A stretch of DNA of 57,476 nucleotides, from contig NZ_JASNVW010000007.1 in NCBI RefSeq assembly GCF_030186535.1, positions 1 through 57,476 on the forward strand, in the 5' to 3' direction. The stretch is from Ignisphaera cupida (GTDB taxonomy: Archaea; Thermoproteota; Thermoprotei_A; Sulfolobales; Ignisphaeraceae). Under the pieces are notes generated by a model that searched no databases, had not been told where the DNA came from, and saw only the letters and a program-made list of their open reading frames with translations. How positions within the stretch are numbered: position 1 is the stretch's first letter; every line of letters begins with the position of its first letter. The position numbers and the translations under genes were made by a program. Positions 1-57,476 of the stretch are shown in pieces.

Positions 1-242
1 GAATCCATTAAATGGAATTGAAAGTAGAAACAATAGCAAAAACAATACAAAATATGCAAAATATTTGTTATATCGTTCTGGGAATCCATTAAATGGAATT
101 GAAAGGATAGCTTCAGCAACTGTTTTCAAAATCCTCTCCTCGTCTGTGCATGGAATCCATCAAATGGAATTGAAAGGAACGGTTTCATGAACAAGAAATA
201 TGCATCGTGGAGCTGGTAGAATCCATTAAATGGAATTGAAAG
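1..242 (+). CRISPR. CRISPR array 1 (3' part), four 24-base repeats
   Basis: Repeats lie at 1-24, 82-105, 153-176 and 219-242. Each begins GAATCC and ends GGAATTGAAAG; the third has one T-to-C change. GAATCC and GGAATT can pair weakly across the centre. Spacers are 57, 47 and 42 bases, the first unusually long. The ATTGAAAG end matches the 5' handle of many archaeal crRNAs, so transcription is probably rightwards and the leader lies left of the window. The array ends 87 bases before a CARF-domain gene. No cas effector or adaptation genes are visible in the window. Confidence 0.95.
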
Positions 243-328
243 TATCTTGTCTCAATGATCAGAGCCTTTGTTTAGGTTGTAAGTGTTTATATTTGCTGTT
301 TTTGTTTTTTGTTTTGTGGTGGTTTTGT

Positions 329-1159
329 TTGGCTGGTGTTTGCTACATATCTCCTGTTGGCACTTCGCTTTTGAGCAACTTTAGCAGGTTGTTTGGGTCT
401 AGGTATTTGTCTAGGTATAGCGATTTTGGGGAGTGGCACAGGTTATCGCCATCTGATGAGAGGAATGTGTTTCCTCATGGCTCTGTCTGTAGCGCTTTGA
501 GTGATGGGGAGTTGGTTAATGATTTGATTGGTTTTGTTGTTGGTCAGAGGGAGAGGAGCTGTGCTGAGGTCAATGGTGTTTTGGGTATTCAGAGGGTTTT
601 TGGCCACAGGTTTGATGATGTTGAAATAGTTTTGCTTTACACAAAAACATGTACAGCTGCTCTTGTTTCAAACGTTCTTGTGAAGGCTTTTCAGGAGCTT
701 GGTTTTCCAAAGCCTGTTGCAATTGAGTTGAGTAGGATTGGCAGTGTTGAGGAGTTTGACAATGGTCTTGTCGAGCTATTGGATAAGATTTCTAGTATTA
801 TTCAAGAGAGAAGGTTGAGGGGCATGAGAATATACATAAACGCTACACCTGGATTCAAAGCAGAATCAGCATTTGTTGTTCTAGCATCTATGCTTATGGG
901 CGTTGACGCAGCTATATACATTCATGAGAGCTTTGACTACCCAGTTGTGATACCCTCTCTACCAATAGCTATTAGGAGAGATGAGATAGAGCCGTTGCTA
1001 AAGGTTTTTGGAGAGGAAAGCTCTATACACATAAACGCATTTGTTAGTGCACTGGGTTATTCAAAGCTTAGAGAATACATTGACAAAGGCGTTGTTGTTA
1101 TCAGGGGTGAGGAGGTGGTTCTAAGACCGTGGATAAAACACCTTGTTAAGAAGAGCTAG
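329..1159 (+). CDS. CARF-domain protein, APE2256/Crn1 ring-nuclease-like
   Basis: This is a CRISPR-associated CARF (Rossmann-like) protein that should bind cyclic oligoadenylate, the second messenger of type III CRISPR systems. The N-terminal YISPVGTSLL strand and the later NATPGFKAESAFVVLA block followed by IPSLPI are typical of the APE2256 family, which I recall as including the Sulfolobus cA4-degrading ring nucleases. A short C-terminal tail of about 60 residues looks too small for a HEPN RNase, which favours ring nuclease or sensor over effector. The frame is open from an ATG at 230, but that ATG sits inside the last CRISPR repeat and would add an unlikely Cys- and Phe-rich leader. I prefer TTG at 329, which has TGGTGG six bases upstream. 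The stop overlaps that of the convergent gene by four bases. The CARF call is fairly sure; the ring nuclease activity is inferred. Confidence 0.8.
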   Translation: MAGVCYISPVGTSLLSNFSRLFGSRYLSRYSDFGEWHRLSPSDERNVFPHGSVCSALSDGELVNDLIGFVVGQRERSCAEVNGVLGIQRVFGHRFDDVEIVLLYTKTCTAALVSNVLVKAFQELGFPKPVAIELSRIGSVEEFDNGLVELLDKISSIIQERRLRGMRIYINATPGFKAESAFVVLASMLMGVDAAIYIHESFDYPVVIPSLPIAIRRDEIEPLLKVFGEESSIHINAFVSALGYSKLREYIDKGVVVIRGEEVVLRPWIKHLVKKS

Positions 1160-1806
1160 GTTTGCAAACCAAGAAACATTCTAACAAACATGTTTCTCTC
1201 ATACTCATGACCAAGCGTTGTGAATGGGCCGTGACCAGGGTAAACAACTGTTTCAGGTGGAAAAAATGTGAATATTCTTTTTATGCTTTGCCTAAGCATC
1301 TCCTCGGATCCTCCAAGCAGATCAGTTCTACCAACAGCTTCTCTAAACAGTGTATCACCTGTGAAAAGTGTTTTGATGGATTCTACATACAGAGATGTTG
1401 ATCCTGGGCTATGACCAGGTGTGTGAACAACACCAATTTTTATAGAGCCAAGCTCAAGAACATCACCACCACAAAGCGTCTTGTCTGGCTTTGGAATACT
1501 CCCCACCTCAATGCCCCACCTCCTAGCAAGCTCAGCACTCCAATAAGCAACCCAAACATCATCACTATGCATATAAAACTCAGCACCAAGAGCACTCCTC
1601 AGAAAATCAACACCTAGAACATGGTCGAAGTGGCCATGAGTAGCCACAACAGCTCTAACCCTCAAACCCTTGCTAGTCACAAAACTCACAACATCAAATG
1701 ACTTGTCACCAGGATCAACAATAAAAGCATCTTTGGATAAATCATCGTAAACAACATAGGTACTCGTTTTAAGCACACCCAAAACAAATGCTTTTACAAC
1801 AATCAT
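1156..1806 (-). CDS. MBL-fold metallo-hydrolase, glyoxalase II-like
   Basis: A metallo-beta-lactamase-fold hydrolase of about 216 residues that probably acts on a thioester or similar small substrate in the cytoplasm. The metal-binding THGHFDH motif is near residue 60, followed by HTPGHSPGS, FTGDTLF and YPGHGP, the usual order for glyoxalase II-like proteins with two metal ions. There is no C-terminal glutathione-binding domain, as is usual for the short archaeal and bacterial forms. I chose the ATG at 1806 over the TTG at 1815 because a TTTAATAG TATA-like element lies about 35 bases upstream. It converges on the CARF gene. Its exact substrate cannot be told from sequence. Confidence 0.85.
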   Translation of the reverse strand: MIVVKAFVLGVLKTSTYVVYDDLSKDAFIVDPGDKSFDVVSFVTSKGLRVRAVVATHGHFDHVLGVDFLRSALGAEFYMHSDDVWVAYWSAELARRWGIEVGSIPKPDKTLCGGDVLELGSIKIGVVHTPGHSPGSTSLYVESIKTLFTGDTLFREAVGRTDLLGGSEEMLRQSIKRIFTFFPPETVVYPGHGPFTTLGHEYERNMFVRMFLGLQT

Positions 1807-1854
1807 TTGAAGCAACCAAAAACAAAGAATGTTGAAAAACTATTAAAGCTTTGG

Positions 1855-2011
1855 TTAGATGAGTAGATGCGTACCAACAAGCTTAACCCCCTCTCTTGGA
1901 TCCAACACAATTCCGTATTTGCCCATGGTTCCAGAGCCTATTATAACATCGGGCAACACTATCTTCCTACCCTCAACCTCAATCTCCTCAACAAATTTTT
2001 GACACCAAACA
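1855..2011 (-). pseudogene. Remnant of a retropepsin-like (clan AA) protein
   Basis: Read leftwards, this stretch encodes about 50 residues ending EGRKIVLPDVIIGSG, then GKYGIVLDPREGVKLV and a TAA stop. The pattern (a PDVIIG turn, GIVLDP, then a short strand) resembles the C-terminal end of archaeal clan-AA aspartic-protease-like proteins such as the one at 8480-8902. No start or active-site DTG precedes it and upstream frames are broken by stops, so I read it as a decayed gene end. The likeness is by eye only. Confidence 0.35.
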
Positions 2012-2124
2012 AATTCTATTCCAAAACAGGCACATAAAACCTATTCAACAAATCAACATTGCAAAACCAAAATAGCTTAACAAATTCTAAAAGGCTTTTT
2101 TACAAACATCATTTTCTAAACCAA

Positions 2125-2217
2125 GAATCCAATAAATGGAATTGAAAGTTATGTGTGCACATCTTTCAATTGTTTGATGGGCGATGGGTTTTTGAATCCA
2201 ATAAATGGAATTGAAAG
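2125..2217 (+). CRISPR. Two-repeat CRISPR fragment
   Basis: Repeats at 2125-2148 and 2194-2217 are identical and differ from array 1 by one base in the centre (GAATCCAATAAATGG against GAATCCATTAAATGG). They enclose one 45-base spacer. Orientation is the same as array 1. It is followed 44 bases later by a small gene and then by a further cluster carrying the same variant repeat at 2629, so the two may be halves of one array. Confidence 0.8.
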
Positions 2218-2261
2218 TTGAGATTGCAAAGAAAACTGGTTTCAGCATTTGAGGTGGCAAA

Positions 2262-2573
2262 ATGATTGAAATTGTTATAAGAGCTGAGGACATCATTAGA
2301 AGAGCCATTGTCATAGACCTAGACAACAACTTGTTTGTTGATGAGGTTTTTGGAGTTGTCAAGCCATTTAGATGCGTAGAAGAGCTTGCAAACATTTTAA
2401 TGAGCTATGCATGCAGAGGAGAGTGTGAAAAGCCACATGCAGATCCAGTTATACACGCTGGCAAAGTTGTTTTGGTTTGGAGAGGAAGAGAAGTAACAAT
2501 TGACGGAGACTTCTTCGTAGGTATAAAGATAAGCAGCATTTTGAGCAATGTAAACATGCTTGTGAGAAACTAG
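2262..2573 (+). CDS. Unrecognised 103-residue protein between CRISPR repeats
   Basis: I do not recognise this protein. It begins MIEIVIRAEDIIRR, has an IVIDLDNNLFVDEVFGV stretch and two cysteines near residues 51 and 55 (ACRGEC), and ends in a hydrophobic strand/helix. No signal peptide or clear membrane segment is seen. A GAGGTGG ribosome-binding site lies five bases upstream of the ATG, which supports real expression. It lies in the 411-base gap between two clusters that share the same variant CRISPR repeat. That position could mean it was inserted into an array and may relate to defence or counter-defence, but no motif shows this. Confidence 0.6.
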   Translation: MIEIVIRAEDIIRRAIVIDLDNNLFVDEVFGVVKPFRCVEELANILMSYACRGECEKPHADPVIHAGKVVLVWRGREVTIDGDFFVGIKISSILSNVNMLVRN

Positions 2574-2628
2574 TTCATGTGAAAAACATTTTTCATCTAT
2601 TGCTCTTTGTCATTGTTTTGATTCGGAA

Positions 2629-2788
2629 GAATCCAATAAATGGAATTGAAAGTCTACAATCCCAAGAACCCATTTCCTACATGTCTCAGCATTGTGAATC
2701 CAATAGATGAAATTGAAAGTGATGGCCGCCAGGTTTATAAACTGGTTGTGCAAGTTTCGTAACTGGAACCCAAAAATGGAATTGAAAG
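2629..2788 (+). CRISPR. Three-repeat CRISPR fragment, decaying rightwards
   Basis: Repeats at 2629-2652 (the same variant as 2125), 2696-2719 (two changes: AATAGATGAAATT) and 2766-2788 (one base short, GAACCCAAAAATGG). Spacers are 43 and 46 bases. Increasing divergence to the right is what is expected at the leader-distal end of an array. The last unit ends 26 bases before the start of the PaREP1 gene. Confidence 0.75.
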
Positions 2789-2814
2789 AGGAGCAAACAA
2801 ACATAAGCAGATTA

Positions 2815-3186
2815 ATGTTTATAGCTAGAAGTTATCTTAACGAGGCCTTTGAGTTGCTTGAAAAGGGTTATGTTCACGACGCGGCTGAGAAGGTTTGGGC
2901 TTCTGTTAAGAGTGCTACTGAGGCTCTTGCGCTGAAGTACCACGGTACTACTAGGCCTTCCCACGGCGTTAGCTGGAGGAGGTTTGTTGGAGAGGTGTTT
3001 ACAAGGGTGGGGCTCAGCGAGAGGGAGGCTGAGGAGCTTGCAGACTACTTCATAGATGTTAGGGATAGGCTCCATGGCGGTGTTTTCTACGGGTTCTTCT
3101 ATGAGGAGGAGGAGCACAGGCCTCTAATAGAGAAAGCGAGAAGGTATTTAGAGCTGGTAAGCAAGCTTCTGAACACAAACACCTAA
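2815..3186 (+). CDS. PaREP1-family HEPN-like protein
   Basis: An all-helical protein of 123 residues. The opening MFIARSYLNEAFELLEKGY, the AAEKVWASVKSATEAL helix and the DYFIDVRDRLHGG segment match the PaREP1 family, which is common in Thermoproteota in many copies and is related to HEPN domains. The RDRLHG segment supplies an R-x3-H pair of the kind seen in HEPN proteins. The frame is open from 2707, but the upstream part is a translation of CRISPR repeat and spacer, so I start at the ATG at 2815. Its role is unproven; a defence or toxin role is an inference from the fold and the CRISPR context. GC-richer codons than its neighbours hint at transfer. Confidence 0.75.
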   Translation: MFIARSYLNEAFELLEKGYVHDAAEKVWASVKSATEALALKYHGTTRPSHGVSWRRFVGEVFTRVGLSEREAEELADYFIDVRDRLHGGVFYGFFYEEEEHRPLIEKARRYLELVSKLLNTNT

Positions 3187-3589
3187 CACACCTTCTCTAA
3201 GCTTCTAAAAGCTTATAGCAGTAGAAACTCACTTCTTTCAATTCTTCGTATTGCACTTCCCATGCTTGATCAAGTTCATTGAGTAAGTGAAGCTTATGCT
3301 TCTTTTAGCTAAAGTTCATAAGGGGGTAAGACGGTTCTTGAGAATGTGCCATATTGGGTATGCAGCTTCTCCACACTAACAGTCTCACACTTGGCAATGG
3401 CATCGCTTTGGCGGAAATAACAAAGGTTTGGCGAAGCTAGATCCTCTAAGCGTAGCCCAAATAGCTGTAGTGAGAGGTTGTGACAGGACTTAGCACAAGA
3501 GCAGTTAATATCATTGGCAGAGAAATTGTGGCGACACTGCTTTGTAATGGTATTGGCATTGGGGATGGGGTGAAGGTTTTAGTGAGTGG
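3187..3589. other. 403 bases without a convincing gene
   Basis: No intact gene is seen. Short open stretches on the plus strand (for example KLDPLSVAQIAVVRG around 3430-3480, then STRAVNIIGREIVATLL from about 3495) look protein-like but shift frame and contain stops, so a decayed gene is possible. I could not identify its family. Confidence 0.4.
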
Positions 3590-4498
3590 TTATAGCCATT
3601 CACAATTGCTACACGTTGCTGTATACTTTTCTTCGTATGGAAGCTTCACTCTTCTTATCAAAAGCTTTTCGTCTAGCTCCTTCAAATACTCCAATATGAT
3701 ATCCTTCATTTTTCTAGACATTATGTACACAGGTATTGTTACACCTAGTTGCATCAAAGCTTTTTCAGCTAAAGCCTTTCTAATCATCTCATTTGCACTT
3801 GTACAAACATAGTCTGCTTTCTCCATGTGGGTTATGCACTCTTGCTTTGCTAGTGTGTTGCATGTTGAAAACACTGTTACATCTATTCCCAGCTTTTTCT
3901 CAGCTTCTCTCACCTCTGAAATCTCCCAGCATCTAGCACCAATAACACTAACAGCAACTTTTCTACATCCAATTTCAGCAGCTTTCGAAACACCTTTCAC
4001 TTGATCAATTAAAGCATTTTCCTTATCCAAAACAACTCCACCCATATCCTCAACAGTTTTAATCACTTCTGAAATTGGATATGTTTTGAGAAGACCATTC
4101 ATAACAGCTCCAATACCTTGAACAAGCTCTGATTTCTTGGCAACAACAGTTCCAGCACCATCACAAACAACAACTGCGCAATCGAAAAAACCTTTTTCCA
4201 TACCCCACGAAACAATTTCTGATGTGCCAAAAGAAACAACTTTGCTTGTAACAAACCCTCTTCTAGATGTGAACAAACCAAACACAACCATTTTAAGCTT
4301 CACAACATGTTCAACAACATCTTCACAGCTTTTCCTAACCCCATAAACTCTCAGCATATATGGGCAAAAAAGATTCCTCGGCTTCTCAACAACCTCAACA
4401 AAACCATTTTCATAGATTCTAACCACAGAGCCCATGACAAGGGCTTCGTGAAATCTCAACAGCTTTGCACCAAAATCACAAAGAGTTTTGCATCTCAA
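3590..4498 (-). CDS. DUF2099 / methanogenesis marker protein 8-like
   Basis: This 302-residue protein matches the DUF2099 family (methanogenesis marker 8). It shows VVCDGAGTVVA, LVQGIGAVMNGL, GGVVLD followed by IDQVKGVSKAAEIG, then VTVFSTCNTLA and ADYVCTSANEMIR, in the family order. The conserved cysteines in VCDGAG, STCNT and DYVC may matter for function. The family is found in methanogens and some other anaerobic archaea and its reaction is unknown. Here it shares a short overlap with the amidohydrolase-like gene upstream, so they are probably co-transcribed. The corrinoid methyl-transfer genes at 10.9-16 kb in the same window suggest a link to C1 metabolism, as an inference. An alternative start is the Met at residue 22. 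Confidence 0.8.
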   Translation of the reverse strand: MRCKTLCDFGAKLLRFHEALVMGSVVRIYENGFVEVVEKPRNLFCPYMLRVYGVRKSCEDVVEHVVKLKMVVFGLFTSRRGFVTSKVVSFGTSEIVSWGMEKGFFDCAVVVCDGAGTVVAKKSELVQGIGAVMNGLLKTYPISEVIKTVEDMGGVVLDKENALIDQVKGVSKAAEIGCRKVAVSVIGARCWEISEVREAEKKLGIDVTVFSTCNTLAKQECITHMEKADYVCTSANEMIRKALAEKALMQLGVTIPVYIMSRKMKDIILEYLKELDEKLLIRRVKLPYEEKYTATCSNCEWL

Positions 4499-5210
4499 TA
4501 TATTTCTTAACAGCTTTCACAGCTTCTCTCACTATAGCAGGTATATTGGATTTGTAGAATCTTAGACTTCTCTTAATCTCTATAGCCAAAGCCTCTACCT
4601 GTGGTGGTTTACCAAAATATGCTATGAATGCTCCTCCAAAAAATGGATAGTCAAAAGCTGTTTTGAGTTTGTAGCTTCTAAAAACATTTGCAATGATTTC
4701 TGCAAGTTGTTTAGAAGCTGATGAGAAGCCTCTTGTCGATATGCATATATCTGGCCACTTAGAAACATTCTTCATTCCATGAATATCCACAACCACTCTA
4801 ACCCCATATCTTCTCACAACATCTTCTACAAAAAGCCAAAAAGGAGATTTTTCAGCATACCACTTATTGAGATTATAATCAGGCATTGCAAGACCATCAA
4901 CAAAATCAACCTTACTCAAAGTTGGTAAAACAGCCCATGCATTTTCAGAAACAGCAACCTTGTACGCAATTTCCCATGTAAACAAATCAACTGCAGACCC
5001 ATATCTAAGAAAATGGCCAAGCTCATTATAAAAACCAAACAGTTTGTCATAGCCCAAACGCCTTAAGCATTTCCTCAAAACCTTTACAACATGTTTATAC
5101 ATATCTGTTCCAAAACCATGCAAAGCTGTGATTAGAAGTGGGTAACTACCCTCAACAACTATGAAACCATCCAAAGAATCGAAACTCAATTTGCTACACC
5201 ATGAAAACAA
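4476..5210 (-). CDS. N-formylglutamate amidohydrolase-like protein
   Basis: A predicted zinc-dependent amidohydrolase of 244 residues. LLITALHGFGTDM near residue 30, VVVDIHGMKN near residue 137 and the C-terminal VEALAIEIKRSLR give the His and Glu residues that N-formylglutamate amidohydrolase-family proteins use for metal binding and catalysis. The substrate is uncertain because many archaeal members have no formylglutamate pathway. The start is a TTG. The 3' end overlaps the DUF2099 gene by 23 bases in another frame, which suggests coupling. No signal peptide, so cytoplasmic. Confidence 0.65.
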   Translation of the reverse strand: MFSWCSKLSFDSLDGFIVVEGSYPLLITALHGFGTDMYKHVVKVLRKCLRRLGYDKLFGFYNELGHFLRYGSAVDLFTWEIAYKVAVSENAWAVLPTLSKVDFVDGLAMPDYNLNKWYAEKSPFWLFVEDVVRRYGVRVVVDIHGMKNVSKWPDICISTRGFSSASKQLAEIIANVFRSYKLKTAFDYPFFGGAFIAYFGKPPQVEALAIEIKRSLRFYKSNIPAIVREAVKAVKKYIEMQNSL

Positions 5211-5399
5211 AAGTTAAAAGCAAAATTTTAAATCATTTTAATAGCTTTGTCTTCAACTTTCTTTGGAAACACGATGGTTGTGGAAAAGACTGTGGCTATG
5301 TGCTTGTAGAGAATCAGTTATCGCTCCCCCAATCACCTTTCATCAAAGACCAATCCACATCATCTAATCTAAAAACATTTTTCTTAAGGGTTAAAAACA

Positions 5400-6602
5400 C
5401 TATTTATTCTTGTTTTGATGTTCATATGTTTTTATCATTGGTATTGAGGCTATTGCCATGGATGATATGTAGAATACTGGTTCTGGATTTTTCAAGATAT
5501 CTGCTAGTGCTCCTCCAATGCTTGTTGCTATTGCTGGGGCAATATTTTGTATTAGATATATTGTGGAGCTGTGCCCTATTCTCTTATCTGAATCCACTTC
5601 GGATATTATGTGGCTTAGTAGTGACATCCACACTCCTATTCCCCCAGCACCAGATGCAAAAGCTCTTGCAACTTGAAGCTCAACTGTTTTTAGCTGTGGG
5701 AAAATTGCTGTTGATGTAGCTGATAAGGCTATTGATATTCTTGCAAGTGTCAATGGCTTTACCTTTTTAAGTATTTCACTAAATGCAATAGGTGTTGCAA
5801 TACTTGCAACAAAAGTTGATATGTTCATGGCTGTTATCCAAAGCTCGTCTCCTCCAAGTTTGTAGATTATGTATGGTGCTGTGAGAGATGTTGGTAGGTT
5901 GAGTGATAGGAATAGAATTGCTATAGCTATGTAGAATAGTGTTGCTGGTTTAGCATTTGAATACACATTTACAGTATTTGCTTTAACTGCATAGTCTTTC
6001 AGCATAATAATTAGTGGTGTGTCAAGTAAAAAGATTGTTGATACCACTAGAAACAGTTTTCCATAGGAGAGCAAGCTCTTTTCAAAAGCAAATATGTATC
6101 CAGCTATTGAAGATCCGGCCAAAGCACCTATAGTACCAAGCAAACTATCTAAAGCAACATATCTATGCTTCAAATTATCTGGAATGTTATCAGCTACATA
6201 ATCAGTCCAAGCAACTCCAGCAATACTTCCAAAACCACTAGCCAATGAGAATATAGCTGATGATACATACAAAAGCTTTAGAGCATCAAAAACATTTATT
6301 GTTACCAGAATTGATGAAACAAGGAATAGCATTCTTGAGAAGAGAATTGATAGTTTAAACAAGGCAAGTCTGTAAAGCCTAAAAAACAGCTGTTTCCTCA
6401 TCGCAACAAGAAAAACAATTGATGATGAGAATAGTGGAAGTGCATAGGAAATAGAAATGTGTATGTAGTCACTAGACAATCTAGATGCAAAAGCAAGTCT
6501 ATAACTCCACAAACCACCAAACCAAACACCCCAGAGAAAAGAGTCTATAAGTAGAACTATAAGCAAAAACAGTTTTGATTTCTCCAAAGCAAACCACCGC
6601 AA
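5400..6602 (-). CDS. MFS transporter
   Basis: A 400-residue polytopic membrane protein with about 11-12 hydrophobic segments and short charged loops, the size and pattern of a major facilitator superfamily permease. The segment SIAGVAWTDYVADNIPDNLKHR in the first half sits where MFS proteins carry a conserved cytoplasmic loop. No substrate-specific motif is recognisable. It starts six bases after the HTH/zinc-ribbon gene on the same strand, so that small protein is a good candidate for its regulator. Confidence 0.75.
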   Translation of the reverse strand: MRWFALEKSKLFLLIVLLIDSFLWGVWFGGLWSYRLAFASRLSSDYIHISISYALPLFSSSIVFLVAMRKQLFFRLYRLALFKLSILFSRMLFLVSSILVTINVFDALKLLYVSSAIFSLASGFGSIAGVAWTDYVADNIPDNLKHRYVALDSLLGTIGALAGSSIAGYIFAFEKSLLSYGKLFLVVSTIFLLDTPLIIMLKDYAVKANTVNVYSNAKPATLFYIAIAILFLSLNLPTSLTAPYIIYKLGGDELWITAMNISTFVASIATPIAFSEILKKVKPLTLARISIALSATSTAIFPQLKTVELQVARAFASGAGGIGVWMSLLSHIISEVDSDKRIGHSSTIYLIQNIAPAIATSIGGALADILKNPEPVFYISSMAIASIPMIKTYEHQNKNK

Positions 6603-6608
6603 AAATCA

Positions 6609-6926
6609 CTACAAACTTCTCACAATGAATTTTGGAGGTTCGATCCACTCACTTTTGCACCTTGGGCATTTAGAAGGCTTCTTAGGTTTTTCAAGATCCT
6701 TGAAAACATAGCCACATTTTCTACACCTTGGTGGTGTCATTAAAAGAGCTTTTCTATTACCACTCTCCCTCCTAATGCTTTTAGCAATATGCTCCAAATG
6801 AATATAAACATCTTTTACATCTAAATCAAAAACATTTGCTATTTTCTCAGCTGAAACAGGCTCCTCAGAACTCTCTAAAAACTTCGCAATTCTCTCTCTA
6901 ATACTCTCATAAAGCTCTTCAAACAT
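6609..6926 (-). CDS. HTH plus zinc-ribbon transcriptional regulator
   Basis: A 105-residue protein with an N-terminal winged-helix-like region (residues 5-55, EEPVSAEKIANVFDLDVKDVYIHLEHI) and a C-terminal zinc ribbon (CRKCGYVF at about 70 and CPRCKSEW at about 88). This arrangement is known for a family of predicted archaeal regulators (COG3357-like). It lies six bases upstream of the MFS transporter on the same strand and probably forms an operon with it. A rightward promoter for the gene at 7118 must share the 190-base gap. DNA target and ligand are unknown. Confidence 0.8.
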   Translation of the reverse strand: MFEELYESIRERIAKFLESSEEPVSAEKIANVFDLDVKDVYIHLEHIAKSIRRESGNRKALLMTPPRCRKCGYVFKDLEKPKKPSKCPRCKSEWIEPPKFIVRSL

Positions 6927-7117
6927 TTTGAAAACACCAATTCAAGATTTTGTTAAATTGTGTTATTAGCACAGGTTGTGAAACAACACTAATTCGCTGT
7001 GTTATAGTGTTAAAAGAAGTTGTTTTTTATACACATATGTTGTTTTGCATATGGTTTCTACCCATGTTTAATTCAATGTTTTTAGCCTTTTTAGTGTGAA
7101 AGTAGTTGTGGTGAGCC

Positions 7118-8476
7118 ATGGCCAACAGAGTTTATGTTGTTGAGAAATTTGTTTATAGGGTTTTGCATGAGGGTTTTGAGCCATCTGAGGAGGAGGTGAG
7201 GAGTGTTGGTGAGCTACTTGGTCAGCCAACTAAAAAGCTTAGTGTTGTTTTGGATAGGTATAAGCAGGTTTTTGGTAGATATGTTGAGAAGAGATGTGCT
7301 GGTTTTGACCATGAAAAGCTTTGTTTGTATACATGGAGTCAGAAAGTTCCTTTCAAAGCTTTTCCACTTTCAATGCATTTAACTGGAACAATAATTCTTT
7401 TCAAAGACGATAAACCTGTAGAGGTTGTTGCATACCCAATTCCAAAGGCTCTTAGCTATGCAAAGTCATCTGATGTTAGCGAGGAGAAGTTTGGTTTTGT
7501 AACACCTAGAGAGGTTTCTAAAAGAGTTGATGGTTGGCAAATAACAGCATATTACAATCCATTGCTTGGGAAATGGGTTTTTGCAACAAGATATGTTTTA
7601 CACAACATGTATTTTGATAGAGGAAAGCTTGTTTCTGAACCATTTGAAAGCATAGCTAATCCATATGTTTATGTTGCTCATAGAATAGCTGAGGAAGAGA
7701 ATCTCTACAGTGTTTTAGACAAGTTCAGGGGTTGGACAATAACATTTGTTTTAGAAGGACCAGAACCAGCTGTGACAAAACCTCCATACCCGCTTGGAGA
7801 TGACTATAGGAGATACAAGCTATATGCTCTAATGGCTAGAGACCCAAGTGGAAAGCTGTACACGTGGAGAGAAACAGGAGAGCTTCTAAACTATAGAGTT
7901 CCAGAATCTGTTGAACCAAAGAAACTATCAGATCTATACAGAGATGTTTCTAGAAAGCTTGATGTAAGATCATATTTCGCATATGTTGACACAGGTGATT
8001 TGGAAAACCCATTGATAATAGAGCTAGAGTCTGATGCATATCCAGAAGCAATGAATGTGAAGTATCTCAACAACGCAAAGTCTGCAGCTATACTTGTTGT
8101 TGATGGGCTTGGCCATGAGCTTAAAAAGATTGTTGATCAAAGAATTGCTAGTGCAATAGATGGTGTGGAAGCTGCTGTAGAATCTACGAGGAAATTGTTG
8201 CAGAATCTACGTGAAGACATGTACTCTTCTGCTGCATGGGAAATAGCGAAAACAGTAACAGAGTTTAGAGAAGATGCAGATATAAAGACTGGTGAACTTG
8301 AAAAGGCATTGAAGGAGGGAAATGTGGATAGAGTTGTGAAAAAGGTTTTGGCAATTCTACTAGAAAACAAGTCTCTTACAACCATAGACACACTGGAAAT
8401 GCTATCACAATTTGTAGATGCTTTGAGGAAAAGAATTGAGAGCTTGACACGAGAAAACATTGAGCAAATCAGGTAA
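7118..8476 (+). CDS. Divergent RNA-ligase-like (T4 Rnl1-type) protein
   Basis: A 452-residue protein that I read as a nucleotidyltransferase-fold RNA ligase relative. Elements in order are: YPIPKALSYAKSSD (107-119), like the Rnl1 block before motif I; SKRVDGWQITAYYN (134-147), like motif I KxDG; TITFVLEGPE (207-216), like motif III; LYALMARDPSGK (235-246), like IIIa; NPLIIELESD (297-306), like IV; and MNVKYL (312-317), like V. Motif I is off register: Lys is at 135 and Arg at 136 where KxDG needs Lys, and motif V has Asn for its first Lys. The last 120 residues are helical and charged, perhaps RNA-binding. Known ligases join RNA 3'-OH and 5'-phosphate ends; whether this one is active is open. 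The assignment is by motif pattern only. Confidence 0.5.
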   Translation: MANRVYVVEKFVYRVLHEGFEPSEEEVRSVGELLGQPTKKLSVVLDRYKQVFGRYVEKRCAGFDHEKLCLYTWSQKVPFKAFPLSMHLTGTIILFKDDKPVEVVAYPIPKALSYAKSSDVSEEKFGFVTPREVSKRVDGWQITAYYNPLLGKWVFATRYVLHNMYFDRGKLVSEPFESIANPYVYVAHRIAEEENLYSVLDKFRGWTITFVLEGPEPAVTKPPYPLGDDYRRYKLYALMARDPSGKLYTWRETGELLNYRVPESVEPKKLSDLYRDVSRKLDVRSYFAYVDTGDLENPLIIELESDAYPEAMNVKYLNNAKSAAILVVDGLGHELKKIVDQRIASAIDGVEAAVESTRKLLQNLREDMYSSAAWEIAKTVTEFREDADIKTGELEKALKEGNVDRVVKKVLAILLENKSLTTIDTLEMLSQFVDALRKRIESLTRENIEQIR

Positions 8477-8479
8477 TGG

Positions 8480-8902
8480 CTAAGCGCTTTCCCTAACAAT
8501 ATTTGGAGAATCTAATGAGTGTCTCCACAGCCCCTTCTTAAAGCTTATCACAACAATACCTAGTTCATCTATTGTTGCATCAGTAATAAGCGGTTCTATT
8601 AAATGTGGATCAACAGCTATATATGCATAAACTGATGATAGAACTCTTCCCCTTTCATCAAGTAGCTCAACAAGATACTTCTTTCTAGAGATATAATTAT
8701 GTGTAACCGTAGATGCTAACTCAACCTCAACTATATCCATATCCTCTAAAGACAGTCCAAGCTCCTCAGCAACACTTTTATCAACAACAACCACAGGCTC
8801 ATCACTTTCAGCACCACCATTAACCAATACCCTCAAAACCTTATTTCTACCTGTATCTCTATCAACAATCCTTATCCACACTCTAACAACCACTAGACAC
8901 AC
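8480..8902 (-). CDS. Retropepsin-like (clan AA) protein lacking the catalytic Asp
   Basis: 140 residues with the layout of archaeal clan-AA aspartic-protease-like proteins: RVLVNGGAES at the position of the usual LVDTGA, then KSVAEELGL, a central beta region, and DATIDELGIVVISF where the family has the LG..AL..LGL turn. The catalytic Asp-Thr-Gly is replaced by Asn-Gly-Gly, so proteolysis is doubtful. The start is GTG at 8902. It overlaps the end of the small upstream frame (8883-9029) and its 3' end lies three bases from the convergent RNA-ligase-like gene. The function is unknown. Confidence 0.55.
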   Translation of the reverse strand: MCLVVVRVWIRIVDRDTGRNKVLRVLVNGGAESDEPVVVVDKSVAEELGLSLEDMDIVEVELASTVTHNYISRKKYLVELLDERGRVLSSVYAYIAVDPHLIEPLITDATIDELGIVVISFKKGLWRHSLDSPNIVRESA

Positions 8903-9029
8903 CCTTAGGCACTAAAACTCTGACAATTCTATACCTTCCATACTTTAACCTCTTATTTCTCAAAATCTTTACCTTGCCACTAACAATAGCATCAAACAAC
9001 TCCTTATCTATAACAACTTTTAAACCCAC
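8883..9029 (-). CDS. Small basic 48-residue protein, unrecognised
   Basis: A short frame directly upstream of, and overlapping by 20 bases, the retropepsin-like gene. It reads from a GTG at 9029 to a TAG at 8883, with the segments VVIDKELFDAIVSGK and KRLKYGRYRIVRVLV. It is rich in Lys and Arg and could be an antitoxin-like or regulatory partner, but I do not recognise a family. An AGGTGG sequence overlaps the start and a TTTATTAG TATA-like element lies about 50 bases upstream. Support is the overlap and sensible composition. Confidence 0.4.
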   Translation of the reverse strand: MGLKVVIDKELFDAIVSGKVKILRNKRLKYGRYRIVRVLVPKGVSSGC

Positions 9030-9203
9030 CTAAACAACACCTTTGAATTCCGTTTTAAACCCACGTCACTAAGCTAATAAATTTATCCTACTCAATTCTA
9101 TATTGCTGAATCAAGTACCTACCAAACCTATGTTTTTTGCAATTACCTGCAAAACATTTTTATCCAATGAGTTGAAAAATTGTAGAGTTTCTTTGAATTA
9201 TTG

Positions 9204-10096
9204 CTAGATTTTCTTAACCTTTAGAATGTAGTGATATGCTGAATTTGCTGCTATAGCCCCTTCAGCCACTGCAACAACTATTTGTTCAAATCTCACTTTG
9301 TGTGGTCTGCCAGCAACATCACCTGCTGCAAAAACTCCTGGCAGGTTTGTGCTCACATCTGGTTTCACAGCTATGTACCCATTTTCATCAAGTTCTAAAC
9401 CAATTTTCTTTAACAATTCTACAGGTGGTTGAGATTCAATTTCTATGAAAATCCCGTCAACGTTGATAATTCTCTCCTCCCCTGTGTTAACATTTTTAAT
9501 TTTTATTGCCTCTACCTTGCTGCTTCCAATGATCTTGGTAACAACTGTGTTTAGAATTGGTTCAATTTTTGGATTATTCAAAACCTTCTCTACGTAAATT
9601 AGAAATGCTTTAAAACATTTCTTCTGTGAATAACATAGACTTTTCTAGCAAAGGAGGTTAGGTGAAGAGCACTACCCAAAGCTGAGTCTCCTCCACCAAC
9701 AACTCTATCTCTAAAGAAAGGAGCATCGCAAACAGCACAATAGGAAACACCTCTTCCAATCAACCTATCCTCGCCAGGAACACCAAGCTTCCTCTTCTCA
9801 CATCCAATAGCAATTACAACAGCATAACCACAAAAAACATCGCCATTAACAGTCTCAACACATCAAAGATCATTGCTTCTCCTTAGATTCTCCATAGGAT
9901 TGCCAACAACTATTTCAACACCATATTTTCTAACATGTTTTTCAAAGAGATTGACAAGTTCATTACCAGGAACATCAGGAATGCCAGGATGGTCATCAAC
10001 AAGAGGAGCAACAGCCATTTTACCTCCAAGATCCTTTGTAACAATAATGGTCTTTAAATCAAATCTAGCCAAGTAAATAGCTGCTGTTAAACCAGC
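9204..10096 (-). pseudogene. trxB: Broken thioredoxin reductase (FAD/NAD pyridine nucleotide-disulfide oxidoreductase)
   Basis: Pieces of one TrxB-like flavoprotein lie in order. The N-terminal FAD site survives only as AGLTAAIYLARFD (from about 10096), with the GAGP part missing. A TGA stop follows ENLRRSNDL near 9863. The next segment has the redox motif YCAVCDAPFF and a GGGDSALG NAD site. A one-base frame change follows in HRRNVLKHF / KCFKAFLIYVEKVL near 9615. The last third (9204-9581) is intact with GVFAAGDVAG. Three separate lesions make this a pseudogene unless the sequence is poor here. Homologues are about 310-330 residues and reduce thioredoxin or a glutaredoxin-like partner. Confidence 0.85.
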
Positions 10097-10476
10097 GAGG
10101 AAAACGCTCTATTTCCTATGCTAGAAGAGAAGGGGGTTCCAAGAGAAGGTGGCCCTATAGGGGTTATGCTTGAAGAACACAACATTGGCAGAGAATATAT
10201 TAGAGGATTGGAGGAAGGGGTTAAAAGCTTTATATGGGTATTGAAACTGGGCTAAGAGATATTATTGAAAACGGAACTGGCTATATTCAGCTTCTAAGAA
10301 ATCACATTTGGATAGAAGACAACATTTTATTCCAAATAGCACTGCAGTTTCTAAATGAAGATGATGATGCAAAGCTTGTTGAAGAATTTGAGGAAATAGA
10401 GGAAAAGAGAATAGGTCATGGAAAACACGAAGAGCTTGTAAAAAGTATTGAGGATTTGTCTAAAGAGTTCAACTAG
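10094..10476 (+). pseudogene. Broken hemerythrin-domain (HHE) protein
   Basis: The plus strand holds EENALFPMLEEKGVPR, then GPIGVMLEEHNIGREY, then after a frame change the stretch GYIQLLRNHIWIEDNILF. These match the second half of the hemerythrin HHE domain, where His and Glu bind a di-iron site. The first helices with their His ligands are missing, and the frame shifts at the AAAA of GGTTAAAAGC (about 10225). A stop lies just upstream of the first conserved codon. It abuts the truncated trxB head to head within a few bases, so one deletion probably removed both start regions. Confidence 0.75.
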
Positions 10477-10598
10477 TTTTGCCAAAACAAAACACAGTTA
10501 TGTCAAGAAATTATTTCAAAGCTTTAACCAAAGACCTTGTGCTTAGATATTGAGAAGTAATTGATAAAAAATAAAATTGTTTTTACCTTAACCCAACC

Positions 10599-10790
10599 CT
10601 ATTTACTTTTCTTCTTCCCAATCCAGTAAACAAATCCTGCTATTATCCAGCAAATCAATGTGCTTATTGGTGTGAATGTGCAGTGTGAGTAGTATCCAAT
10701 GAGATTTGGCTTCTTTGCTAGTGCTGGTACTAGAGTTGAAATGCCTAGGGCAATGAATATTGCCGTGACAAGCCAGTAATACCACTTCAT
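10599..10790 (-). CDS. Small two-helix membrane protein
   Basis: A 63-residue protein with two hydrophobic segments (YYWLVTAIFIALGISTLV and TLICWIIAGFVYWIG), a loop containing Pro-Asn and a Cys, and a basic KKKSK tail that should face the cytoplasm. I chose the ATG at 10790 because GGTGGAG lies five bases upstream; the frame is open to 10853. It is divergent from the corrinoid protein gene. The family and function are not recognised. Confidence 0.6.
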   Translation of the reverse strand: MKWYYWLVTAIFIALGISTLVPALAKKPNLIGYYSHCTFTPISTLICWIIAGFVYWIGKKKSK

Positions 10791-10877
10791 GTTTCTCCAC
10801 CCTAATGAAAATGATATGCCAAGAAAACTTAAAGGTTTATGTTGTTTAAACATTTGTGTTTGTTGAGGTGTTAGTAG

Positions 10878-11534
10878 TTGGATTCTCGAAGCAATGTTTT
10901 AAATAAGATGTATAGTGGTATTGTGAATCTTGAGTCTGTTAAACAATATTGTGAAGAAGCCATTGGGTTTGGTGTAAATATTCAGGATGTTATTGGTGTT
11001 GTGACAAAAGCTCTTGAAGTTGTTGGTAAGAAGTATGAGGAGGGTGAGTACTTCTTGTCTGAACTTATAATGGCTGGTGAAATTGTTAAGGAGTGTTTTG
11101 AAGTGTTTGAATTGCATATACCTAGTAGCCAACGCCAGTTTATTGGTAGAATTGTTGTTGGAACTGTTGAGGGGGATCTTCATGATATTGGCAAAAATCT
11201 TTTCATAATGTTTTCAAAGTCTATGGGTTTTGAGGTTATTGATCTTGGTGTTGATGTACCTCCACAAAAATTTGTTGATGCAATAAAGCAGTACAACCCA
11301 GACATAGTTGCAATGTCAGCACTTATAACAACTGCGCTATCATCAATTGAGAAAACTATGAAGGCTCTTAAAGAGCATGGTCTTAGAGACAAGGTTAAGG
11401 TGATTATTGGTGGTGCTGCTGTATCGAAAGAGTTTGTAGAAAGTGTTGGTGCTGATGCTGGTGGTGTAGACGCATTTGAAGGTGCTCTCATATGTAGAAA
11501 GTGGGTTGAGGAAAAAGCAAAACAGAATAGATGA
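10878..11534 (+). CDS. Corrinoid protein of a methyltransferase system (copy 1)
   Basis: A 218-residue B12-binding protein like MtbC/MttC/MtaC. Residues 1-85 form the four-helix cap (EVVGKKYEEGEYFLSELIMAGE) and residues 88-218 the Rossmann B12 domain, with DLHDIGKN at 100-107 supplying the cobalt-ligating His102, followed by VIDLGVDVPP and the IIGGAAVSKEF loop. Such proteins carry a methyl group on cobalt between a substrate methyltransferase and an acceptor enzyme. The start is TTG. It is followed 14 bases later by a UroD-type methyltransferase gene, its likely partner. A paralogue is at 15283. Confidence 0.92.
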   Translation: MDSRSNVLNKMYSGIVNLESVKQYCEEAIGFGVNIQDVIGVVTKALEVVGKKYEEGEYFLSELIMAGEIVKECFEVFELHIPSSQRQFIGRIVVGTVEGDLHDIGKNLFIMFSKSMGFEVIDLGVDVPPQKFVDAIKQYNPDIVAMSALITTALSSIEKTMKALKEHGLRDKVKVIIGGAAVSKEFVESVGADAGGVDAFEGALICRKWVEEKAKQNR

Positions 11535-11548
11535 TTAGGTGATGGGCT

Positions 11549-12652
11549 ATGCACAAACCTCTTACACATAGAGAGCGTCTTCTAAGGGTTTTCAGTTTTC
11601 AAAGTGTTGATAGAGTACCTAACTACGAGTTTGGGTATTGGAAAGAAACAATAGATAGATGGCATAACGAGGGTCTTCCACAGCACATCAAATCTGATAA
11701 GGATGTTGAGAAATACCTTGGTCTAGAAGGTATTGAGAGTTTAGAGAGCATACCTGTAGTAGTTGGCTTGTGGCCTCCGCCAATAGAATTTGTTTTGAGG
11801 GAGGAAGACGATAAGGAGGTTGTTGCTGATGGGCTTGGAGGAATCTATGTTAGAAAGAAGTATGTTTCTGCAGTACCACACTACATCAGATTCCCAATTA
11901 GAAGTAAAGATGATTGGAAGAAGATTAAAAGGTTTCTCGATTTCGAAACACCTGGTAGAATTTCTCTAAATTGGAGCGATATTGTTGAAAAGTATAGGAA
12001 TAGGGACTACCCATTGAGAATATTTGTTGGTAGCTTAGTTGGGTGGCTAAGAGATTGGATGGGGATAGAGGGCTTGTCAAAAGCTTTTTACAGAGACCCT
12101 GACTGGGTTGAGGAAATGGTTGATACAATAGCTGATCTAGTTGTTAAAATACTAGATGTTGTGTTAAGAGATGTTGTACCTGATATGGCGTGGTTTTGGG
12201 AGGATATAGCCTATAACAAAGGCCCTCTAATCTCCCCCAAGCTCTTCGAAAAATATATTGTGCCAAGATACAAGAGAATAACAAAACTTTTAAACGCCTA
12301 TGGGGTTAAGATAGTTGTTGTTGATTGCGATGGGAATATAGAGCTTCTTGTACCTGGCTGGCTCGATGGCGGGGTAAACTGCATGTTCCCACTTGAGGCA
12401 AGGTATGTAGATCCATATAAACTCAGAAGAGAATATGGCGAAAAGATTCTTCTCATGGGTGGTGTAGACAAAATGGCTTTGATAGCAGGTGAAAAAGCTA
12501 TTGATAAAGAACTTGAGAGACTAACTCCACTGCTTGAGGAAGGTGGATACATACCAACAGTAGATCATAGAGTACCTCCAGAGGTTTCATACAAAAACTA
12601 CCTGTACTACATAGAGAGAAAAAGAGAGTGGCTGGAAAAGCACCATCCATAA
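11549..12652 (+). CDS. UroD-family methyltransferase (MtaA/CmuA-like), copy 1
   Basis: A 367-residue protein of the uroporphyrinogen-decarboxylase superfamily. It starts LTHRERLLRVFSFQSVDRVPNYE, as these proteins do, and has MAWFWEDIAYNKGPLISP and, later, LMGGVDKMAL with the C-terminal YIPTVDHRVPPEVSYKNY. In corrinoid systems such proteins move methyl groups between a substrate or coenzyme and the corrinoid protein, using a zinc site. It directly follows corrinoid protein copy 1, so methyl transfer is far likelier than haem synthesis. The methyl donor is unknown. It is intact, unlike the copy at 14005. Confidence 0.88.
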   Translation: MHKPLTHRERLLRVFSFQSVDRVPNYEFGYWKETIDRWHNEGLPQHIKSDKDVEKYLGLEGIESLESIPVVVGLWPPPIEFVLREEDDKEVVADGLGGIYVRKKYVSAVPHYIRFPIRSKDDWKKIKRFLDFETPGRISLNWSDIVEKYRNRDYPLRIFVGSLVGWLRDWMGIEGLSKAFYRDPDWVEEMVDTIADLVVKILDVVLRDVVPDMAWFWEDIAYNKGPLISPKLFEKYIVPRYKRITKLLNAYGVKIVVVDCDGNIELLVPGWLDGGVNCMFPLEARYVDPYKLRREYGEKILLMGGVDKMALIAGEKAIDKELERLTPLLEEGGYIPTVDHRVPPEVSYKNYLYYIERKREWLEKHHP

Positions 12653-12786
12653 AACCATGACAATGCTACTCAAATTCAAAAACCTGTAGCTGTACTAGTA
12701 AATTACTACAACCCCCAAACCCTCCAATTTTTGCAAACAGTGTTCATAGCTTATTAATGCTGCTAATAAGGCTGTTTTCGATTAGC

Positions 12787-12800
12787 GATAAATTTAAATG
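12787..12800 (+). promoter_or_regulatory. TATA-like promoter of the structured RNA
   Basis: GATAAATTTAAATG is a good archaeal TATA box. It predicts a transcript start near 12818-12825, just before the first stem of the GC-rich RNA candidate. No reading frame on this strand starts nearby. Confidence 0.5.
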
Positions 12801-12821
12801 CTTTTGATTGCTTCTATTTAC

Positions 12822-13022
12822 TTGATAAGAAATCCTCTGTGATCCGCTATGCGGTGAGAGGGGGTGAGAGAGTAAGAGTTGCAGATGGGAGCCTTGTGGC
12901 GTTGGGCTCGACAGGGTCCCATGAGGCTTGGGTGAAGCTGGTGAACCCAAGCCTAGGGCCAACCCCACCCACGGAGTTAAAAGTGATTGAAACCAATTAA
13001 AAGTACCGTGAGTGGGGAAACG
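12822..13022 (+). ncRNA. Candidate structured RNA with a kink-turn
   Basis: A GC-rich island in AT-rich DNA with no plausible coding frame. Stems seen directly are: CCTC (12834-12837) with GAGG (12858-12861), enclosing bulge TGT, tandem G.A pairs and CCGC/GCGG, which fits a kink-turn of the kind bound by L7Ae; ATGGGA with TCCCAT (12885-12922); the perfect 9-base GGCTTGGGT with ACCCAAGCC (12925-12953); and CCCCACCCACGG (12963-12974) with CCGTGAGTGGGG (13005-13016), 12 pairs with one G.U. A TATA box lies upstream. I see none of the universal motifs of RNase P RNA or SRP RNA, nor a tRNA. The ends are approximate and the class is unknown. Confidence 0.55.
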
Positions 13023-13097
13023 CTAGTATTAGAATAGCTGGGAATAGCTGGTAGAAGTGTTAAAGCAGAAAAAGCTTTGACTTGAGTGATGCTTTTA

Positions 13098-13502
13098 ATG
13101 AGTTTTGATAGGTATAGGGATTGGTTTGAAGAAGCTATTGATGATTTTGAAGCTGCTCAGATACTGCTTGAAATGGGTAAGTGGAGCAAAGCTTGTTTCT
13201 TTTCTCATCAAGCTGTTGAAAAAGCTTTGAAGGCCCTTTTAATCAAAAAACTTGGTGTTTATAGACATACCCACAGCGTTGCTGCTCTCATAAACGAAAT
13301 CTCATCTAGAATAGCTCTGCCCAGCGATCTTGCGAAGTTGGCTAGCAAACTTGATAGATACTACATACCCACGAGATATCCAAGTGCATGGCCATCTCTA
13401 CCTCCACACAAGCACTATTCAAGAAGTGATGCTGAGGAAGCTGTTAGAATTGCTTATGAGGTGATAAACTTTGTTAAGAGAACCATTGAGACAGATTCTT
13501 AG
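13098..13502 (+). CDS. HEPN-domain protein (toxin of a HEPN/MNT pair)
   Basis: A 134-residue helical HEPN protein. FSHQAVEKALKALLIKK is the second-helix signature and YIPTRYPSAWPSLPPH is the conserved loop of the COG2250-type HEPN group, in which Arg and nearby polar residues form the putative RNase site. In known pairs the HEPN protein is the toxin and the nucleotidyltransferase blocks it by adding AMP to a conserved Tyr; here Y in DRYYIPTRY is a candidate. The frame opens at GTG 13086 and ATG 13089, but ATG 13098 (MSFDRYRDW) fits the family start best. It overlaps the MNT gene by 32 bases. Confidence 0.88.
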   Translation: MSFDRYRDWFEEAIDDFEAAQILLEMGKWSKACFFSHQAVEKALKALLIKKLGVYRHTHSVAALINEISSRIALPSDLAKLASKLDRYYIPTRYPSAWPSLPPHKHYSRSDAEEAVRIAYEVINFVKRTIETDS

Positions 13503-13821
13503 CAAAGAAAATGTTAGAGATTTGACTGAGGAGCTAACCCAGCTACTTGAAAACATTGCAAAAACATATAAACCACTAAAGATAGTAATAACAGGATCTC
13601 TAGCTGAGGACAAGTTTGTGAGAGGGTTAAGCGATATAGATGTTCTTGTAGTAGTCAAGGAAATGAGAGAGAATATGGAGAGATTTCTCATGCACTCAAT
13701 AAAAGATGTTGATGTGGAAATAACAATAGTTTCGGAAAAAGAACTTGAAGAAGCTATTAAGAGAGGCAATGAATTCTATATACAAGCAATTGAAAAAGGC
13801 ATAGTTGTTTACACCTCCTAA
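13471..13821 (+). CDS. MNT-type minimal nucleotidyltransferase (antitoxin)
   Basis: A 116-residue DNA polymerase beta-superfamily nucleotidyltransferase. IVITGSLAEDKFVRGLSDIDVLVVV holds the GS...D-x-D motif near residues 41-58, and the third acidic residue is in DVEITIV. It overlaps the HEPN gene, the classic layout of a HEPN/MNT toxin-antitoxin module, and would act as the antitoxin. The start is TTG. The pair sits between the two corrinoid/UroD units. Confidence 0.88.
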   Translation: MLREPLRQILSKENVRDLTEELTQLLENIAKTYKPLKIVITGSLAEDKFVRGLSDIDVLVVVKEMRENMERFLMHSIKDVDVEITIVSEKELEEAIKRGNEFYIQAIEKGIVVYTS

Positions 13822-13965
13822 TTCCATTTACCGAGATCATATTTTAATCCCTTAACCAAGATTTGTATATACTTCAAACTTCTATTCTTATTCAACTCAC
13901 TTTCAAAATATTAGAGATATGGCTTTTTGGATTAAGGAGACAACTTTGCAAAACGTTAAATTTTT

Positions 13966-13988
13966 ATCTTTATGAAAAACATAAAGAT
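13966..13988. promoter_or_regulatory. Perfect inverted repeat, possible operator
   Basis: ATCTTTATG, five A's, then CATAAAGAT form a perfect 9-base palindrome 17 bases upstream of the UroD copy 2 start. It follows a TTAAATTTTTA TATA-like element and would overlie the expected transcription start, the right place for a repressor site. A short 5' hairpin in the RNA is the alternative. Confidence 0.5.
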
Positions 13989-14004
13989 AATTTAGGTGCT
14001 ATAG

Positions 14005-15270
14005 TTGATTCCACGTGAAAGAGTTGTTTTAGCTTTGAAGCATGAGGAGCCTGATAGAGTGCCAATAGACTTTGGTGCTACGCTCACTACCGGTGTTCAT
14101 GTATGTGTATATAACGAGTTGAGAAAGACTTTGAATTTATTTGTTAAACCTATTAAAGTAATTGATTTTGGTCAACAATTAGCTGAAGTTGAAGCAGAAA
14201 TTTTGAGGCTTTTCCAAGTTGATGTAATTAATATTAATAGAGTTCTTGATCCTTGTGCCCCTATAGAAATACCTTTTTTCAAGTAGAAGAAGTGGGTTCA
14301 TAGATGTGGTTTTGAAGTTGAAATACCGGATAAAATAAACATTGTTGAGGAGGAGAATAGGTATGTTGCATACTGGAATGGAAATGTCATAGGGTTTATG
14401 CCTAAGAAGGGATATTATTTTGAGGGTTTTAACAGAGTTAAACCCCCGCTTGGCGATATAAATAGTGTTAGCGATGTTAAAAACTATGATTGGAGCAGTG
14501 CCAAAATCTCTACAGAGCATCTGGAGTTTCTTAAAAAGCGTGCTGAGTGGCTATACAAAAACACGGATTACGCTCTACTATTCTTCTCAGGATATGCATA
14601 TTTGGGAGGATGCGCAATGGGTTTTCATGAGTGGGGTCAGGGGCTTAGGGGCTGGGCAAAGTGGTTAGCAGATCTAAGAGTCAGAAAGCCATTAGCCGAG
14701 GCAATACTGGATCAAATGATGGAGATTCTCAAATACAATGTAGAGAACATTGTTTCTACACTAAAAGACTATGTTCAAGTTATTGCTTTTGGTGATGATT
14801 TTGGTACTGAGGAGGGTCCTCAAATTAGTGTTGAAATTTTTAGAGAGTTTTATAAGCATAGATTTGAAGAGTTGTTTAGTATTGTTAAGAGAAGAAGTAA
14901 AATGTTTATATATTTCCATAGCTGCGGCTCTATATACCCAATAATTAAAGAGCTTATTGATGCTGGTATAGATGCTATTAACCCTGTTCAAATATCTGCT
15001 AAGGGTATGGACCCTGAGAAGCTTAAGAGGGATTATGGTGAGCAAGTAACATTCTGGGGTGGTGGCGCGGATACCCAACATGTTTTACCATTTGCAAAAC
15101 CTGATGAGGTTGTTGAGCATGTTAAGAAGTTGATCAAGATATTTGCTCCTGGCGGTGGATTCGTTTTTGCATCAGTACACAATATTCAGCCACCAACACC
15201 ACCAGAAAACATTGTTGCAATGTTTGAAACAGCTTATAAATATGGTAAATACCCAATAAGAGCTAGCTAA
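14005..15270 (+). pseudogene. UroD-family methyltransferase copy 2 with in-frame TAG
   Basis: One 421-codon frame of the UroD/MtaA superfamily, interrupted only by a TAG at 14284-14286 (PFFK-stop-KKWVHRCGFEVEIP). Before the stop is IPRERVVLALKHEEPDRVPIDFG, the family start. After it come FMPKKGYYFEG, VIAFGDDFGTEEGPQIS, FIYFHSCGSIYPIIKEL and the C-terminal FWGGGADTQHVLP, all well conserved. The frame on both sides is unchanged and there is no other lesion. It could be a fresh nonsense mutation, a sequencing error, or read-through. Pyrrolysine is possible in principle for UAG in methyltransferase systems, but TAG is an ordinary stop for many genes here. Corrinoid copy 2 follows at once. Confidence 0.8.
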
Positions 15271-15282
15271 AGGTAATTGAAG

Positions 15283-15972
15283 ATGAGCAACGTTTTGAAT
15301 TCTATTGTTGATTCCCTAGCCAATTTAGATATGGATAACATTATAAAATTTGTTAAAGAAGCTATTGAAAAATTTGATGTTAGAAGTGTTATAGATGCTC
15401 TTGCAGAGGGTATGAGAGTTGTTGGTGAAAAGTATGAAAGGGGTGAGTACTTTGTTTCGGATTTGATAGTATCTGCAGAAATATTTAATGAGGCTATGAA
15501 TATTGTTAAGCCAAAGATTTTAGAGCTTAGAAAAGAGGTTAAGCCTATTGGAAGAGTTGTTATAGGTACTGTCTATGGAGATATTCACGACATTGGAAAG
15601 AATCTTGTGAAAACATTTTTAGAGGCAAACGGTTTTGAGGTTATTGATCTTGAAGTAGATGTTCCAGTTGAGAAATTTGTTGAAGCTGTTAAGCAGTACA
15701 ACCCAGATATTGTTGGTATGAGTGCTTTACTAACATCAACAATGATTCACATGAAAGATGTTATAGATGCTCTCAAGAAAGAGGGTTTGAGAGACAAGGT
15801 GAAGATTATTGTTGGTGGAGCACCAATAACAGAGGAATTTGCAAAATCAATTGGAGCAGATGCATATGGTGAAAACGCATATAAAGCAGTGGAAATATGC
15901 AAGAAACTAGTGGAGGAGCTTAGGAAAACATGTAATACCTCGTTATACCCATGCCCTCTTTCAATCCAATAA
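15283..15972 (+). CDS. Corrinoid protein of a methyltransferase system (copy 2)
   Basis: A 229-residue paralogue of the corrinoid protein at 10878, with the same helical cap (GMRVVGEKYERGEYFVSDLI) and B12 domain. DIHDIGKN supplies the cobalt-binding His, followed by EVIDLEVDVPVEKFVEAVKQYNPDIVGMSALLTS and IIVGGAPIT. It starts 12 bases after the UroD copy 2 stop, with ATG at 15283 preferred over TTG at 15277. It should accept methyl groups from the UroD partner, if that is made. It is intact, which argues that the unit is or was recently in use. Confidence 0.92.
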   Translation: MSNVLNSIVDSLANLDMDNIIKFVKEAIEKFDVRSVIDALAEGMRVVGEKYERGEYFVSDLIVSAEIFNEAMNIVKPKILELRKEVKPIGRVVIGTVYGDIHDIGKNLVKTFLEANGFEVIDLEVDVPVEKFVEAVKQYNPDIVGMSALLTSTMIHMKDVIDALKKEGLRDKVKIIVGGAPITEEFAKSIGADAYGENAYKAVEICKKLVEELRKTCNTSLYPCPLSIQ

Positions 15973-16101
15973 AAATAAAGCTATAGATCTTGCTAATATA
16001 GCGCAATGCTTGTGTTATTTCAATGATTTAACATCATCACTAATGTTTTATGATCATTGCTATTGCCTTGGCCTAACAAGCTAAAAAGTTTCTATACTAC
16101 T

Positions 16102-16365
16102 TCAACACAAAAATATATTAAACATTAAAGGAATCCACAAATGGAATTGAAAGATGTTCATTGGGATGAGCGCTGCAAAACCCAAAACCTCTGGAAACAC
16201 GTAGATAACTCTACCACTGGACATGGCCATGTTCAAAGCCTTGTTAAAAACATCGATATTATTAGCCACAACATCTACTAGCACCATCCCAGAATTCACA
16301 GCTGAAGCAACTACAGGTAGTGGTGAAAGCAGTAGTAATATGCATAGAGCTAAACCATAAACTCT
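16102..16365 (-). pseudogene. Fragment of an exported protein, cut by a CRISPR-like repeat
   Basis: Read leftwards, the frame gives a signal-peptide-like LALCILLLLSPLPVVASA, then VNSGMVLVDVVANNID and SGRVIYVFPEVLGFAALIP, before running into the CRISPR-repeat-like unit at 16131-16153. There is no ATG, GTG or TTG start ahead of the signal segment. I read it as the broken first part of a secreted or membrane protein. The family is not recognised. Confidence 0.35.
16131..16153 (+). repeat. Solitary CRISPR-repeat-like unit
   Basis: GAATCCACAA followed by ATGGAATTGAAAG, a 23-base version of the array 1 repeat lacking one central base. No second copy lies within a spacer length on either side. It is in the same orientation as array 1. 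The surrounding 15973-16620 stretch holds no intact gene. Confidence 0.75.
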
Positions 16366-16620
16366 CTAAACACCCATTGAAACTACGCCTATACAAAACT
16401 TAGAACCACAGCTAATTAAAGCTTTTGAACTATTTACCGCAATGCTGCAACACCTTATTTAAAGACTTTTCTGCATTAACAAATTGTTAATACAGCATGA
16501 GGATTGCAAAGAAGTTAATGATACATTTTTAACATTGTGTTGTTGGTGTTTAGGCATTTTGTTTTAATTTTTGGTTAGGTTTATATCTTTCGCTGTGGAA
16601 GTGGCTTTCGGTGTGGAAGC

Positions 16621-17697
16621 ATGCTTTTTGATCCAAAGCCTAAGAGGTGTAGAAAAGATTTGTATGATTTTAATGAGGAGTTCAACATGTTGAGTAGGTT
16701 TTTGGGTGAGCCTCTTGTTGTTGTTACTGGTTTGAGGAGAACTGGTAAAACATCTCTTATTCTAACTGTTTTAGAGGAGAGTGGAAAGCCATACATATTT
16801 GTTGATGCAAGATCTGTTTCAAGGTCTTGGAGAGATTTGTATACTGCGATTTCTACAGGTTTTTCAGATTTCATGGCTAAAGCATCTAGGTTTAGTGGTT
16901 TTCGTGATTCTTTGCTAAGGTTTTTGAAGATAATCAAAGGTGTTTCTGTGATGGGTGTTAGCATAGAGTTTAGCTGGGGTAGAGACAGGCCATTGCTAAC
17001 ACAAATATTTACAGCTTTGAATGAAGCTGCTGAGGAGCACAACCTCAAAATAATCATAGTGTTTGACGAGGCCCAGCTGTTTACAGGGGTTTTTGCAAGG
17101 GCTTTGCAAAACGCTATTGCTTATTCCTATGACCATTTAAAGAATCTATCTTTTATTGTTAGCGGATCTGAAATGAATGTTCTATACAAGTGGTTTAGAG
17201 ATCCTGAGGCACCACTATATGGCAGAGCATTTCTAGAGGTGAAGACAAGGAGGCTTAGCAGAGAAGAGTCAATGAATTTTCTTGAGAAAGGCTTTAGCGA
17301 ACTCGGGTATAGAGTGCCAATGGATGAAATTGAGATGGTTGTAAACAAACTTGATGGTGTGATAGGTTGGCTAACATACTACGGCTATCTAAGGGTATTC
17401 CAAAACAGATTAGTTGATGATATATGGAGAGAAGCTGTTGAGTTAGCTAGGAAGGAGCTTGAGAACTTCCTCATGTATAGAGTAAGTAGAGAAAGGTATA
17501 GAAAGGTTCTGAGACTTCTAGCCCAGGGAGTTAGGGAGTGGGGAAAACTAAAACAAATGCTAGAAAATGCTGAGGGGAAAACAATTAGCGATAGAGTTTT
17601 GCATGAAATACTACACACACTAAGAAACCACACAATAATAGATGATGAAAACAACTTTCTAGATCCAATAACAAGAGAAGCAGCTAAAACACTGTAA
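16621..17697 (+). CDS. Archaeal AAA/STAND-type ATPase with C-terminal winged helix
   Basis: A 358-residue ATPase of the archaeal family PF01637. Walker A is VVTGLRRTGKTSL (35-47) and Walker B IIIVFDEAQLF (about 140), followed by IVSGSEMNVLYKW, the sensor region. The last 90 residues (RYRKVLRLLAQGVREWGKLKQML and LHEILHTLRNHTIIDD) form a winged-helix-like domain. These ATPases are abundant in Thermoproteota; roles are mostly unknown, with links to defence or DNA transactions suspected. A second ATPase of related type follows at 17769 but is not of equal length. No start ambiguity: ATG at 16621. Confidence 0.85.
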   Translation: MLFDPKPKRCRKDLYDFNEEFNMLSRFLGEPLVVVTGLRRTGKTSLILTVLEESGKPYIFVDARSVSRSWRDLYTAISTGFSDFMAKASRFSGFRDSLLRFLKIIKGVSVMGVSIEFSWGRDRPLLTQIFTALNEAAEEHNLKIIIVFDEAQLFTGVFARALQNAIAYSYDHLKNLSFIVSGSEMNVLYKWFRDPEAPLYGRAFLEVKTRRLSREESMNFLEKGFSELGYRVPMDEIEMVVNKLDGVIGWLTYYGYLRVFQNRLVDDIWREAVELARKELENFLMYRVSRERYRKVLRLLAQGVREWGKLKQMLENAEGKTISDRVLHEILHTLRNHTIIDDENNFLDPITREAAKTL

Positions 17698-17727
17698 AAC
17701 ATATTTTATATTGAGAAAATGTGAAAA

Positions 17728-17750
17728 CCTCCACTAAATGAAATTGAAAG
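17728..17750 (+). repeat. Degenerate CRISPR-repeat-like unit upstream of an ATPase gene
   Basis: CCTCCACTAAATGAAATTGAAAG resembles the array 1 repeat in its second half (AAATG.AATTGAAAG). It ends 18 bases before the TTG start of the second ATPase. Alone it could be chance; it matters because similar units sit upstream of other genes in the window. Confidence 0.45.
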
Positions 17751-17768
17751 TAGTGAGGTAGTAATGCA

Positions 17769-18728
17769 TTGAAAGAATCTAGTTACACTATTCATATTGA
17801 GGAGCTTGATAGGGTTGTGAGTTTTGTTGACGGGGAGAAGGAGTTTTCACAGCTTAGAGAAGTTGTGTTTAGGGGTACTGTATTTCCTTTTGTTATCTAC
17901 GGTCCAGAGGGATGTGGCAAAACATCTCTTCTTAGGTTTGTGGCTAGGGAGTTGAGAAGCTATGGAGACACAGTTGTTGTTTATGTAGATGCTTTGGAGG
18001 GTTTTGATGTTGAAAAAGCCTTGTTTTCATCGCATAGAGAAATAATTGATTTTGTGCAGAATCTAATCTCAGTTCCTTTAGGTGCTTCAATAGCCAGAGC
18101 TGTTATGAGGGTTGTTAGCAGGTTTGCTCAGGGTGTTGGTATTGAGAATAGAAATGTTGTTGTTATTCTTGATGATGTTTATAGATATACAAAGTCTTTG
18201 TATGAATGGATTGGCTATCTACATGAGAAGTACAGAGTTTCTAACACAGCCATAGTTCTAACAACATCTGAGGGAATTTCAAAGAGGATTCTATCTAAAC
18301 ACACATACGTGTCTATACACATGATGTGGAATCTTCCTAGAAGAGGTTTTGAGGAATTTGTTGAGCAGCTAAACCCGCATATAGATGTTGAAGAAATTTG
18401 GATGTGAACAGGGGGAAACCCGCGTGCAGTCATAGATTTAGCAAGACTTGGATGGAGCATCGATAAATGGATTGCGAAAATATATGAGGATAGAATTCGC
18501 AGAGCTTTGCATACAATTGGAAAAGACAAGGTTTTGCAGCTTGCAGAAGATCCTGACTCGGATTGGTTATCAGCTGAGAAGCTAGAGGAGATGAATCTTA
18601 TGATAGAGCTTAGAAGAGGCTCTGCAATTGGCTTGCAGCCAGAGAAAAGCATTGGGCTTGGCATTGGAGAGGAGTGGGCTTGGCAAATACCAGCATACAA
18701 ACAAGCAGTTAAGCTATTCGCAAAATAG
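17769..18728 (+). pseudogene. Archaeal AAA ATPase interrupted by in-frame TGA
   Basis: One frame of 319 sense codons broken by a TGA at 18405-18407. Before it are Walker A FVIYGPEGCGKTSLL (about 43-57), Walker B VVVILDDVYRY, and the sensor ALVLTTSEG-like IVLTTSEGISKRIL. Directly after it is TGGNPRAVIDLARLGW, the conserved TGGNPR motif of this family, so the product is cut in the middle of a domain and the 212-residue product would lack the lid. No other lesion is visible. The start is TTG with GAGGTAG upstream. A recent nonsense mutation or base error is likely; selenocysteine is not expected here. Confidence 0.8.
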
Positions 18729-18763
18729 TTTCGAGAGTTGTGTTTAGCTATAGCTACTTCAAA

Positions 18764-18773
18764 CTTTAAAATG
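18764..18773 (+). promoter_or_regulatory. TATA box of the threonine-synthase-like gene
   Basis: CTTTAAAATG predicts a transcript start near 18790-18795, giving a short leader to the ATG at 18820. It lies between the broken ATPase and this gene, so the two are probably not one operon. Confidence 0.45.
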
Positions 18774-18819
18774 TTTGTGCTATAGATAATTGGCTAGGTT
18801 ATGCACAAAGGTTTTTGCA

Positions 18820-19953
18820 ATGACTGAACATGGCGAGAGGTACAGGGTTAAGTGTCTTAGTTGTGGATATGAAAAACTTGTATCTGATTTGCTTAGCATC
18901 TCTCTTTGCCCCAGGTGTGGAAGTGTTTTGGGTGTTAATCACAGTAATAATGTTTTTAGAGTTGATCTGATGGGTAGAGGGGTTTGGAGATACTCATCGC
19001 TTTTACCAAGCATACCAGAAAGGATTTCTCTTGGCGAGGGTTTAACACCTATTAGCAAATTTGGTTCTGTGTGGATTAAGAATGAGCGCTTCAACCCAAC
19101 TGGTTCCTATGCTGATAGAGCATCAGCTGTTATAATATCCTATATCAAGAGCTGTGGATGGAGCTTATTCACAAGCTTGTATGAAAGAGATTTTACAAAG
19201 TCTCTTGTTCGCTATGCCCAAAGCCAGAACATGCAATGCAGAGTTGTTGCCTTGGGAATGAATTTTATGGATATTGACGATATTCTCTTTCTAGCTTCTA
19301 AAAACATTGAAGTGTCTTTCAATATTGATAATGAGGAAAAGCCTTTTGTGCGCTACGCAAATCCTTTGACTATAGAGGGTTTAAAAACAATTGCATTTGA
19401 AATATACGAATCCGGGGTATCTGCTGAGAGAATTGTTGTTCCAAGTGAAACTGGTTTGCTTGCTTTATCAATTTTGAAGGGGTTGAATGAGCTTAGGGAA
19501 AGCGGCATAGACATTAACTACGAGATTGTGGCTGTGTCTCTAAAGAACTCTAGCCCCAGTTACCTTGCTGGTGTTAGAGATGTTAAGGTTGTTGAAATTG
19601 GGGATGGAGAAGCATATGAAGCTTTGAAGAATGTGATTAGCAAAGGATTTAACACAAAGCCCTTATCTGCTCTAAGCATTTATGTTGCTGAGAATTTTGG
19701 GAAGGCTGTAGCTGTTCTAACAATGGGATTCAAAACACTTTCAACTAGAAGTAGCAATGTTAAGAGAATGATCATAGAGGTTCTGCTTCAGGAAAAAAGA
19801 CCTTTGACAGCCTATGAGATATGGAAAACAAAACCTGTTTACACATTGAGAGCTGTGTACAAAGCTCTTAAAAGCATGGAGCTAGCAAACGAAATATGCT
19901 TTGACGTGGTGTCAAAGGGTATGAGAAAAACAAAAGTGTATAAACTTTGCTAG
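18820..19953 (+). CDS. Threonine-synthase-like pseudoenzyme with C-terminal HTH
   Basis: A PLP fold-type II protein that has lost its PLP lysine. Numbering from an upstream TTG at 18790, a zinc ribbon (CLSCGY at 22-27, CPRCG at 40-44) and LGEGLTPI precede KNERFNPTGSYADRAS, where threonine synthases have NPTGSFKDR; the Lys is Ala108 here. The middle also lacks the usual SSGN PLP-phosphate loop. The last 65 residues (MIIEVLLQEKRPLTAYEIW, then LRAVYKALKSMEL) form a winged-helix-like domain. It therefore looks like a ligand-sensing regulator made from an enzyme. It converges on nadX at 19972, so amino acid or NAD metabolism is a candidate target. I prefer ATG at 18820 for the start. Confidence 0.7.
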   Translation: MTEHGERYRVKCLSCGYEKLVSDLLSISLCPRCGSVLGVNHSNNVFRVDLMGRGVWRYSSLLPSIPERISLGEGLTPISKFGSVWIKNERFNPTGSYADRASAVIISYIKSCGWSLFTSLYERDFTKSLVRYAQSQNMQCRVVALGMNFMDIDDILFLASKNIEVSFNIDNEEKPFVRYANPLTIEGLKTIAFEIYESGVSAERIVVPSETGLLALSILKGLNELRESGIDINYEIVAVSLKNSSPSYLAGVRDVKVVEIGDGEAYEALKNVISKGFNTKPLSALSIYVAENFGKAVAVLTMGFKTLSTRSSNVKRMIIEVLLQEKRPLTAYEIWKTKPVYTLRAVYKALKSMELANEICFDVVSKGMRKTKVYKLC

Positions 19954-19971
19954 ACATGTTCATAGCTATAG

Positions 19972-20787
19972 CTATGTACCGACCTCCACCCCCTCTTCGC
20001 ACAGCTTCTTAAGAAGCGTTGCAGCGGATAGTGCTGCTAAGTAGCTTGTTCTTGGGTTTTGTGTATGAGGAACATTCTCAACTCTTATGAAAATCTTTGA
20101 TGCCTTACCCTCAACAATTATCTCATGAATGTTATGCATAGCCATTGGATCAGCATATATCTCAACATTTGGCTCTACCCCAGATGCTAAAGCAAGTGCT
20201 GCAACAACGTTTATGTTTGCTGGAAACAGCTTAACTGCTTCCGATGCCTTGCCAGAGTATATCAGTGTTTTTGTTTTCACATTCTCCACATCTACACCTA
20301 GTTTCCTAAGCGTGTTTCTGTCAAATGATCTTATATTCTTTGTTGTTTTCAGAACAACTCTATCGATTCCAGTTAGAGACAAAGCCTTTACAGCATCTAA
20401 GCCAGCTATAGCACCAGATGGTATATAGACTCTGGCTTTTGACAAACCCATAACCTTTCTTATTTCACTAATCAGCTTCTCATCAAGCAACGCACCAACA
20501 CTAAGAACAACAACATCTATCCCCATCTCAAGAACTCTAGGAACATACATTTTCACAGCCTCTTGAGAAGCAGCTTCAACAACTAGAGTTGGTGAGGCTT
20601 TTAACAAGCAATCCAAATCACTGCATATAGCAACACCCTCTAGACTATGCATAGATGAGATGCTGCTACACTTCTCAGAAGCAATATCCATTAGAGCAAC
20701 AAGCTTGCATTTCACAACACCTCTAGCAATAGCTTCGATAAGCACAGATCCTATGGCTCCACAACCAATTATTGCCACTTTCCTCAA
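19972..20787 (-). CDS. nadX: Aspartate dehydrogenase
   Basis: NAD(P)-dependent L-aspartate dehydrogenase of 271 residues. It makes iminoaspartate for quinolinate synthase in the oxygen-independent route to NAD. The Rossmann motif VAIIGCGAIGSVL starts at residue 4. VYIPSGAIAGLDAVKAL, MAMHNIHEI and PHTQNPRTSYLAALSA give the substrate-binding and catalytic His region typical of the family. It is the third gene of the nadA-nadC-nadX operon and its start overlaps the nadC stop by four bases. It replaces NadB, the oxidase used by many bacteria. Confidence 0.93.
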   Translation of the reverse strand: MRKVAIIGCGAIGSVLIEAIARGVVKCKLVALMDIASEKCSSISSMHSLEGVAICSDLDCLLKASPTLVVEAASQEAVKMYVPRVLEMGIDVVVLSVGALLDEKLISEIRKVMGLSKARVYIPSGAIAGLDAVKALSLTGIDRVVLKTTKNIRSFDRNTLRKLGVDVENVKTKTLIYSGKASEAVKLFPANINVVAALALASGVEPNVEIYADPMAMHNIHEIIVEGKASKIFIRVENVPHTQNPRTSYLAALSAATLLKKLCEEGVEVGT

Positions 20788-21641
20788 TTCTTAATCACCT
20801 CAACAATATCTAAACTCATGTCAATAGCTTTACTGGATAGCGTTACCCAGCCACAGCTTATCACATCAACATCCAGCTTGGCATACTCATCAATATTTTC
20901 ATAGGTTATTCCACCAGAAACCTCAATCAAAACCCTGTCTCTCAAACCACGTTTCCTAAGTTCTTCAATAGCTTTCTCAACATCATTGGGACTCATATTA
21001 TCAAACATTATTATGTCTGCACCTGCTTCAGCAGCCTCAACAGCCTCCTCAACACTTCTCACCTCAACCTCAATCTTGTGAACAAAACTAGCACTGCTTT
21101 TAGCAATTTTAACAGCTTTTGCAACACCTTCAACAATCTTAATGTGGTTATCCTTAATCAAAATGGCATCGCTTAGAGAAAACCTGTGGGTATCTCCACC
21201 ACCTATCTCAACAGCTTTCTTCTCAAAGTATCTAAGCCCAGGCAGAGTCTTTCTCGTTGCAGCTACTCTAACCCTGCTATTAACTTTCCTAACCTTTTCA
21301 ACAAGGCTTCTAACAGCTGTTGCCACGCCGCTGCAATGCATTAATATGTTTAGTATAATCCTTTCAAGGTAGAGAATTGTTCTAGCCTCACCAACAACCT
21401 CGAGAACCACAGAGCCTCTTTCAATGAAACAGCCATCACAAGTAAAAGATTTAACAGTAAGACCAAACCTTTTAAGCACAGCTACAACATCATCTAAACA
21501 AGCAACAACACCACTCTCCTTGGCAACAACTTGAGCTTTTACAACAACATTTTTCAGTATCAAAACCTCTGTTGTTATATCCCAAAAAGGTGCATCCTCC
21601 TCGAGAAACTGAAGAAACTTTTTAAAAACTATTTCCTCCAC
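20784..21641 (-). CDS. nadC: Quinolinate phosphoribosyltransferase (decarboxylating)
   Basis: 285 residues, the usual NadC length. It converts quinolinate and PRPP to nicotinate mononucleotide. Conserved features are CSGVATAVRSLV, TRKTLPGLRYFEKKAVEIGGGDTHRFSLSDAILIKDNH with the Arg, His and Lys residues that bind quinolinate and PRPP, and the C-terminal ADIIMFDNMSP and IEVSGGI phosphate-binding loops. It overlaps nadA by 13 bases and nadX by 4, so the three genes are translated together. Confidence 0.95.
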   Translation of the reverse strand: MEEIVFKKFLQFLEEDAPFWDITTEVLILKNVVVKAQVVAKESGVVACLDDVVAVLKRFGLTVKSFTCDGCFIERGSVVLEVVGEARTILYLERIILNILMHCSGVATAVRSLVEKVRKVNSRVRVAATRKTLPGLRYFEKKAVEIGGGDTHRFSLSDAILIKDNHIKIVEGVAKAVKIAKSSASFVHKIEVEVRSVEEAVEAAEAGADIIMFDNMSPNDVEKAIEELRKRGLRDRVLIEVSGGITYENIDEYAKLDVDVISCGWVTLSSKAIDMSLDIVEVIKN

Positions 21642-22564
21642 GGCCTTGAAACCCCCAGAACATCGAATGTGTTTTCAATAGCTTTTCTAACCTTTTCAGC
21701 TACAGCCCTATCAATTTTCATAACATAGGATTTGCTAACAAGGCTTGAGAGAATCTTCTCCAAAGTTATTTTCTTCATATCATCGCATATGGCTTTTGTT
21801 GAAGCAGGTATAAACACCTTCTCCCTAGCCTCCTTAGCCATTCTATATATTATCCCAACTTCAGTACCCACAAGAAATGTTCTAGCACTGCTTCTCTTCA
21901 CAAATTCAATCATTTGACTAGTGCTTCCAACAAAATCAGCCTGGCTTCTAACAGCTCTTGGACACTCTGGATGAGCTATAAACACACAGTTTCTGTAAAT
22001 GGACTTTAAGCATGTGATTTCCTCTAAGCTAAACTTTACATGAACTGGGCAGTGCCCATGCTCAGGAACAGCAACAACATTCTTACCTGTTTTCTCAGCA
22101 ACATACTCTGCAAGATGCTTATCAGGCCCAAATATAATTGTCTCAGAGTCAAGTGCCTTCACAAGGTTAACAGCATTAGCACTTGTAACAACGTAGTTGG
22201 CCAAGGCCTTGACAGCTGCTGGACTGTTAACATACATAACCACGGGGGCTCCTGGATATTTCCTCACAGCCTTCTCAACATCCTCAACACTAATCATTGA
22301 AGCCATGGGGCATTTAGCATCAGGTTCTGGGTGAAGAACAGTAGAGTTCTCATTCAAAACAGCTGCTTGTTCAGCCATGAAATCGACTCCAGCAAAAACA
22401 ATAACCTTTGCATTGCTTTGCATAGCCTTTATCGAAAGCTCTAAGCTATCACCAACAAAATCAGCAATATCCTGAACTTGTGGAGGTTGATAGTTATGAG
22501 CAAGGATAATAGCATTTAATTCTTTTTTGAGTTTCTCAATTCTTGAAACAATTTCCACGTCCAC
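21629..22564 (-). CDS. nadA: Quinolinate synthase (4Fe-4S)
   Basis: 311 residues, the short archaeal-type NadA. It condenses iminoaspartate with dihydroxyacetone phosphate to quinolinate. AHNYQPPQVQDIADFVGDS opens the protein. Cys85 (AKCPMAS), Cys172 (HGHCPVH) and Cys260 (KAICDDMK) match the three cluster ligands of the family; Cys201 is extra. The start is GTG at 22564 with AGGTGA nine bases upstream. It is first in the nadA-nadC-nadX operon. The 4Fe-4S cluster is oxygen-sensitive, in keeping with an anaerobe. Confidence 0.95.
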   Translation of the reverse strand: MDVEIVSRIEKLKKELNAIILAHNYQPPQVQDIADFVGDSLELSIKAMQSNAKVIVFAGVDFMAEQAAVLNENSTVLHPEPDAKCPMASMISVEDVEKAVRKYPGAPVVMYVNSPAAVKALANYVVTSANAVNLVKALDSETIIFGPDKHLAEYVAEKTGKNVVAVPEHGHCPVHVKFSLEEITCLKSIYRNCVFIAHPECPRAVRSQADFVGSTSQMIEFVKRSSARTFLVGTEVGIIYRMAKEAREKVFIPASTKAICDDMKKITLEKILSSLVSKSYVMKIDRAVAEKVRKAIENTFDVLGVSRPWRK

Positions 22565-22607
22565 AAATTTTCACCTGTGTTTTACACAAAAGTTCAGAAA
22601 ATGCCTA

Positions 22608-22622
22608 ACCATATAAGTTTTA
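22608..22622 (-). promoter_or_regulatory. Promoter of the nadA operon
   Basis: Read on the minus strand, TTTAAAACTTATATGG is a good TATA box about 45 bases from the nadA start. The pdxS gene diverges at 22727, so the 162-base gap carries both promoters. Confidence 0.5.
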
Positions 22623-22726
22623 AACAACCGTTTAATTACAATTTAACAAAATCGCTAAAGCAAAAGCTAGTGAACGTTCCACAAAGCCTATGTCTCTAAA
22701 GCCCTTGTATAGTCTTTGGTGATTCA

Positions 22727-23725
22727 ATGAAACTTGTTGACTCGTATGAATATCTTGAAAAGCTTTACAACTTGATTTACGCGCTTTTGGAGTTGAGGGA
22801 TCGTGCTAAGGAATCTGGTATGTGGATTGAAACAGCTACTCCACTTGTTAGATATGGCTTTATATCAATGTTTAAAGGTGGTGTTATTATGGATGTTACA
22901 AATGCTGAGCAAGCTGAGATTGCTGAGGATGCTGGTGCTGTTGGTGTAATGGTTTTGGATAAGCTTCCCTACGATGTGAGAATGTCTGGTGGTGTTGCAA
23001 GAACAGCTGATTTAAAGGTTATTGAAAGTGTTATGAATGCTGTGACAATTCCTGTTTCCGCCAAGTGTAGAATTGGCCATGTTGAGGAAGCGAAGCTTCT
23101 TGAGGAAATTGGCGTTGATTTGATAGATGAAAGCGAGGTTCTTACACCAGTTGATGAAAAAGCTCACATAGATAAGTGGTTGTTTAGAACACCATTTGTT
23201 AATGGTGCTAGAAACCTTCCAGAGGCTTTGAGAAGAATATATGAGGGTGCATCAATGATTAGAACAAAGGGCGAGGCTGGCACAGGTAATGTTGCTGAAG
23301 CTGTTAAGCATATAAAGCTTGTGAATCGCGATATCTCAATGCTTAGAGGATACTATCTTAACGGTGATTACGAAGCTATATGGGTTTACTGCAAAGAGAA
23401 TAAAGTGCCATATGAACTAGCATTGTTAACAGCTAAGCTTGGTAGACTACCTGTAGTGAACTTTGCTGCTGGAGGTATTGCAACACCTGCTGATGCAGCT
23501 CTTATGAGATGGCTTGGAGCAGATGGAGTGTTTGTGGGATCTGGTATTTTCAAAAGCGGTGATCCAGCTGCTAGAGCCAAGGCAATAGTGCTTGCAACAG
23601 CATTTTACGATGACCCGGAAACAGTTGTTGAGGCTCAGAAAATGGTTTCTGAAAAGCAAAGCATGATGGGAATAGACATTAGAACACTCAAACCCGAGCA
23701 GCTTCTTCAGGTAAGGGGTGAGTAA
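22727..23725 (+). CDS. pdxS: Pyridoxal 5'-phosphate synthase subunit PdxS
   Basis: 332 residues, a TIM-barrel PLP synthase that joins ribose 5-phosphate, glyceraldehyde 3-phosphate and ammonia. The catalytic lysines are in [10 protein letters not shown] (Lys113) and [10 protein letters not shown] (Lys181). The phosphate site is [17 protein letters not shown] with VFVGSGIF. The last bases overlap pdxT by eight, which feeds it ammonia. It diverges from the nadA operon, so two cofactor pathways share this control region. Confidence 0.96.
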
Positions 23726-24323
23726 AGTGGTTTCGGTTGGGATACTTGCTTTGCAAGGGGATTTTCTAGAACATGCAGAGATATTGAAAGAGTTGAACGC
23801 AACCCCCGTGTACATTAAAAAACATAGCGACTTAGAAAAAGTTGATGCTCTTATAATACCAGGTGGAGAGTCAACAACAATTGGAAAGCTCATAGAATAC
23901 AAAAACCTTGGGCCACACATACAAAGATTTGTTGATGAGGGCAAGCCCGTGATGGGTACATGTGCAGGTGCAATAATACTGGCGAAGGAGGTTAGAGATA
24001 GGGTTGTTGGCATAACAAATCAGTTCACACTAAAGCTTATGGACATTAGCATACTGAGAAATGCATTTGGAAGACAAAGAGAATCCTTTGAAACAACTCT
24101 GTGGATAGATAGCTTAGGAGAGGTTAGAGCAGCATTCATAAGAGCACCAGCAATTTTAAACGCATGGAACAACGCAAAAATCATAGGATATGTAGAGCAT
24201 CCAGCAATAGGTAAAGCAGGTGCAGCAGCAATTCAAAACAACATGCTTGCACTAACATTCCACCCAGAAATAACTCAAGAGAAAAAGGTTTATAGCTACT
24301 TCCTCAACCTAATCAAGAAATAG
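23718..24323 (+). CDS. pdxT: PLP synthase glutaminase subunit PdxT
   Basis: 201 residues, a class I glutamine amidotransferase that passes ammonia to Pdx[14 protein letters not shown] starts the domain, [12 protein letters not shown] is the oxyanion region, [11 protein letters not shown] holds the nucleophile Cys82, and LTFHPEIT gives the His and Glu of the triad. The start is GTG inside the end of pdxS (GGTGAGTAAAG), which shows translational coupling. Confidence 0.96.
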
Positions 24324-24329
24324 TTTTTT
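24324..24329 (+). terminator. Short T-run after pdxT
   Basis: Six T's follow the pdxT stop directly. Archaeal transcription often ends in such U-runs without a hairpin; this one is short, so the call is weak. Confidence 0.3.
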
Positions 24330-24564
24330 CTATCCCCCAATTCCCTGCCAAATTCTAAAACATTCACAACACTTTTGCATTAACTAAGGTATTAAAAACC
24401 TTGCTTATTAATATCATGCAAAAGGTTAAGATCATTATCCATTAATGAACTATAGCAAATTTAATGTGTGGTTTCCAGGCTTTTTGCAAAACTTGAAAAT
24501 ATTTATAACTTGGCTAGGAAAAGAATTTGAATGTTGTTATTTTGAAAGTGATGTGTCTGAGATA

Positions 24565-25050
24565 ATGCAAAAGCGAATTGTTGAAATATGTATAGTTGTA
24601 GCTATTGTCGCTATTTTCATAGCTATTGCATTTCACAACAAAATCCACGACCTGGTTGCTTCCCCACAACCACAGCTAATTCGTGGAGCACCAAATACTT
24701 CAATAACAGTTGGTGATTGGGTCATAAACCTGAGAAGCATTACCATAGTTACATATGAAATTTGCAAAGCATGTGTAGTGGAATCTGTTGAAGACATGAA
24801 CATTGTTATAGCAAAACTTGAAATACACAACAATGATACAATCACGAAGAGCATGTCAGAGATATGGGGATTTGAACTTGTTACTAACACAGAAAAGAAG
24901 TATCGATGCACATCAACATCAGCACCACCCACCATAAAACCAAAAGATGTTGCAGAATATTACATAACATTCTCCATACCAGCAAGCGAAAAACCAAGCA
25001 AATTAATACTCAAAATAAGCAACAAATTCATAGTTGAAATTATGCTATAA
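24565..25050 (+). CDS. Membrane-anchored extracytoplasmic protein, DUF4352-like
   Basis: From the ATG at 24565 the protein has a basic start (MQKR), one hydrophobic helix (VEICIVVAIVAIFIAIAF) and about 130 residues of predicted beta-rich domain outside the cell. ITVGDWVINLRSITIV, then VIAKLEIHNNDTI and the closing YYITFSIPASEKP resemble the immunoglobulin-like DUF4352 fold, where a small domain stabilises surface proteins. Two cysteines at CKAC and a single Cys in YRCTS could pair. The frame is open from 24445 but the extra 40 residues look non-coding. The function is unknown. Confidence 0.55.
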   Translation: MQKRIVEICIVVAIVAIFIAIAFHNKIHDLVASPQPQLIRGAPNTSITVGDWVINLRSITIVTYEICKACVVESVEDMNIVIAKLEIHNNDTITKSMSEIWGFELVTNTEKKYRCTSTSAPPTIKPKDVAEYYITFSIPASEKPSKLILKISNKFIVEIML

Positions 25051-25511
25051 AAACATCTAACCATATCTCATATTCTACATTAATTACGTTATAATGTAGT
25101 AAAGACAAGTTTAAAAATTTAAAAATGTTTTTGTTTTATTTTCTTTTTATTGTCCATGCTTATAAACCTATAATATTGAATTACATTAGATTTTATATTA
25201 TAGTCACTTTTTTGAAAATTCTAATAACCTACCTTACTTTACCCACCTGCTAGATCTTAATACTTTCAACAATATCTACACCAATCACCCTGTTTTCAAC
25301 TTCCCTTCTCATACTTACCATTTACGGTAAAGACAATGATAATATTTTGAGACTCATTGTATATATCATTAGTCCTCTGACCAACTCTAAGATACTAATG
25401 GTTCAACAATTACTGATATTTTAATCTTTTGTTGAATTGAAAGTGATTTCATGTAGTGTGATCAAGGTATTTATACCTCTTCTGGTTTATACTCTTTTTG
25501 GTGAAGGGTAT
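25051..25511. other. AT-rich stretch without a gene
   Basis: Very AT-rich sequence with several TATA-like runs. It ends in TTGTTGAATTGAAAGTG (about 25430-25446), whose AATTGAAAG matches the end of the CRISPR repeat. No frame on either strand looks coding, apart from the upstream extension of the next gene. Confidence 0.5.
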
Positions 25512-26285
25512 ATGGCGTGTTTTGAAAAGCCTTTGACTTTTCCAAGTGCTGGCTATGAGCTTTCAGCCTTTGTTCACATACCGTCTATTGGGTCGAGATT
25601 TTTTGTTTTGATGCTTCATGGGTTTACGGGTAACAAGGTTGAGGCTAATAGGCTTTTTGTTGATGTTGCAAGGGCTTTGTGTAAAGTTGGTGTTTCTGTT
25701 TTTAGATTTGATTATAGGTGTCATGGTGATTCTCCTCTGGATTTTGAGGAGTTTAGGTTTGAGTATGCTTTGGAGGATGCTGAAAATGCTTTAGCCTATG
25801 TTGCTAATGGTTATAGGCCGGAGAGAATAATTGTGTTGGGTTTGAGTATGGGTGGGCATATAGCTGCTAGGTTAGCTGCTGCCCATGGAGATAGGCTTGC
25901 TGGTGCTATTCTCCTATCCCCAGCAATAAACTTTGCAGAAATTGGAAAGGCTATGGAGAGGTTTGTTGCTGAAGCTGGAGATTATTACATTCTCGGGGTT
26001 TTTGGACCTTATAGAATAAGGAAAGAGGGTTTGCTAAGCTTCTCAAAATACAATGCTCTTGAGCTAGTAGATAAAATCACAATACCTGTGCTAATAATAC
26101 ATGCAAAAAACGATGAGGTTGTTCCATATATACAGTCACAGCAATTCTACGAAAAACTTGCTTCAAAAGATAAAAAGCTTGTGCTACTAGATGAGGGAGG
26201 TCACGTATTTTCAACATACAAATCAAAAACAACTGTTATTAGCGAAATAGTTACCTGGGTAAAAGAGAAAATGGGTATAGCATAG
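25512..26285 (+). CDS. Alpha/beta hydrolase (esterase/acyl hydrolase)
   Basis: A 257-residue serine hydrolase. MLHGFTG is the oxyanion-hole strand, IVLGLSMGGHIAARLAA has the nucleophile GLSMGG near residue 110, and HAKNDEVVP and DEGGHVF give the Asp and His of the triad. It resembles feruloyl esterase and monoglyceride-lipase-like archaeal enzymes; the substrate cannot be named. I start it at the ATG at 25512, which has GGTGA upstream; the frame runs on to 25437 but that part holds a membrane-like stretch without support. Cytoplasmic if the short start is right. Confidence 0.85.
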   Translation: MACFEKPLTFPSAGYELSAFVHIPSIGSRFFVLMLHGFTGNKVEANRLFVDVARALCKVGVSVFRFDYRCHGDSPLDFEEFRFEYALEDAENALAYVANGYRPERIIVLGLSMGGHIAARLAAAHGDRLAGAILLSPAINFAEIGKAMERFVAEAGDYYILGVFGPYRIRKEGLLSFSKYNALELVDKITIPVLIIHAKNDEVVPYIQSQQFYEKLASKDKKLVLLDEGGHVFSTYKSKTTVISEIVTWVKEKMGIA

Positions 26286-26423
26286 CACTGCTATGCCAAG
26301 ACCAATACCAGTTAAAGCCTTTTCATAAACATTGCAGCAGTATTTGACTAAGCCAGGAAATAACAAAGCAGTTGATTCGAGTTTTCATCATGTGTAAGCT
26401 TATTACTTTTTTACTACAGTTGT

Positions 26424-26612
26424 TTGCCTTGGTGTGGTTTTTTGCCTGAGTATGTTGATCCTGTTTGTGGCATGGTTGTCGATCCTAAGAAAACTACTTA
26501 CAAAACTGTTTACAGGGGTAGGATATACTATTTCTGTAGCAAACACTGTTTAGAGGAGTTTGAGAAGAATCCTGAGTATTATCTTACTCATGGCCCTAGA
26601 GGCATGCACTAA
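26424..26612 (+). CDS. YHS-domain metal-binding protein
   Basis: A 62-residue protein that is almost all YHS domain: VDPVCGMVVDP, then YYFCSKHCLEEFEKNPEYYL. Such domains bind copper or similar soft metals through the Cys residues. It precedes the CopA-like ATPase gene by a few tens of bases on the same strand, so it is probably its chaperone or sensor. The start is TTG at 26424, with a second TTG seven codons later. Confidence 0.85.
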   Translation: MPWCGFLPEYVDPVCGMVVDPKKTTYKTVYRGRIYYFCSKHCLEEFEKNPEYYLTHGPRGMH

Positions 26613-26673
26613 GCATAGACTGTTTTTGGTTGTTGCATTTGGTTAGGGAGAAGCTAAAGCTTGTTGGTGTTGA

Positions 26674-29055
26674 TTGCCCCTCTGTGTTTATGCCATTAAC
26701 AGGGAGTTTGCTAAGCTTGGTTGTGTAGAGGAATTCAAATTTGATTTATCTACTGGCGAGGCTATAATTGTTTACAATGATTCTATTTGCGGTTTAAACG
26801 ATGTTTATAGAGGGGTTAGAAACGCTGGATACGATGTTGTTAAAGAAGTTGCTGTTTTTGTTGTTGAAGATCTTGACACAGGACTTGCTAGCTATATTGA
26901 GAAAAGGCTTTGCAAAACCACTGGAATTTTTGACTGCATATCATCTATATCAACATCAACTGTAAAAGTTGTTTACAACCCATACACACTAAGCTCTTCA
27001 GATGTTGAAAAGATTTTTTCTGGTCTTGGAGTTGGGTTTAGAAAGCTATTGGAAGAGTCTATTGCTAGAGGCAAAGCATTTGAGAAAAGCTCTTTGCTGA
27101 GAAGAGTTCTATCCTTCTCTATAGGAGTAGCAGTGGTTTCCATAGCAATAGCCTCTATGCTTATGAATATTCACATTAGCTACAACTATGTTTACTACCT
27201 TGCAATAGCATCTTCAGTTGTTATTGCCTTGAACTATGATATTTTGCGTAGAGGCTTTGCGGCATTGGCAAGGCTTTCACCAACCATGGACTCTCTAGTT
27301 TCTTTATCAACAACAATATCATTTTTATTTGGATTAGCATCTCTACTTGGGGTTGCACCCAAAGGCAGTGGCCTTTCCACAGAATCGTTTTTCGAGGCTT
27401 CTGCAGGTGTTTTGGGTTTTGTTGGTTTTGGTCTTTATCTAGAGGAGAGAATTAGGAGAAGCGCTTGGAGTAGTGTTGAGGATCTTGTGAAAAGACTTTA
27501 TAGCAAAGCAAGAGTTGTTGTTGGTGATAAGGTTGTTGAGGTTGATGCTGAGAAGGTTTCTCCAGAATCCATTGTTGAGATTAGAGCTGGTGAGATTATT
27601 CCTGTCGATGGTGTTGTTGTTGATGGTGATGGCTATGTTGATGAATCTAGTTTTACAGGAGAACCACTACCTGTACACAAATCAGCTAAGACCAGAGACC
27701 CTGTTTTGGCTGGCACAATACTTGTTTCTGGCTATTTAAGAGTTAGAGCAACTAGGGTTGGTAGAGAAACAATGCTTTATAGAATTATTGAAACAATTAG
27801 AGAAGCCCAGTTCTACAAGCCCAAGGCTCTTAGAGTTGCTGACAAGTTTGTTGGTGTTTTCACATGGCTTGTTATCGCTCTTGGCATATCCGTTCTTCTA
27901 TACTGGGGTATCATTGTAAGTGATTTCGCCAAGGCAATAATGTTTACAGCAACAGTTTTTGCAACTGCATGCCCATGTGCAATAGGAATTGCAGTTCCAA
28001 TGGCTGTTTCAATTGCTGTTGTTGCTGCATCTAGAAAAGGTGTTGTGATTAGACGTGGAGATGTTTTTGATAGACTACTAGAATCATCTACAATAATCTT
28101 TGATAAAACAGGTACTTTAACTATTGGAAAGCCACATGTTGAAAACATTTGGATTGTGAATAACACTGTTGATGAGAAAACCCTGCTTTTCTACATTTGC
28201 AGTGTTGAGAGTAGAAGTGAACATCCAATAGCAAAAGCAGTTACAGACTTCTGCAAAGATAAAGGTGTTGAGACTGGAGATGTTGAGGAGTTCAACCATT
28301 TTCCAGGTCTTGGAGTTGTTGGCATTATCAACAACTCTACTGTTTCTATTGGGAATATGGAGCTTCTTAAAAGAATGGGTGTTGAGGAGATGGAGAAACT
28401 CGAAAAAATTGATGATATTATAAGCAGCAAGGGGTCTACACCAGTGCTAGTAGCTTTAAACAATTCCCTGGTTGCAGTCATAGAAGTATCTGACAGGCTG
28501 AGGCCAGAGGCGGAGAAGGTGGTTAGATATTTGAAGAGCCTTGGCTATAGAATTGGAATTGCCAGTGGAGATGTTAAGGGCTCTGTGGAGAGATATGCCA
28601 AGGCTCTTCAACTAGATTTTTACCGCTATGAGCTGAAGCCACTTGAGAAAACGGAGCTTGTTAAAGAGATTCAATCAAAAGGTGAGAAGATTCTTTATGT
28701 TGGTGATGGAGTAAACGATGCAGCAACAATATCTGTGGCTCATGTTGGTGTTGCTATGGGTGGTGGAGCAGATGTTTCTAAGGAAGCAGGAGATGTTGTA
28801 TTGACAAGCAATAAATTATCTGATCTAGTTTTCATTATAGAGCTTAGCAAAAAAGTTAGGAGAAAATTCTTAGAAAATATTGCATGGGCATTTATATACA
28901 ACATAGCATTACTGCCAATAGCAGCAGGAGTTTTTTACAGCCATGGAGTGTTCATGAGACCAGAAATGGGTGCAGCAGCAATGATTTTAAGTGATGTGAG
29001 TGTTGTGCTAAATTCGCTAAGATTATTGAAACAAAGCACTTCTAGCTCCATTTGA
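26674..29055 (+). CDS. copA: Copper-exporting P-type ATPase (P1B), N-terminal domain damaged
   Basis: 793 residues from TTG at 26674, a P1B-type ATPase. In order: a damaged heavy-metal-associated domain and a second weaker one (1-120), membrane helices, the TGEPLPV actuator motif, TACPCAIGIAVP with the metal-binding CPC, FDKTGTLT with the phosphorylated Asp, RSEHPIA (HP motif) and GDGVNDAATISVA. The C-terminal helix has MILSDVSVVLNSLRLL. The upstream frame from TTG 26639 reads KLVGVDCPS and would continue to CVYAIN only if one more base were present in CCCCTCTGTG, so the first CxxC is split by a one-base shift. The ATPase body is intact. It forms an operon with the YHS gene. Confidence 0.9.
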   Translation: MPLCVYAINREFAKLGCVEEFKFDLSTGEAIIVYNDSICGLNDVYRGVRNAGYDVVKEVAVFVVEDLDTGLASYIEKRLCKTTGIFDCISSISTSTVKVVYNPYTLSSSDVEKIFSGLGVGFRKLLEESIARGKAFEKSSLLRRVLSFSIGVAVVSIAIASMLMNIHISYNYVYYLAIASSVVIALNYDILRRGFAALARLSPTMDSLVSLSTTISFLFGLASLLGVAPKGSGLSTESFFEASAGVLGFVGFGLYLEERIRRSAWSSVEDLVKRLYSKARVVVGDKVVEVDAEKVSPESIVEIRAGEIIPVDGVVVDGDGYVDESSFTGEPLPVHKSAKTRDPVLAGTILVSGYLRVRATRVGRETMLYRIIETIREAQFYKPKALRVADKFVGVFTWLVIALGISVLLYWGIIVSDFAKAIMFTATVFATACPCAIGIAVPMAVSIAVVAASRKGVVIRRGDVFDRLLESSTIIFDKTGTLTIGKPHVENIWIVNNTVDEKTLLFYICSVESRSEHPIAKAVTDFCKDKGVETGDVEEFNHFPGLGVVGIINNSTVSIGNMELLKRMGVEEMEKLEKIDDIISSKGSTPVLVALNNSLVAVIEVSDRLRPEAEKVVRYLKSLGYRIGIASGDVKGSVERYAKALQLDFYRYELKPLEKTELVKEIQSKGEKILYVGDGVNDAATISVAHVGVAMGGGADVSKEAGDVVLTSNKLSDLVFIIELSKKVRRKFLENIAWAFIYNIALLPIAAGVFYSHGVFMRPEMGAAAMILSDVSVVLNSLRLLKQSTSSSI

Positions 29056-29131
29056 TTTATTTTATAGAAAACAATATTAAAACTCACAAACCTTTTATAG
29101 TTGAAAATAAACTCTGTTGATTGTGATTTAA

Positions 29132-29875
29132 ATGAGTTCAAAGTCTTACAATGTTTTTAGAGATATTGTTGTGAAGCTTATTGATAGAATTGTTGCTGAG
29201 GAGAGAAATAGAATAGAGGAAGCTTCTGAGCTCATAGTGGAAGCACTTAGTAAGGAAGGCTTTGTATATGTGTTTGGCACGGGGCACTCCATGATTACAG
29301 CTCTTGAGATGTTCTATAGAGCTGGAGGACTTGTTAGAATATATCCAATTTTAGATCCATCGCTATTAATGTTAAACGGTGCTTTGAAAAGCACTATGTT
29401 GGAGAGGTTGCCAGGATATGGAGAGGCTATTTTGAACTCAATTCCAATTAAGGAAAACTCTGTCATAATAATAGTGTCTAGTTCTGGTAAAAACGCTGTT
29501 CCAGTGGAGGTAGCTATCAAATCTAGGGAGAAGGGCCTTAAAACAATATGCATAACCTCATTAGAGTATTCAATGAGGCTAAGCCCAAGTAATCCATATG
29601 GAAAGAGATTGTTTGAGGTTTGTGATGTGAGTATAGATAATAAGGTTCCTGAGGGAGATGCTGCTTACGAAGTTAAGGGCTTTGCTCAGAAAATAGCCCC
29701 TGTTTCCACAATTCTAAACTCGTTTATAGTACAACTGCTTGTCATAAGAGTTGTTGAGAAAATGATTGAAAGAGGATTAGATGTTGAAGTTTGGATGAGC
29801 TCCAACATACCTGGAGGCATCGAGAAAAACAAGGAGTACCTAGACAGGTATATTCAAATTGTAAAGCCTTTATGA
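29132..29875 (+). CDS. SIS-domain sugar-phosphate protein (UPF0309-like)
   Basis: A 247-residue SIS-domain protein. FVYVFGTGHSMITALEMFYRAGG and VIIIVSSSGKNAVPVEVAIKSREKG are the two phosphosugar-binding loops, with Ser and Thr residues for the phosphate. Length and pattern fit the UPF0309 group, thought to isomerise or sense amino-sugar phosphates. The PfkB-family gene at 30661 could act in the same pathway but is on the other strand. ATG at 29132 with a CTTTTATAG TATA element about 40 bases before. Confidence 0.8.
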   Translation: MSSKSYNVFRDIVVKLIDRIVAEERNRIEEASELIVEALSKEGFVYVFGTGHSMITALEMFYRAGGLVRIYPILDPSLLMLNGALKSTMLERLPGYGEAILNSIPIKENSVIIIVSSSGKNAVPVEVAIKSREKGLKTICITSLEYSMRLSPSNPYGKRLFEVCDVSIDNKVPEGDAAYEVKGFAQKIAPVSTILNSFIVQLLVIRVVEKMIERGLDVEVWMSSNIPGGIEKNKEYLDRYIQIVKPL

Positions 29876-30050
29876 AGCAGTAACAGCATTGACATAATCT
29901 TTTGTGATATCACCATTTTAATACAATATTGCACTAAACTTGCTAAAGCTATTAACCTTGTTTCGATTTCCTCACTATCTAAGCTAAGATCTGGCATAAA
30001 ACAATAAGCATTTTAAACAGCTAACCTCATGTAGGGTATGTGAGGTTTTT

Positions 30051-30650
30051 ATGTCGGCAAATAGTAGTGGAATTCCAAAGGGATTAGTTGAGAATCTTGA
30101 TGAGGGGGAGACAGTTCTATATGCTGTGAAGAAGAGATTTTCAATTGAGAAGCCTAAGTGGCTTGTTATAACAAATCGAAGGGTTATCTACTTTGATGAA
30201 AAGATTTTTGGTCGCTATGAAATGGTTTCTATTCCTTATGAAAAGCTTGAGAAGATGTATTGTCGCATAGGTTTGCTTGCAACAAGATTTGTTTTAAGTA
30301 TTGAGGATGGGGGTAAGCTGGAGCTTTCGTGGATGGATAGAGAAAGTTCTAGAAAAGCTGTTTCAGCTATGTATAGCGCTATAAAAAGTATTGCTGTTGA
30401 GCCTCCGACAATGGTTAGAAGAAAAAGCTTGTTTAGTGAGGAAATAACTTTGGTTAAGCCAAAAGAGTTTGTGATGCGTGGCATGGTGGCGCAGGCAATT
30501 CAAGTTCCACAGGTTTCTAGAGATTTTGGAAAGGCTGGTGAGAAAGATATTGTGGCTTTGCTTAACATGTTGAAGGAGCTAAGAGATGCTGGAGTACTTA
30601 CAGAGGAAGAGTATAATGAGAAAAAGAAAAAGATTTTGGAAAAGCTTTAG
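30051..30650 (+). CDS. PH-like plus SHOCT domain protein
   Basis: A 199-residue protein. Residues 15-105 look like a bacterial PH domain: GETVLYAVKKR, WLVITNRRVIYFD, YEKLEKMYCRIGLLATRFVLSIEDGG and a helix. Residues 165-199 form a SHOCT motif, DIVALLNMLKELRDAGVLTEEEYNEKKKK. Such proteins oligomerise and act at membranes or in stress response; the function is unknown. ATG at 30051, with GTGAGG upstream, and a TTTTAAAC TATA element near 30015. Confidence 0.8.
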   Translation: MSANSSGIPKGLVENLDEGETVLYAVKKRFSIEKPKWLVITNRRVIYFDEKIFGRYEMVSIPYEKLEKMYCRIGLLATRFVLSIEDGGKLELSWMDRESSRKAVSAMYSAIKSIAVEPPTMVRRKSLFSEEITLVKPKEFVMRGMVAQAIQVPQVSRDFGKAGEKDIVALLNMLKELRDAGVLTEEEYNEKKKKILEKL

Positions 30651-30660
30651 AGAGTTATTG

Positions 30661-31581
30661 CTATAGAGAATATTCATTTATGCTTATCATGGAACGGTAT
30701 TTGTCTATGAGAGTCTCTAGCTCACTTCTTTTTGGTACATCATGCGAGAGAATTCTTGTAGCCTTTACCCCAGCTGCTATAGATGCGTAGAGCATTGCCT
30801 TCTCAATGTTTCTAGACTCCATGTATAAAGTAGCAAAAACCCCTGTAAATATATCGCCGCAACCAGCTGTTGAATAAACCTTTAGCCCAAGTTTTTTCAA
30901 AGGCATTGCACCCACATCCAATGCTCTTCCCCTTCTATAGTCATATAGCGTAGCCCCTTTCTCACCTTTTTTAACAACAATCACACAGTTTTTGTAGGCA
31001 TGTAGATCACTCTTCGAGTTGTTTAAGTATTGTGAAAACTCGTATTCATTTGGCAGTATAAAGCATTCACATTGGGTTTTAGAAACCAACTCAAGAGGAT
31101 TCCAACTGTTTCCAGGATCCATAAACATTAACTGCCCTTTGAATTTCTCTACAATTGCTGTTGCAACATCCCTTGGAATATTTGCTACAACAATCGCTGA
31201 AGAATCTAGAATGTCTTTGGGTATGTGAGAAGCGCTAAGCATGTTGTTTACACCTGGTATTGTTATTATTGTTGACTCTCCCTCATCATCAATTATTATA
31301 TATGCTCTACCAGTTTCACCATCAAAAACAATAACATGCTCTATACCAACACCCTCACTTTGCAAATAGGTTTTAACTGTGTTTTCCAAGTCCTTGCCAA
31401 CAGCACCAAAAAGCTTAACATTTCTAGCCCCTGCCCTGACCATTGAAATAGCTATGTTTGCACCTGTTCCACCAACACCCTCAGTAACAAGATTTCCAAC
31501 AAATTTTCTTCCTCTTTGAAAAAACCCTTTAACAAATAGAATAGTGTCATAGTTTATTCTACCAGCAACAAAAACACTCAA
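30661..31581 (-). CDS. PfkB-family carbohydrate/nucleoside kinase
   Basis: A 306-residue ribokinase-family kinase that phosphorylates a sugar or nucleoside with ATP. It has EGVGGTGANIAISMVRAGA, the substrate site, and the catalytic STAGCGDIFTGVF with the base Asp in the GD pair (the usual DTxGAGD). The family ordinarily begins with Asp; here the first position is Ser. Its stop is 10 bases from that of the PH/SHOCT gene (convergent). The substrate is unknown. It may share a transcript with the PEBP gene upstream. Confidence 0.85.
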   Translation of the reverse strand: MSVFVAGRINYDTILFVKGFFQRGRKFVGNLVTEGVGGTGANIAISMVRAGARNVKLFGAVGKDLENTVKTYLQSEGVGIEHVIVFDGETGRAYIIIDDEGESTIITIPGVNNMLSASHIPKDILDSSAIVVANIPRDVATAIVEKFKGQLMFMDPGNSWNPLELVSKTQCECFILPNEYEFSQYLNNSKSDLHAYKNCVIVVKKGEKGATLYDYRRGRALDVGAMPLKKLGLKVYSTAGCGDIFTGVFATLYMESRNIEKAMLYASIAAGVKATRILSHDVPKRSELETLIDKYRSMISINEYSL

Positions 31582-31587
31582 ATATAA

Positions 31588-32181
31588 TCACCTACTGTAG
31601 AACCCAATCAAATATCCATATGCAATAACATGGCCCTTGACTTTCTCTAAAACATCCTCTGGATGTAGGCCAGATCCCCAGTTAGACTCTATGTCAAGAG
31701 CCAAGGCCACAAATACATACCTATGTGGTTTATCGCCTTTTGGTGGGCATGGACCTCCATAACCAATAAAACCAAAGTCGTTTAACCCCTGCAAAAGTTT
31801 GCCTCTCTGCGACTCCCCCTCATCAAGATTTATGACTAAACCACTTAAGTTGTAAACAATCCAGTGATAGAATATTCCACCTGGTGCATCTGGATCGTAA
31901 ACAATTAGAACAACGCTTTTGGCCTGTGGAGGAACATTAGATATTGTTATTTGAGGTGATGTGTTATCCCCATCGCATGTGTATTTAGCTGGTATTGTCG
32001 AGCCGTTGCTAAAGGATTTGCTTGAAACATAGATGGTTTTCTTCGCATTTCCAATAACGCTTTCCAGCCCAGGTGCCGTAAGCTCTACCTGAACTTGTTT
32101 AAAGAAATTGAGGTAGATGGTTACCGAAATGAGAATAGCTATTATGAGCAAGGCTATTGCTAAGTAAAAAACTTTTTTCAT
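31588..32181 (-). CDS. PEBP-family (YbhB/YbcL) protein, membrane-anchored
   Basis: 197 residues. An N-terminal hydrophobic helix (VFYLAIALLIIAILISVTIYL) anchors it outside the membrane. The PEBP body has YTCDGDNTSPQI, VVLIVYDPDAPGGIFYHWIVYNL and GYGGPCPPKGDKPHRYVF, with the anion-binding Asp, Pro and His cluster. The family binds phospholipid head groups or phosphorylated ligands; its role in archaea is unclear. Six bases separate it from the kinase gene, so one operon is likely. Confidence 0.92.
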   Translation of the reverse strand: MKKVFYLAIALLIIAILISVTIYLNFFKQVQVELTAPGLESVIGNAKKTIYVSSKSFSNGSTIPAKYTCDGDNTSPQITISNVPPQAKSVVLIVYDPDAPGGIFYHWIVYNLSGLVINLDEGESQRGKLLQGLNDFGFIGYGGPCPPKGDKPHRYVFVALALDIESNWGSGLHPEDVLEKVKGHVIAYGYLIGFYSR

Positions 32182-32242
32182 AAAACCACAAATCTCTACA
32201 CACTTTGCAAAAATATAAGTTTAGCAACTCAATGCTTTTGAA

Positions 32243-32845
32243 TTACCTTGAAATAGCTTTTTTAGCTTCTTCAAGAATCTTCTTAGCCAAGTCATTTTCA
32301 CTAGCATTGCTATAGCTAATTGGTTGAGTGAATTGTCTTGGCTTTTTCCTCGCCATGCCAAGAACAATGTTTAGTGAGTAAAGAGCTGTTGATGCCCATG
32401 CTCCATAGCCTATAGACTCTATGGCCATGTTCCCAAGTAGAGCAAGCGCTGTTGCTGATGAGATGAATGAAAGTGTTATTGCAAATCCTATTGCAGAAGT
32501 TGATAGAAACACCTCCTTCCCACTTTCAATATCTGCAAGCCACAGAGCTGCTCCAAAAGCTGCGAATATGGATGTTAGTAGCAAAGACTTTGAGAACACA
32601 TCACCAGCTATTCCAACAACTCTATAAGATTCGTTAAGTGTGTATGCATAACTTTTTAGCACAATCCATGGAGCTGCAAAAACAAGCACAAATACTATAA
32701 GCGATGCAATTGCTCCAACACCTGGCACCACCCCATGCCAGTATCTCCTGTTTCTTACATTGATAGCTACTAGCGATAGTATTGGTATTGAGCCGAGAGC
32801 CGCTATAAAGTAAACTATTTCAAGCACCAGGTAACACCACATCAA
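32243..32845 (-). CDS. Unrecognised multi-pass membrane protein
   Basis: A 200-residue protein with about five hydrophobic helices (for example LEIVYFIAALGSIPILSLVAI, then SLIVFVLVFAAPWIVL and a Leu/Ala-rich one with SFISSATALALLG) and a cytoplasmic-type tail rich in Lys and Glu. No motif allows naming. A TATA-like element on the minus strand and the rightward mobB promoter share the short gap to 32902. Confidence 0.6.
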   Translation of the reverse strand: MMWCYLVLEIVYFIAALGSIPILSLVAINVRNRRYWHGVVPGVGAIASLIVFVLVFAAPWIVLKSYAYTLNESYRVVGIAGDVFSKSLLLTSIFAAFGAALWLADIESGKEVFLSTSAIGFAITLSFISSATALALLGNMAIESIGYGAWASTALYSLNIVLGMARKKPRQFTQPISYSNASENDLAKKILEEAKKAISR

Positions 32846-32901
32846 TTATCACGAGGAGAAAATATTTAAGATTGTAACCACGTTAAGTAATGGGATGAAA
32901 C

Positions 32902-33669
32902 TTGATTTCCTATGTTGTAAAGTTTGTTTCTTTTGAGAGAAGAAGTGGGAAAACAGACATAGCCTCTAAAATTGTTTCAAATCTCAAGGCAAAAGGCTAC
33001 ATAGTTGGTGTTGTTAAGCATTCCCATGGGGAAATAGATGTTGCTGAAAAAGATAGTTTCATCTATGCAAATGCAGGAGCCGATATAGTTGTGGTTTCAT
33101 CTACAAACAAAGGAGCTATTTTCTACAGCAAATGGGTTGATGACTTACCAACAATTCTGAAATACTTGGATACACCAATAATAGTTGTTGAGGGCTTCAA
33201 AGAGTCAGAGGTGGGAGACACAATAGCAGTAATAAACAAAATTGAGGAATTTGAATTAGCAAAAAAGCTTAAGAATCTAATAGCAATTGTTGCTGAAAAC
33301 ACCATTGCAGATACTCTAAAGAAAAACAGTGAAGTACCCATATACACAAAAAGCGATGTAGACAAAATCGCAGAACTCATAGAAAATAAAATGCTTATCC
33401 ACATAGAATCCAAAACACCACAGCTAAACTGTGGTTACTGTGGCTATGAAACATGCAAAGCATTTGCAAAAGCATATGCAATGGGAAAAACAAGCTGGTG
33501 TCCAGTGAAACTAGATGTAAAACTAATGGTAAACAACAAGCCAATACCACTCAACCCATTCGTCAAAAATGCACTAAAATCAACAATAGAAGGATTCATA
33601 TCATCACTAAAAGGAGTAGAGGAAAAGAAAGAAAAAATACTAATCGAAATAAACTACACACAAACCTAA
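32902..33669 (+). CDS. mobB: MobB-like P-loop protein with a C-terminal 4Fe-4S domain
   Basis: 255 residues. The N-terminal 160 residues look like MobB, the GTP-binding adaptor for molybdopterin guanine dinucleotide: FERRSGKTDIASKIV, VVKHSHGEI, then ADIVVVSSTNKGAIF and PIIVVEGFKESEV. Walker A is atypical, with Phe for the first Gly (SFERRSGKT). Residues 175-205 are a Cys cluster CGYCGYETC with a later Cys in SWCPV, as in 4Fe-4S domains. It may serve the tungsto-enzyme at 43455. The start is TTG; AAATATTTAAG at 32860 is a TATA box. Confidence 0.8.
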   Translation: MISYVVKFVSFERRSGKTDIASKIVSNLKAKGYIVGVVKHSHGEIDVAEKDSFIYANAGADIVVVSSTNKGAIFYSKWVDDLPTILKYLDTPIIVVEGFKESEVGDTIAVINKIEEFELAKKLKNLIAIVAENTIADTLKKNSEVPIYTKSDVDKIAELIENKMLIHIESKTPQLNCGYCGYETCKAFAKAYAMGKTSWCPVKLDVKLMVNNKPIPLNPFVKNALKSTIEGFISSLKGVEEKKEKILIEINYTQT

Positions 33670-33789
33670 TTCATTTTCAACTTTATTTATTTGTTCCCCA
33701 CATTGCATGTATGGAATAATGAAAGAGTTGAACAATTTAAAACTCTATTGTTTTATGTGAGATTTTAAAAACACTATCAAAAATAATAA

Positions 33790-33800
33790 GCTTATAAACC
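33790..33800 (+). promoter_or_regulatory. TATA box of nadE
   Basis: GCTTATAAACC is a strong archaeal TATA box, identical to the one upstream of the MoaD-like gene at 46071. It predicts a start near 33818-33825, within the adjacent repeat-like unit. Confidence 0.55.
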
Positions 33801-33802
33801 TG

Positions 33803-33826
33803 GAAATTCAGCAAATGGGATTGAAA
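33803..33826 (+). repeat. Degenerate CRISPR-repeat-like unit before nadE
   Basis: GAAATTCAGCAAATGGGATTGAAA follows the spacing of the array 1 repeat, with its last two thirds best kept (AAATGG.ATTGAAA). It is single, in the same orientation, and about 40 bases upstream of the nadE start. It may be a relic or chance. Confidence 0.4.
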
Positions 33827-33864
33827 AATTGTTTTGGGTTTATGGATTTGGAGTGGTGTTTTCT

Positions 33865-34719
33865 TTGAGGATTTCGATTGATGATATTGTTAATATTGAT
33901 TATGGTTTTGTTGAAAGTTATTTGTCTAGGTTTTTGAGGAGTAGCTTGGCTGCATCTGGTATGAAAGGTTTTGTTGTTGGGGTTAGTGGTGGTGTTGATT
34001 CTGCTGTTGCCTATGCTTTGGCTGTTAGAAGTGTTGGTGTTGATAGAGTTTTCGCTGTTGTTATGCCTGATAAGAATGTTACTCCTGATGATGATGTGAA
34101 AGATGCTGTGAATCTTGTTGAGGGTTTTGGTGGCAGATATGATGTTGTTGAGATTTCTGATATTGTTGATGCCTATGTTAAGAAAATTCCAGTGGCTTCT
34201 CATGGCGATGTTCTTGCTGTTGGGAATCTAAGGGCAAGAATAAGAATGTGCATACTCTACTACTACGCAAACAAGTTCAACTATCTTGTTTTAGGTACTA
34301 GTGATAGAAGTGAGTATTTGCTTGGCTACTTCACAAAATATGGTGATGGAGCTTCCGACATAGCACCACTAATAGTTTTGTTCAAAACCCAGGTGAGAAG
34401 ATTCGGAGAGTTTCTTGGTGTTCCACAAAAAATTGTTAAAAAGCCTAGTTCCCCAAGGCTTTGGCCAGATCACTTAGCTGAGAAAGAACTTGGTTTAAGA
34501 TATGAGGATATAGATCTTGTTTTCTTCGCATTTTTCGATCTTGGTCTACCCGTAAATGAAATTCCTAGTGTTACTGGCGTTAGTGATGATGTTGTTAAAA
34601 AGGTTTTGCATAGATATTCAACAACAATTCACAAAAGATCTGGTGTTTTAATGCCAGATCCAAAACCTGTTGTAGAACAAATTGTTTCATCTGTTTACCA
34701 AAAAATTAGAAGAGGCTAA
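33865..34719 (+). CDS. nadE: NAD+ synthase (ammonia-type)
   Basis: About 284 residues, the short NadE without a glutaminase domain. It amidates nicotinate adenine dinucleotide to NAD. VVGVSGGVDSAVAYALA is the ATP PP-loop, LGTSDRSEYLLGYFTKYGDGASDIAPL binds the substrate, and KKPSSPRLWPDH is the C-terminal conserved loop. I place the start at TTG 33865 because GGAGTGGTG lies just upstream; the frame runs on to 33829. With nadA, nadC and nadX at 19.9-22.6 kb, much of the pathway is in this window. Confidence 0.94.
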   Translation: MRISIDDIVNIDYGFVESYLSRFLRSSLAASGMKGFVVGVSGGVDSAVAYALAVRSVGVDRVFAVVMPDKNVTPDDDVKDAVNLVEGFGGRYDVVEISDIVDAYVKKIPVASHGDVLAVGNLRARIRMCILYYYANKFNYLVLGTSDRSEYLLGYFTKYGDGASDIAPLIVLFKTQVRRFGEFLGVPQKIVKKPSSPRLWPDHLAEKELGLRYEDIDLVFFAFFDLGLPVNEIPSVTGVSDDVVKKVLHRYSTTIHKRSGVLMPDPKPVVEQIVSSVYQKIRRG

Positions 34720-34800
34720 ACAATGTAATTGGTTCTCATGCTGTAAAAGAAGCTATTCGCATTGTTGCATCCCCGTTCTTATATAGTTTCACTCTTTTCT

Positions 34801-35268
34801 ATGCTAATAAAATGTGATGCAAAAATGAAGCCTCTTATGGCATATGTTTACAGACCTGATGATGAACAAGATAAAATAGTTGATTTTGTTTCAAATTCCC
34901 AGCTTCCAGACTCAATAAAAATTGTTTTGCTATATACATATTTTGAGAAAATTGCTGCTGATGTAATCATAGCTTCTGGTGAGAGAAAGTTAAAAAGGGT
35001 TTTGTGCAAAATATCCTCGAAGAAGAGAATAAACAGAGCATTGGCTATACTTAGAAAAGAGGGTTTTCTTAACGAAGAAGAGTATAGAAGTATTAGAAGA
35101 ACAGCTAGAGTTCTTCGATGCTTAAGAAACTCTTTTCTTCACAGAGTATGTGAATCCTCGTGTCCATCGATAAACATTGAAAATGCAATTGAAGTATCAA
35201 AGATTTTTGCTTTAAAAGCTAGAGGATATGTTGGGAAAATACTTAGCAGTTGGAGTGTTGAAGATTAG
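34801..35268 (+). CDS. Small helical protein with an R-x4-H motif, HEPN-like
   Basis: About 155 residues, predicted mostly helical. KIVLLYTYFEKIAADVIIASGE forms an early helix and LRCLRNSFLHRVCES carries R-x4-H, the HEPN RNase signature. I do not recognise the exact family. No antitoxin gene is seen beside it. A TATATAG element at 34780 suggests a start near 34805, so ATG 34801 or 34825 could be used. The next gene (TtuA-like) has its own TATA-like element. Confidence 0.45.
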   Translation: MLIKCDAKMKPLMAYVYRPDDEQDKIVDFVSNSQLPDSIKIVLLYTYFEKIAADVIIASGERKLKRVLCKISSKKRINRALAILRKEGFLNEEEYRSIRRTARVLRCLRNSFLHRVCESSCPSINIENAIEVSKIFALKARGYVGKILSSWSVED

Positions 35269-35319
35269 AAATTCAATAACAAAACATTTAATAACTGCTT
35301 GAAAACTGTGTATCCATTG

Positions 35320-36318
35320 ATGGTTGAAACAAAGATTAAGTGCTCTTTTTGCAACGAAAATGCTGTTACAAGAATTGGCTATGCGAAGCTGTGGCTATGC
35401 AAAGAACACTTCATACAGTTTATAGAGAAGAAGGTTTTCAACACATTTAAAAGATATGGGTTAGGAGGCAAAAACTGGAGGATATTAGCTGCTGTATCAG
35501 GTGGTAAGGATAGTGTTTCAATGCTTTACATTCTACACAAGCTTTCAAAGGATATAGGGTTTGAGTTAATTGCTTTGCATATTGATTTGGGTATAGGTGA
35601 ATATTCCAAGATTTCTCGAGAAGTTGTTGAAAATCTTTGCAAATCTCTTGGAATTCCACTAATAGTTTTAGATCTCAAGGAGCTTACAGGTTTTAATCTT
35701 CCAGAAATGGTTTCAAAAACTAAAAGACCTCCATGCAGTTTGTGTGGCCTCATAAAGAGATACTTAATCAATGTTGCTGCGCAAGAGCTTAAGGCAAATG
35801 CTGTTGCTCTTGGTCATCACCTAGACGATTTGATTCCTTATATAATCAAAAACTTTGTGCTTCAAAACCTATTCGAAATATCTAAGCTAGGTCCAAAAAC
35901 AGATACCTTAAATGGATTGGTTGGTAGAATAAGACCTTTGTACGAGGTTTCAGAAGATGAGATAATGCTATATGCATACTTAGCTAAACTACCTTTTGTA
36001 CAGAATGAGTGCCCATATTCAGCAAGAAAAGGTTTGGAGAAAACAATTAGAGAATTTATTAACAATGCTGAGAAGAGGCATCCAGGATTCAAAATAGCTT
36101 TTGCAAGATCCATAGCAAAAAACATTGAGATATACAAAAACATTGGGAAAGAAGAGCCATTGAAACAATGCAAAATTTGTCAATCACCATCAAATAGCGA
36201 GATATGTTCATTTTGCAAAATAACAGCTAAGGTAGCTGGCAAACCCCTAGGTTCTGAAGTGAAAACAAAAATTGCCCAACTTCATTTGCTAAACCTTAAT
36301 CACACTTCTACAACTTAA
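35320..36318 (+). CDS. TtuA/Ncs6-family tRNA 2-thiolation enzyme
   Basis: A 332-residue tRNA sulfur transferase of the PP-loop family. An N-terminal zinc finger (KCSFCNENA and CKEHF), PP-loop AAVSGGKDSVSML near residue 60, the RPPCSLCGLIKR motif with paired catalytic/cluster cysteines, GHHLDD, and a C-terminal zinc ribbon (CKICQSPS, CSFC) are all present. Archaeal members thiolate U54 or wobble U34 of tRNA, which supports growth at high temperature. ATG at 35320; a frame from TTG 35299 is possible. Confidence 0.85.
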   Translation: MVETKIKCSFCNENAVTRIGYAKLWLCKEHFIQFIEKKVFNTFKRYGLGGKNWRILAAVSGGKDSVSMLYILHKLSKDIGFELIALHIDLGIGEYSKISREVVENLCKSLGIPLIVLDLKELTGFNLPEMVSKTKRPPCSLCGLIKRYLINVAAQELKANAVALGHHLDDLIPYIIKNFVLQNLFEISKLGPKTDTLNGLVGRIRPLYEVSEDEIMLYAYLAKLPFVQNECPYSARKGLEKTIREFINNAEKRHPGFKIAFARSIAKNIEIYKNIGKEEPLKQCKICQSPSNSEICSFCKITAKVAGKPLGSEVKTKIAQLHLLNLNHTSTT

Positions 36319-36465
36319 AGACTTCGGTTTTGCATATCCTATGGACTTAACAAGCTAAAAGTTTGTGGTTTATTAAATCATAGTGAATGGTTTAGAGTTT
36401 GCAATGGAAAATTTTTGTTCAGAAAAGTCATGAATTGAAATGTGAAGATAGAATTGAAACTATAC

Positions 36466-36516
36466 ATGATGAATGCGGTCGTATCTGATGATGTGATGAG
36501 TGGTGGGCTTTACTGA
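36466..36516 (+). ncRNA. Box C/D sRNA (2'-O-methylation guide)
   Basis: A textbook archaeal layout in 51 bases: box C ATGATGA (36466-36472), a 12-base guide ATGCGGTCGTAT, box D' CTGA (36485-36488), spacer TGAT, box C' GTGATGA (36493-36499), a 13-base guide GTGGTGGGCTTTA, and box D CTGA (36513-36516). By the D+5 rule each guide directs methylation opposite the fifth base upstream of its box, a C in both guides, so target G's are expected. Targets would contain ATACGACCGCAT or TAAAGCCCACCAC-like sequences, probably in rRNA or tRNA. It lies in the gap between the TtuA-like and IMPase genes. Confidence 0.85.
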
Positions 36517-36597
36517 AATAATTAAACACAGTTTTGCGTAGAAACAACAGTTTTTAACTTTTCTAAAAGATGTGACCTTTTGCCGAGGTGTTTTGCT

Positions 36598-37404
36598 TTG
36601 TCACTGTATGAAAAAGTTGTTGGGTGTGTGGAGAAGGTTAGAGCATATTTAAACTCATCCATGGTTTCATTCGATGTTGTTGGTTCTAATCCTTTTGGCG
36701 ATGTTTCAAAGAAATTTGATGTTGATGCAGAGAATATTTTGAGGAAGTGTATTGTTGATTCTCTTGGCGATGTTGTTTTTATTGGTGAGGAAGAGGGTTT
36801 GAATGTTTTTGGAGTTCCAAAATGGATTGTTGTTGCTGATCCTGTTGATGGAAGCACAAACTTTTCTTTTGATATTCCATGGGCTTCTATATCAGTTGCT
36901 GTTGCTCCCTATAGAAAAGGTGCTACGCTAGAGGATATACTGTTTGCTGTTGTTGCAGAGATTTTTAGAAGTAGAACATATGTTTATGACAATGGCTCTG
37001 TTAAGATATTTGGTGGTTCTGGAAGAAGAGATTCTCCAGCACCAATAGTTCTTGGATACTTCGAGTCTCTAGAGGCCTACACACCACTACTAAACTATTT
37101 GCTTCTAAGCCAAAGAAAATTGACTATTAGATCTCTTGGAAGTGCAGCTTTAGACATTGTTTATGTTGGTCTTGGAAATGCTGAAGCATTTATAGATGCC
37201 AGGGCAAAGCTTAGAAATGTTGATGTTGCATCAGCAATAAGAATAGCTACTGCACTTGGTGCAAAAGCTGTTGAGTGTTCAAATGGTTTTGCTAACGCAA
37301 TGAGGATACCGATAGATTCTGCAGAAAGGGTTAAGTGCGTTGCTGTTGCCTATAACAATGAAATTCTCAATAGACTTGCAAAAGCACTGCAAAAAAGGTT
37401 TTAG
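36598..37404 (+). CDS. Inositol monophosphatase / fructose-1,6-bisphosphatase family
   Basis: About 268 residues, a metal-dependent sugar phosphatase. FIGEEEGLN supplies the metal-binding Glu, VVADPVDGSTNFSFDIPW is the DPxDGT/S signature, and AKLRNVDVASAIRIA corresponds to the C-terminal WDxAAG region, here with NVDVAS. Archaeal members hydrolyse inositol 1-phosphate and fructose 1,6-bisphosphate. TTG at 36598 is preferred because GAGGTG lies seven bases upstream; the frame also has TTG at 36580. Confidence 0.85.
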   Translation: MSLYEKVVGCVEKVRAYLNSSMVSFDVVGSNPFGDVSKKFDVDAENILRKCIVDSLGDVVFIGEEEGLNVFGVPKWIVVADPVDGSTNFSFDIPWASISVAVAPYRKGATLEDILFAVVAEIFRSRTYVYDNGSVKIFGGSGRRDSPAPIVLGYFESLEAYTPLLNYLLLSQRKLTIRSLGSAALDIVYVGLGNAEAFIDARAKLRNVDVASAIRIATALGAKAVECSNGFANAMRIPIDSAERVKCVAVAYNNEILNRLAKALQKRF

Positions 37405-37412
37405 CAGCAAAT

Positions 37413-38084
37413 CTATGTTATGATGTTTGCTAATTTGCTTTGGAAGTTCTTTAAAATTCTAGTCAACGCCTTTCTTCTCAAAATCTTCTTATCAACAATG
37501 AACCCGCCATCAACATAGTTGCTAGAGTAGTAGGCTAGAACATAAACAGGTTTGGCATCTATTTCAGGTGTTGTCACAACATTTTTTCTTATGAAGCATA
37601 GATTCTCCATAAGCTTTCTAGTCATTTTACATGTTATTCTAATTGTTGATTGCCTAACCTTCTCAGCTGGTATCACATATTTTCTTGTTCTCAGAAAAAC
37701 CCTGTAGGGAATTTCAACATCTGAAAACTCTGACAAGGAATCTATGAGCTGTTGAAGCATGAAATAATTTTCTGAAGCAACATCATGTGCAATTTTTTGA
37801 AGATTTTGAAAAGCCTTCAAAGAACTACACTCTCTCACCAATATCTTCTTAGCTTCAACAGGCATTTCATCAACTAGCTTAGCCTTTTTCGACACCTTCT
37901 CCAAAAGAATAACAACTGTGTATGGATTTTCACAAACATCGCTAAATAAACAGTCAATTAGATAAAGATCTTTTGGTTTACAGTTTGGGAAATGAGCTAA
38001 AATCATTGGAATCCACAAAAAGTTGTACACATTGCTTGGAAATTTCTTCACAACATTTTTATCCACATAGAGATATTGATACAT
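37413..38084 (-). CDS. Unrecognised 223-residue protein
   Basis: No family recognised. The protein is mixed alpha/beta, rich in Lys and Val, has no membrane segment and ends in a basic helix (KILRRKALTRILKNFQSK). Cys residues occur at 35, 45 and 51, without a clear metal motif. It lies 10 bases downstream of rpiB on the same strand, so it is likely in that operon, and converges on the IMPase gene with eight bases between stops. Confidence 0.6.
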   Translation of the reverse strand: MYQYLYVDKNVVKKFPSNVYNFLWIPMILAHFPNCKPKDLYLIDCLFSDVCENPYTVVILLEKVSKKAKLVDEMPVEAKKILVRECSSLKAFQNLQKIAHDVASENYFMLQQLIDSLSEFSDVEIPYRVFLRTRKYVIPAEKVRQSTIRITCKMTRKLMENLCFIRKNVVTTPEIDAKPVYVLAYYSSNYVDGGFIVDKKILRRKALTRILKNFQSKLANIIT

Positions 38085-38094
38085 TTAAACACCT

Positions 38095-38595
38095 CTACAG
38101 CGTTCCCTCAACATCAAGCTTCTTCAACAACTCAATGTTTCTAGCCTCACTCTCATCAATTTTTGTTGTGCTTATCCAAGCATCTAAAATCTCCCTTGCA
38201 ACATATTCGGTCACAAGCCTACCACTCATAGCCAAAACATTTGCATCATTCCAAAGCCTAGCACCTCTAGCAGTTTCAGCATCATTGCAAAGAGCTGCTC
38301 TAACACCCTTAACCTTGTTAGCAGCAATAGAAACACCAGTACCAGTATAGCAAATCACAACACCCCAATCAGCAACACCACTAGCAACAAGCTTCCCAAC
38401 CTCAAAACCAACCAATGGCCACGGCTCAGGCTTACCAGTTTTCACAGAGCCAACAGGTATAACCTCAAAACCCTTCTCAGTAAGATACTTCACAACAGCA
38501 TTAACAGCTGGGTAAAGATCATCGGATCCAACAGCAACTCTCCTACTCCTCTCAACAGTCTGGGATTTCACCTCTTTTGCACTACTGACCTCCAT
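38095..38595 (-). CDS. rpiB: Ribose 5-phosphate isomerase B / RpiB-LacAB family
   Basis: 166 residues. It interconverts ribose 5-phosphate and ribulose 5-phosphate or a related sugar phosphate. AVGSDDLYPAVNAVVKYL opens the Rossmann-like fold; GVVICYTGTGVSIAANKVKGVRAALC holds the active-site Cys and phosphate loop; NDANVLAMSGRLV is the second conserved block. Most archaea use RpiA, so the substrate could differ (galactose- or allose-type). The N-terminal 15 residues are extra and the start may be a later codon. Confidence 0.85.
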   Translation of the reverse strand: MEVSSAKEVKSQTVERSRRVAVGSDDLYPAVNAVVKYLTEKGFEVIPVGSVKTGKPEPWPLVGFEVGKLVASGVADWGVVICYTGTGVSIAANKVKGVRAALCNDAETARGARLWNDANVLAMSGRLVTEYVAREILDAWISTTKIDESEARNIELLKKLDVEGTL

Positions 38596-38717
38596 ACAAC
38601 TCCCCTATTTGAGAATTTCAGCTTTGCACTACTGAAATACTAATCATATCTTCTTTAAAAGCTGTTGTAAAAACCAAAAACATTTGAAAAGCAAATCAAA
38701 TGTTTTCAAATATTGAT

Positions 38718-39629
38718 TTATGGAGAAAGCTGGCCAAGTTTCATAGCAGTGTTTTTCCATGAGAGCTGGGATCTATATGTTGAATGTGGTTTAAACACAG
38801 TTTTAATACTTTCTATGCTTTCTCCAACAACTCTAATCTTGCTTATATCTATTTCCCCATAGCCCCATTTCCATAGGAAGTAGAGATAGCCTATATCCAT
38901 GGGGTTAAACCCCATTGCATATGCCACTACAGCATCTAGATTCACAGGATTTGTTGAAGCGAATACAACTCCCCACTTTTTTGATGTTCCGGAAATTGGG
39001 CCGTTGCCCTCCATAGCCTCAACACCATCAACTATGCCTATATCTGGCATTAGATGTGTTGCAAGTTTTGCTATGTTGTAGTTTATTGAGTAGTAGCCTT
39101 TGTGCATTTCATGTTTCCACCCTCTTTTTATCGCCCCCATAACAATGTTTTTTATTGAGAGAGTAACAATTACTGTGTCATGTGTTTTTGCTCTACATGG
39201 AGATACAACAACATAGCTTTTATCAAGCAAAAGCTTTGAAACATAAACCTCAAACTCTCTATTACTTTCATCAACTAAAACAAATCTTTGATGCTCATAC
39301 TCATCAAGATCAATAAACTCAACATTTTTAAACAAGTCTCTAAGTTTGTAATAGCCAAAGTTTTTCAAACCATCTCTAAAACTTCCAATAGCAGGTGACT
39401 CAGCAACCAATATCTCCGATGGGCTGAATCTTGAGGAGATAAATGCTATAGTTGCCTCAACAGCTTCAACAGGTGTAGCAGCAAGACTTGTTCTTGTTGA
39501 GACGAAGTTTGGTTTTATCAAAAACTTTTTCCTGTTTCCAATGGAAGCAACAATTTCGTTTTCTATAAGCTCAAGAGCTTTGGAAACCCCATTGCGATGA
39601 TCAAATGTTTTAACTATCGAAACAGACAT
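38718..39629 (-). CDS. DUF362-domain protein
   Basis: About 303 residues of the DUF362 family: FLIKPNFVSTRT, AVEATIAFI, ILVAESPAIG, VVVSPCRAKTHDTVIVTLSIKNIVMGAIKRGWKHEMH and FASTNPVNLDAVVAYAMGFNP. I start it at ATG 39629, seven bases after the larC stop. Many DUF362 proteins carry a C-terminal ferredoxin domain; this one has none. The biochemical role is unknown; the operon with larC and larB suggests a link to the nickel-pincer cofactor or to a racemase-type enzyme. Confidence 0.85.
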   Translation of the reverse strand: MSVSIVKTFDHRNGVSKALELIENEIVASIGNRKKFLIKPNFVSTRTSLAATPVEAVEATIAFISSRFSPSEILVAESPAIGSFRDGLKNFGYYKLRDLFKNVEFIDLDEYEHQRFVLVDESNREFEVYVSKLLLDKSYVVVSPCRAKTHDTVIVTLSIKNIVMGAIKRGWKHEMHKGYYSINYNIAKLATHLMPDIGIVDGVEAMEGNGPISGTSKKWGVVFASTNPVNLDAVVAYAMGFNPMDIGYLYFLWKWGYGEIDISKIRVVGESIESIKTVFKPHSTYRSQLSWKNTAMKLGQLSP

Positions 39630-39636
39630 TGATCTT

Positions 39637-40914
39637 CTAACCCTCTCCAATCTCGTTTAAGGATCTTAGAACAGCATTTGCAACACTTCTATATGCTTTG
39701 TTCAAATCCTTGGCAATTTTCTTAACAGACTCGTACTCTGGCTTAGTATTAACAATGTTTCCATTAAAATCCTTGCTTATCTTCACATCAACTAAATGCT
39801 TAGAACCATCAATATCAACAGCAATTCTCCTAATCTCTCTATAGGGAACCTTAAACCTGTTAACAACATACATTCTAACCCCTAGAGTTCCAAGCTCTCT
39901 AACCAATGTTTTAACAATATCTGAATAGCTCATCTCATCAGTCAATACCCTAATGCTGTAACCAGGTCTATTCTTCTTCATGTATATAGGCACTATCGAC
40001 ACATCTTTTGCTCCAACCTCAAACAACCTCTCCACTGTATACCCAACAACCTCACCAGAAACATCATCAACATCTGTTTCAACAACAACAATTCTTTCAT
40101 GTTCAAGACCATCAACATTGCTATTATCAATATTGTTTCCAACCAATACCCTAACAACATTTGGTTTATTCCCAAAATCCTTTTTACCAGCACCATAACC
40201 AATCTGAGTTAGCTTCATAACAGGTATTGAATCCACAAACGATTTGGCAAGTGAGCAAATAATTGCAGCTCCAGTTGGTGTTGTTAACTCCCCCTCAGCA
40301 TGTCCAGTAAAGAATATTGCTTCCCCTCTTCTCAAAATCTCTAGAGTTGCTGGTGCTGGCACTGAGTACAAGCCATGATCTGTTTTCACATAGCCTTTTC
40401 CAACAGCAACTGGAAGAGAATAGAATGTTGCATCAACAAGACCAAGAAACTCTAGAGCCATTGCAACACCAACTATATCAACAATTGTATCTGCTGATCC
40501 AAGCTCGTGGAGATGAGTATCCTCAGCTGTTTTCCCATGAACCTTGGACTCAGCATCAACAAGAATTTTCATTGTATCAACAACAAATTTCTTCATTTTA
40601 CTGCTAAGATTAACCTCGTCAGCCACAGCCTCAGCATATCTAATCATTTCCAAACCACTTCTCTCATCAAATCTCTCAGAAATTTTCACATCAACTGCCT
40701 TAGCCCTGATGCCACTTCTAACAACATCTTCTACAACAATTTCAATGTTTTCAACACCATCAACATTTCTTATAATAGCCTTTCTCAAAGACTCAAAAAG
40801 CTTTGCATCAACACCTAAATCAATTAGTGAAGCAAGCATCATATCCCCTGAGACACCGGAAATCGAGGGATCTATAACAACAACTTTGCTAGTCACATCA
40901 ACACACCAAAGCAA
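39637..40914 (-). CDS. larC: Nickel-pincer cofactor nickel insertase LarC
   Basis: 425 residues, full length. It inserts nickel into the pyridinium bisthiocarboxylate cofactor used by lactate racemase and relatives (CTP-dependent). VVIDPSISGVSGDMMLASLIDLG is the conserved start, with THLHELGSADTIVDIVGVA, the His-rich central block, and VVETDVDDVSGEVVGYTVERLFEVGAKDV in the second half. In Lactobacillus the gene needs a frameshift to join larC1 and larC2; here it is one continuous frame. It lies between larB and DUF362. Confidence 0.93.
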   Translation of the reverse strand: MLWCVDVTSKVVVIDPSISGVSGDMMLASLIDLGVDAKLFESLRKAIIRNVDGVENIEIVVEDVVRSGIRAKAVDVKISERFDERSGLEMIRYAEAVADEVNLSSKMKKFVVDTMKILVDAESKVHGKTAEDTHLHELGSADTIVDIVGVAMALEFLGLVDATFYSLPVAVGKGYVKTDHGLYSVPAPATLEILRRGEAIFFTGHAEGELTTPTGAAIICSLAKSFVDSIPVMKLTQIGYGAGKKDFGNKPNVVRVLVGNNIDNSNVDGLEHERIVVVETDVDDVSGEVVGYTVERLFEVGAKDVSIVPIYMKKNRPGYSIRVLTDEMSYSDIVKTLVRELGTLGVRMYVVNRFKVPYREIRRIAVDIDGSKHLVDVKISKDFNGNIVNTKPEYESVKKIAKDLNKAYRSVANAVLRSLNEIGEG

Positions 40915-40977
40915 TACGAATGCTGTATAGCAGAATTAAAAATGTTTTTGATTTGACAAAAACAGAAATAATTTTAT

Positions 40978-41781
40978 CTATGTTCTCTCAACAGATACAC
41001 ACTTTTGTTTGTAAAGCGATATTCTTCTCCCAATTAAACCTGCTACAACACCTGCATTAACACCATTATCAATATTTACAACAGCTAGTCCAAGTGGGCA
41101 TGCCTGTAGCATTGAGTATAGAGCTGCCAACCCCTCTCCACCAGCCCCATAGCCAACAGATGTTGGAACACCTATAACAGGAACATCTATTAGCGATGCC
41201 ACTACAGATGGTAGTGCACCCTCCATGCCAGCAACAACTATTGCAACATCAACATCTCTCTCCTTCAAAATCTTCAAAGCCTCTAAAACTCTGTGAAAAC
41301 CAGCTACACCAACATCATAAATAGATACTGTTTCACAGCCCATTTGCTCAACAACAACCTTAGCCTCTTCAGCAACACCAATATCAGCTGTGCCAGCAGC
41401 TACAACACCTACTCTGCAATCATATTTTGGAATATCGAAATCCTTTTTCTTAACAACAGCTATCCTACCCCTTTTATTAATGAAAATTTCAAAATCCTCA
41501 AACTTTGCATTCTCCAAATAAGCTATTTGCTCATTGGTAAGACGAGAAACAATGACTCTACCACTTCTAGGAACAACACTTACCAAAATCTTTTCGAGAT
41601 TCTCAACAGATTTACCTTCACCAAAAACAATTTCGGGAACATCTCTTCTAAGCTCTCTACCAACATCAAATCTTATAACATTCTCTATGTACTCAATTGA
41701 GAACAGTCTTATCCTTCTCAAAGCCTCTTCAACAGATATTTTACCAGAGGCTAGATCCTCTAAAACCTTTCTCAAGTCCAT
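40978..41781 (-). CDS. larB: Pyridinium-3,5-biscarboxylic acid mononucleotide synthase LarB
   Basis: 267 residues, PurE-like fold. LarB carboxylates and hydrolyses nicotinic acid adenine dinucleotide to begin the nickel-pincer cofactor. RVGVVAAGTADIGVAEEAKVVVEQMG, VAIVVAGMEGALPSVVASL and the C-terminal MLQACPLGLAVVNIDNG, with the catalytic-type Cys, are diagnostic. It is 64 bases upstream of larC. Its substrate, NaAD, is also the NadE substrate, so the two nicotinate pathways meet here. LarE is not in the window. Confidence 0.92.
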   Translation of the reverse strand: MDLRKVLEDLASGKISVEEALRRIRLFSIEYIENVIRFDVGRELRRDVPEIVFGEGKSVENLEKILVSVVPRSGRVIVSRLTNEQIAYLENAKFEDFEIFINKRGRIAVVKKKDFDIPKYDCRVGVVAAGTADIGVAEEAKVVVEQMGCETVSIYDVGVAGFHRVLEALKILKERDVDVAIVVAGMEGALPSVVASLIDVPVIGVPTSVGYGAGGEGLAALYSMLQACPLGLAVVNIDNGVNAGVVAGLIGRRISLYKQKCVSVERT

Positions 41782-41795
41782 GCCAAAAACCCGTG

Positions 41796-42257
41796 CTACT
41801 TGCTGAAATATTGAAGAAGCTCTATAATAGCTCCAAGACCATTAACAGTATTCACATAAATATACTTTCCATTTCTAAAGAACCCTTCCTGCTCCTTAAA
41901 ACCACCAAAGCCCTCCAAATACTTAGCACATTCATCAGCATTTTCAACAACAAATGCTATGTGGTGAATGCCCTGACCATGCTTCTCAAGAAAATCTCTC
42001 CATGTGCTAGGACCATCGATTGGCTCTATAAGCTCTATAACAATATTCTCCATGTTTATAAATGCAAGTTTTGCTCTTCCTCTCGAAGGCTCTCCTCTAA
42101 ACATCATCTTTGTCTTTTCCCACTCCTCAGTTACAATAACTTTTGGCTTTTCAATTCCAAGAAGCTTAGACCAGTTCTCCAAAGCCTCATCAATGTTCCT
42201 CACAACAATAGCTATTTGAACAACTTTTCCAAGACCTTTGCAACTCATTTTAATCAC
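41796..42257 (-). CDS. VOC-family protein (glyoxalase/methylmalonyl-CoA epimerase-like)
   Basis: 153 residues with two beta-alpha-beta-beta-beta repeats. VVQIAIVVRNIDEALENWSKLLG and GIHHIAFVVENADECAKYL supply His and Glu residues of a metal site, with IVIELIEP and ALGAIIELL-like IIELLQ as the other ligands. Length and pattern fit methylmalonyl-CoA epimerase or lactoylglutathione-lyase-like proteins. It lies 14 bases upstream of larB on the same strand and may act on a lactate-like or CoA substrate in the same pathway. Confidence 0.8.
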   Translation of the reverse strand: MIKMSCKGLGKVVQIAIVVRNIDEALENWSKLLGIEKPKVIVTEEWEKTKMMFRGEPSRGRAKLAFINMENIVIELIEPIDGPSTWRDFLEKHGQGIHHIAFVVENADECAKYLEGFGGFKEQEGFFRNGKYIYVNTVNGLGAIIELLQYFSK

Positions 42258-42291
42258 AAAATTTGTTATTGGACTTTACCTCATTTTAAAC

Positions 42292-43339
42292 TTATATTTT
42301 CAGAGCTCTGGCAATGACCTTAGCTAGCGGCATGCCCATCTTGCCATTTCTTTTAGCTTCATAAAGTTCTTGGGTAAAGTATATTGTGACTCTCTTTATT
42401 GCAGCAACTGTTTGGCTTTGTATGCAAAGAGCCCACATAGCATTTAGCATTGCTCCATGGGCTCCGAGAGCAGCTGATATGATTCCAGCTAGTGTTCCAA
42501 CATCTATTTCACCTTTTCTAGCCTTCTCTATTGACATGTAGGATATTGCTGCTGCTGATGAGAATTGTGTGAATAATCCAAAACCCCAGTATATTCTGTC
42601 AAACCATATGAGGTTTGTAATTGCTTTTCTCCACCAAGAAAACACGTTGTTAAGCAAATCACCATTTCTACGCTCATATAAAGCATCCCTTATGTATGCA
42701 ATGCTTGCGCTATAAGCTCTTCTCTCCTCCAATCTAGCAACCTCTGCTTTTCTGCTATAGTATTCAGCAAGAAGCATATATGGTGCTGATGATGCAAGCA
42801 TTGCTAAACCTATTGATGTGTTGAAACTAAATATTGTTATTGTTGATGCCACAGCTGTAAACACATTTGGAAGTAGTGTTGTTAAAACAGCGTTTATATT
42901 CCAAATAACAAAGTCTATATCGCTACTGACTCTCCCAATAACATCATCCAAAGGCTCGTTATTTCCATTCTCATTGATTTTTAGCAAGCATAGCCTTCTT
43001 CAAACTCACAATACTATCAGCAAGCTTTGTGAAGTACCTCATCAAGGCAAACTCTGTTGCAATAAAAACTATGGCTGCAGCACCAAAAAGACCAACACCT
43101 GTTACAAATCTTTTGAAAAACAATTCTTCCTCACTTCTTCTAACAGCATTAACAACATTTGCAATAGCTTGTGGAATAAAGTAGCCTCCAACAACAGATC
43201 TAACCACGAAAACTGTGATCATTACAAAAAGAGCAAGGGAAAAACCAGGAGAATGTGGAATAATAATATTTTGTATGAACCTAGCCATGGTTGTAACATC
43301 ATCAATAACTTTGCTTCTAATTCTTGAAACAATGTTCAA
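42292..43339 (-). pseudogene. ABC-exporter membrane domain split by a frameshift
   Basis: Two overlapping frames make one type I ABC-exporter transmembrane domain. The first (42971-43339) has helices 1 and 2 and ends at KKAMLAKNQ. The second (42292-42987) starts MLKINENGNNEPLDDVIGRVSSDIDFV, the usual loop after helix 2, and has the remaining helices. The frames meet at CTTGCTAAAAATC, where one A fewer would join them as LAKINENG. No ATP-binding domain follows and none is next door, which is odd for this family. It may be a pseudogene, a programmed slip on the A-run, or a base error. Confidence 0.7.
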
Positions 43340-43454
43340 AGCGTTAAACCCTTAATCAAATTTTCAGAAGTGTTACTTGCTTCAGTAACTGCTTTTAAGC
43401 TGTTTAGCAAATTGATAAAGATAACCAACTTAATTAAAACATTAATACTTGGTG

Positions 43455-45341
43455 TTAAGCAACCAAACCCAGTTTTCTACCATACTCAACTAGTCCAAGA
43501 TCCTCCAAAACCTCTTTCCTCGGCTTTCCATTCTCATCCCATCCCATAAACTCGTAAAACTCTGTTAGCATTTGATCTAGCTCAACCACCTGCCCCTTGG
43601 CCCCTCCCTCATTCATTGGTTCTCTCAAAAACCTTTTCTGAAGAATGTCATCCTTTCTGGACATTCCACAAGCTATGTTGAACATTCTTTTCAATGTGAA
43701 TATCCTCTTACCCACTTTCAGCAAATCCTGAACATTCTTCTTAAAACCTGTAACATATGTGTAAAGCCCTGCTATATGAGCTGGTGGAATATCAACAAAT
43801 TTGCAAATACCCATAGACTCCTGAATTTCGCTCCAAATCATCATTGTTGCCACCATCCACCCCTTGCCTTTATATGCAAACCTGTCAACTCTTTCATAAA
43901 TCTTTAAATCATGTGCTCTTTGACCCTGTTCTATCCTAAAGAAAAGACCATAGAGATGATCCGCACCTCTATTGGATGTCGCGTACTGAAGCCCCATTCC
44001 CTTAAATGCTCTTGGATCATGCATAGGCATTTCAGTGCCTTTAACATGCATACAGAGCTCCTCAGAACCTTTTCCAATAATGCTAGATGCTTTTCTACAT
44101 CCCTCAGCCAGTATGTTTCCAAAACCTTCTCTTTTGCCAATCATTTCAATAAGCTTTAAAACAGCTTCTTTATTACCCCATTTAAGCTCCAAGCCACCAG
44201 TATCACTAGCTGATATAATTCCTTTCTCAAAGCATTCAAAAGCCCATGCAATTGTTACACCAGTAGATATTGTGTCCAAGCCATATTTGTTACAAAGATA
44301 GTTTGCCTGCGCCAAATAGAATGGGTCGTCAATCATTAGAAGTGTTCCAAGAGAAGCAATGGTTTCATACTCCGGTGCTCTTGTCCTAATATCACCAACT
44401 TGCATAACCTTCCAACACTTTACTGGACACGCCCAACAGCCATAGACATCAACAACAATTTTCCTTTCCCTAAAGCTTTGACCAGTGAGATTCTTATACC
44501 CATCGAATTCGCCAAGGGTAAAGTTTTTAATGGGCATATCACCATATTCATAGAACTCCTCAACCTCTCCAGCAGTTCCATAAACAGCAAGTATTTGTGC
44601 CGTTGGAGAAGACATTATGAGTGGAAGCAGTCGTGATAATATGCTAGATACTCTACTGGGTTCTTTAACACTTATCTTCCCACTTCCTTTAACAGCTATT
44701 GCCTTTAGATTCTTAGACCCCATAACAGCCCCCATACCAGTTCTACCAGCAATTCTAGGTCCATTGGGCTGAATATCAGCAGCTATTGTAGCAAACCTAA
44801 CAAGATTTTCACCAGCTAAACCAATTGCAGCAACTCTAATGTTTTGATCTCCAAGCTCCTTCTTTATCTCCTTATCAGTTTCATATGTATCCAAACCCCA
44901 GAGCTTTGAAGCATCTCTAAACTCTATAACTCCATCATGGATATATAGATACGTTGGCGAAGCTGCTCTACCCTTTATCACAAGACCATCAAAACCAGCT
45001 TTCTTAAGCTCAACACCCCAGTAACCAGCTACATGGCCCTCGCCCCATCCCATTGTTAGTGGCGACTTGGCTGCAACAACCCATCTGCTACTACCATATA
45101 CTGGTGTTCCAGTTAGTGCACCAGTCATGAAAACCAATGGGTTTTGGGGGCTAAACGGATCTATTCTCGGATCCTCTATCTCCTCAACCACAATTTTTGT
45201 TGCTAAGCCTATGCCACCAACAAACAACTCTATGTCTTGTTTGCTAAGATTCTTAATCTCTACCTTCTCCCTGGACAAGTCAATATATGCAATTTTTCCA
45301 GCATAGCCGTAGAGCTCCTGAGACAGTTTATAATCACCCAA
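43455..45341 (-). CDS. aor: Aldehyde ferredoxin oxidoreductase (tungsten type)
   Basis: About 628 residues of the AOR family, which oxidises aldehydes to acids with a tungsten bis-pterin and one 4Fe-4S cluster. YGYAGKIAYIDLSREKVEI begins the N-terminal domain; GGIGLATKIV, KSPLTMGWGEGHVAGYWG and GRTGMGAVMGSKNLKAIAVKG bind the pterin; CWACPVKC is the cluster Cys triplet and a fourth Cys lies near ESMGICKFVD. The frame is open to 45470, but the extra part is non-coding in look and overlaps the aldolase gene. I use TTG 45341. It pairs with the MoaD-like and MobB-like genes for cofactor supply. Confidence 0.92.
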   Translation of the reverse strand: MGDYKLSQELYGYAGKIAYIDLSREKVEIKNLSKQDIELFVGGIGLATKIVVEEIEDPRIDPFSPQNPLVFMTGALTGTPVYGSSRWVVAAKSPLTMGWGEGHVAGYWGVELKKAGFDGLVIKGRAASPTYLYIHDGVIEFRDASKLWGLDTYETDKEIKKELGDQNIRVAAIGLAGENLVRFATIAADIQPNGPRIAGRTGMGAVMGSKNLKAIAVKGSGKISVKEPSRVSSILSRLLPLIMSSPTAQILAVYGTAGEVEEFYEYGDMPIKNFTLGEFDGYKNLTGQSFRERKIVVDVYGCWACPVKCWKVMQVGDIRTRAPEYETIASLGTLLMIDDPFYLAQANYLCNKYGLDTISTGVTIAWAFECFEKGIISASDTGGLELKWGNKEAVLKLIEMIGKREGFGNILAEGCRKASSIIGKGSEELCMHVKGTEMPMHDPRAFKGMGLQYATSNRGADHLYGLFFRIEQGQRAHDLKIYERVDRFAYKGKGWMVATMMIWSEIQESMGICKFVDIPPAHIAGLYTYVTGFKKNVQDLLKVGKRIFTLKRMFNIACGMSRKDDILQKRFLREPMNEGGAKGQVVELDQMLTEFYEFMGWDENGKPRKEVLEDLGLVEYGRKLGLVA

Positions 45342-45990
45342 GTCTGTAGAGCTTGTAATATAGCTCAACTTCTCTTTCGGGTATAACAGGAGGCTCTTTT
45401 CCAAGGGCCATAGCAACAAATTGTGCTGTTGCAACTTCTTCAAGGGTTTCAGCAACTGCTTCAGCATCATATAAGTTAGAGCCTAGAGCCACAATGCCAT
45501 GGTTTTGAAGAATAAGAGCTCTAGCACCTGTTGAGGCTTTTTCAGCAACAAGCTTAGCTAATTGATCTGTTCCTGGAAAGGCGAAGGGAACAACCTCAAC
45601 TTTTCTAAGAACCATAACAGCCTCAACAGTAATTGGCTTTAATCCAACACCAGCTAGTGCAAGACCCAATGTGAATGGGTTGTGTGCATGGACAATGGCA
45701 TTGACATCGGGTCTAACTCTATAGATTGCAGCGTGAAGAGGTGTTTCAATTGATGGTCTGCCAAAACCCTCAATAATGTTGCCATCCAAATCAACTTTTA
45801 TCAAATCATCTGGTGTTAGCTCACCTTTGAAAATACCACTTGGAGTAATCCAAAACTCGTTAGAACCAGGAAGCCTAGCACTAACATTACCACCCAAAGC
45901 AGATACAAGACCTCTTTCAAATAAGTGTCTCATAACCTTGCAAATATCGTTTTTCAATTGCTCCTCAGACAACTCAATACCTTCACTCAT
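45334..45990 (-). CDS. Class II aldolase/adducin-family (fuculose-phosphate aldolase-like)
   Basis: 218 residues, a zinc-dependent aldolase. SALGGNVSARLPG binds phosphate, VHAHNPFTLGLAL supplies the zinc His pair, and ILQNHGIVALGSNL the third His. It probably cleaves a ketose-phosphate to dihydroxyacetone phosphate and an aldehyde, which the AOR directly downstream could oxidise. The stop overlaps the AOR start by a few bases, evidence for coupling. It diverges from the MoaD-like gene. Confidence 0.9.
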   Translation of the reverse strand: MSEGIELSEEQLKNDICKVMRHLFERGLVSALGGNVSARLPGSNEFWITPSGIFKGELTPDDLIKVDLDGNIIEGFGRPSIETPLHAAIYRVRPDVNAIVHAHNPFTLGLALAGVGLKPITVEAVMVLRKVEVVPFAFPGTDQLAKLVAEKASTGARALILQNHGIVALGSNLYDAEAVAETLEEVATAQFVAMALGKEPPVIPEREVELYYKLYRLG

Positions 45991-46024
45991 ACTTTCAACA
46001 CCTAGTAAACACTTTTATCGCTGA

Positions 46025-46035
46025 GCTTATAAACC
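46025..46035 (+). promoter_or_regulatory. TATA box of the MoaD-like gene
   Basis: GCTTATAAACC, identical to the nadE promoter element, lies 36 bases upstream of the GTG start. The aldolase gene diverges across the same short gap. Confidence 0.5.
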
Positions 46036-46070
46036 TAGGTTCAGAGAATTAGATAATGTGGTGAAGAACT

Positions 46071-46355
46071 GTGTTAAGGTTGAAGGTTAAGCTTCTACCA
46101 CCATTCACATACGACATGAACACACATGAGCTTATTCTAGAGGTTTCTGAATCAACAACAATACTAGATATTCTGAAAAATGTTTCTTCAAAAGGTGTTA
46201 TAGCACTAGATAAAGTTCTTGACTATTCGGAAAACAGTGCAACGCTTAAGGAAAATGTTGTTATACTTGCTGATGGCAATGTTGTAGATGATTTAAGTAA
46301 AAAGGTTGGGGGAATACAAAAAATTGTTTTAATGCCTCTTGCTCCAGGTGGATAA
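46071..46355 (+). CDS. MoaD/ThiS-type ubiquitin-like sulfur carrier
   Basis: 94 residues ending in APGG, the di-glycine tail that is adenylated and made into a thiocarboxylate. LKVKLLPPFTYDM, ESTTILDILKNVSSK and VVILADGNVVDD match the beta-grasp fold. It may supply sulfur to the pterin of the AOR beside it, as AOR-linked MoaD proteins do, or to tRNA thiolation by the TtuA-like enzyme (archaeal SAMPs can do both). The start is GTG with GGTGAAG upstream. Confidence 0.85.
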   Translation: MLRLKVKLLPPFTYDMNTHELILEVSESTTILDILKNVSSKGVIALDKVLDYSENSATLKENVVILADGNVVDDLSKKVGGIQKIVLMPLAPGG

Positions 46356-46357
46356 GG

Positions 46358-47236
46358 CTAGAGGTTTTCAGGAAATAGTGGTTTAGCACCCTTTTCCCTA
46401 AACACTTCAACAACCTTACTCTGCTCCTCTAAAGACAATTTCTTAAACCTTTTTCCAGCACTTAAAATCATTGGCCACAACCTTATGTCTCCAGCCATGG
46501 CATATGTTGCCACAGGTTCTTGTGATAATGTGTACCAAACAGCCATATCTATATCCTCTTGAGTGTCGAAAGGCTCATACCATGTAGTGTATCTCTTCTC
46601 ACCTACATATCTTCTCTTAGCAATAGATTTTATGGCTATAACACCAATATCTCTATCCATAGCAACCTTCAGAACTGGTCTAAAATCATTCTCAGGTCTT
46701 GGCATAGTCATTGCAGCTGCGTATACAGGTATTAGAATAGTGTCAAAATCAAACATTTCCAAAGCTTTTAAAGCAACTCTCATATCGGCATGAACAGTTA
46801 TTCCAATAAACTTTATCAACCCCTGGTCACGAGCCTCAAGAAAAGCCTTTGCAGCACCTTTTTCACTAAAGATTTTGTTTAGCTCCTCCAAAGAGCCAAC
46901 AGCGTGAAATTGGTAAATATCTAAAGAGTTGACACCAAATCTTGAAAGAGTTGTTTTAAGTTCTCTCCAAGCACCTTCATATGTTCTCTCAAGAGTTTTT
47001 TCAGCAACAACAAGTCTATCTCTATACTTTTTTATTAGTGGGCCCAGCCTTATCTCAGCTTCTGCATAGCTAGGAGCTATATCAATCATGTTGAGTCCTT
47101 CACTAATAGCATTCTCAACAGCTTTAATAGCAGCTTGAGCATCTGGATAGACACCAGGACCAAAACCACCTATGGTAAGTATTGATACCTTGTAATTTGT
47201 TCTACCCAGTCTCCTATACTCCAAAAACATCACCAC
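46358..47236 (-). CDS. Aldo/keto reductase
   Basis: 292 residues. An NAD(P)H-dependent reductase of aldehydes or ketones. FLEYRRLGRTNYKVSILTIGG starts the barrel, LNMIDIAPSYAEAE holds the catalytic Asp and Tyr, VVAEKTLER carries the Lys, and IYQFHAVGSLEEL the His. The C-terminal segment is DMAVWYTLSQEPVATYAM. It could interconvert the aldehyde made by the aldolase and the alcohol. It converges with two bases between stops on the MoaD-like gene. A Fe-S domain, present in some relatives, is absent. Confidence 0.9.
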   Translation of the reverse strand: MVMFLEYRRLGRTNYKVSILTIGGFGPGVYPDAQAAIKAVENAISEGLNMIDIAPSYAEAEIRLGPLIKKYRDRLVVAEKTLERTYEGAWRELKTTLSRFGVNSLDIYQFHAVGSLEELNKIFSEKGAAKAFLEARDQGLIKFIGITVHADMRVALKALEMFDFDTILIPVYAAAMTMPRPENDFRPVLKVAMDRDIGVIAIKSIAKRRYVGEKRYTTWYEPFDTQEDIDMAVWYTLSQEPVATYAMAGDIRLWPMILSAGKRFKKLSLEEQSKVVEVFREKGAKPLFPENL

Positions 47237-47276
47237 AAAGTGTTTCTCTCCAAAAATTAAATATTTTGCTCATGTG

Positions 47277-47288
47277 AATATATAAATG
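47277..47288 (+). promoter_or_regulatory. TATA box of the HD-domain gene
   Basis: AATATATAAATG lies about 55 bases upstream of the ATG at 47341. It predicts a leader of about 30 bases. Confidence 0.4.
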
Positions 47289-47340
47289 TTTTTGTAGTGA
47301 AAATGATGAAGTCTAAGACTACATCGTCTAGGTGTTGCCC

Positions 47341-48048
47341 ATGGATAATCTTAGGGAGATGCTGCTAAGCATTGTAAATAACATGGCGAAAGAGACTTAT
47401 AGAAGCATTGTTCTAGATATTCTCAACAACCCTACACTAACATTTACAAGCACAAAACCTTTGATACAGTTAGGGGAATCACCTGCTGCTCCAAGAAAAC
47501 ACCACTTCTTTTCTGGTGGGCTGCTTCTACACACACTATCAGTTGCTTTAATAGCTAGAAGCATAGCAAAAATTTTTGAGAATCTATATGGAGTTGATGT
47601 TGATGAGGATTTGGTTGTTTCTGCTGCTATTCTGCACGATATTTTCAAGTACTATCAGTATGCAGTAGACGATGCTAGTGGTGGTTATAAGCCAAGGGAT
47701 GACTGGTACCTAAGTCACGACTATGCAATTGTTGCTGAGTTGTCAAGAAGAAACGCGCCAGATGCTCTTATAAGAGTTGTTTCAGAAGCTCATGGAATTG
47801 CCCCATTCTCAACAATAGAGGGTTTGATAGTGCACTTAGCAGATTCTATAGATGCTAGATTTGGTGAGTACCTACAAAACATTTTGCTTTCAAAGCTTAA
47901 GGAAATTGAGAAAGAGGGTTGCAACATTTACAAAATTTTGAATGAGCTTATTAAGAGAGATGGCCTTAGAAATGTTGTTCAAGAAGCTCAAAAAAGTGGT
48001 TTAACCCAAAAAGCTATTGCAGTATGTAAGGAGGGTGCTGATAAATAA
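47341..48048 (+). CDS. HD-domain phosphohydrolase
   Basis: About 235 residues. RKHHFFSGGLLLHTLSVALIARSIA gives the first His, AAILHDIFKYYQY the HD pair, and VSEAHGI and VHLADSIDA the remaining metal ligands, the full H...HD...D pattern. These act on nucleotides or RNA 3' ends (KptA-, YhaM- or dNTPase-like); this one resembles HD proteins of the 3'-5' exoribonuclease YhaM type without an OB domain. ATG at 47341 is preferred over CTG/TTG at 47332. Confidence 0.85.
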   Translation: MDNLREMLLSIVNNMAKETYRSIVLDILNNPTLTFTSTKPLIQLGESPAAPRKHHFFSGGLLLHTLSVALIARSIAKIFENLYGVDVDEDLVVSAAILHDIFKYYQYAVDDASGGYKPRDDWYLSHDYAIVAELSRRNAPDALIRVVSEAHGIAPFSTIEGLIVHLADSIDARFGEYLQNILLSKLKEIEKEGCNIYKILNELIKRDGLRNVVQEAQKSGLTQKAIAVCKEGADK

Positions 48049-48055
48049 CCCTTCA

Positions 48056-48958
48056 CTACCTCCTTACTAATAGAATTACTAGTATCGCAACCACGACTAA
48101 TACTATAATGATAATCAATATTGTTGACATTGATACTGGTTGTGCTGGGGTAGCTGAAGAGGTTCCTAAGCTGCTTGTACCAATGGCGCTGGTATAACTA
48201 CTATATGTTGTGTATGTTGTAACAGTGGTAGCAATGCTTGTTGCACTAGTATAACTGGTATAGCTTGGTGATATTATGGTGCTGCTGGTAGTTGTAGATT
48301 GATATGTTTGTGGTGTACTGGTTTTAGCCAAGGTTGTTGCTGAAGTTGATGTAGTGGGTAGAGAGGTTGTAAGTACTGATGTTGTAGTTGGAAGTGGAGT
48401 AGGTGTTGGTGTAGGTGTTGGAGGTATAGCAGTTATTGCTGTTGTTGTGGTTTGTGTGGTAGGAACTGCTATTGTGTATTGTATTGTTGCAGGGCCTTTG
48501 AAAACAATAACTGTCTCGTTAGCTGTTGATTCATAAAATAATGTTTCGTTGGGTATTGATAGAAGAATTATGTTTGGGGATATCACAAGTCTTACCACAA
48601 CTGGTTTAGTTATATTGAGTTGAAGCAGGCCATTCACGATTGTAACATTTGCTATGTAGCTTATTGTAGCTGTTGCGTTTGCTGATGAAGCTATGTAGAG
48701 TGTATCTCCCATTAAAACCCATTCAGTAGCTGTACTTGCTGTAACCTCTATAGAGGATTCAATTGGTTTAACAGGTAAATCAACACCTGTTACACCAATA
48801 CTGATTTGCGTAGTTATATAAACTGTTGCAACACCATCTCCATTTATTTTAATTGTTATATTTGGATTCTCTGCTTGGCCGGCAATGGTATTGAGAATTA
48901 GTATTGTGAATATGGAAATTGAGATTAGTGTTAAGTAGAGTTTGTTCTTTTCTATCAT
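48056..48958 (-). CDS. Thr/Ser/Pro-rich cell-surface protein with C-terminal anchor
   Basis: 300 residues. A signal peptide (residues 1-28, LTLISISIFTILILNTIAG), a beta-rich domain up to about 165, a low-complexity linker of Thr, Ser and Pro (165-272, with TPTPTPTPLP), and a C-terminal membrane helix (LIIIIVLVVVAILVILLV) followed by RR. The linker is a likely glycosylation region, as in archaeal surface proteins. Its start overlaps the stop of the DUF4350-like gene, so it belongs to the same operon. Confidence 0.75.
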   Translation of the reverse strand: MIEKNKLYLTLISISIFTILILNTIAGQAENPNITIKINGDGVATVYITTQISIGVTGVDLPVKPIESSIEVTASTATEWVLMGDTLYIASSANATATISYIANVTIVNGLLQLNITKPVVVRLVISPNIILLSIPNETLFYESTANETVIVFKGPATIQYTIAVPTTQTTTTAITAIPPTPTPTPTPLPTTTSVLTTSLPTTSTSATTLAKTSTPQTYQSTTTSSTIISPSYTSYTSATSIATTVTTYTTYSSYTSAIGTSSLGTSSATPAQPVSMSTILIIIIVLVVVAILVILLVRR

Positions 48959-50166
48959 GAACTTGTTCGCCTGATAAGCTCCAACTCTAATGAACTCAGC
49001 TTTAAATTTTTATATGCCAAAAACTGTAGAAGTCTTTTTCTGCTTTCGAAATTCTCTTCAAAATACTTAACAACATCTTTAACACATTTCCTACTAATCC
49101 TACTCTTCACTAAGCACTGCAATTTTTTACTGCAGATAGCATCCTCTAAACACATTTTCCTCAAAACATCTACAGTATCGCTGAATAGTTTCGATTCTGA
49201 GTAAGGGTAAAGTCTTTTCTCCTCATGTACGAAACCCCTAAACCTGGCTACAACATATGCTAGTGCTGCAATTAGTGGTGCTAAAACTATTTGAGCACCA
49301 ATTTGATTTGATACATTATTGAATATTATATGCAAATACCTTGCAGGGTTAATGAGTATTGCAATTGCTTTTGGAACTCCATAAACGTTTACCAGCTCAC
49401 TTAGTGAAAGCAGTCTTTCACCGTATTTAGAGGCATCGACAAAGAATGTTTTTGGTGATTTGTTTTCGCAAATGCTGTCTATGATAGAGTTGAATAGGGA
49501 TACATAAACATTTTGCTGTTGTTGAAAACCAAAAACAGTATTTGTAGCTATTGATCCATCGCCAATGACAACAGCCTTTAAACCGTTTTTGTAACACTCA
49601 ACACCAACAGTATTGTTGTACACAAATGCTATTGGGTGACAAGACGCTTTATCTAAGATGGTTACTGGTGATACATATGCAAATGCTATGTAAAACATCT
49701 TCTTGTTTACATTTACATAGCCATAGACTATTCCAGAGTAGTTTGCTGAAAGAATGTACTTGAATGCCTCAATTCTAGCTGGAATTCCAAGTTTCTCAAG
49801 AACTTGATTCCCATAGCCGTCCTCATCAAGAACAATAACACTAGCTTTAGATTTTGAAACAAGATTTGCTATTGATAAAAGCTCCGAGTTTTCAAAGCTT
49901 TTCTCTGGTGAGATAAAAACAAGTGTTGTACAGCCACCGAAGTTACTGTATCTAACACTGGACCAGTCTTTAACAATGTGAACAACTCCTCTAGATGCTA
50001 GAAACTCTATGAATTTTGATGAGCCATCCCAAAAACTGTTTAGAGGCGATGCACCAGATGTTGAAATTCCAGCAATGTTTTTCTCAAATGATGCAAACAG
50101 TGTTAATGCTATTAGAAGTGTGAAAAGAAATAGAATTGTGTTTATGGTTTTGCTAGCTTTTCTCAT
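48955..50166 (-). CDS. DUF4350-like membrane protein
   Basis: About 403 residues. An N-terminal helix (NTILFLFTLLIALTLFASF), an external alpha/beta domain of about 230 residues (with FIEFLASRGV, CTTLVFISPEKSF and AVVIGDGSIATN), a second helix near 290-315 (IVLAPLIAALAYVVARF) and a helical tail. This is the layout of the GldG/DUF4350 proteins that accompany MoxR and DUF58. It overlaps the small membrane gene upstream and the surface protein downstream. I prefer ATG 50166 over GTG 50178. Confidence 0.65.
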   Translation of the reverse strand: MRKASKTINTILFLFTLLIALTLFASFEKNIAGISTSGASPLNSFWDGSSKFIEFLASRGVVHIVKDWSSVRYSNFGGCTTLVFISPEKSFENSELLSIANLVSKSKASVIVLDEDGYGNQVLEKLGIPARIEAFKYILSANYSGIVYGYVNVNKKMFYIAFAYVSPVTILDKASCHPIAFVYNNTVGVECYKNGLKAVVIGDGSIATNTVFGFQQQQNVYVSLFNSIIDSICENKSPKTFFVDASKYGERLLSLSELVNVYGVPKAIAILINPARYLHIIFNNVSNQIGAQIVLAPLIAALAYVVARFRGFVHEEKRLYPYSESKLFSDTVDVLRKMCLEDAICSKKLQCLVKSRISRKCVKDVVKYFEENFESRKRLLQFLAYKNLKLSSLELELIRRTSS

Positions 50167-50323
50167 GGCATGACCCACTAGAATAGGAAAGTATTACTAC
50201 ACCTGCTAATAGTGAAATAAATGAGGCTACATATCTTTGCAAAATAGCCAAGACAATTGCAGATATGAAAACAGCTAAAGCTGTGTAAACTAGAAGAGTT
50301 TGCTGTTTTTCACTTTGCCTCAT
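50153..50323 (-). CDS. Small two-helix membrane protein (56 residues)
   Basis: Hidden in the gap between two larger genes. MRQSEKQQTLLVYTALAVF starts it, then two hydrophobic segments (LLVYTALAVFISAIVLAIL and FISLLAGVVILSY). Its ATG overlaps the TGA of the 171-residue membrane protein gene in an ATGA arrangement and its end overlaps the DUF4350-like start. The double overlap is good evidence that it is translated. It is probably part of the MoxR/DUF58-associated membrane complex. Confidence 0.7.
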   Translation of the reverse strand: MRQSEKQQTLLVYTALAVFISAIVLAILQRYVASFISLLAGVVILSYSSGSCHEKS

Positions 50324-50835
50324 TGAAGCATTGCCTCAAAAAACTTTATCCAATCATCCAAGTAAAATGCTTTATCGCTAATAAAACCAGCAACATAAAA
50401 AGCTATTGCAATTAACACAATCGCTATTGGTAATACCTTAATTTGTAGTGTTCTTCCCCAGTATTTGCTTAGAAAATATGTTGCTGTAATCGAGGCCAAA
50501 GCTGATAATGTTGATGAATACCAAATATTTTTTATGAAAACAACTGTAAAGGCTCCAAAAATCATTGTAAGTACTGAAAACAAAAGAACTCTATGAATTT
50601 GTTTGAAAAGTGGCCTAATATCTATTAGCATGAAGGGAATTTTGAAGCTTATTGATATGCATTTACCTGATTTTATTGCTATTGCTGTTTTCATTATGAA
50701 GTATAGTGATAGTGCATATATTGTGTATATTGCTACAAAATCTGTGTAGCTATAGGGGCCAAGGTATAGTAGAGAGCTTAGCGCTAAGGCAATAACAAAC
50801 AAAGCAAATACAAATACATAAATGCTTTTAACCAT
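50320..50835 (-). CDS. Membrane protein of the MoxR/DUF58 cluster
   Basis: 171 residues with about five hydrophobic helices (for example SIYVFVFALFVIALALSSLLYL and FVAIYTIYALSLYFIMKTAI). It has no motif I recognise. It follows the DUF4129-like gene by two bases and is coupled to the 56-residue gene by an ATGA overlap, so its role should be tied to the same complex. Confidence 0.65.
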   Translation of the reverse strand: MVKSIYVFVFALFVIALALSSLLYLGPYSYTDFVAIYTIYALSLYFIMKTAIAIKSGKCISISFKIPFMLIDIRPLFKQIHRVLLFSVLTMIFGAFTVVFIKNIWYSSTLSALASITATYFLSKYWGRTLQIKVLPIAIVLIAIAFYVAGFISDKAFYLDDWIKFFEAMLQ

Positions 50836-50837
50836 TT

Positions 50838-52592
50838 TTATCCAAGCCCATAATCCTTTTCCAACAAATTCAAGAAATTGCTAAGTTCCTTCAAATCTTT
50901 TCCACTCCACATATTTGAATATCTCAAAACCTCATACTTTGTTACAGCTGTTTTAATTAATTGAATATTTCTGGGATTTGCCTTCACTAGTTTTGATAAG
51001 ACATCTCTATGAGTATCGGAATTGTTTATAGTAACACCATGTTTTCCAGACACAAAGTGTAACACTTTCCAAAACCTGTGTAACAAAATAGTCTTCTCAT
51101 CCTCTTTACCCAAAGCACTTTTCGTATCTGCAAAAACCCTTGCTCTATTTACTACAAAAAGCTTCTTCATAGCTAAAAGAATATTATGTTTCGAAAACAC
51201 AATTACCACAAAAACTATAAATGTTAAAAGCGTTGATGTTGAAACAAACAATATGAACATTTGGTTGCCATACTGAAACTGCTTCTTAGCACCACTATCA
51301 ACTATAACAACATCTTTAATGCTTTGACTGCTTAACCTATTCGATTCTAGAATTGTTTCAGCAAATGAAATTGCATTAGATTTTGCAACAACTTCCTCCA
51401 AAGCTTTATAATCCTTAAAATTGAGACTTAGAATTCTTGATTTTCGCACTGAAGACGAGGTTGCACCACTATCTACTCTGCTTCTACTTATATAAGATTC
51501 CTCAGCTATTCCATTGTTTCCCATACCCATGTAAGATTCCATTAACTGTTGAGATGGGGATATCATATATGGTGAAGAACCGTTTCTAAAAAATTGATTG
51601 GGTATAGAGCTAGCTCCTTTACTGCTTTCAACAATATATTGATTTGGCGATGCAATAACCTCTATGCTACTAATACTAATATTATTTGAAAGCAACACTT
51701 GCAGTGTTTGCCCAATATTAGTGCTTATACCAAGAAAAATCATGGATATGAATTCACTTGTTTTGATAGATATCTTCTCACTCTCAATCAATTCTATGAG
51801 CTTGTAAATAGCTTTCTCAAAAGTGTTTACATCTATTACATTAGAAGTTTCATTGCTTTTAGTGATGTATTGTATGTTTGAGTAACTTATTCTATAATCG
51901 AAATTGATTGGGTGATAACTCACAAAGTTTTTTATAAACATTGCCAAAACTATTGAGTCGTAAACAAGCATATCATTTAATAAATCATCAAATGTTTTTC
52001 TACTCATAGATACAGCTCCTTTGTAAAGCATTAGAATTAGTAGAAGTTTTGATGATATTCGTGCTGTGGTGTTTGCTGAAACTCCTTTTCCAGTTTCTAT
52101 AACATAATCTATTAAATTAGCAATGTCAGTGTAGTTGTAGCTGCAAAACTCATATCCGTTGTAGAGATTTAGAATAAGCTTTGACAATGGCTTGTCACAT
52201 CCCAAATCATTCTCCAGACTTTTCTCAGCAAATAATATTAGCAGCTTTGAAATGTCCTCTCTAGTTATGTAGAATCCTTCACCAGAAAACATTTTCAAAG
52301 CTCTAAGCTGAGCAGCTCCAATGAACAATGCTAATCTGGTATCGTTATACACCATCTGCAGTAGCTTCTTAGCAAGTGCGGCATTTACCTCGCTTGTATT
52401 GGTTAATGTTGCATTTACATTTCTAATCCATTGCTTAAGAATTTCAGAACCATACACTATTGTCGATGCTGCTTTTCCTAACTCAATGGAGTGTCTATCA
52501 ATGGCCAAGACATTTAAAAAGCTAAGTGGGTAAAACACAATGAGTGTTATGATAATGCTAATGAAAATGTTTTTAGCAGGTAGACTATTCAT
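50838..52592 (-). CDS. DUF4129-like transmembrane protein
   Basis: 584 residues. An N-terminal helix (IFISIIITLIVFYPLSFL), a long helical external part, a second helix near 430-450 (FILFVSTSTLLTFIVFVVIVF-type, in the MFILFVSTSTLLTFI region) and a C-terminal cytoplasmic domain of about 110 residues. In that domain LLHRFWKVLHFVSGKHGV and the TKYEVLRYSNMW segment match the DUF4129 pattern (helix, TPxE-like turn, then a YE..RY helix). It is first in its operon and diverges from moxR. Confidence 0.6.
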   Translation of the reverse strand: MNSLPAKNIFISIIITLIVFYPLSFLNVLAIDRHSIELGKAASTIVYGSEILKQWIRNVNATLTNTSEVNAALAKKLLQMVYNDTRLALFIGAAQLRALKMFSGEGFYITREDISKLLILFAEKSLENDLGCDKPLSKLILNLYNGYEFCSYNYTDIANLIDYVIETGKGVSANTTARISSKLLLILMLYKGAVSMSRKTFDDLLNDMLVYDSIVLAMFIKNFVSYHPINFDYRISYSNIQYITKSNETSNVIDVNTFEKAIYKLIELIESEKISIKTSEFISMIFLGISTNIGQTLQVLLSNNISISSIEVIASPNQYIVESSKGASSIPNQFFRNGSSPYMISPSQQLMESYMGMGNNGIAEESYISRSRVDSGATSSSVRKSRILSLNFKDYKALEEVVAKSNAISFAETILESNRLSSQSIKDVVIVDSGAKKQFQYGNQMFILFVSTSTLLTFIVFVVIVFSKHNILLAMKKLFVVNRARVFADTKSALGKEDEKTILLHRFWKVLHFVSGKHGVTINNSDTHRDVLSKLVKANPRNIQLIKTAVTKYEVLRYSNMWSGKDLKELSNFLNLLEKDYGLG

Positions 52593-52649
52593 GTAATCAC
52601 ATTATAGCATATTTTGCTAAAAACTAAAAATATTTTGTTGTGGTAAACA

Positions 52650-53594
52650 ATGACGGTGTTTAGCAGAGTTGTTCAAAGAGTTGTTGAAGAGTCTTCGAAG
52701 GTGCTTGTTGATAGAGTTTCTTATGTAGAGCTAATAACGTTTTCCATTATATTTGAGGGACATGTTTTGATAGAGGGTATACCAGGTATCGCAAAAACGT
52801 TAACAGCTAAAACAATATCAAAGCTTCTAAACCTTTCCTTCTCCAGAATTCAGTGTACTGTCGATATATTGCCATCAGATATTATAGGAACTAGAGTATA
52901 TAATCAGAAAACAGGTGAGTTTGAGCTTAGGCTAGGACCTATATACTCAAATGTTGTTTTAGTTGATGAGATTAACAGAGCTTCTCCAAGAGCACAATCA
53001 GCTTTGCTTGAGGCTATGCAGGAAAGGCAGATTACAATAGATGGTGAAACGGTTAAGTTGCCAAGACCATTCACAGTAATAGCAACTCAAAACCCTATAG
53101 AGTTGGAGGGCACATTTCCACTGCCAGAAGCTCAGCTTGATAGATTCTACATAAAAATTGATATGAAGAGTCTTGAAAGAGAGTCTTTGATTAAGCTTCT
53201 TAAAAAGGATTTGAGAATGATTGAAAGAGAGTTTGAGAATTTGAAGCCTATTGTTAACTCTACAGATATTGCCGAGGCTTCTAAAGAGATAGAGAGTGTT
53301 TATGTTGATGACTCAATATATGACTATATTGTGAAAATAGTTGAGTATAGCAATAAACATCCTGCTGTAAGACTTGGTGTTACACCAAGAGGTGCTCTAA
53401 TGCTTCTTAACCTCACAAAGGAGTTTGCTCTTTATGATGAGAGAAAATATGTTATACCAGATGATGTTAAAAAAGCTTCTATACCAGCTTTATCACATAG
53501 AATTTTGCTAAAGCCTGAGTACATTGCCGAGGGATATAGCGCCCAGAGTGTTATACGGGAGATTTTAACTAGAGTTGAGGTGCCAAGGCCATAG
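52650..53594 (+). CDS. MoxR-family AAA+ ATPase
   Basis: 314 residues. [20 protein letters not shown] is Walker A (with GIPGIAKT), [31 protein letters not shown] is Walker B with the MoxR signature, [25 protein letters not shown] is sensor 1, and [16 protein letters not shown] sensor 2. MoxR ATPases act with DUF58 and VWA proteins to mature or remodel complexes, often at the membrane. The DUF58 gene follows at once; the membrane partners diverge. Confidence 0.95.
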
Positions 53595-54889
53595 ACAGCA
53601 ACGTTGTTGAGATTTTTCAAAAACCAACAAAATACTTCTACTTGCTTATTCTAGCAACTTTAATAGCTTTTGTTGGGTTTGGCAATCAAATACCAAGTTT
53701 CTTAGCATTGTTCATTGCATCAACAACACTAACAGTTGTTGTTGCATCACTTTCCATAGCAACTTCAGTAAAAAGTATTGTAACCAACGTTAAGATTTTG
53801 AAGCATGAGGTTAGTGGTGTTGAGAATGAGGAAATTGGTGTAGAGGTGGCTATAGAGGTTTTGTTTCCCAAAGTTTTATCCGTAGCTGGGGTAGGTCTTG
53901 AAAGCGATGCTGGTATTTCATATGTTAAACACAATGTGGTTGTTAATGATAATATGTATAAGCTTAAGGTTTTTGTGAAGGGTTATGTTGGTTTTCACAA
54001 AGTGAAAATGCTTACAATAACTTTTCGCGATATTTTCAAACTGTTTAGAGTTGTTGCAAGGATAAGATTGAGCAATCCAGTAACTGTGCAAATAGTTCCA
54101 ATGAAAAAGCCTAGCAGATTCAAAATGGATATTGTAATGCCATCGGAAATTGTTTACGAGGCTTTCACATCTAGAAGAAGAGGTATGGGAATCAATATTC
54201 TTGGTGTTAGAGAGTATGTTGCTGGTGATGATTTTAGAAGAATAGCTTGGAAGGCAACAGCCAAGGCAAGACGTTTAATGGTTAAAGAGTTTGAGGGCAT
54301 GTCTTTTAAAAACATAGTTATTGTTGCGTCTATCCATTATGGGCATTTCATCGGCGATCCACCGCCTGTTAGCTACATAGCAAGTGCAATACTAAGCATT
54401 GTTTCAGTTGCTTGTGAGAGAAATATGGGTGTTAGACTTGGTGTTGCAACAGAGGATAGCATTAAGATTAGTGATTTTGTTGTGAGAAAAGGTGCTGAAA
54501 ACATATACTCGCTTTTCTCCTTGATTGAGTGGCCAGAGACTTTGGCTGAGCCTAGAGGCTATTCTAGCAGCAATAGAATTGTGAGATGGTTTGTTAAGCA
54601 AATAGTTTTTGATACTTGTAGAGAGCCATGTATTGTAGCATTGTTTATTGATCCAATGGATGATCTAGATGTTGAGAATATTGTAAAACTACACGAGGAG
54701 TTGAGGATTTATGGACACGAGCTAAAGGTTTTCTTAACACCTTCAACACTACTAAGATTTCTATTCAACAAAAGATTATCTACTCAGGAACTAAACAATG
54801 TTATGAGAGAGGTTACAAGAAGTGGTTTCATAGCTAGAAAAATTCATAGAGTTTTAGGTGTTTATGCACCAAGTGAATATGTTGTTTAA
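53591..54889 (+). CDS. DUF58-domain protein
   Basis: About 433 residues. Two N-terminal membrane helices ([15 protein letters not shown] and [20 protein letters not shown]), a beta-rich domain, then [32 protein letters not shown], the DUF58 signature, and a degenerate VWA-like end. The start is unusual: the first ATG, GTG or TTG in frame (TTG 53642) lies inside the first helix and has no ribosome site, while ATA at 53591 has GAGGTG eight bases upstream and overlaps the moxR TAG as ATAG. I infer an ATA start. It is coupled to moxR. Confidence 0.85.
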
Positions 54890-54904
54890 TGAGTAATTCA
54901 CTAT

Positions 54905-55912
54905 TTATTTAAATCCTGGTGGTCTTACCCTCAAAACCTCTCTATTGACTAGTGTTGGCGGCTCTCTCCCTTCGTAGAACGCTATTAGGTTTTCCGCAAC
55001 TAGTTCAGCCATTGCATGTCTAGCTTCATATGTTGCAGAACCTATGTGTGGTACTAGCACAACGTTTTTGAATGATGTTAGTGGGTGGTTTGGTGGAAGA
55101 GGCTCTTGCTCAAAAACATCTAGACCTGCACCAGCAATCCAACCCTCAGTCAATGCCTTGACCAATGCATTTGTATCTATTATAGCACCCCTCGCTGTGT
55201 TTACCAATATTGCTGTTTTCTTCATTTTCTTTAGCCTTTCCTCATTGATCATGTGATGTGTTTCCTTTGTTAATGGAACATGTATTGAAACAACATCAGC
55301 TTCTTGAAGAAGTGTGTCAAGATCTCTGTACTCTGCCCCAAGAGCCTTCTCCAAATCAACATTTCTTTTCACATCATAGTAAATAATTTTCATGCCAAAA
55401 GCCTTTCCAATTTCAGCAACTCTAGACCCTATTCTCCCAAGCCCAACAACTCCAAGTGTTTTACCCTTCAACTCTGCACCAAGCATCATATGTGGATGCC
55501 AACCTGTTCTAGTTCTCCACCACTCACCCCACCTAACAAAAACATCAGACTCAACAATTCTTCTAGCAACAGCCAATATCAAAGCCCATGTAAGCTCAGC
55601 AGTAGCCTCAGTCAAAACACCAGGAGTATTAGTAACATATATACCCAGATTAGTAGCACACTCAACATCTATATTATCATAGCCAACAGCATACTGAGCA
55701 ACAATTCTCAACCTCTTAGCCTGCTTAAGAAGATTACAATCAATTCTATCACTCAACAAAGACACTAAAGCATCAACCTCCCTAGCCTTCTCCAAAAGCA
55801 CATCATATGGCGGTGGCTGATACCTATCCCAAACCTCAACATCATAATACCTCCCAAGCTTTTCTATCACATCAGGAAACAGTTCCCTTGTAACAAAAAC
55901 TCTTGGCTTCAT
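54905..55912 (-). CDS. gyaR: D-isomer-specific 2-hydroxyacid dehydrogenase (glyoxylate reductase-like)
   Basis: 335 residues. It reduces glyoxylate or hydroxypyruvate (or another 2-keto acid) with NAD(P)[27 protein letters not shown] is the nucleotide site, [15 protein letters not shown] and [16 protein letters not shown] are conserved, and [28 protein letters not shown] supplies the catalytic His, with Arg and Glu in between. Length is typical for archaeal GyaR. It stands alone between the DUF58 gene and the CRISPR array; a minus-strand promoter would lie in 55913-55990. Confidence 0.9.
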
Positions 55913-56149
55913 ATATCACAACCTCTTTCAACATACTACAATTTGCTACAATTCGGTGCTCTTTAAAAGCTTTAATTAGCAACAAAAACTGGAATTGCAT
56001 ATAACTAAATCTTTGGGCTGTGGTACTTGGATTATAGAAATGATCATTTGATTAATTATTTTAAATTACAGTTCGTTTAAAGTTTTTATTTGTATCTATA
56101 GCTGTTCTTGATTGTATTTATGAATGAGCTCTATGGCCATAAGTAAAGA
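55913..56149. other. AT-rich flank of CRISPR array 2
   Basis: No gene is seen. The stretch contains several T- and A-runs and TATA-like elements, including the promoter of the leftward dehydrogenase gene. If array 2 is read leftwards, as its repeat suggests, this is the leader-distal end and not a leader. Confidence 0.5.
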
Positions 56150-57476
56150 CTTTCTACTCCCTTTTGGGAGTTTCTGTTGTTTGGGAGGGGAAGCCCTGTG
56201 ACTACATCAAAATAGTCTTTCTACTCCCTTTTGGGAGTTTCTTGCATTTGTTTACTCATGTATGATGTTATGTTTTGAATCTATTAACTTTCTACTCCCT
56301 TTTGGGAGTTTCTGGTGAGAGAGTTGCAACAATTCGCCATCCTGAATAGGGTAGTGATAACTTTCTACTCCCTTTTGGGAGTTTCAAGTAAGTGAATGCA
56401 AGCAAATAGCTGATGCAATATTGGATGACTATGAATCCTTTCTACTCCCTTTTGGGAGTTTCGGGAAGAGGTTTGTTGATGAAAACACAGGTTTTGTTGC
56501 TGTTGATGGGACTGCTTTCTACTCCCTTTTGGGAGTTTCTATGCAAGCAACAACAATGCAATGCCCCAAGCCCAAGACCCATCTTTCTACTCCCTTTTGG
56601 GAGTTTCTTGTCGATTATCTATCTGATGATGTTGCCATCCTCAAAGCTCTCGAAGCTCTTTCTACTCCCTTTTGGGAGTTTCTGTGTTTGTGCGTGAGGA
56701 GCGTGAGAAAAGTATATAAACCCAAACCTTTCTACTCCCTTTTGGGAGTTTCTTGCTTCTGCTCAATGAGCTTGCTGAGAAATGGTTTGGCTATGCAGTA
56801 GATCTTTCTACTCCCTTTTGGGAGTTTCACGCTCTATGGATTCCATGTTTTTACCCCGCATACTTTTTTCTCTCTAGCCTTTCTACTCCCTTTTGGGAGT
56901 TTCTGCAATTCCTCCAATGATTGCTCCAAGTGTCAATAAAACATTTCCATCCTTTCTACTCCCTTTTGGGAGTTTCAAAAGAATTAGAAAACTGGATGAA
57001 GCTATTCAAAAACTTCTTTCTACTCCCTTTTGGGAGTTTCAGAGGGTCAATGGTTATGTTTGCCTGGAGAACGCTGTTGGCTGGCCTTTCTACTCCCTTT
57101 TGGGAGTTTCCCAACCTCTTAATCTTTTCCATTTATCTCACCAAATTCACTCTTTGCACAATCTTTCTACTCCCTTTTGGGAGTTTCGTGTAACATTGAG
57201 GTTGATTTTAGCAAGGTTGCTGTTAGAATGTTTGATGCTTTCTACTCCCTTTTGGGAGTTTCTCCTGCAGAATCATATGAATACGTTTCTCACTTGCATA
57301 GAAAAGACTTTCTACTCCCTTTTGGGAGTTTCTCAAAAGCTTTAGAAATTCTTAAGCAATGCAACATAGACATTGACATGTCCACTTTCTACTCCCTTTT
57401 GGGAGTTTCCTGATTGAGATAAGTGTGGAGTGGAGCAGGATGACAAATACACTTTCTACTCCCTTTTGGGAGTTTC
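56150..57476 (-). CRISPR. CRISPR array 2, 19 identical 25-base repeats, open at the right end
   Basis: Repeats start at 56150, 56217, 56288, 56361, 56438, 56515, 56583, 56658, 56728, 56804, 56879, 56952, 57016, 57086, 57163, 57238, 57308, 57385 and 57452, and each is 25 bases. The core is ACTCCC-TTTT-GGGAGT, a perfect 6-base hairpin. The 18 spacers run from 39 to 52 bases. Read on the minus strand the repeat begins GAAACTCCC and ends GGGAGTAGAAAG, like array 1, which begins GAATCC and ends TTGAAAG; so I place the transcript on the minus strand with the leader beyond the right edge. All copies are identical, including the terminal one. Confidence 0.97.

Follow-up and report, generated by a model that had tools for sequence, protein, structure and literature searches.

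An in-frame TAG in a UroD-superfamily methyltransferase gene of the hot-spring archaeon Ignisphaera cupida: most likely a gene that was disrupted recently, rather than a novel reading of the code

Introduction

In several methyltransferases I of the UroD superfamily, among them MtoB, MtvB and CdmB, the methyl group of an aromatic ether or a haloalkane is transferred to a corrinoid protein; in the Mto system its further transfer to a pterin is carried out by a protein of the MtrH family (PMC8630106, PMC8359953, PMC13222342). The published Mto and Cdm systems are made up of parts comparable to those found in the genome of Ignisphaera cupida (PMC8630106, PMC13222342). A second group of corrinoid-dependent methyltransferases depends on pyrrolysine. 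Among archaea this residue is described from methanogens, from certain Archaeoglobus subgroups and from a 'Terrestrial Miscellaneous Crenarchaeota group' (PMC9499178).

The gene described here is located on a contig of I. cupida (NZ_JASNVW010000007.1 of assembly GCF_030186535.1), and the whole stretch of 57,476 nucleotides which was analysed is called the window in the following. Like MtoB, MtvB, OdmB, VdmB and CdmB, its product belongs to the UroD superfamily, the gene adjoins one for a corrinoid protein, and an MtrH-family protein is encoded in the genome. In contrast to the MtoB-type enzymes the MtrH-family protein is found on another contig and the gene carries an in-frame TAG; the comparison with MtoB is one of family and neighbours and not of sequence. 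The closest named protein both in sequence and in structure is MtaA (methylcobalamin:coenzyme M methyltransferase; 4ay7/4ay8, Methanosarcina mazei), but the I. cupida protein scores far below the cut-offs of the MtaA models.

The pyrrolysine-using methyltransferases are those of the MtmB, MtbB and MttB families, which represent a protein family different from UroD. With these enzymes the I. cupida gene shares the in-frame TAG and the corrinoid partner, whereas it differs from them in protein family, in having no pyl genes over cut-off in its genome, and in the sense codons found in all relatives which have a residue at this position. With ordinary nonsense pseudogenes of archaea it has in common that the conservation of the gene is interrupted by a single premature stop and that intact paralogues are present; here only one clear lesion is present, which means that the stop is either very young or not real.

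The interrupted gene and its neighbourhood

The gene is found at positions 14005–15270 of the plus strand and encodes a UroD-superfamily corrinoid methyltransferase of MtaA/MtoB-like type. It starts with TTG at 14005 and comprises 421 codons before the terminal TAA, with the TAG at 14284–14286 as its sole internal stop. Standard translation leaves a frame of 93 codons (14005–14286, plus strand) which lacks the catalytic barrel. Downstream of the TAG 327 codons are open, and the longest open reading frame with a start codon in this part begins with ATG at 14398 and runs to 15270 on the plus strand (290 amino acids). Over its entire length the frame can be aligned with intact copies (57–67% identity), so that translation and alignment both agree with the preliminary description of this DNA, in which the gene was considered intact except for one TAG and conserved on both sides of it. 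An open frame of 327 codons retaining such homology after the stop would not be expected by chance.

When the TAG is read through, the protein matches the URO-D profile (PF01208) with 74.7 bits, compared to a Pfam cut-off of 23.9, and this score over the gathering threshold together with the UroD/MtaA fold of an orthologue's model places it in the UroD superfamily. It is not an MtaA equivalog by the NCBIfam cut-offs, as it reaches 31 bits versus 400 and 41 versus 244. The structural model was calculated not for the interrupted copy but for the orthologue from genome G112, with an alignment of 11 sequences, and has a mean pLDDT of 77.3 and a pTM of 0.83. Among solved structures its fold is closest to those of MtaA (4ay8, 4ay7) and UroD, with 4ay8 and UroD structures ranking first; when solved structures were searched with a profile from alignment A1, no match was obtained. 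The column of the TAG corresponds to residue 108 of the model, the first residue of strand 108–112, which sits in an accessory beta-rich insertion comprising about residues 91–147. In this orthologue residue 313 is the first of the H-x-C motif, about 205 residues after the TAG column.

An intact gene for a two-domain corrinoid (B12-binding) protein adjoins the interrupted gene (15277–15972, plus strand), as is characteristic of a corrinoid methyltransferase I of the Mto/Cdm type, and the same gene pair is present in a related locus (L038, 7548–9551). Compared to TIGR02370, the corrinoid protein family of the pyl system, this corrinoid protein scores 200 bits, which is under the cut-off of 215. 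Further upstream a second intact corrinoid protein gene (10878–11534, plus strand) is paired with an intact UroD-superfamily paralogue (11549–12652, plus strand) which shows about 26% identity where the two could be matched; that the paralogue at 11549 is intact had been noted before and is borne out by a Pfam profile search. Between both units lies a HEPN and nucleotidyltransferase gene pair (13086–13821) resembling a toxin-antitoxin system. A G+C-rich segment at 12840–13000, the translation of which is faintly similar to the C-terminal end of a TnpB-like protein at locus L094 (15 residues, 60% identical, E 0.55), lies between the two methyltransferase units as well and may be what is left of a transposon. 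A search for plasmids gave no match.

About 4 kb upstream of the interrupted gene a thioredoxin-reductase-like pseudogene with several lesions is found (9204–10096, minus strand), which contains a TGA at 9865–9863 and a frame change near 9602; its N-terminal end is also disturbed. Because of these multiple lesions it can be stated that gene decay occurs in this neighbourhood.

The position of the TAG in related genes

Matches to the protein were found in 19 of 214 genomes of the order. A scan of genome contigs for the same species yielded five loci, none of which was recognised as belonging to it, from a collection which may omit near-identical records. The alignment was restricted to the 14 long matches with more than 50% identity, which come from 10 genomes including that of I. 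cupida; paralogues at a greater distance and a fragment of 83 residues from the edge of a contig (L017, genome G074) were not included. Among the 13 other aligned copies the TAG column is occupied by tryptophan (TGG) in eight and by phenylalanine (TTC) in four, with a gap in the remaining one, and is aromatic in all 12 copies which have a residue there. Neither a stop nor a lysine occurs at this column in any of the 13. Conservation of the TAG across orthologues, as it would be required for pyrrolysine, was seen in 0 of 13 copies, and the premature stop is located where the orthologues have sense codons, as in a nonsense pseudogene. From the two codons which had been suggested as the source of a nonsense mutation, TGG and AAG, the first is supported by its presence in eight of 13 copies and its distance of one base from TAG, while AAG dropped out with 0 of 13. 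Location of the TAG in a freely variable loop was also considered and had to be rejected, since all 12 copies with a residue at this column have an aromatic one and only the stretch preceding it varies in length among the copies; 93 residues precede the TAG column in the interrupted gene compared to 107 in the G112 orthologue, the interrupted copy being 14 residues shorter just upstream of the TAG.

Several stops inside the matches of relatives proved to be terminal stops. Besides the gene in the window, true internal stops among the aligned copies are confined to two paralogues from G128, a distant relative of the same order. Both contain the same TAA in frame at a conserved glutamine (L010, 2572–2574; L026, 2569–2571), with 120 of 120 bases around it identical in genes which are 79.5% identical over the whole match. 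The shared TAA would be accounted for either by gene conversion involving a broken copy or by an artefact of the assembly. Premature stops thus do occur elsewhere in the family of UroD-type enzymes, here in a genome of an order without PylS. The alignment also revealed that the H-x-C motif is H-S-D in six copies (G109, G114b, G115, G116, G117, and G128a), while the remaining eight have H-S-C or H-C-C, which may reflect a change of a metal ligand among close relatives.

A recent nonsense mutation as the best explanation

The observations are best explained if one of several genes for paralogous methyltransferases has recently acquired a nonsense mutation, which is an ordinary event, and this explanation is considered probable. 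The intact gene is predicted to have encoded a methyltransferase I of the UroD superfamily which transferred a methyl group from its substrate to the corrinoid protein encoded directly downstream. A recent point change would have converted a codon for tryptophan, or for another aromatic residue, to TAG. Translation would then stop after residue 93, ahead of nearly all of the catalytic barrel, and the enzyme would be lost, but not its intact paralogues or either of the corrinoid proteins. Because the genome keeps several paralogues of the UroD family, loss of one methyltransferase copy should be tolerable, and decay is preferred since the pseudogene at 9204–10096 shows that genes are being lost nearby. 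We infer three elements of this explanation, namely a real TAG in the organism, the absence of a full-length product, and a loss which is recent or limited to a strain. Two points have to be held against decay. The frame is otherwise fully conserved, which read-through would predict as well, and there is one clear lesion only, in addition to the shortness of 14 residues relative to the G112 orthologue in a stretch of variable length.

The age of the stop can be estimated from the sequence behind it. At post-stop sites which are invariant in the 11 other full-length copies the interrupted gene differs at 4 of 99 (Y-W, Y-F, F-L, K-R), all four changes being conservative. The respective leave-one-out values for the 11 other copies range from 0/95 to 8/103, two truncated copies from G118 being omitted from these counts. 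In an old pseudogene, though not in a very recent one, constraint should be relaxed behind the stop, and this was not observed. As the loss of conserved sites is within the range of the intact copies, the TAG represents a very young stop, an error in the sequence or a stop which is bypassed, and the constraint test fits these three alike. In a neutral simulation of the post-stop codons, four or fewer changes without a further stop were obtained in 34% of the runs at 0.02 changes per site, in 3.9% at 0.04 and in 0.05% at 0.06. Very young is to be understood on the scale which separates the known relatives, and if the gene is a pseudogene only a very recent event would fit.

Alternative explanations

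Second in rank after the recent nonsense mutation is an error of sequencing or assembly, or a variant of a minority strain which entered the consensus, with an intact gene in the true population. This is possible, although rather unlikely. It would account for flanks behind the stop which are no less conserved than those of intact genes and for a TAG one base away from TGG, the commonest codon of the relatives, and it is compatible with a genome of 1,743,696 bases in 14 contigs in which the TAG is known from the assembly consensus and not from reads. On the other hand the multi-lesion pseudogene in the same window means that real decay occurs here, and a completeness of 99.92% with a contamination of 0.29% speaks against a generally poor assembly.

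Much less probable is a partial suppression of the TAG, in which a near-cognate ordinary tRNA would read through the codon and some full-length enzyme would be kept. While the missing excess of changes at conserved sites after the stop is in line with it, no CUA tRNA is among the 42 tRNAs found, general read-through would be costly because TAG is the main terminator (27 of 58 open reading frames), and TAG is present at this site in none of the 13 other copies. A UAG tolerated without pyrrolysine machinery, with enough full-length methyltransferase made by near-cognate suppression at a formerly aromatic residue for selection to keep the downstream frame, is rated slightly lower still. The same low rating applies to a gene split into two assembling polypeptides, one consisting of residues 1–93 and the other restarting at 14398. 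The ATG at this position does open a frame of 290 codons, but behind the TAG it is not preceded by any in-frame ATG, GTG or TTG, so that the two polypeptides would lack the 37 codons which match the beta-rich region of intact copies, and the methionine at 14398 is common to several intact copies and thus no new start.

Pyrrolysine read-through had been proposed in the preliminary description as worth testing, by a search of the genome for pylS, pylBCD and a CUA tRNA and by comparison of the codons of orthologues. None of these genes was found over cut-off, no tRNA with this anticodon was detected, and the orthologues have the sense codons TGG or TTC and in no case TAG, so the proposal is refuted. 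The search for PylS in the genome of I. cupida gave three weak matches, HisRS, LysRS and AspRS, with 19–33 bits versus a cut-off of 178. At E 1e-15 PylS was present in none of the 214 genomes of the order, and the control, Methanosarcina acetivorans, was recovered. PylD over cut-off was likewise found in 0 of 214 genomes, with many weak partial matches of which three are in the I. cupida genome; in this genome PylC gave two weak matches and none over cut-off, and PylB no match over cut-off. The CUA anticodon occurs in 0 of 42 tRNA genes of the genome (tRNA family search, with every anticodon read by ARAGORN with introns allowed), a list which is itself incomplete as tRNA-Ile GAT and tRNA-Ala TGC are absent from it.

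That many genes here end in TAG, as had been remarked earlier, is confirmed by the stop usage of 58 open reading frames in the window (greedy and non-overlapping, at least 100 amino acids), where TAG is the commonest stop with 27, followed by TAA with 21 and TGA with 10. A genome-wide reassignment of TAG is rejected by this usage. Two further candidates for interruption by TAG were dismissed. The one on the plus strand with the stop at 35266 consists of two genes, an open reading frame with no Pfam match and a following TtuA-like gene which has its own N-terminal LIM match, and the pair on the minus strand at 28193 lies inside a 793 amino acid open reading frame of the plus strand (26674–29055).

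Insertion of pyrrolysine at 14284–14286, in favour of which the corrinoid methyltransferase context and the resemblance, below cut-off, of the protein encoded at 15277–15972 to TIGR02370 can be named, has a negligible probability in view of PylS, PylB, PylC and PylD not being over cut-off, no CUA tRNA among the 42 found, tryptophan or phenylalanine at the site in relatives, the large distance in sequence from the H-x-C motif, and a fold family which is UroD and not that of MtmB, MtbB or MttB. As far as the genome sequence allows, this reading may be regarded as excluded.

Likely function and significance

One MtrH-family protein is encoded in the I. cupida genome (G000:C2:203796-204629, L091), with 274 bits to PF02007 and 338 bits to NF002142, the latter being over its cut-off. 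It is a candidate and could be the second methyltransferase. The genus is not known to be methanogenic. Intact copies of relatives at L038 and L039 adjoin genes for sugar or peptide ABC transporters, labels which were read from the sequence and not from a family search. UroD-family genes stand beside ABC transporter genes at these two loci and also at L093 and L094 on contigs C2 and C3 of the I. cupida genome, and at L093 such a gene is found beside GH4-type and alpha-mannosidase-type glycosidase-like genes, again labelled by reading the sequence. Methylated sugars are a possible substrate of the UroD-family enzymes near transporters and glycosidases. Among the matches listed for open papers in PubMed Central on Ignisphaera with corrinoid or uroporphyrinogen methyltransferase, none names Ignisphaera.

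With a recently broken gene as the most likely explanation, a lead which could plausibly have extended the known range of pyrrolysine is closed, in a hyperthermophile genus without any of the parts of the pyrrolysine system which were searched for. The finding also calls for caution in scans which take an internal TAG in a methyltransferase gene to indicate pyrrolysine.

Follow-up and report, generated by a model that had tools for sequence, protein, structure and literature searches.

The protein encoded at positions 18,820 to 19,953 of the DNA stretch analysed here (the window, 57,476 nucleotides from Ignisphaera cupida) and its orthologues, termed group A, are very probably one-component, PdxR-like regulators of vitamin B6 supply that derive from a PLP enzyme of fold type II. 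The missing lysine, the fold, the winged helix, the gene neighbourhood, and the operator with its co-occurrence with the gene are results of computation. The gene and its protein comprise the following features:

18820..19953, + strand: lysine-less threonine synthase (ThrC)-like regulator with C-terminal winged helix (group A), 377 amino acids; best PDB fold matches are threonine synthases
18853..18918, + strand: N-terminal zinc ribbon, Cys12/15...30/33; cysteines kept in 44–46 of 48 orthologues
18979..19731, + strand: PALP (fold type II) domain, residues ~54–304, shorter than in ThrC (Pfam PF00291, E 4.7e-15; fold search; alignment)
19093..19119, + strand: NPTGSYADR, residues 92–100, with the Ala98 codon at 19111–19113; Schiff-base lysine replaced
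19750..19950, + strand: C-terminal winged-helix domain, residues 311–377 (structure model and fold search)

The open reading frame is intact. Translation from the ATG at 18,820 gives 377 amino acids, and an alternative upstream TTG at 18,790 would give a product of 387. Threonine synthases ranked first in PDB sequence and fold searches with the window protein, which shares the PALP fold of type II and the N-terminal zinc ribbon with these enzymes. The ribbon, already recognized in the initial annotation, was confirmed by the conservation of Cys 12, 15, 30, and 33. The PLP Schiff-base lysine of the NPTGSFKDR motif is missing, as that annotation had also stated: Ala98 aligns with the PLP lysine of the canonical ThrC of the same genome (NPTGSFKDR, G000:C4). 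Orthologues retaining the lysine, which would have refuted the initial reading, were not found, as none of the 48 aligned sequences keeps it (Ala in 26, Ser in 10, Val in 9, Met in 2, and Thr in 1). A third relative in the same genome (G000:C2, 465 amino acids) reads NPSGTFIDR and has a C-terminal winged helix too. As a separate observation, the regulator gene has the palindrome TAGCTATAGCTA on either side, each time as an exact copy (window positions 18,745–18,756 and 19,963–19,974). The whole genome holds only three copies, the third of which lies inside a coding region.

Group A was delimited in a class-wide search of 229 genomes, many of them metagenome bins, as orthologues scoring at least 226 bits; other ThrC-like proteins scored 156 bits or less. 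Carriers among the named genomes include MAGs of Desulfurococcales, Ignisphaera, Acidilobaceae, Fervidicoccus, Thermoproteus, Methanomethylicota, and others. Among 151 distinct ThrC-like proteins, 96 lacked the lysine and had a C-terminal tail, and 52 kept the lysine without a tail. The exceptions were one distant PALP protein with both lysine and tail (L044) and two proteins with neither. The association of lysine loss with the extension was correspondingly strong (Fisher p ~6e-37, kinship uncorrected). The extension was scored by length (>55 residues), and the tails inspected by eye resembled a winged helix. In a quick maximum-likelihood tree, group A was found on one side of a branch (SH-aLRT 100), the lysine-bearing enzymes likewise fell on one side (92), and a single change between lysine and non-lysine was sufficient. 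In the preferred reading, the regulator arose from a duplicated threonine synthase by loss of the PLP lysine and acquisition of a winged helix at the C-terminus. The residue at the lysine position distinguishes three regulator groups: A (A/S/V/M/T), B (I/L/V/M), and C (mostly Arg). Within group A, L080–L087 form a divergent branch that has valine at this position. They come from genomes in which pdxS was not detected and are part of a conserved cluster together with genes for a corrinoid-binding protein, EamA, and an ABC transporter.

The AlphaFold2 model of the full protein, generated with an alignment of 48 orthologues, reached a mean pLDDT of 92.7. It comprises a low-confidence linker (residues 305–310) followed by a helix-helix-helix-strand-strand arrangement of high confidence (313–377). 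The last 67 residues modelled alone reached a pLDDT of 94.3, and the top PDB matches of this lone model were winged helices, namely TFE (1q1h), PadR (5x11 and 3elk), and YodB (5hs7), with TM scores of up to 0.86 (0.82–0.86 for 1q1h, 5hs7, and 5x11). The E-values were modest (~2e-3) because the domain is small. PadR 5x11 is a structure bound to operator DNA. Model and fold search thereby bear out the earlier proposal that about 65 C-terminal residues form a winged helix, and the second outcome that would have refuted the initial reading, a C-terminus without a DNA-binding fold, did not arise either. No HTH family scored above cut-off in a Pfam search with the window protein; two paralogues reached or passed winged-helix cut-offs (PadR in L026, above; HTH_12 in L002). 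The domain shares its fold with PadR/HxlR-type winged helices, but group A stays below the Pfam cut-offs by sequence and lacks the PadR dimerization helices. A winged helix fused to a sensor-like domain is the architecture of a one-component regulator; DNA binding by the window protein is inferred.

Changes in the PLP pocket are not confined to the lysine. In 85% of group A, Asp (Asp124 in the window protein) takes the place of the Asn that faces PLP O3' in ThrC, and the first Gly of the Gly-rich phosphate loop is replaced by Glu, Lys, or Arg in most members; the ligand could therefore be another vitamer or something else. Thr301, at the position contacting the pyridine nitrogen in threonine synthases, is retained in 98% of the group A sequences, and most members also keep Ser/Thr211-Gly212 in the phosphate loop. 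Non-covalent binding of B6 is therefore plausible, though unproven. With its fold mostly preserved, the protein could in theory still be an enzyme of changed mechanism and not a sensor. This is barely credible given a catalytic position without lysine in 48 of 48 orthologues and with varying residues, the alterations around O3' and the phosphate, and the presence of a separate canonical ThrC in the same genome.

The regulator reading was further supported by the gene neighbourhood and by an operator. The proposed targets and the operator are located as follows:

22668..22683, no strand assigned: proposed operator TAGTGAACGTTCCACA, matching 13 of 16 positions of TATTGAACGTTCAATA, centred 51 bp before pdxS; the only TGAACGTTCMA site of the genome
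22727..23725, + strand: pdxS, PLP synthase subunit (Pfam PF01680)
23718..24323, + strand: pdxT, PLP synthase glutaminase (Pfam PF01174)

The 229 genomes of the class contain 52 group A loci, 37 of them in a genome that also has pdxS. At 30 of these 37, pdxS was found within 1.5 kb on the same strand, usually in the order pdxS-pdxT-A and at times as A-pdxS-pdxT. The pdxS genes adjoining group A mostly belong to a distinct, lower-scoring subtype. At the window locus, pdxS lies 2.9 kb from the group A gene with nad genes in between. The initial annotation had pointed to nadX as the adjacent gene, and it does lie convergently next to the regulator gene; this arrangement is, however, particular to the genome, the conserved neighbour being pdxS-pdxT. 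A link to nadX, nadC, and nadA was accordingly rejected, as these genes are divergent from pdxS and their linkage, seen in the window only, is not conserved in relatives. In G005 (L043, G005:C8) and at one locus of G001 (L042, G001:C49), neither pdxT nor the group A gene is intact, as if the two had been lost together. Elsewhere in the window (10,878–15,972), two related gene pairs were noted, each consisting of a B12-binding corrinoid protein and a URO-D/MtaA-like partner.

A near-perfect palindrome, TATTGAACGTTCAATA, was spotted by eye upstream of pdxS, where it abuts the archaeal promoter. As a near-match is expected often in a random 57-kb window, the weight rests on position and co-occurrence. 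In a separate test, the 10-bp core was present with at least 9 of 10 matches, 49–57 bp before the pdxS start, in 14 of 15 group A genomes, and the fifteenth has a degenerate operator at the same spacing. None of the pdxS upstream regions from 25 genomes with pdxS but without group A contained the operator (p = 6e-10). Five of the 15 genomes carry the group A gene away from pdxS, and all five have the operator. Within the genus of the window, the operator was present in G000, G002, G005, G006, and G008, and the exact site was not found in G003, G004, G009, and G010. Weak operators were observed in G083 and G030. The logo of 22 aligned sites shows the core GAACGTTC in 21–22 of 22, followed by a BRE-like AA, into which the right half of the operator extends, and a TATA-like TTAW centred ~15 bp downstream of the operator centre. 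Copies of TGAACGTTCMA elsewhere in G007, G034, G040, and G022 were dismissed as targets, being located in coding sequence or unclear contexts. Autoregulation sites were not supported either: the operator is absent before the group A gene itself at most loci, while G143 has one ~100 bp upstream.

Neighbourhood and operator also bear on the ligand. The initial annotation had suggested threonine, O-phosphohomoserine, or PLP; the data point to PLP or vitamin B6 and not to threonine, although ligand binding is inferred, and PLP as the effector is deduced from the targets only. A regulator of amino-acid genes with threonine, O-phosphohomoserine, or some other amino acid as its sensed ligand would agree with the origin of the domain from threonine synthase and with the retained NPxG, EGxKT motif, and Ser128. 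It is nevertheless very improbable, since the genes of the threonine pathway were not conserved neighbours at the loci examined, and the operator is found at pdxS and vitamin transporters, with the sole exact TGAACGTTCMA of the window genome at pdxS. The protein might instead be an accessory of PLP synthase that serves PdxS-PdxT as a PLP carrier or chaperone, for example, with its winged helix making protein contacts and another protein reading the palindrome. Winged helices can bind proteins, the gene shares an operon with pdxS-pdxT, and a lysine-less pocket might pass PLP on. That the palindrome follows the gene even where the two are unlinked, and is absent without it, makes this role improbable, as do paralogues of the same architecture that accompany transporters and not pdxST. 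In principle, the protein recognizing the operator could be a different one that occurs together with group A.

For the preferred B6 regulator, the following mechanism is proposed. Presumably dimeric, as its enzyme ancestors are, the protein would bind the palindrome, which directly precedes and partly overlaps the BRE of the promoters of pdxST and of B6-type ECF transporters. The ligand sensed by the enzyme-derived domain would most likely be PLP or a different B6 vitamer, held with no covalent Schiff base, and sensing would alter DNA binding such that pdxST and uptake genes are on if B6 is scarce and off if it is plentiful. The sign of control is inferred. The same regulator might act in the opposite sense, as a PLP-bound repressor blocking TFB/TBP at the BRE, and the overlap of the right operator half with the BRE-like AA and the nearby TATA bring this option only slightly short of an even chance. 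A position just upstream of BRE and TATA is, however, also typical of archaeal activators. Moreover, in bacteria PdxR activates pdxST in its ligand-free form, with PLP as the anti-activator (PMC5320631). Activation by the ligand-free form is slightly preferred, given this mode of action of bacterial PdxR and the position of the operator centre ~15 bp upstream of the TATA.

PdxR, a bacterial pdxST regulator of the MocR/GntR family, resembles the proposed group A system in several respects. It is a one-component protein that combines a PLP-enzyme-like domain with a winged helix, and it controls pdxST and B6 transport from a defined operator near the pdxST promoter; the co-occurrence of operator and regulator described above corresponds to this. 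In contrast, MocR proteins contain a fold-type-I aminotransferase domain and an N-terminal GntR winged helix (PMC5320631), whereas group A has the ThrC-like fold of type II, a zinc ribbon at the front, a C-terminal winged helix, and no PLP lysine. MocR regulators are not present in Archaea (PMC5320631). With ThrC, group A has in common the zinc ribbon, the PALP fold, and the NPTGS-x-x-DR and EGxKT motifs. It differs in the missing Schiff-base lysine, the changed O3' and phosphate-loop residues, a shortened second half, the added winged helix, and the gene context. On present evidence, group A is thus by the tested features neither a MocR member nor a threonine synthase, and works like PdxR. 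A literature search of incomplete coverage revealed neither a description of a group A protein nor an archaeal PLP-responsive regulator.

An exclusive partnership with pdxST was ruled out, as pdxS is missing from the genomes of 15 of the 52 group A loci; in such genomes, the operator is often found at transporters. Pattern searches of genomes with group A, allowing up to two mismatches, were used to find sites beyond pdxS. The operator was located before ECF S components in G025, G144, G105, and G166 (a perfect match in G166). G025 and G144 have no pdxS; G166 and G105 carry the operator at both pdxS and the S gene. These S components are members of Pfam PF07155, and a PDB sequence search matched them only to HmpT/PdxU2 (4hzu_S of PDB 4HZU, E 1.2e-4), a pyridoxamine ECF S component whose substrate was identified in earlier work (PMC4860826). 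The archaeal proteins are distant from HmpT and their substrate has not been shown. In G071 and G073, which also lack pdxS, the operator precedes an amino-acid-type permease (L294:1558-2928 and L296:1552-2949), a candidate B6 importer. No convincing operator target was found in G059, G061, G062, G070, and G162, all with group A and without pdxS. In G157, a gene for a DUF1177 protein (L315:1917-2864) lies ~400 bp from a site resembling the group A operator.

About half of 40 group B and C loci adjoin an ECF transporter (S, fused ATPase, and T) with an S component of the same family. Paralogues with Arg or Ile at the lysine position are thus located beside the same transporters that the operator marks in group A genomes. 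No perfect palindrome was shared upstream of the group B and C regulators. A different inverted repeat, TTCTTAAAG-N3/4-AACTTTAAGA, was found instead ~50 bp before the S gene at group C loci (L200, L202, L206, L207, L208, L210, L213, L217, and L098) and is probably the operator of the Arg-type paralogue. Group C corresponds to NCBIfam NF004170/PRK05638 'threonine synthase', a lysine-less PALP domain with a C-terminal winged helix as in group A. L207 scores 480 bits against the cut-off of 421, and the window protein, with only 112, is not a member. Group C differs from group A in the Arg at the lysine position, its neighbouring ECF transporters, the other inverted repeat, and the pocket Gly-Asn facing PLP, which all its members retain whereas group A mostly has Asp. 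The name 'threonine synthase' for PRK05638 is probably wrong.

It seems rather likely, though less certain than the role of group A alone, that Thermoproteota hold a superfamily (groups A, B, and C) of lysine-free fold-type-II regulators mis-annotated as threonine synthases. Through PLP sensing in the absence of a Schiff base, they would govern how B6 is made and taken up. Paralogues would have exchanged control over one and the same ECF transporter, with group A using GAACGTTC and group C TTCTTAAAG-N3/4-AACTTTAAGA as operator. If true, a PdxR-type circuit would have been invented independently, and, judging by the literature searched, this would be the first archaeal B6 regulon described, with a proposed regulator, operator, and targets for a domain of life in which MocR/PdxR is absent. 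B6 control in heat-loving archaea appears to be exerted by a former threonine-making enzyme, and unrelated proteins do this job in bacteria. The almost perfect association between loss of the catalytic residue and presence of the DNA-binding domain makes it a case of an enzyme turned sensor, paralleled by MocR from an unrelated PLP fold. Furthermore, the results suggest that a curated family is mis-named and point to candidate archaeal B6 transporters, and the operator renders the proposal directly testable.

The group B protein of the window genome (L046:7620-9017) is encoded near a biotin-carboxylase-like gene; since this pairing recurs in genus relatives (L229–L233), its function may differ. 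At the Ile-type loci L223, L225, L226, and L237, another common stretch with repeated TAGTGAA/ATAGTG words was observed before the S gene.
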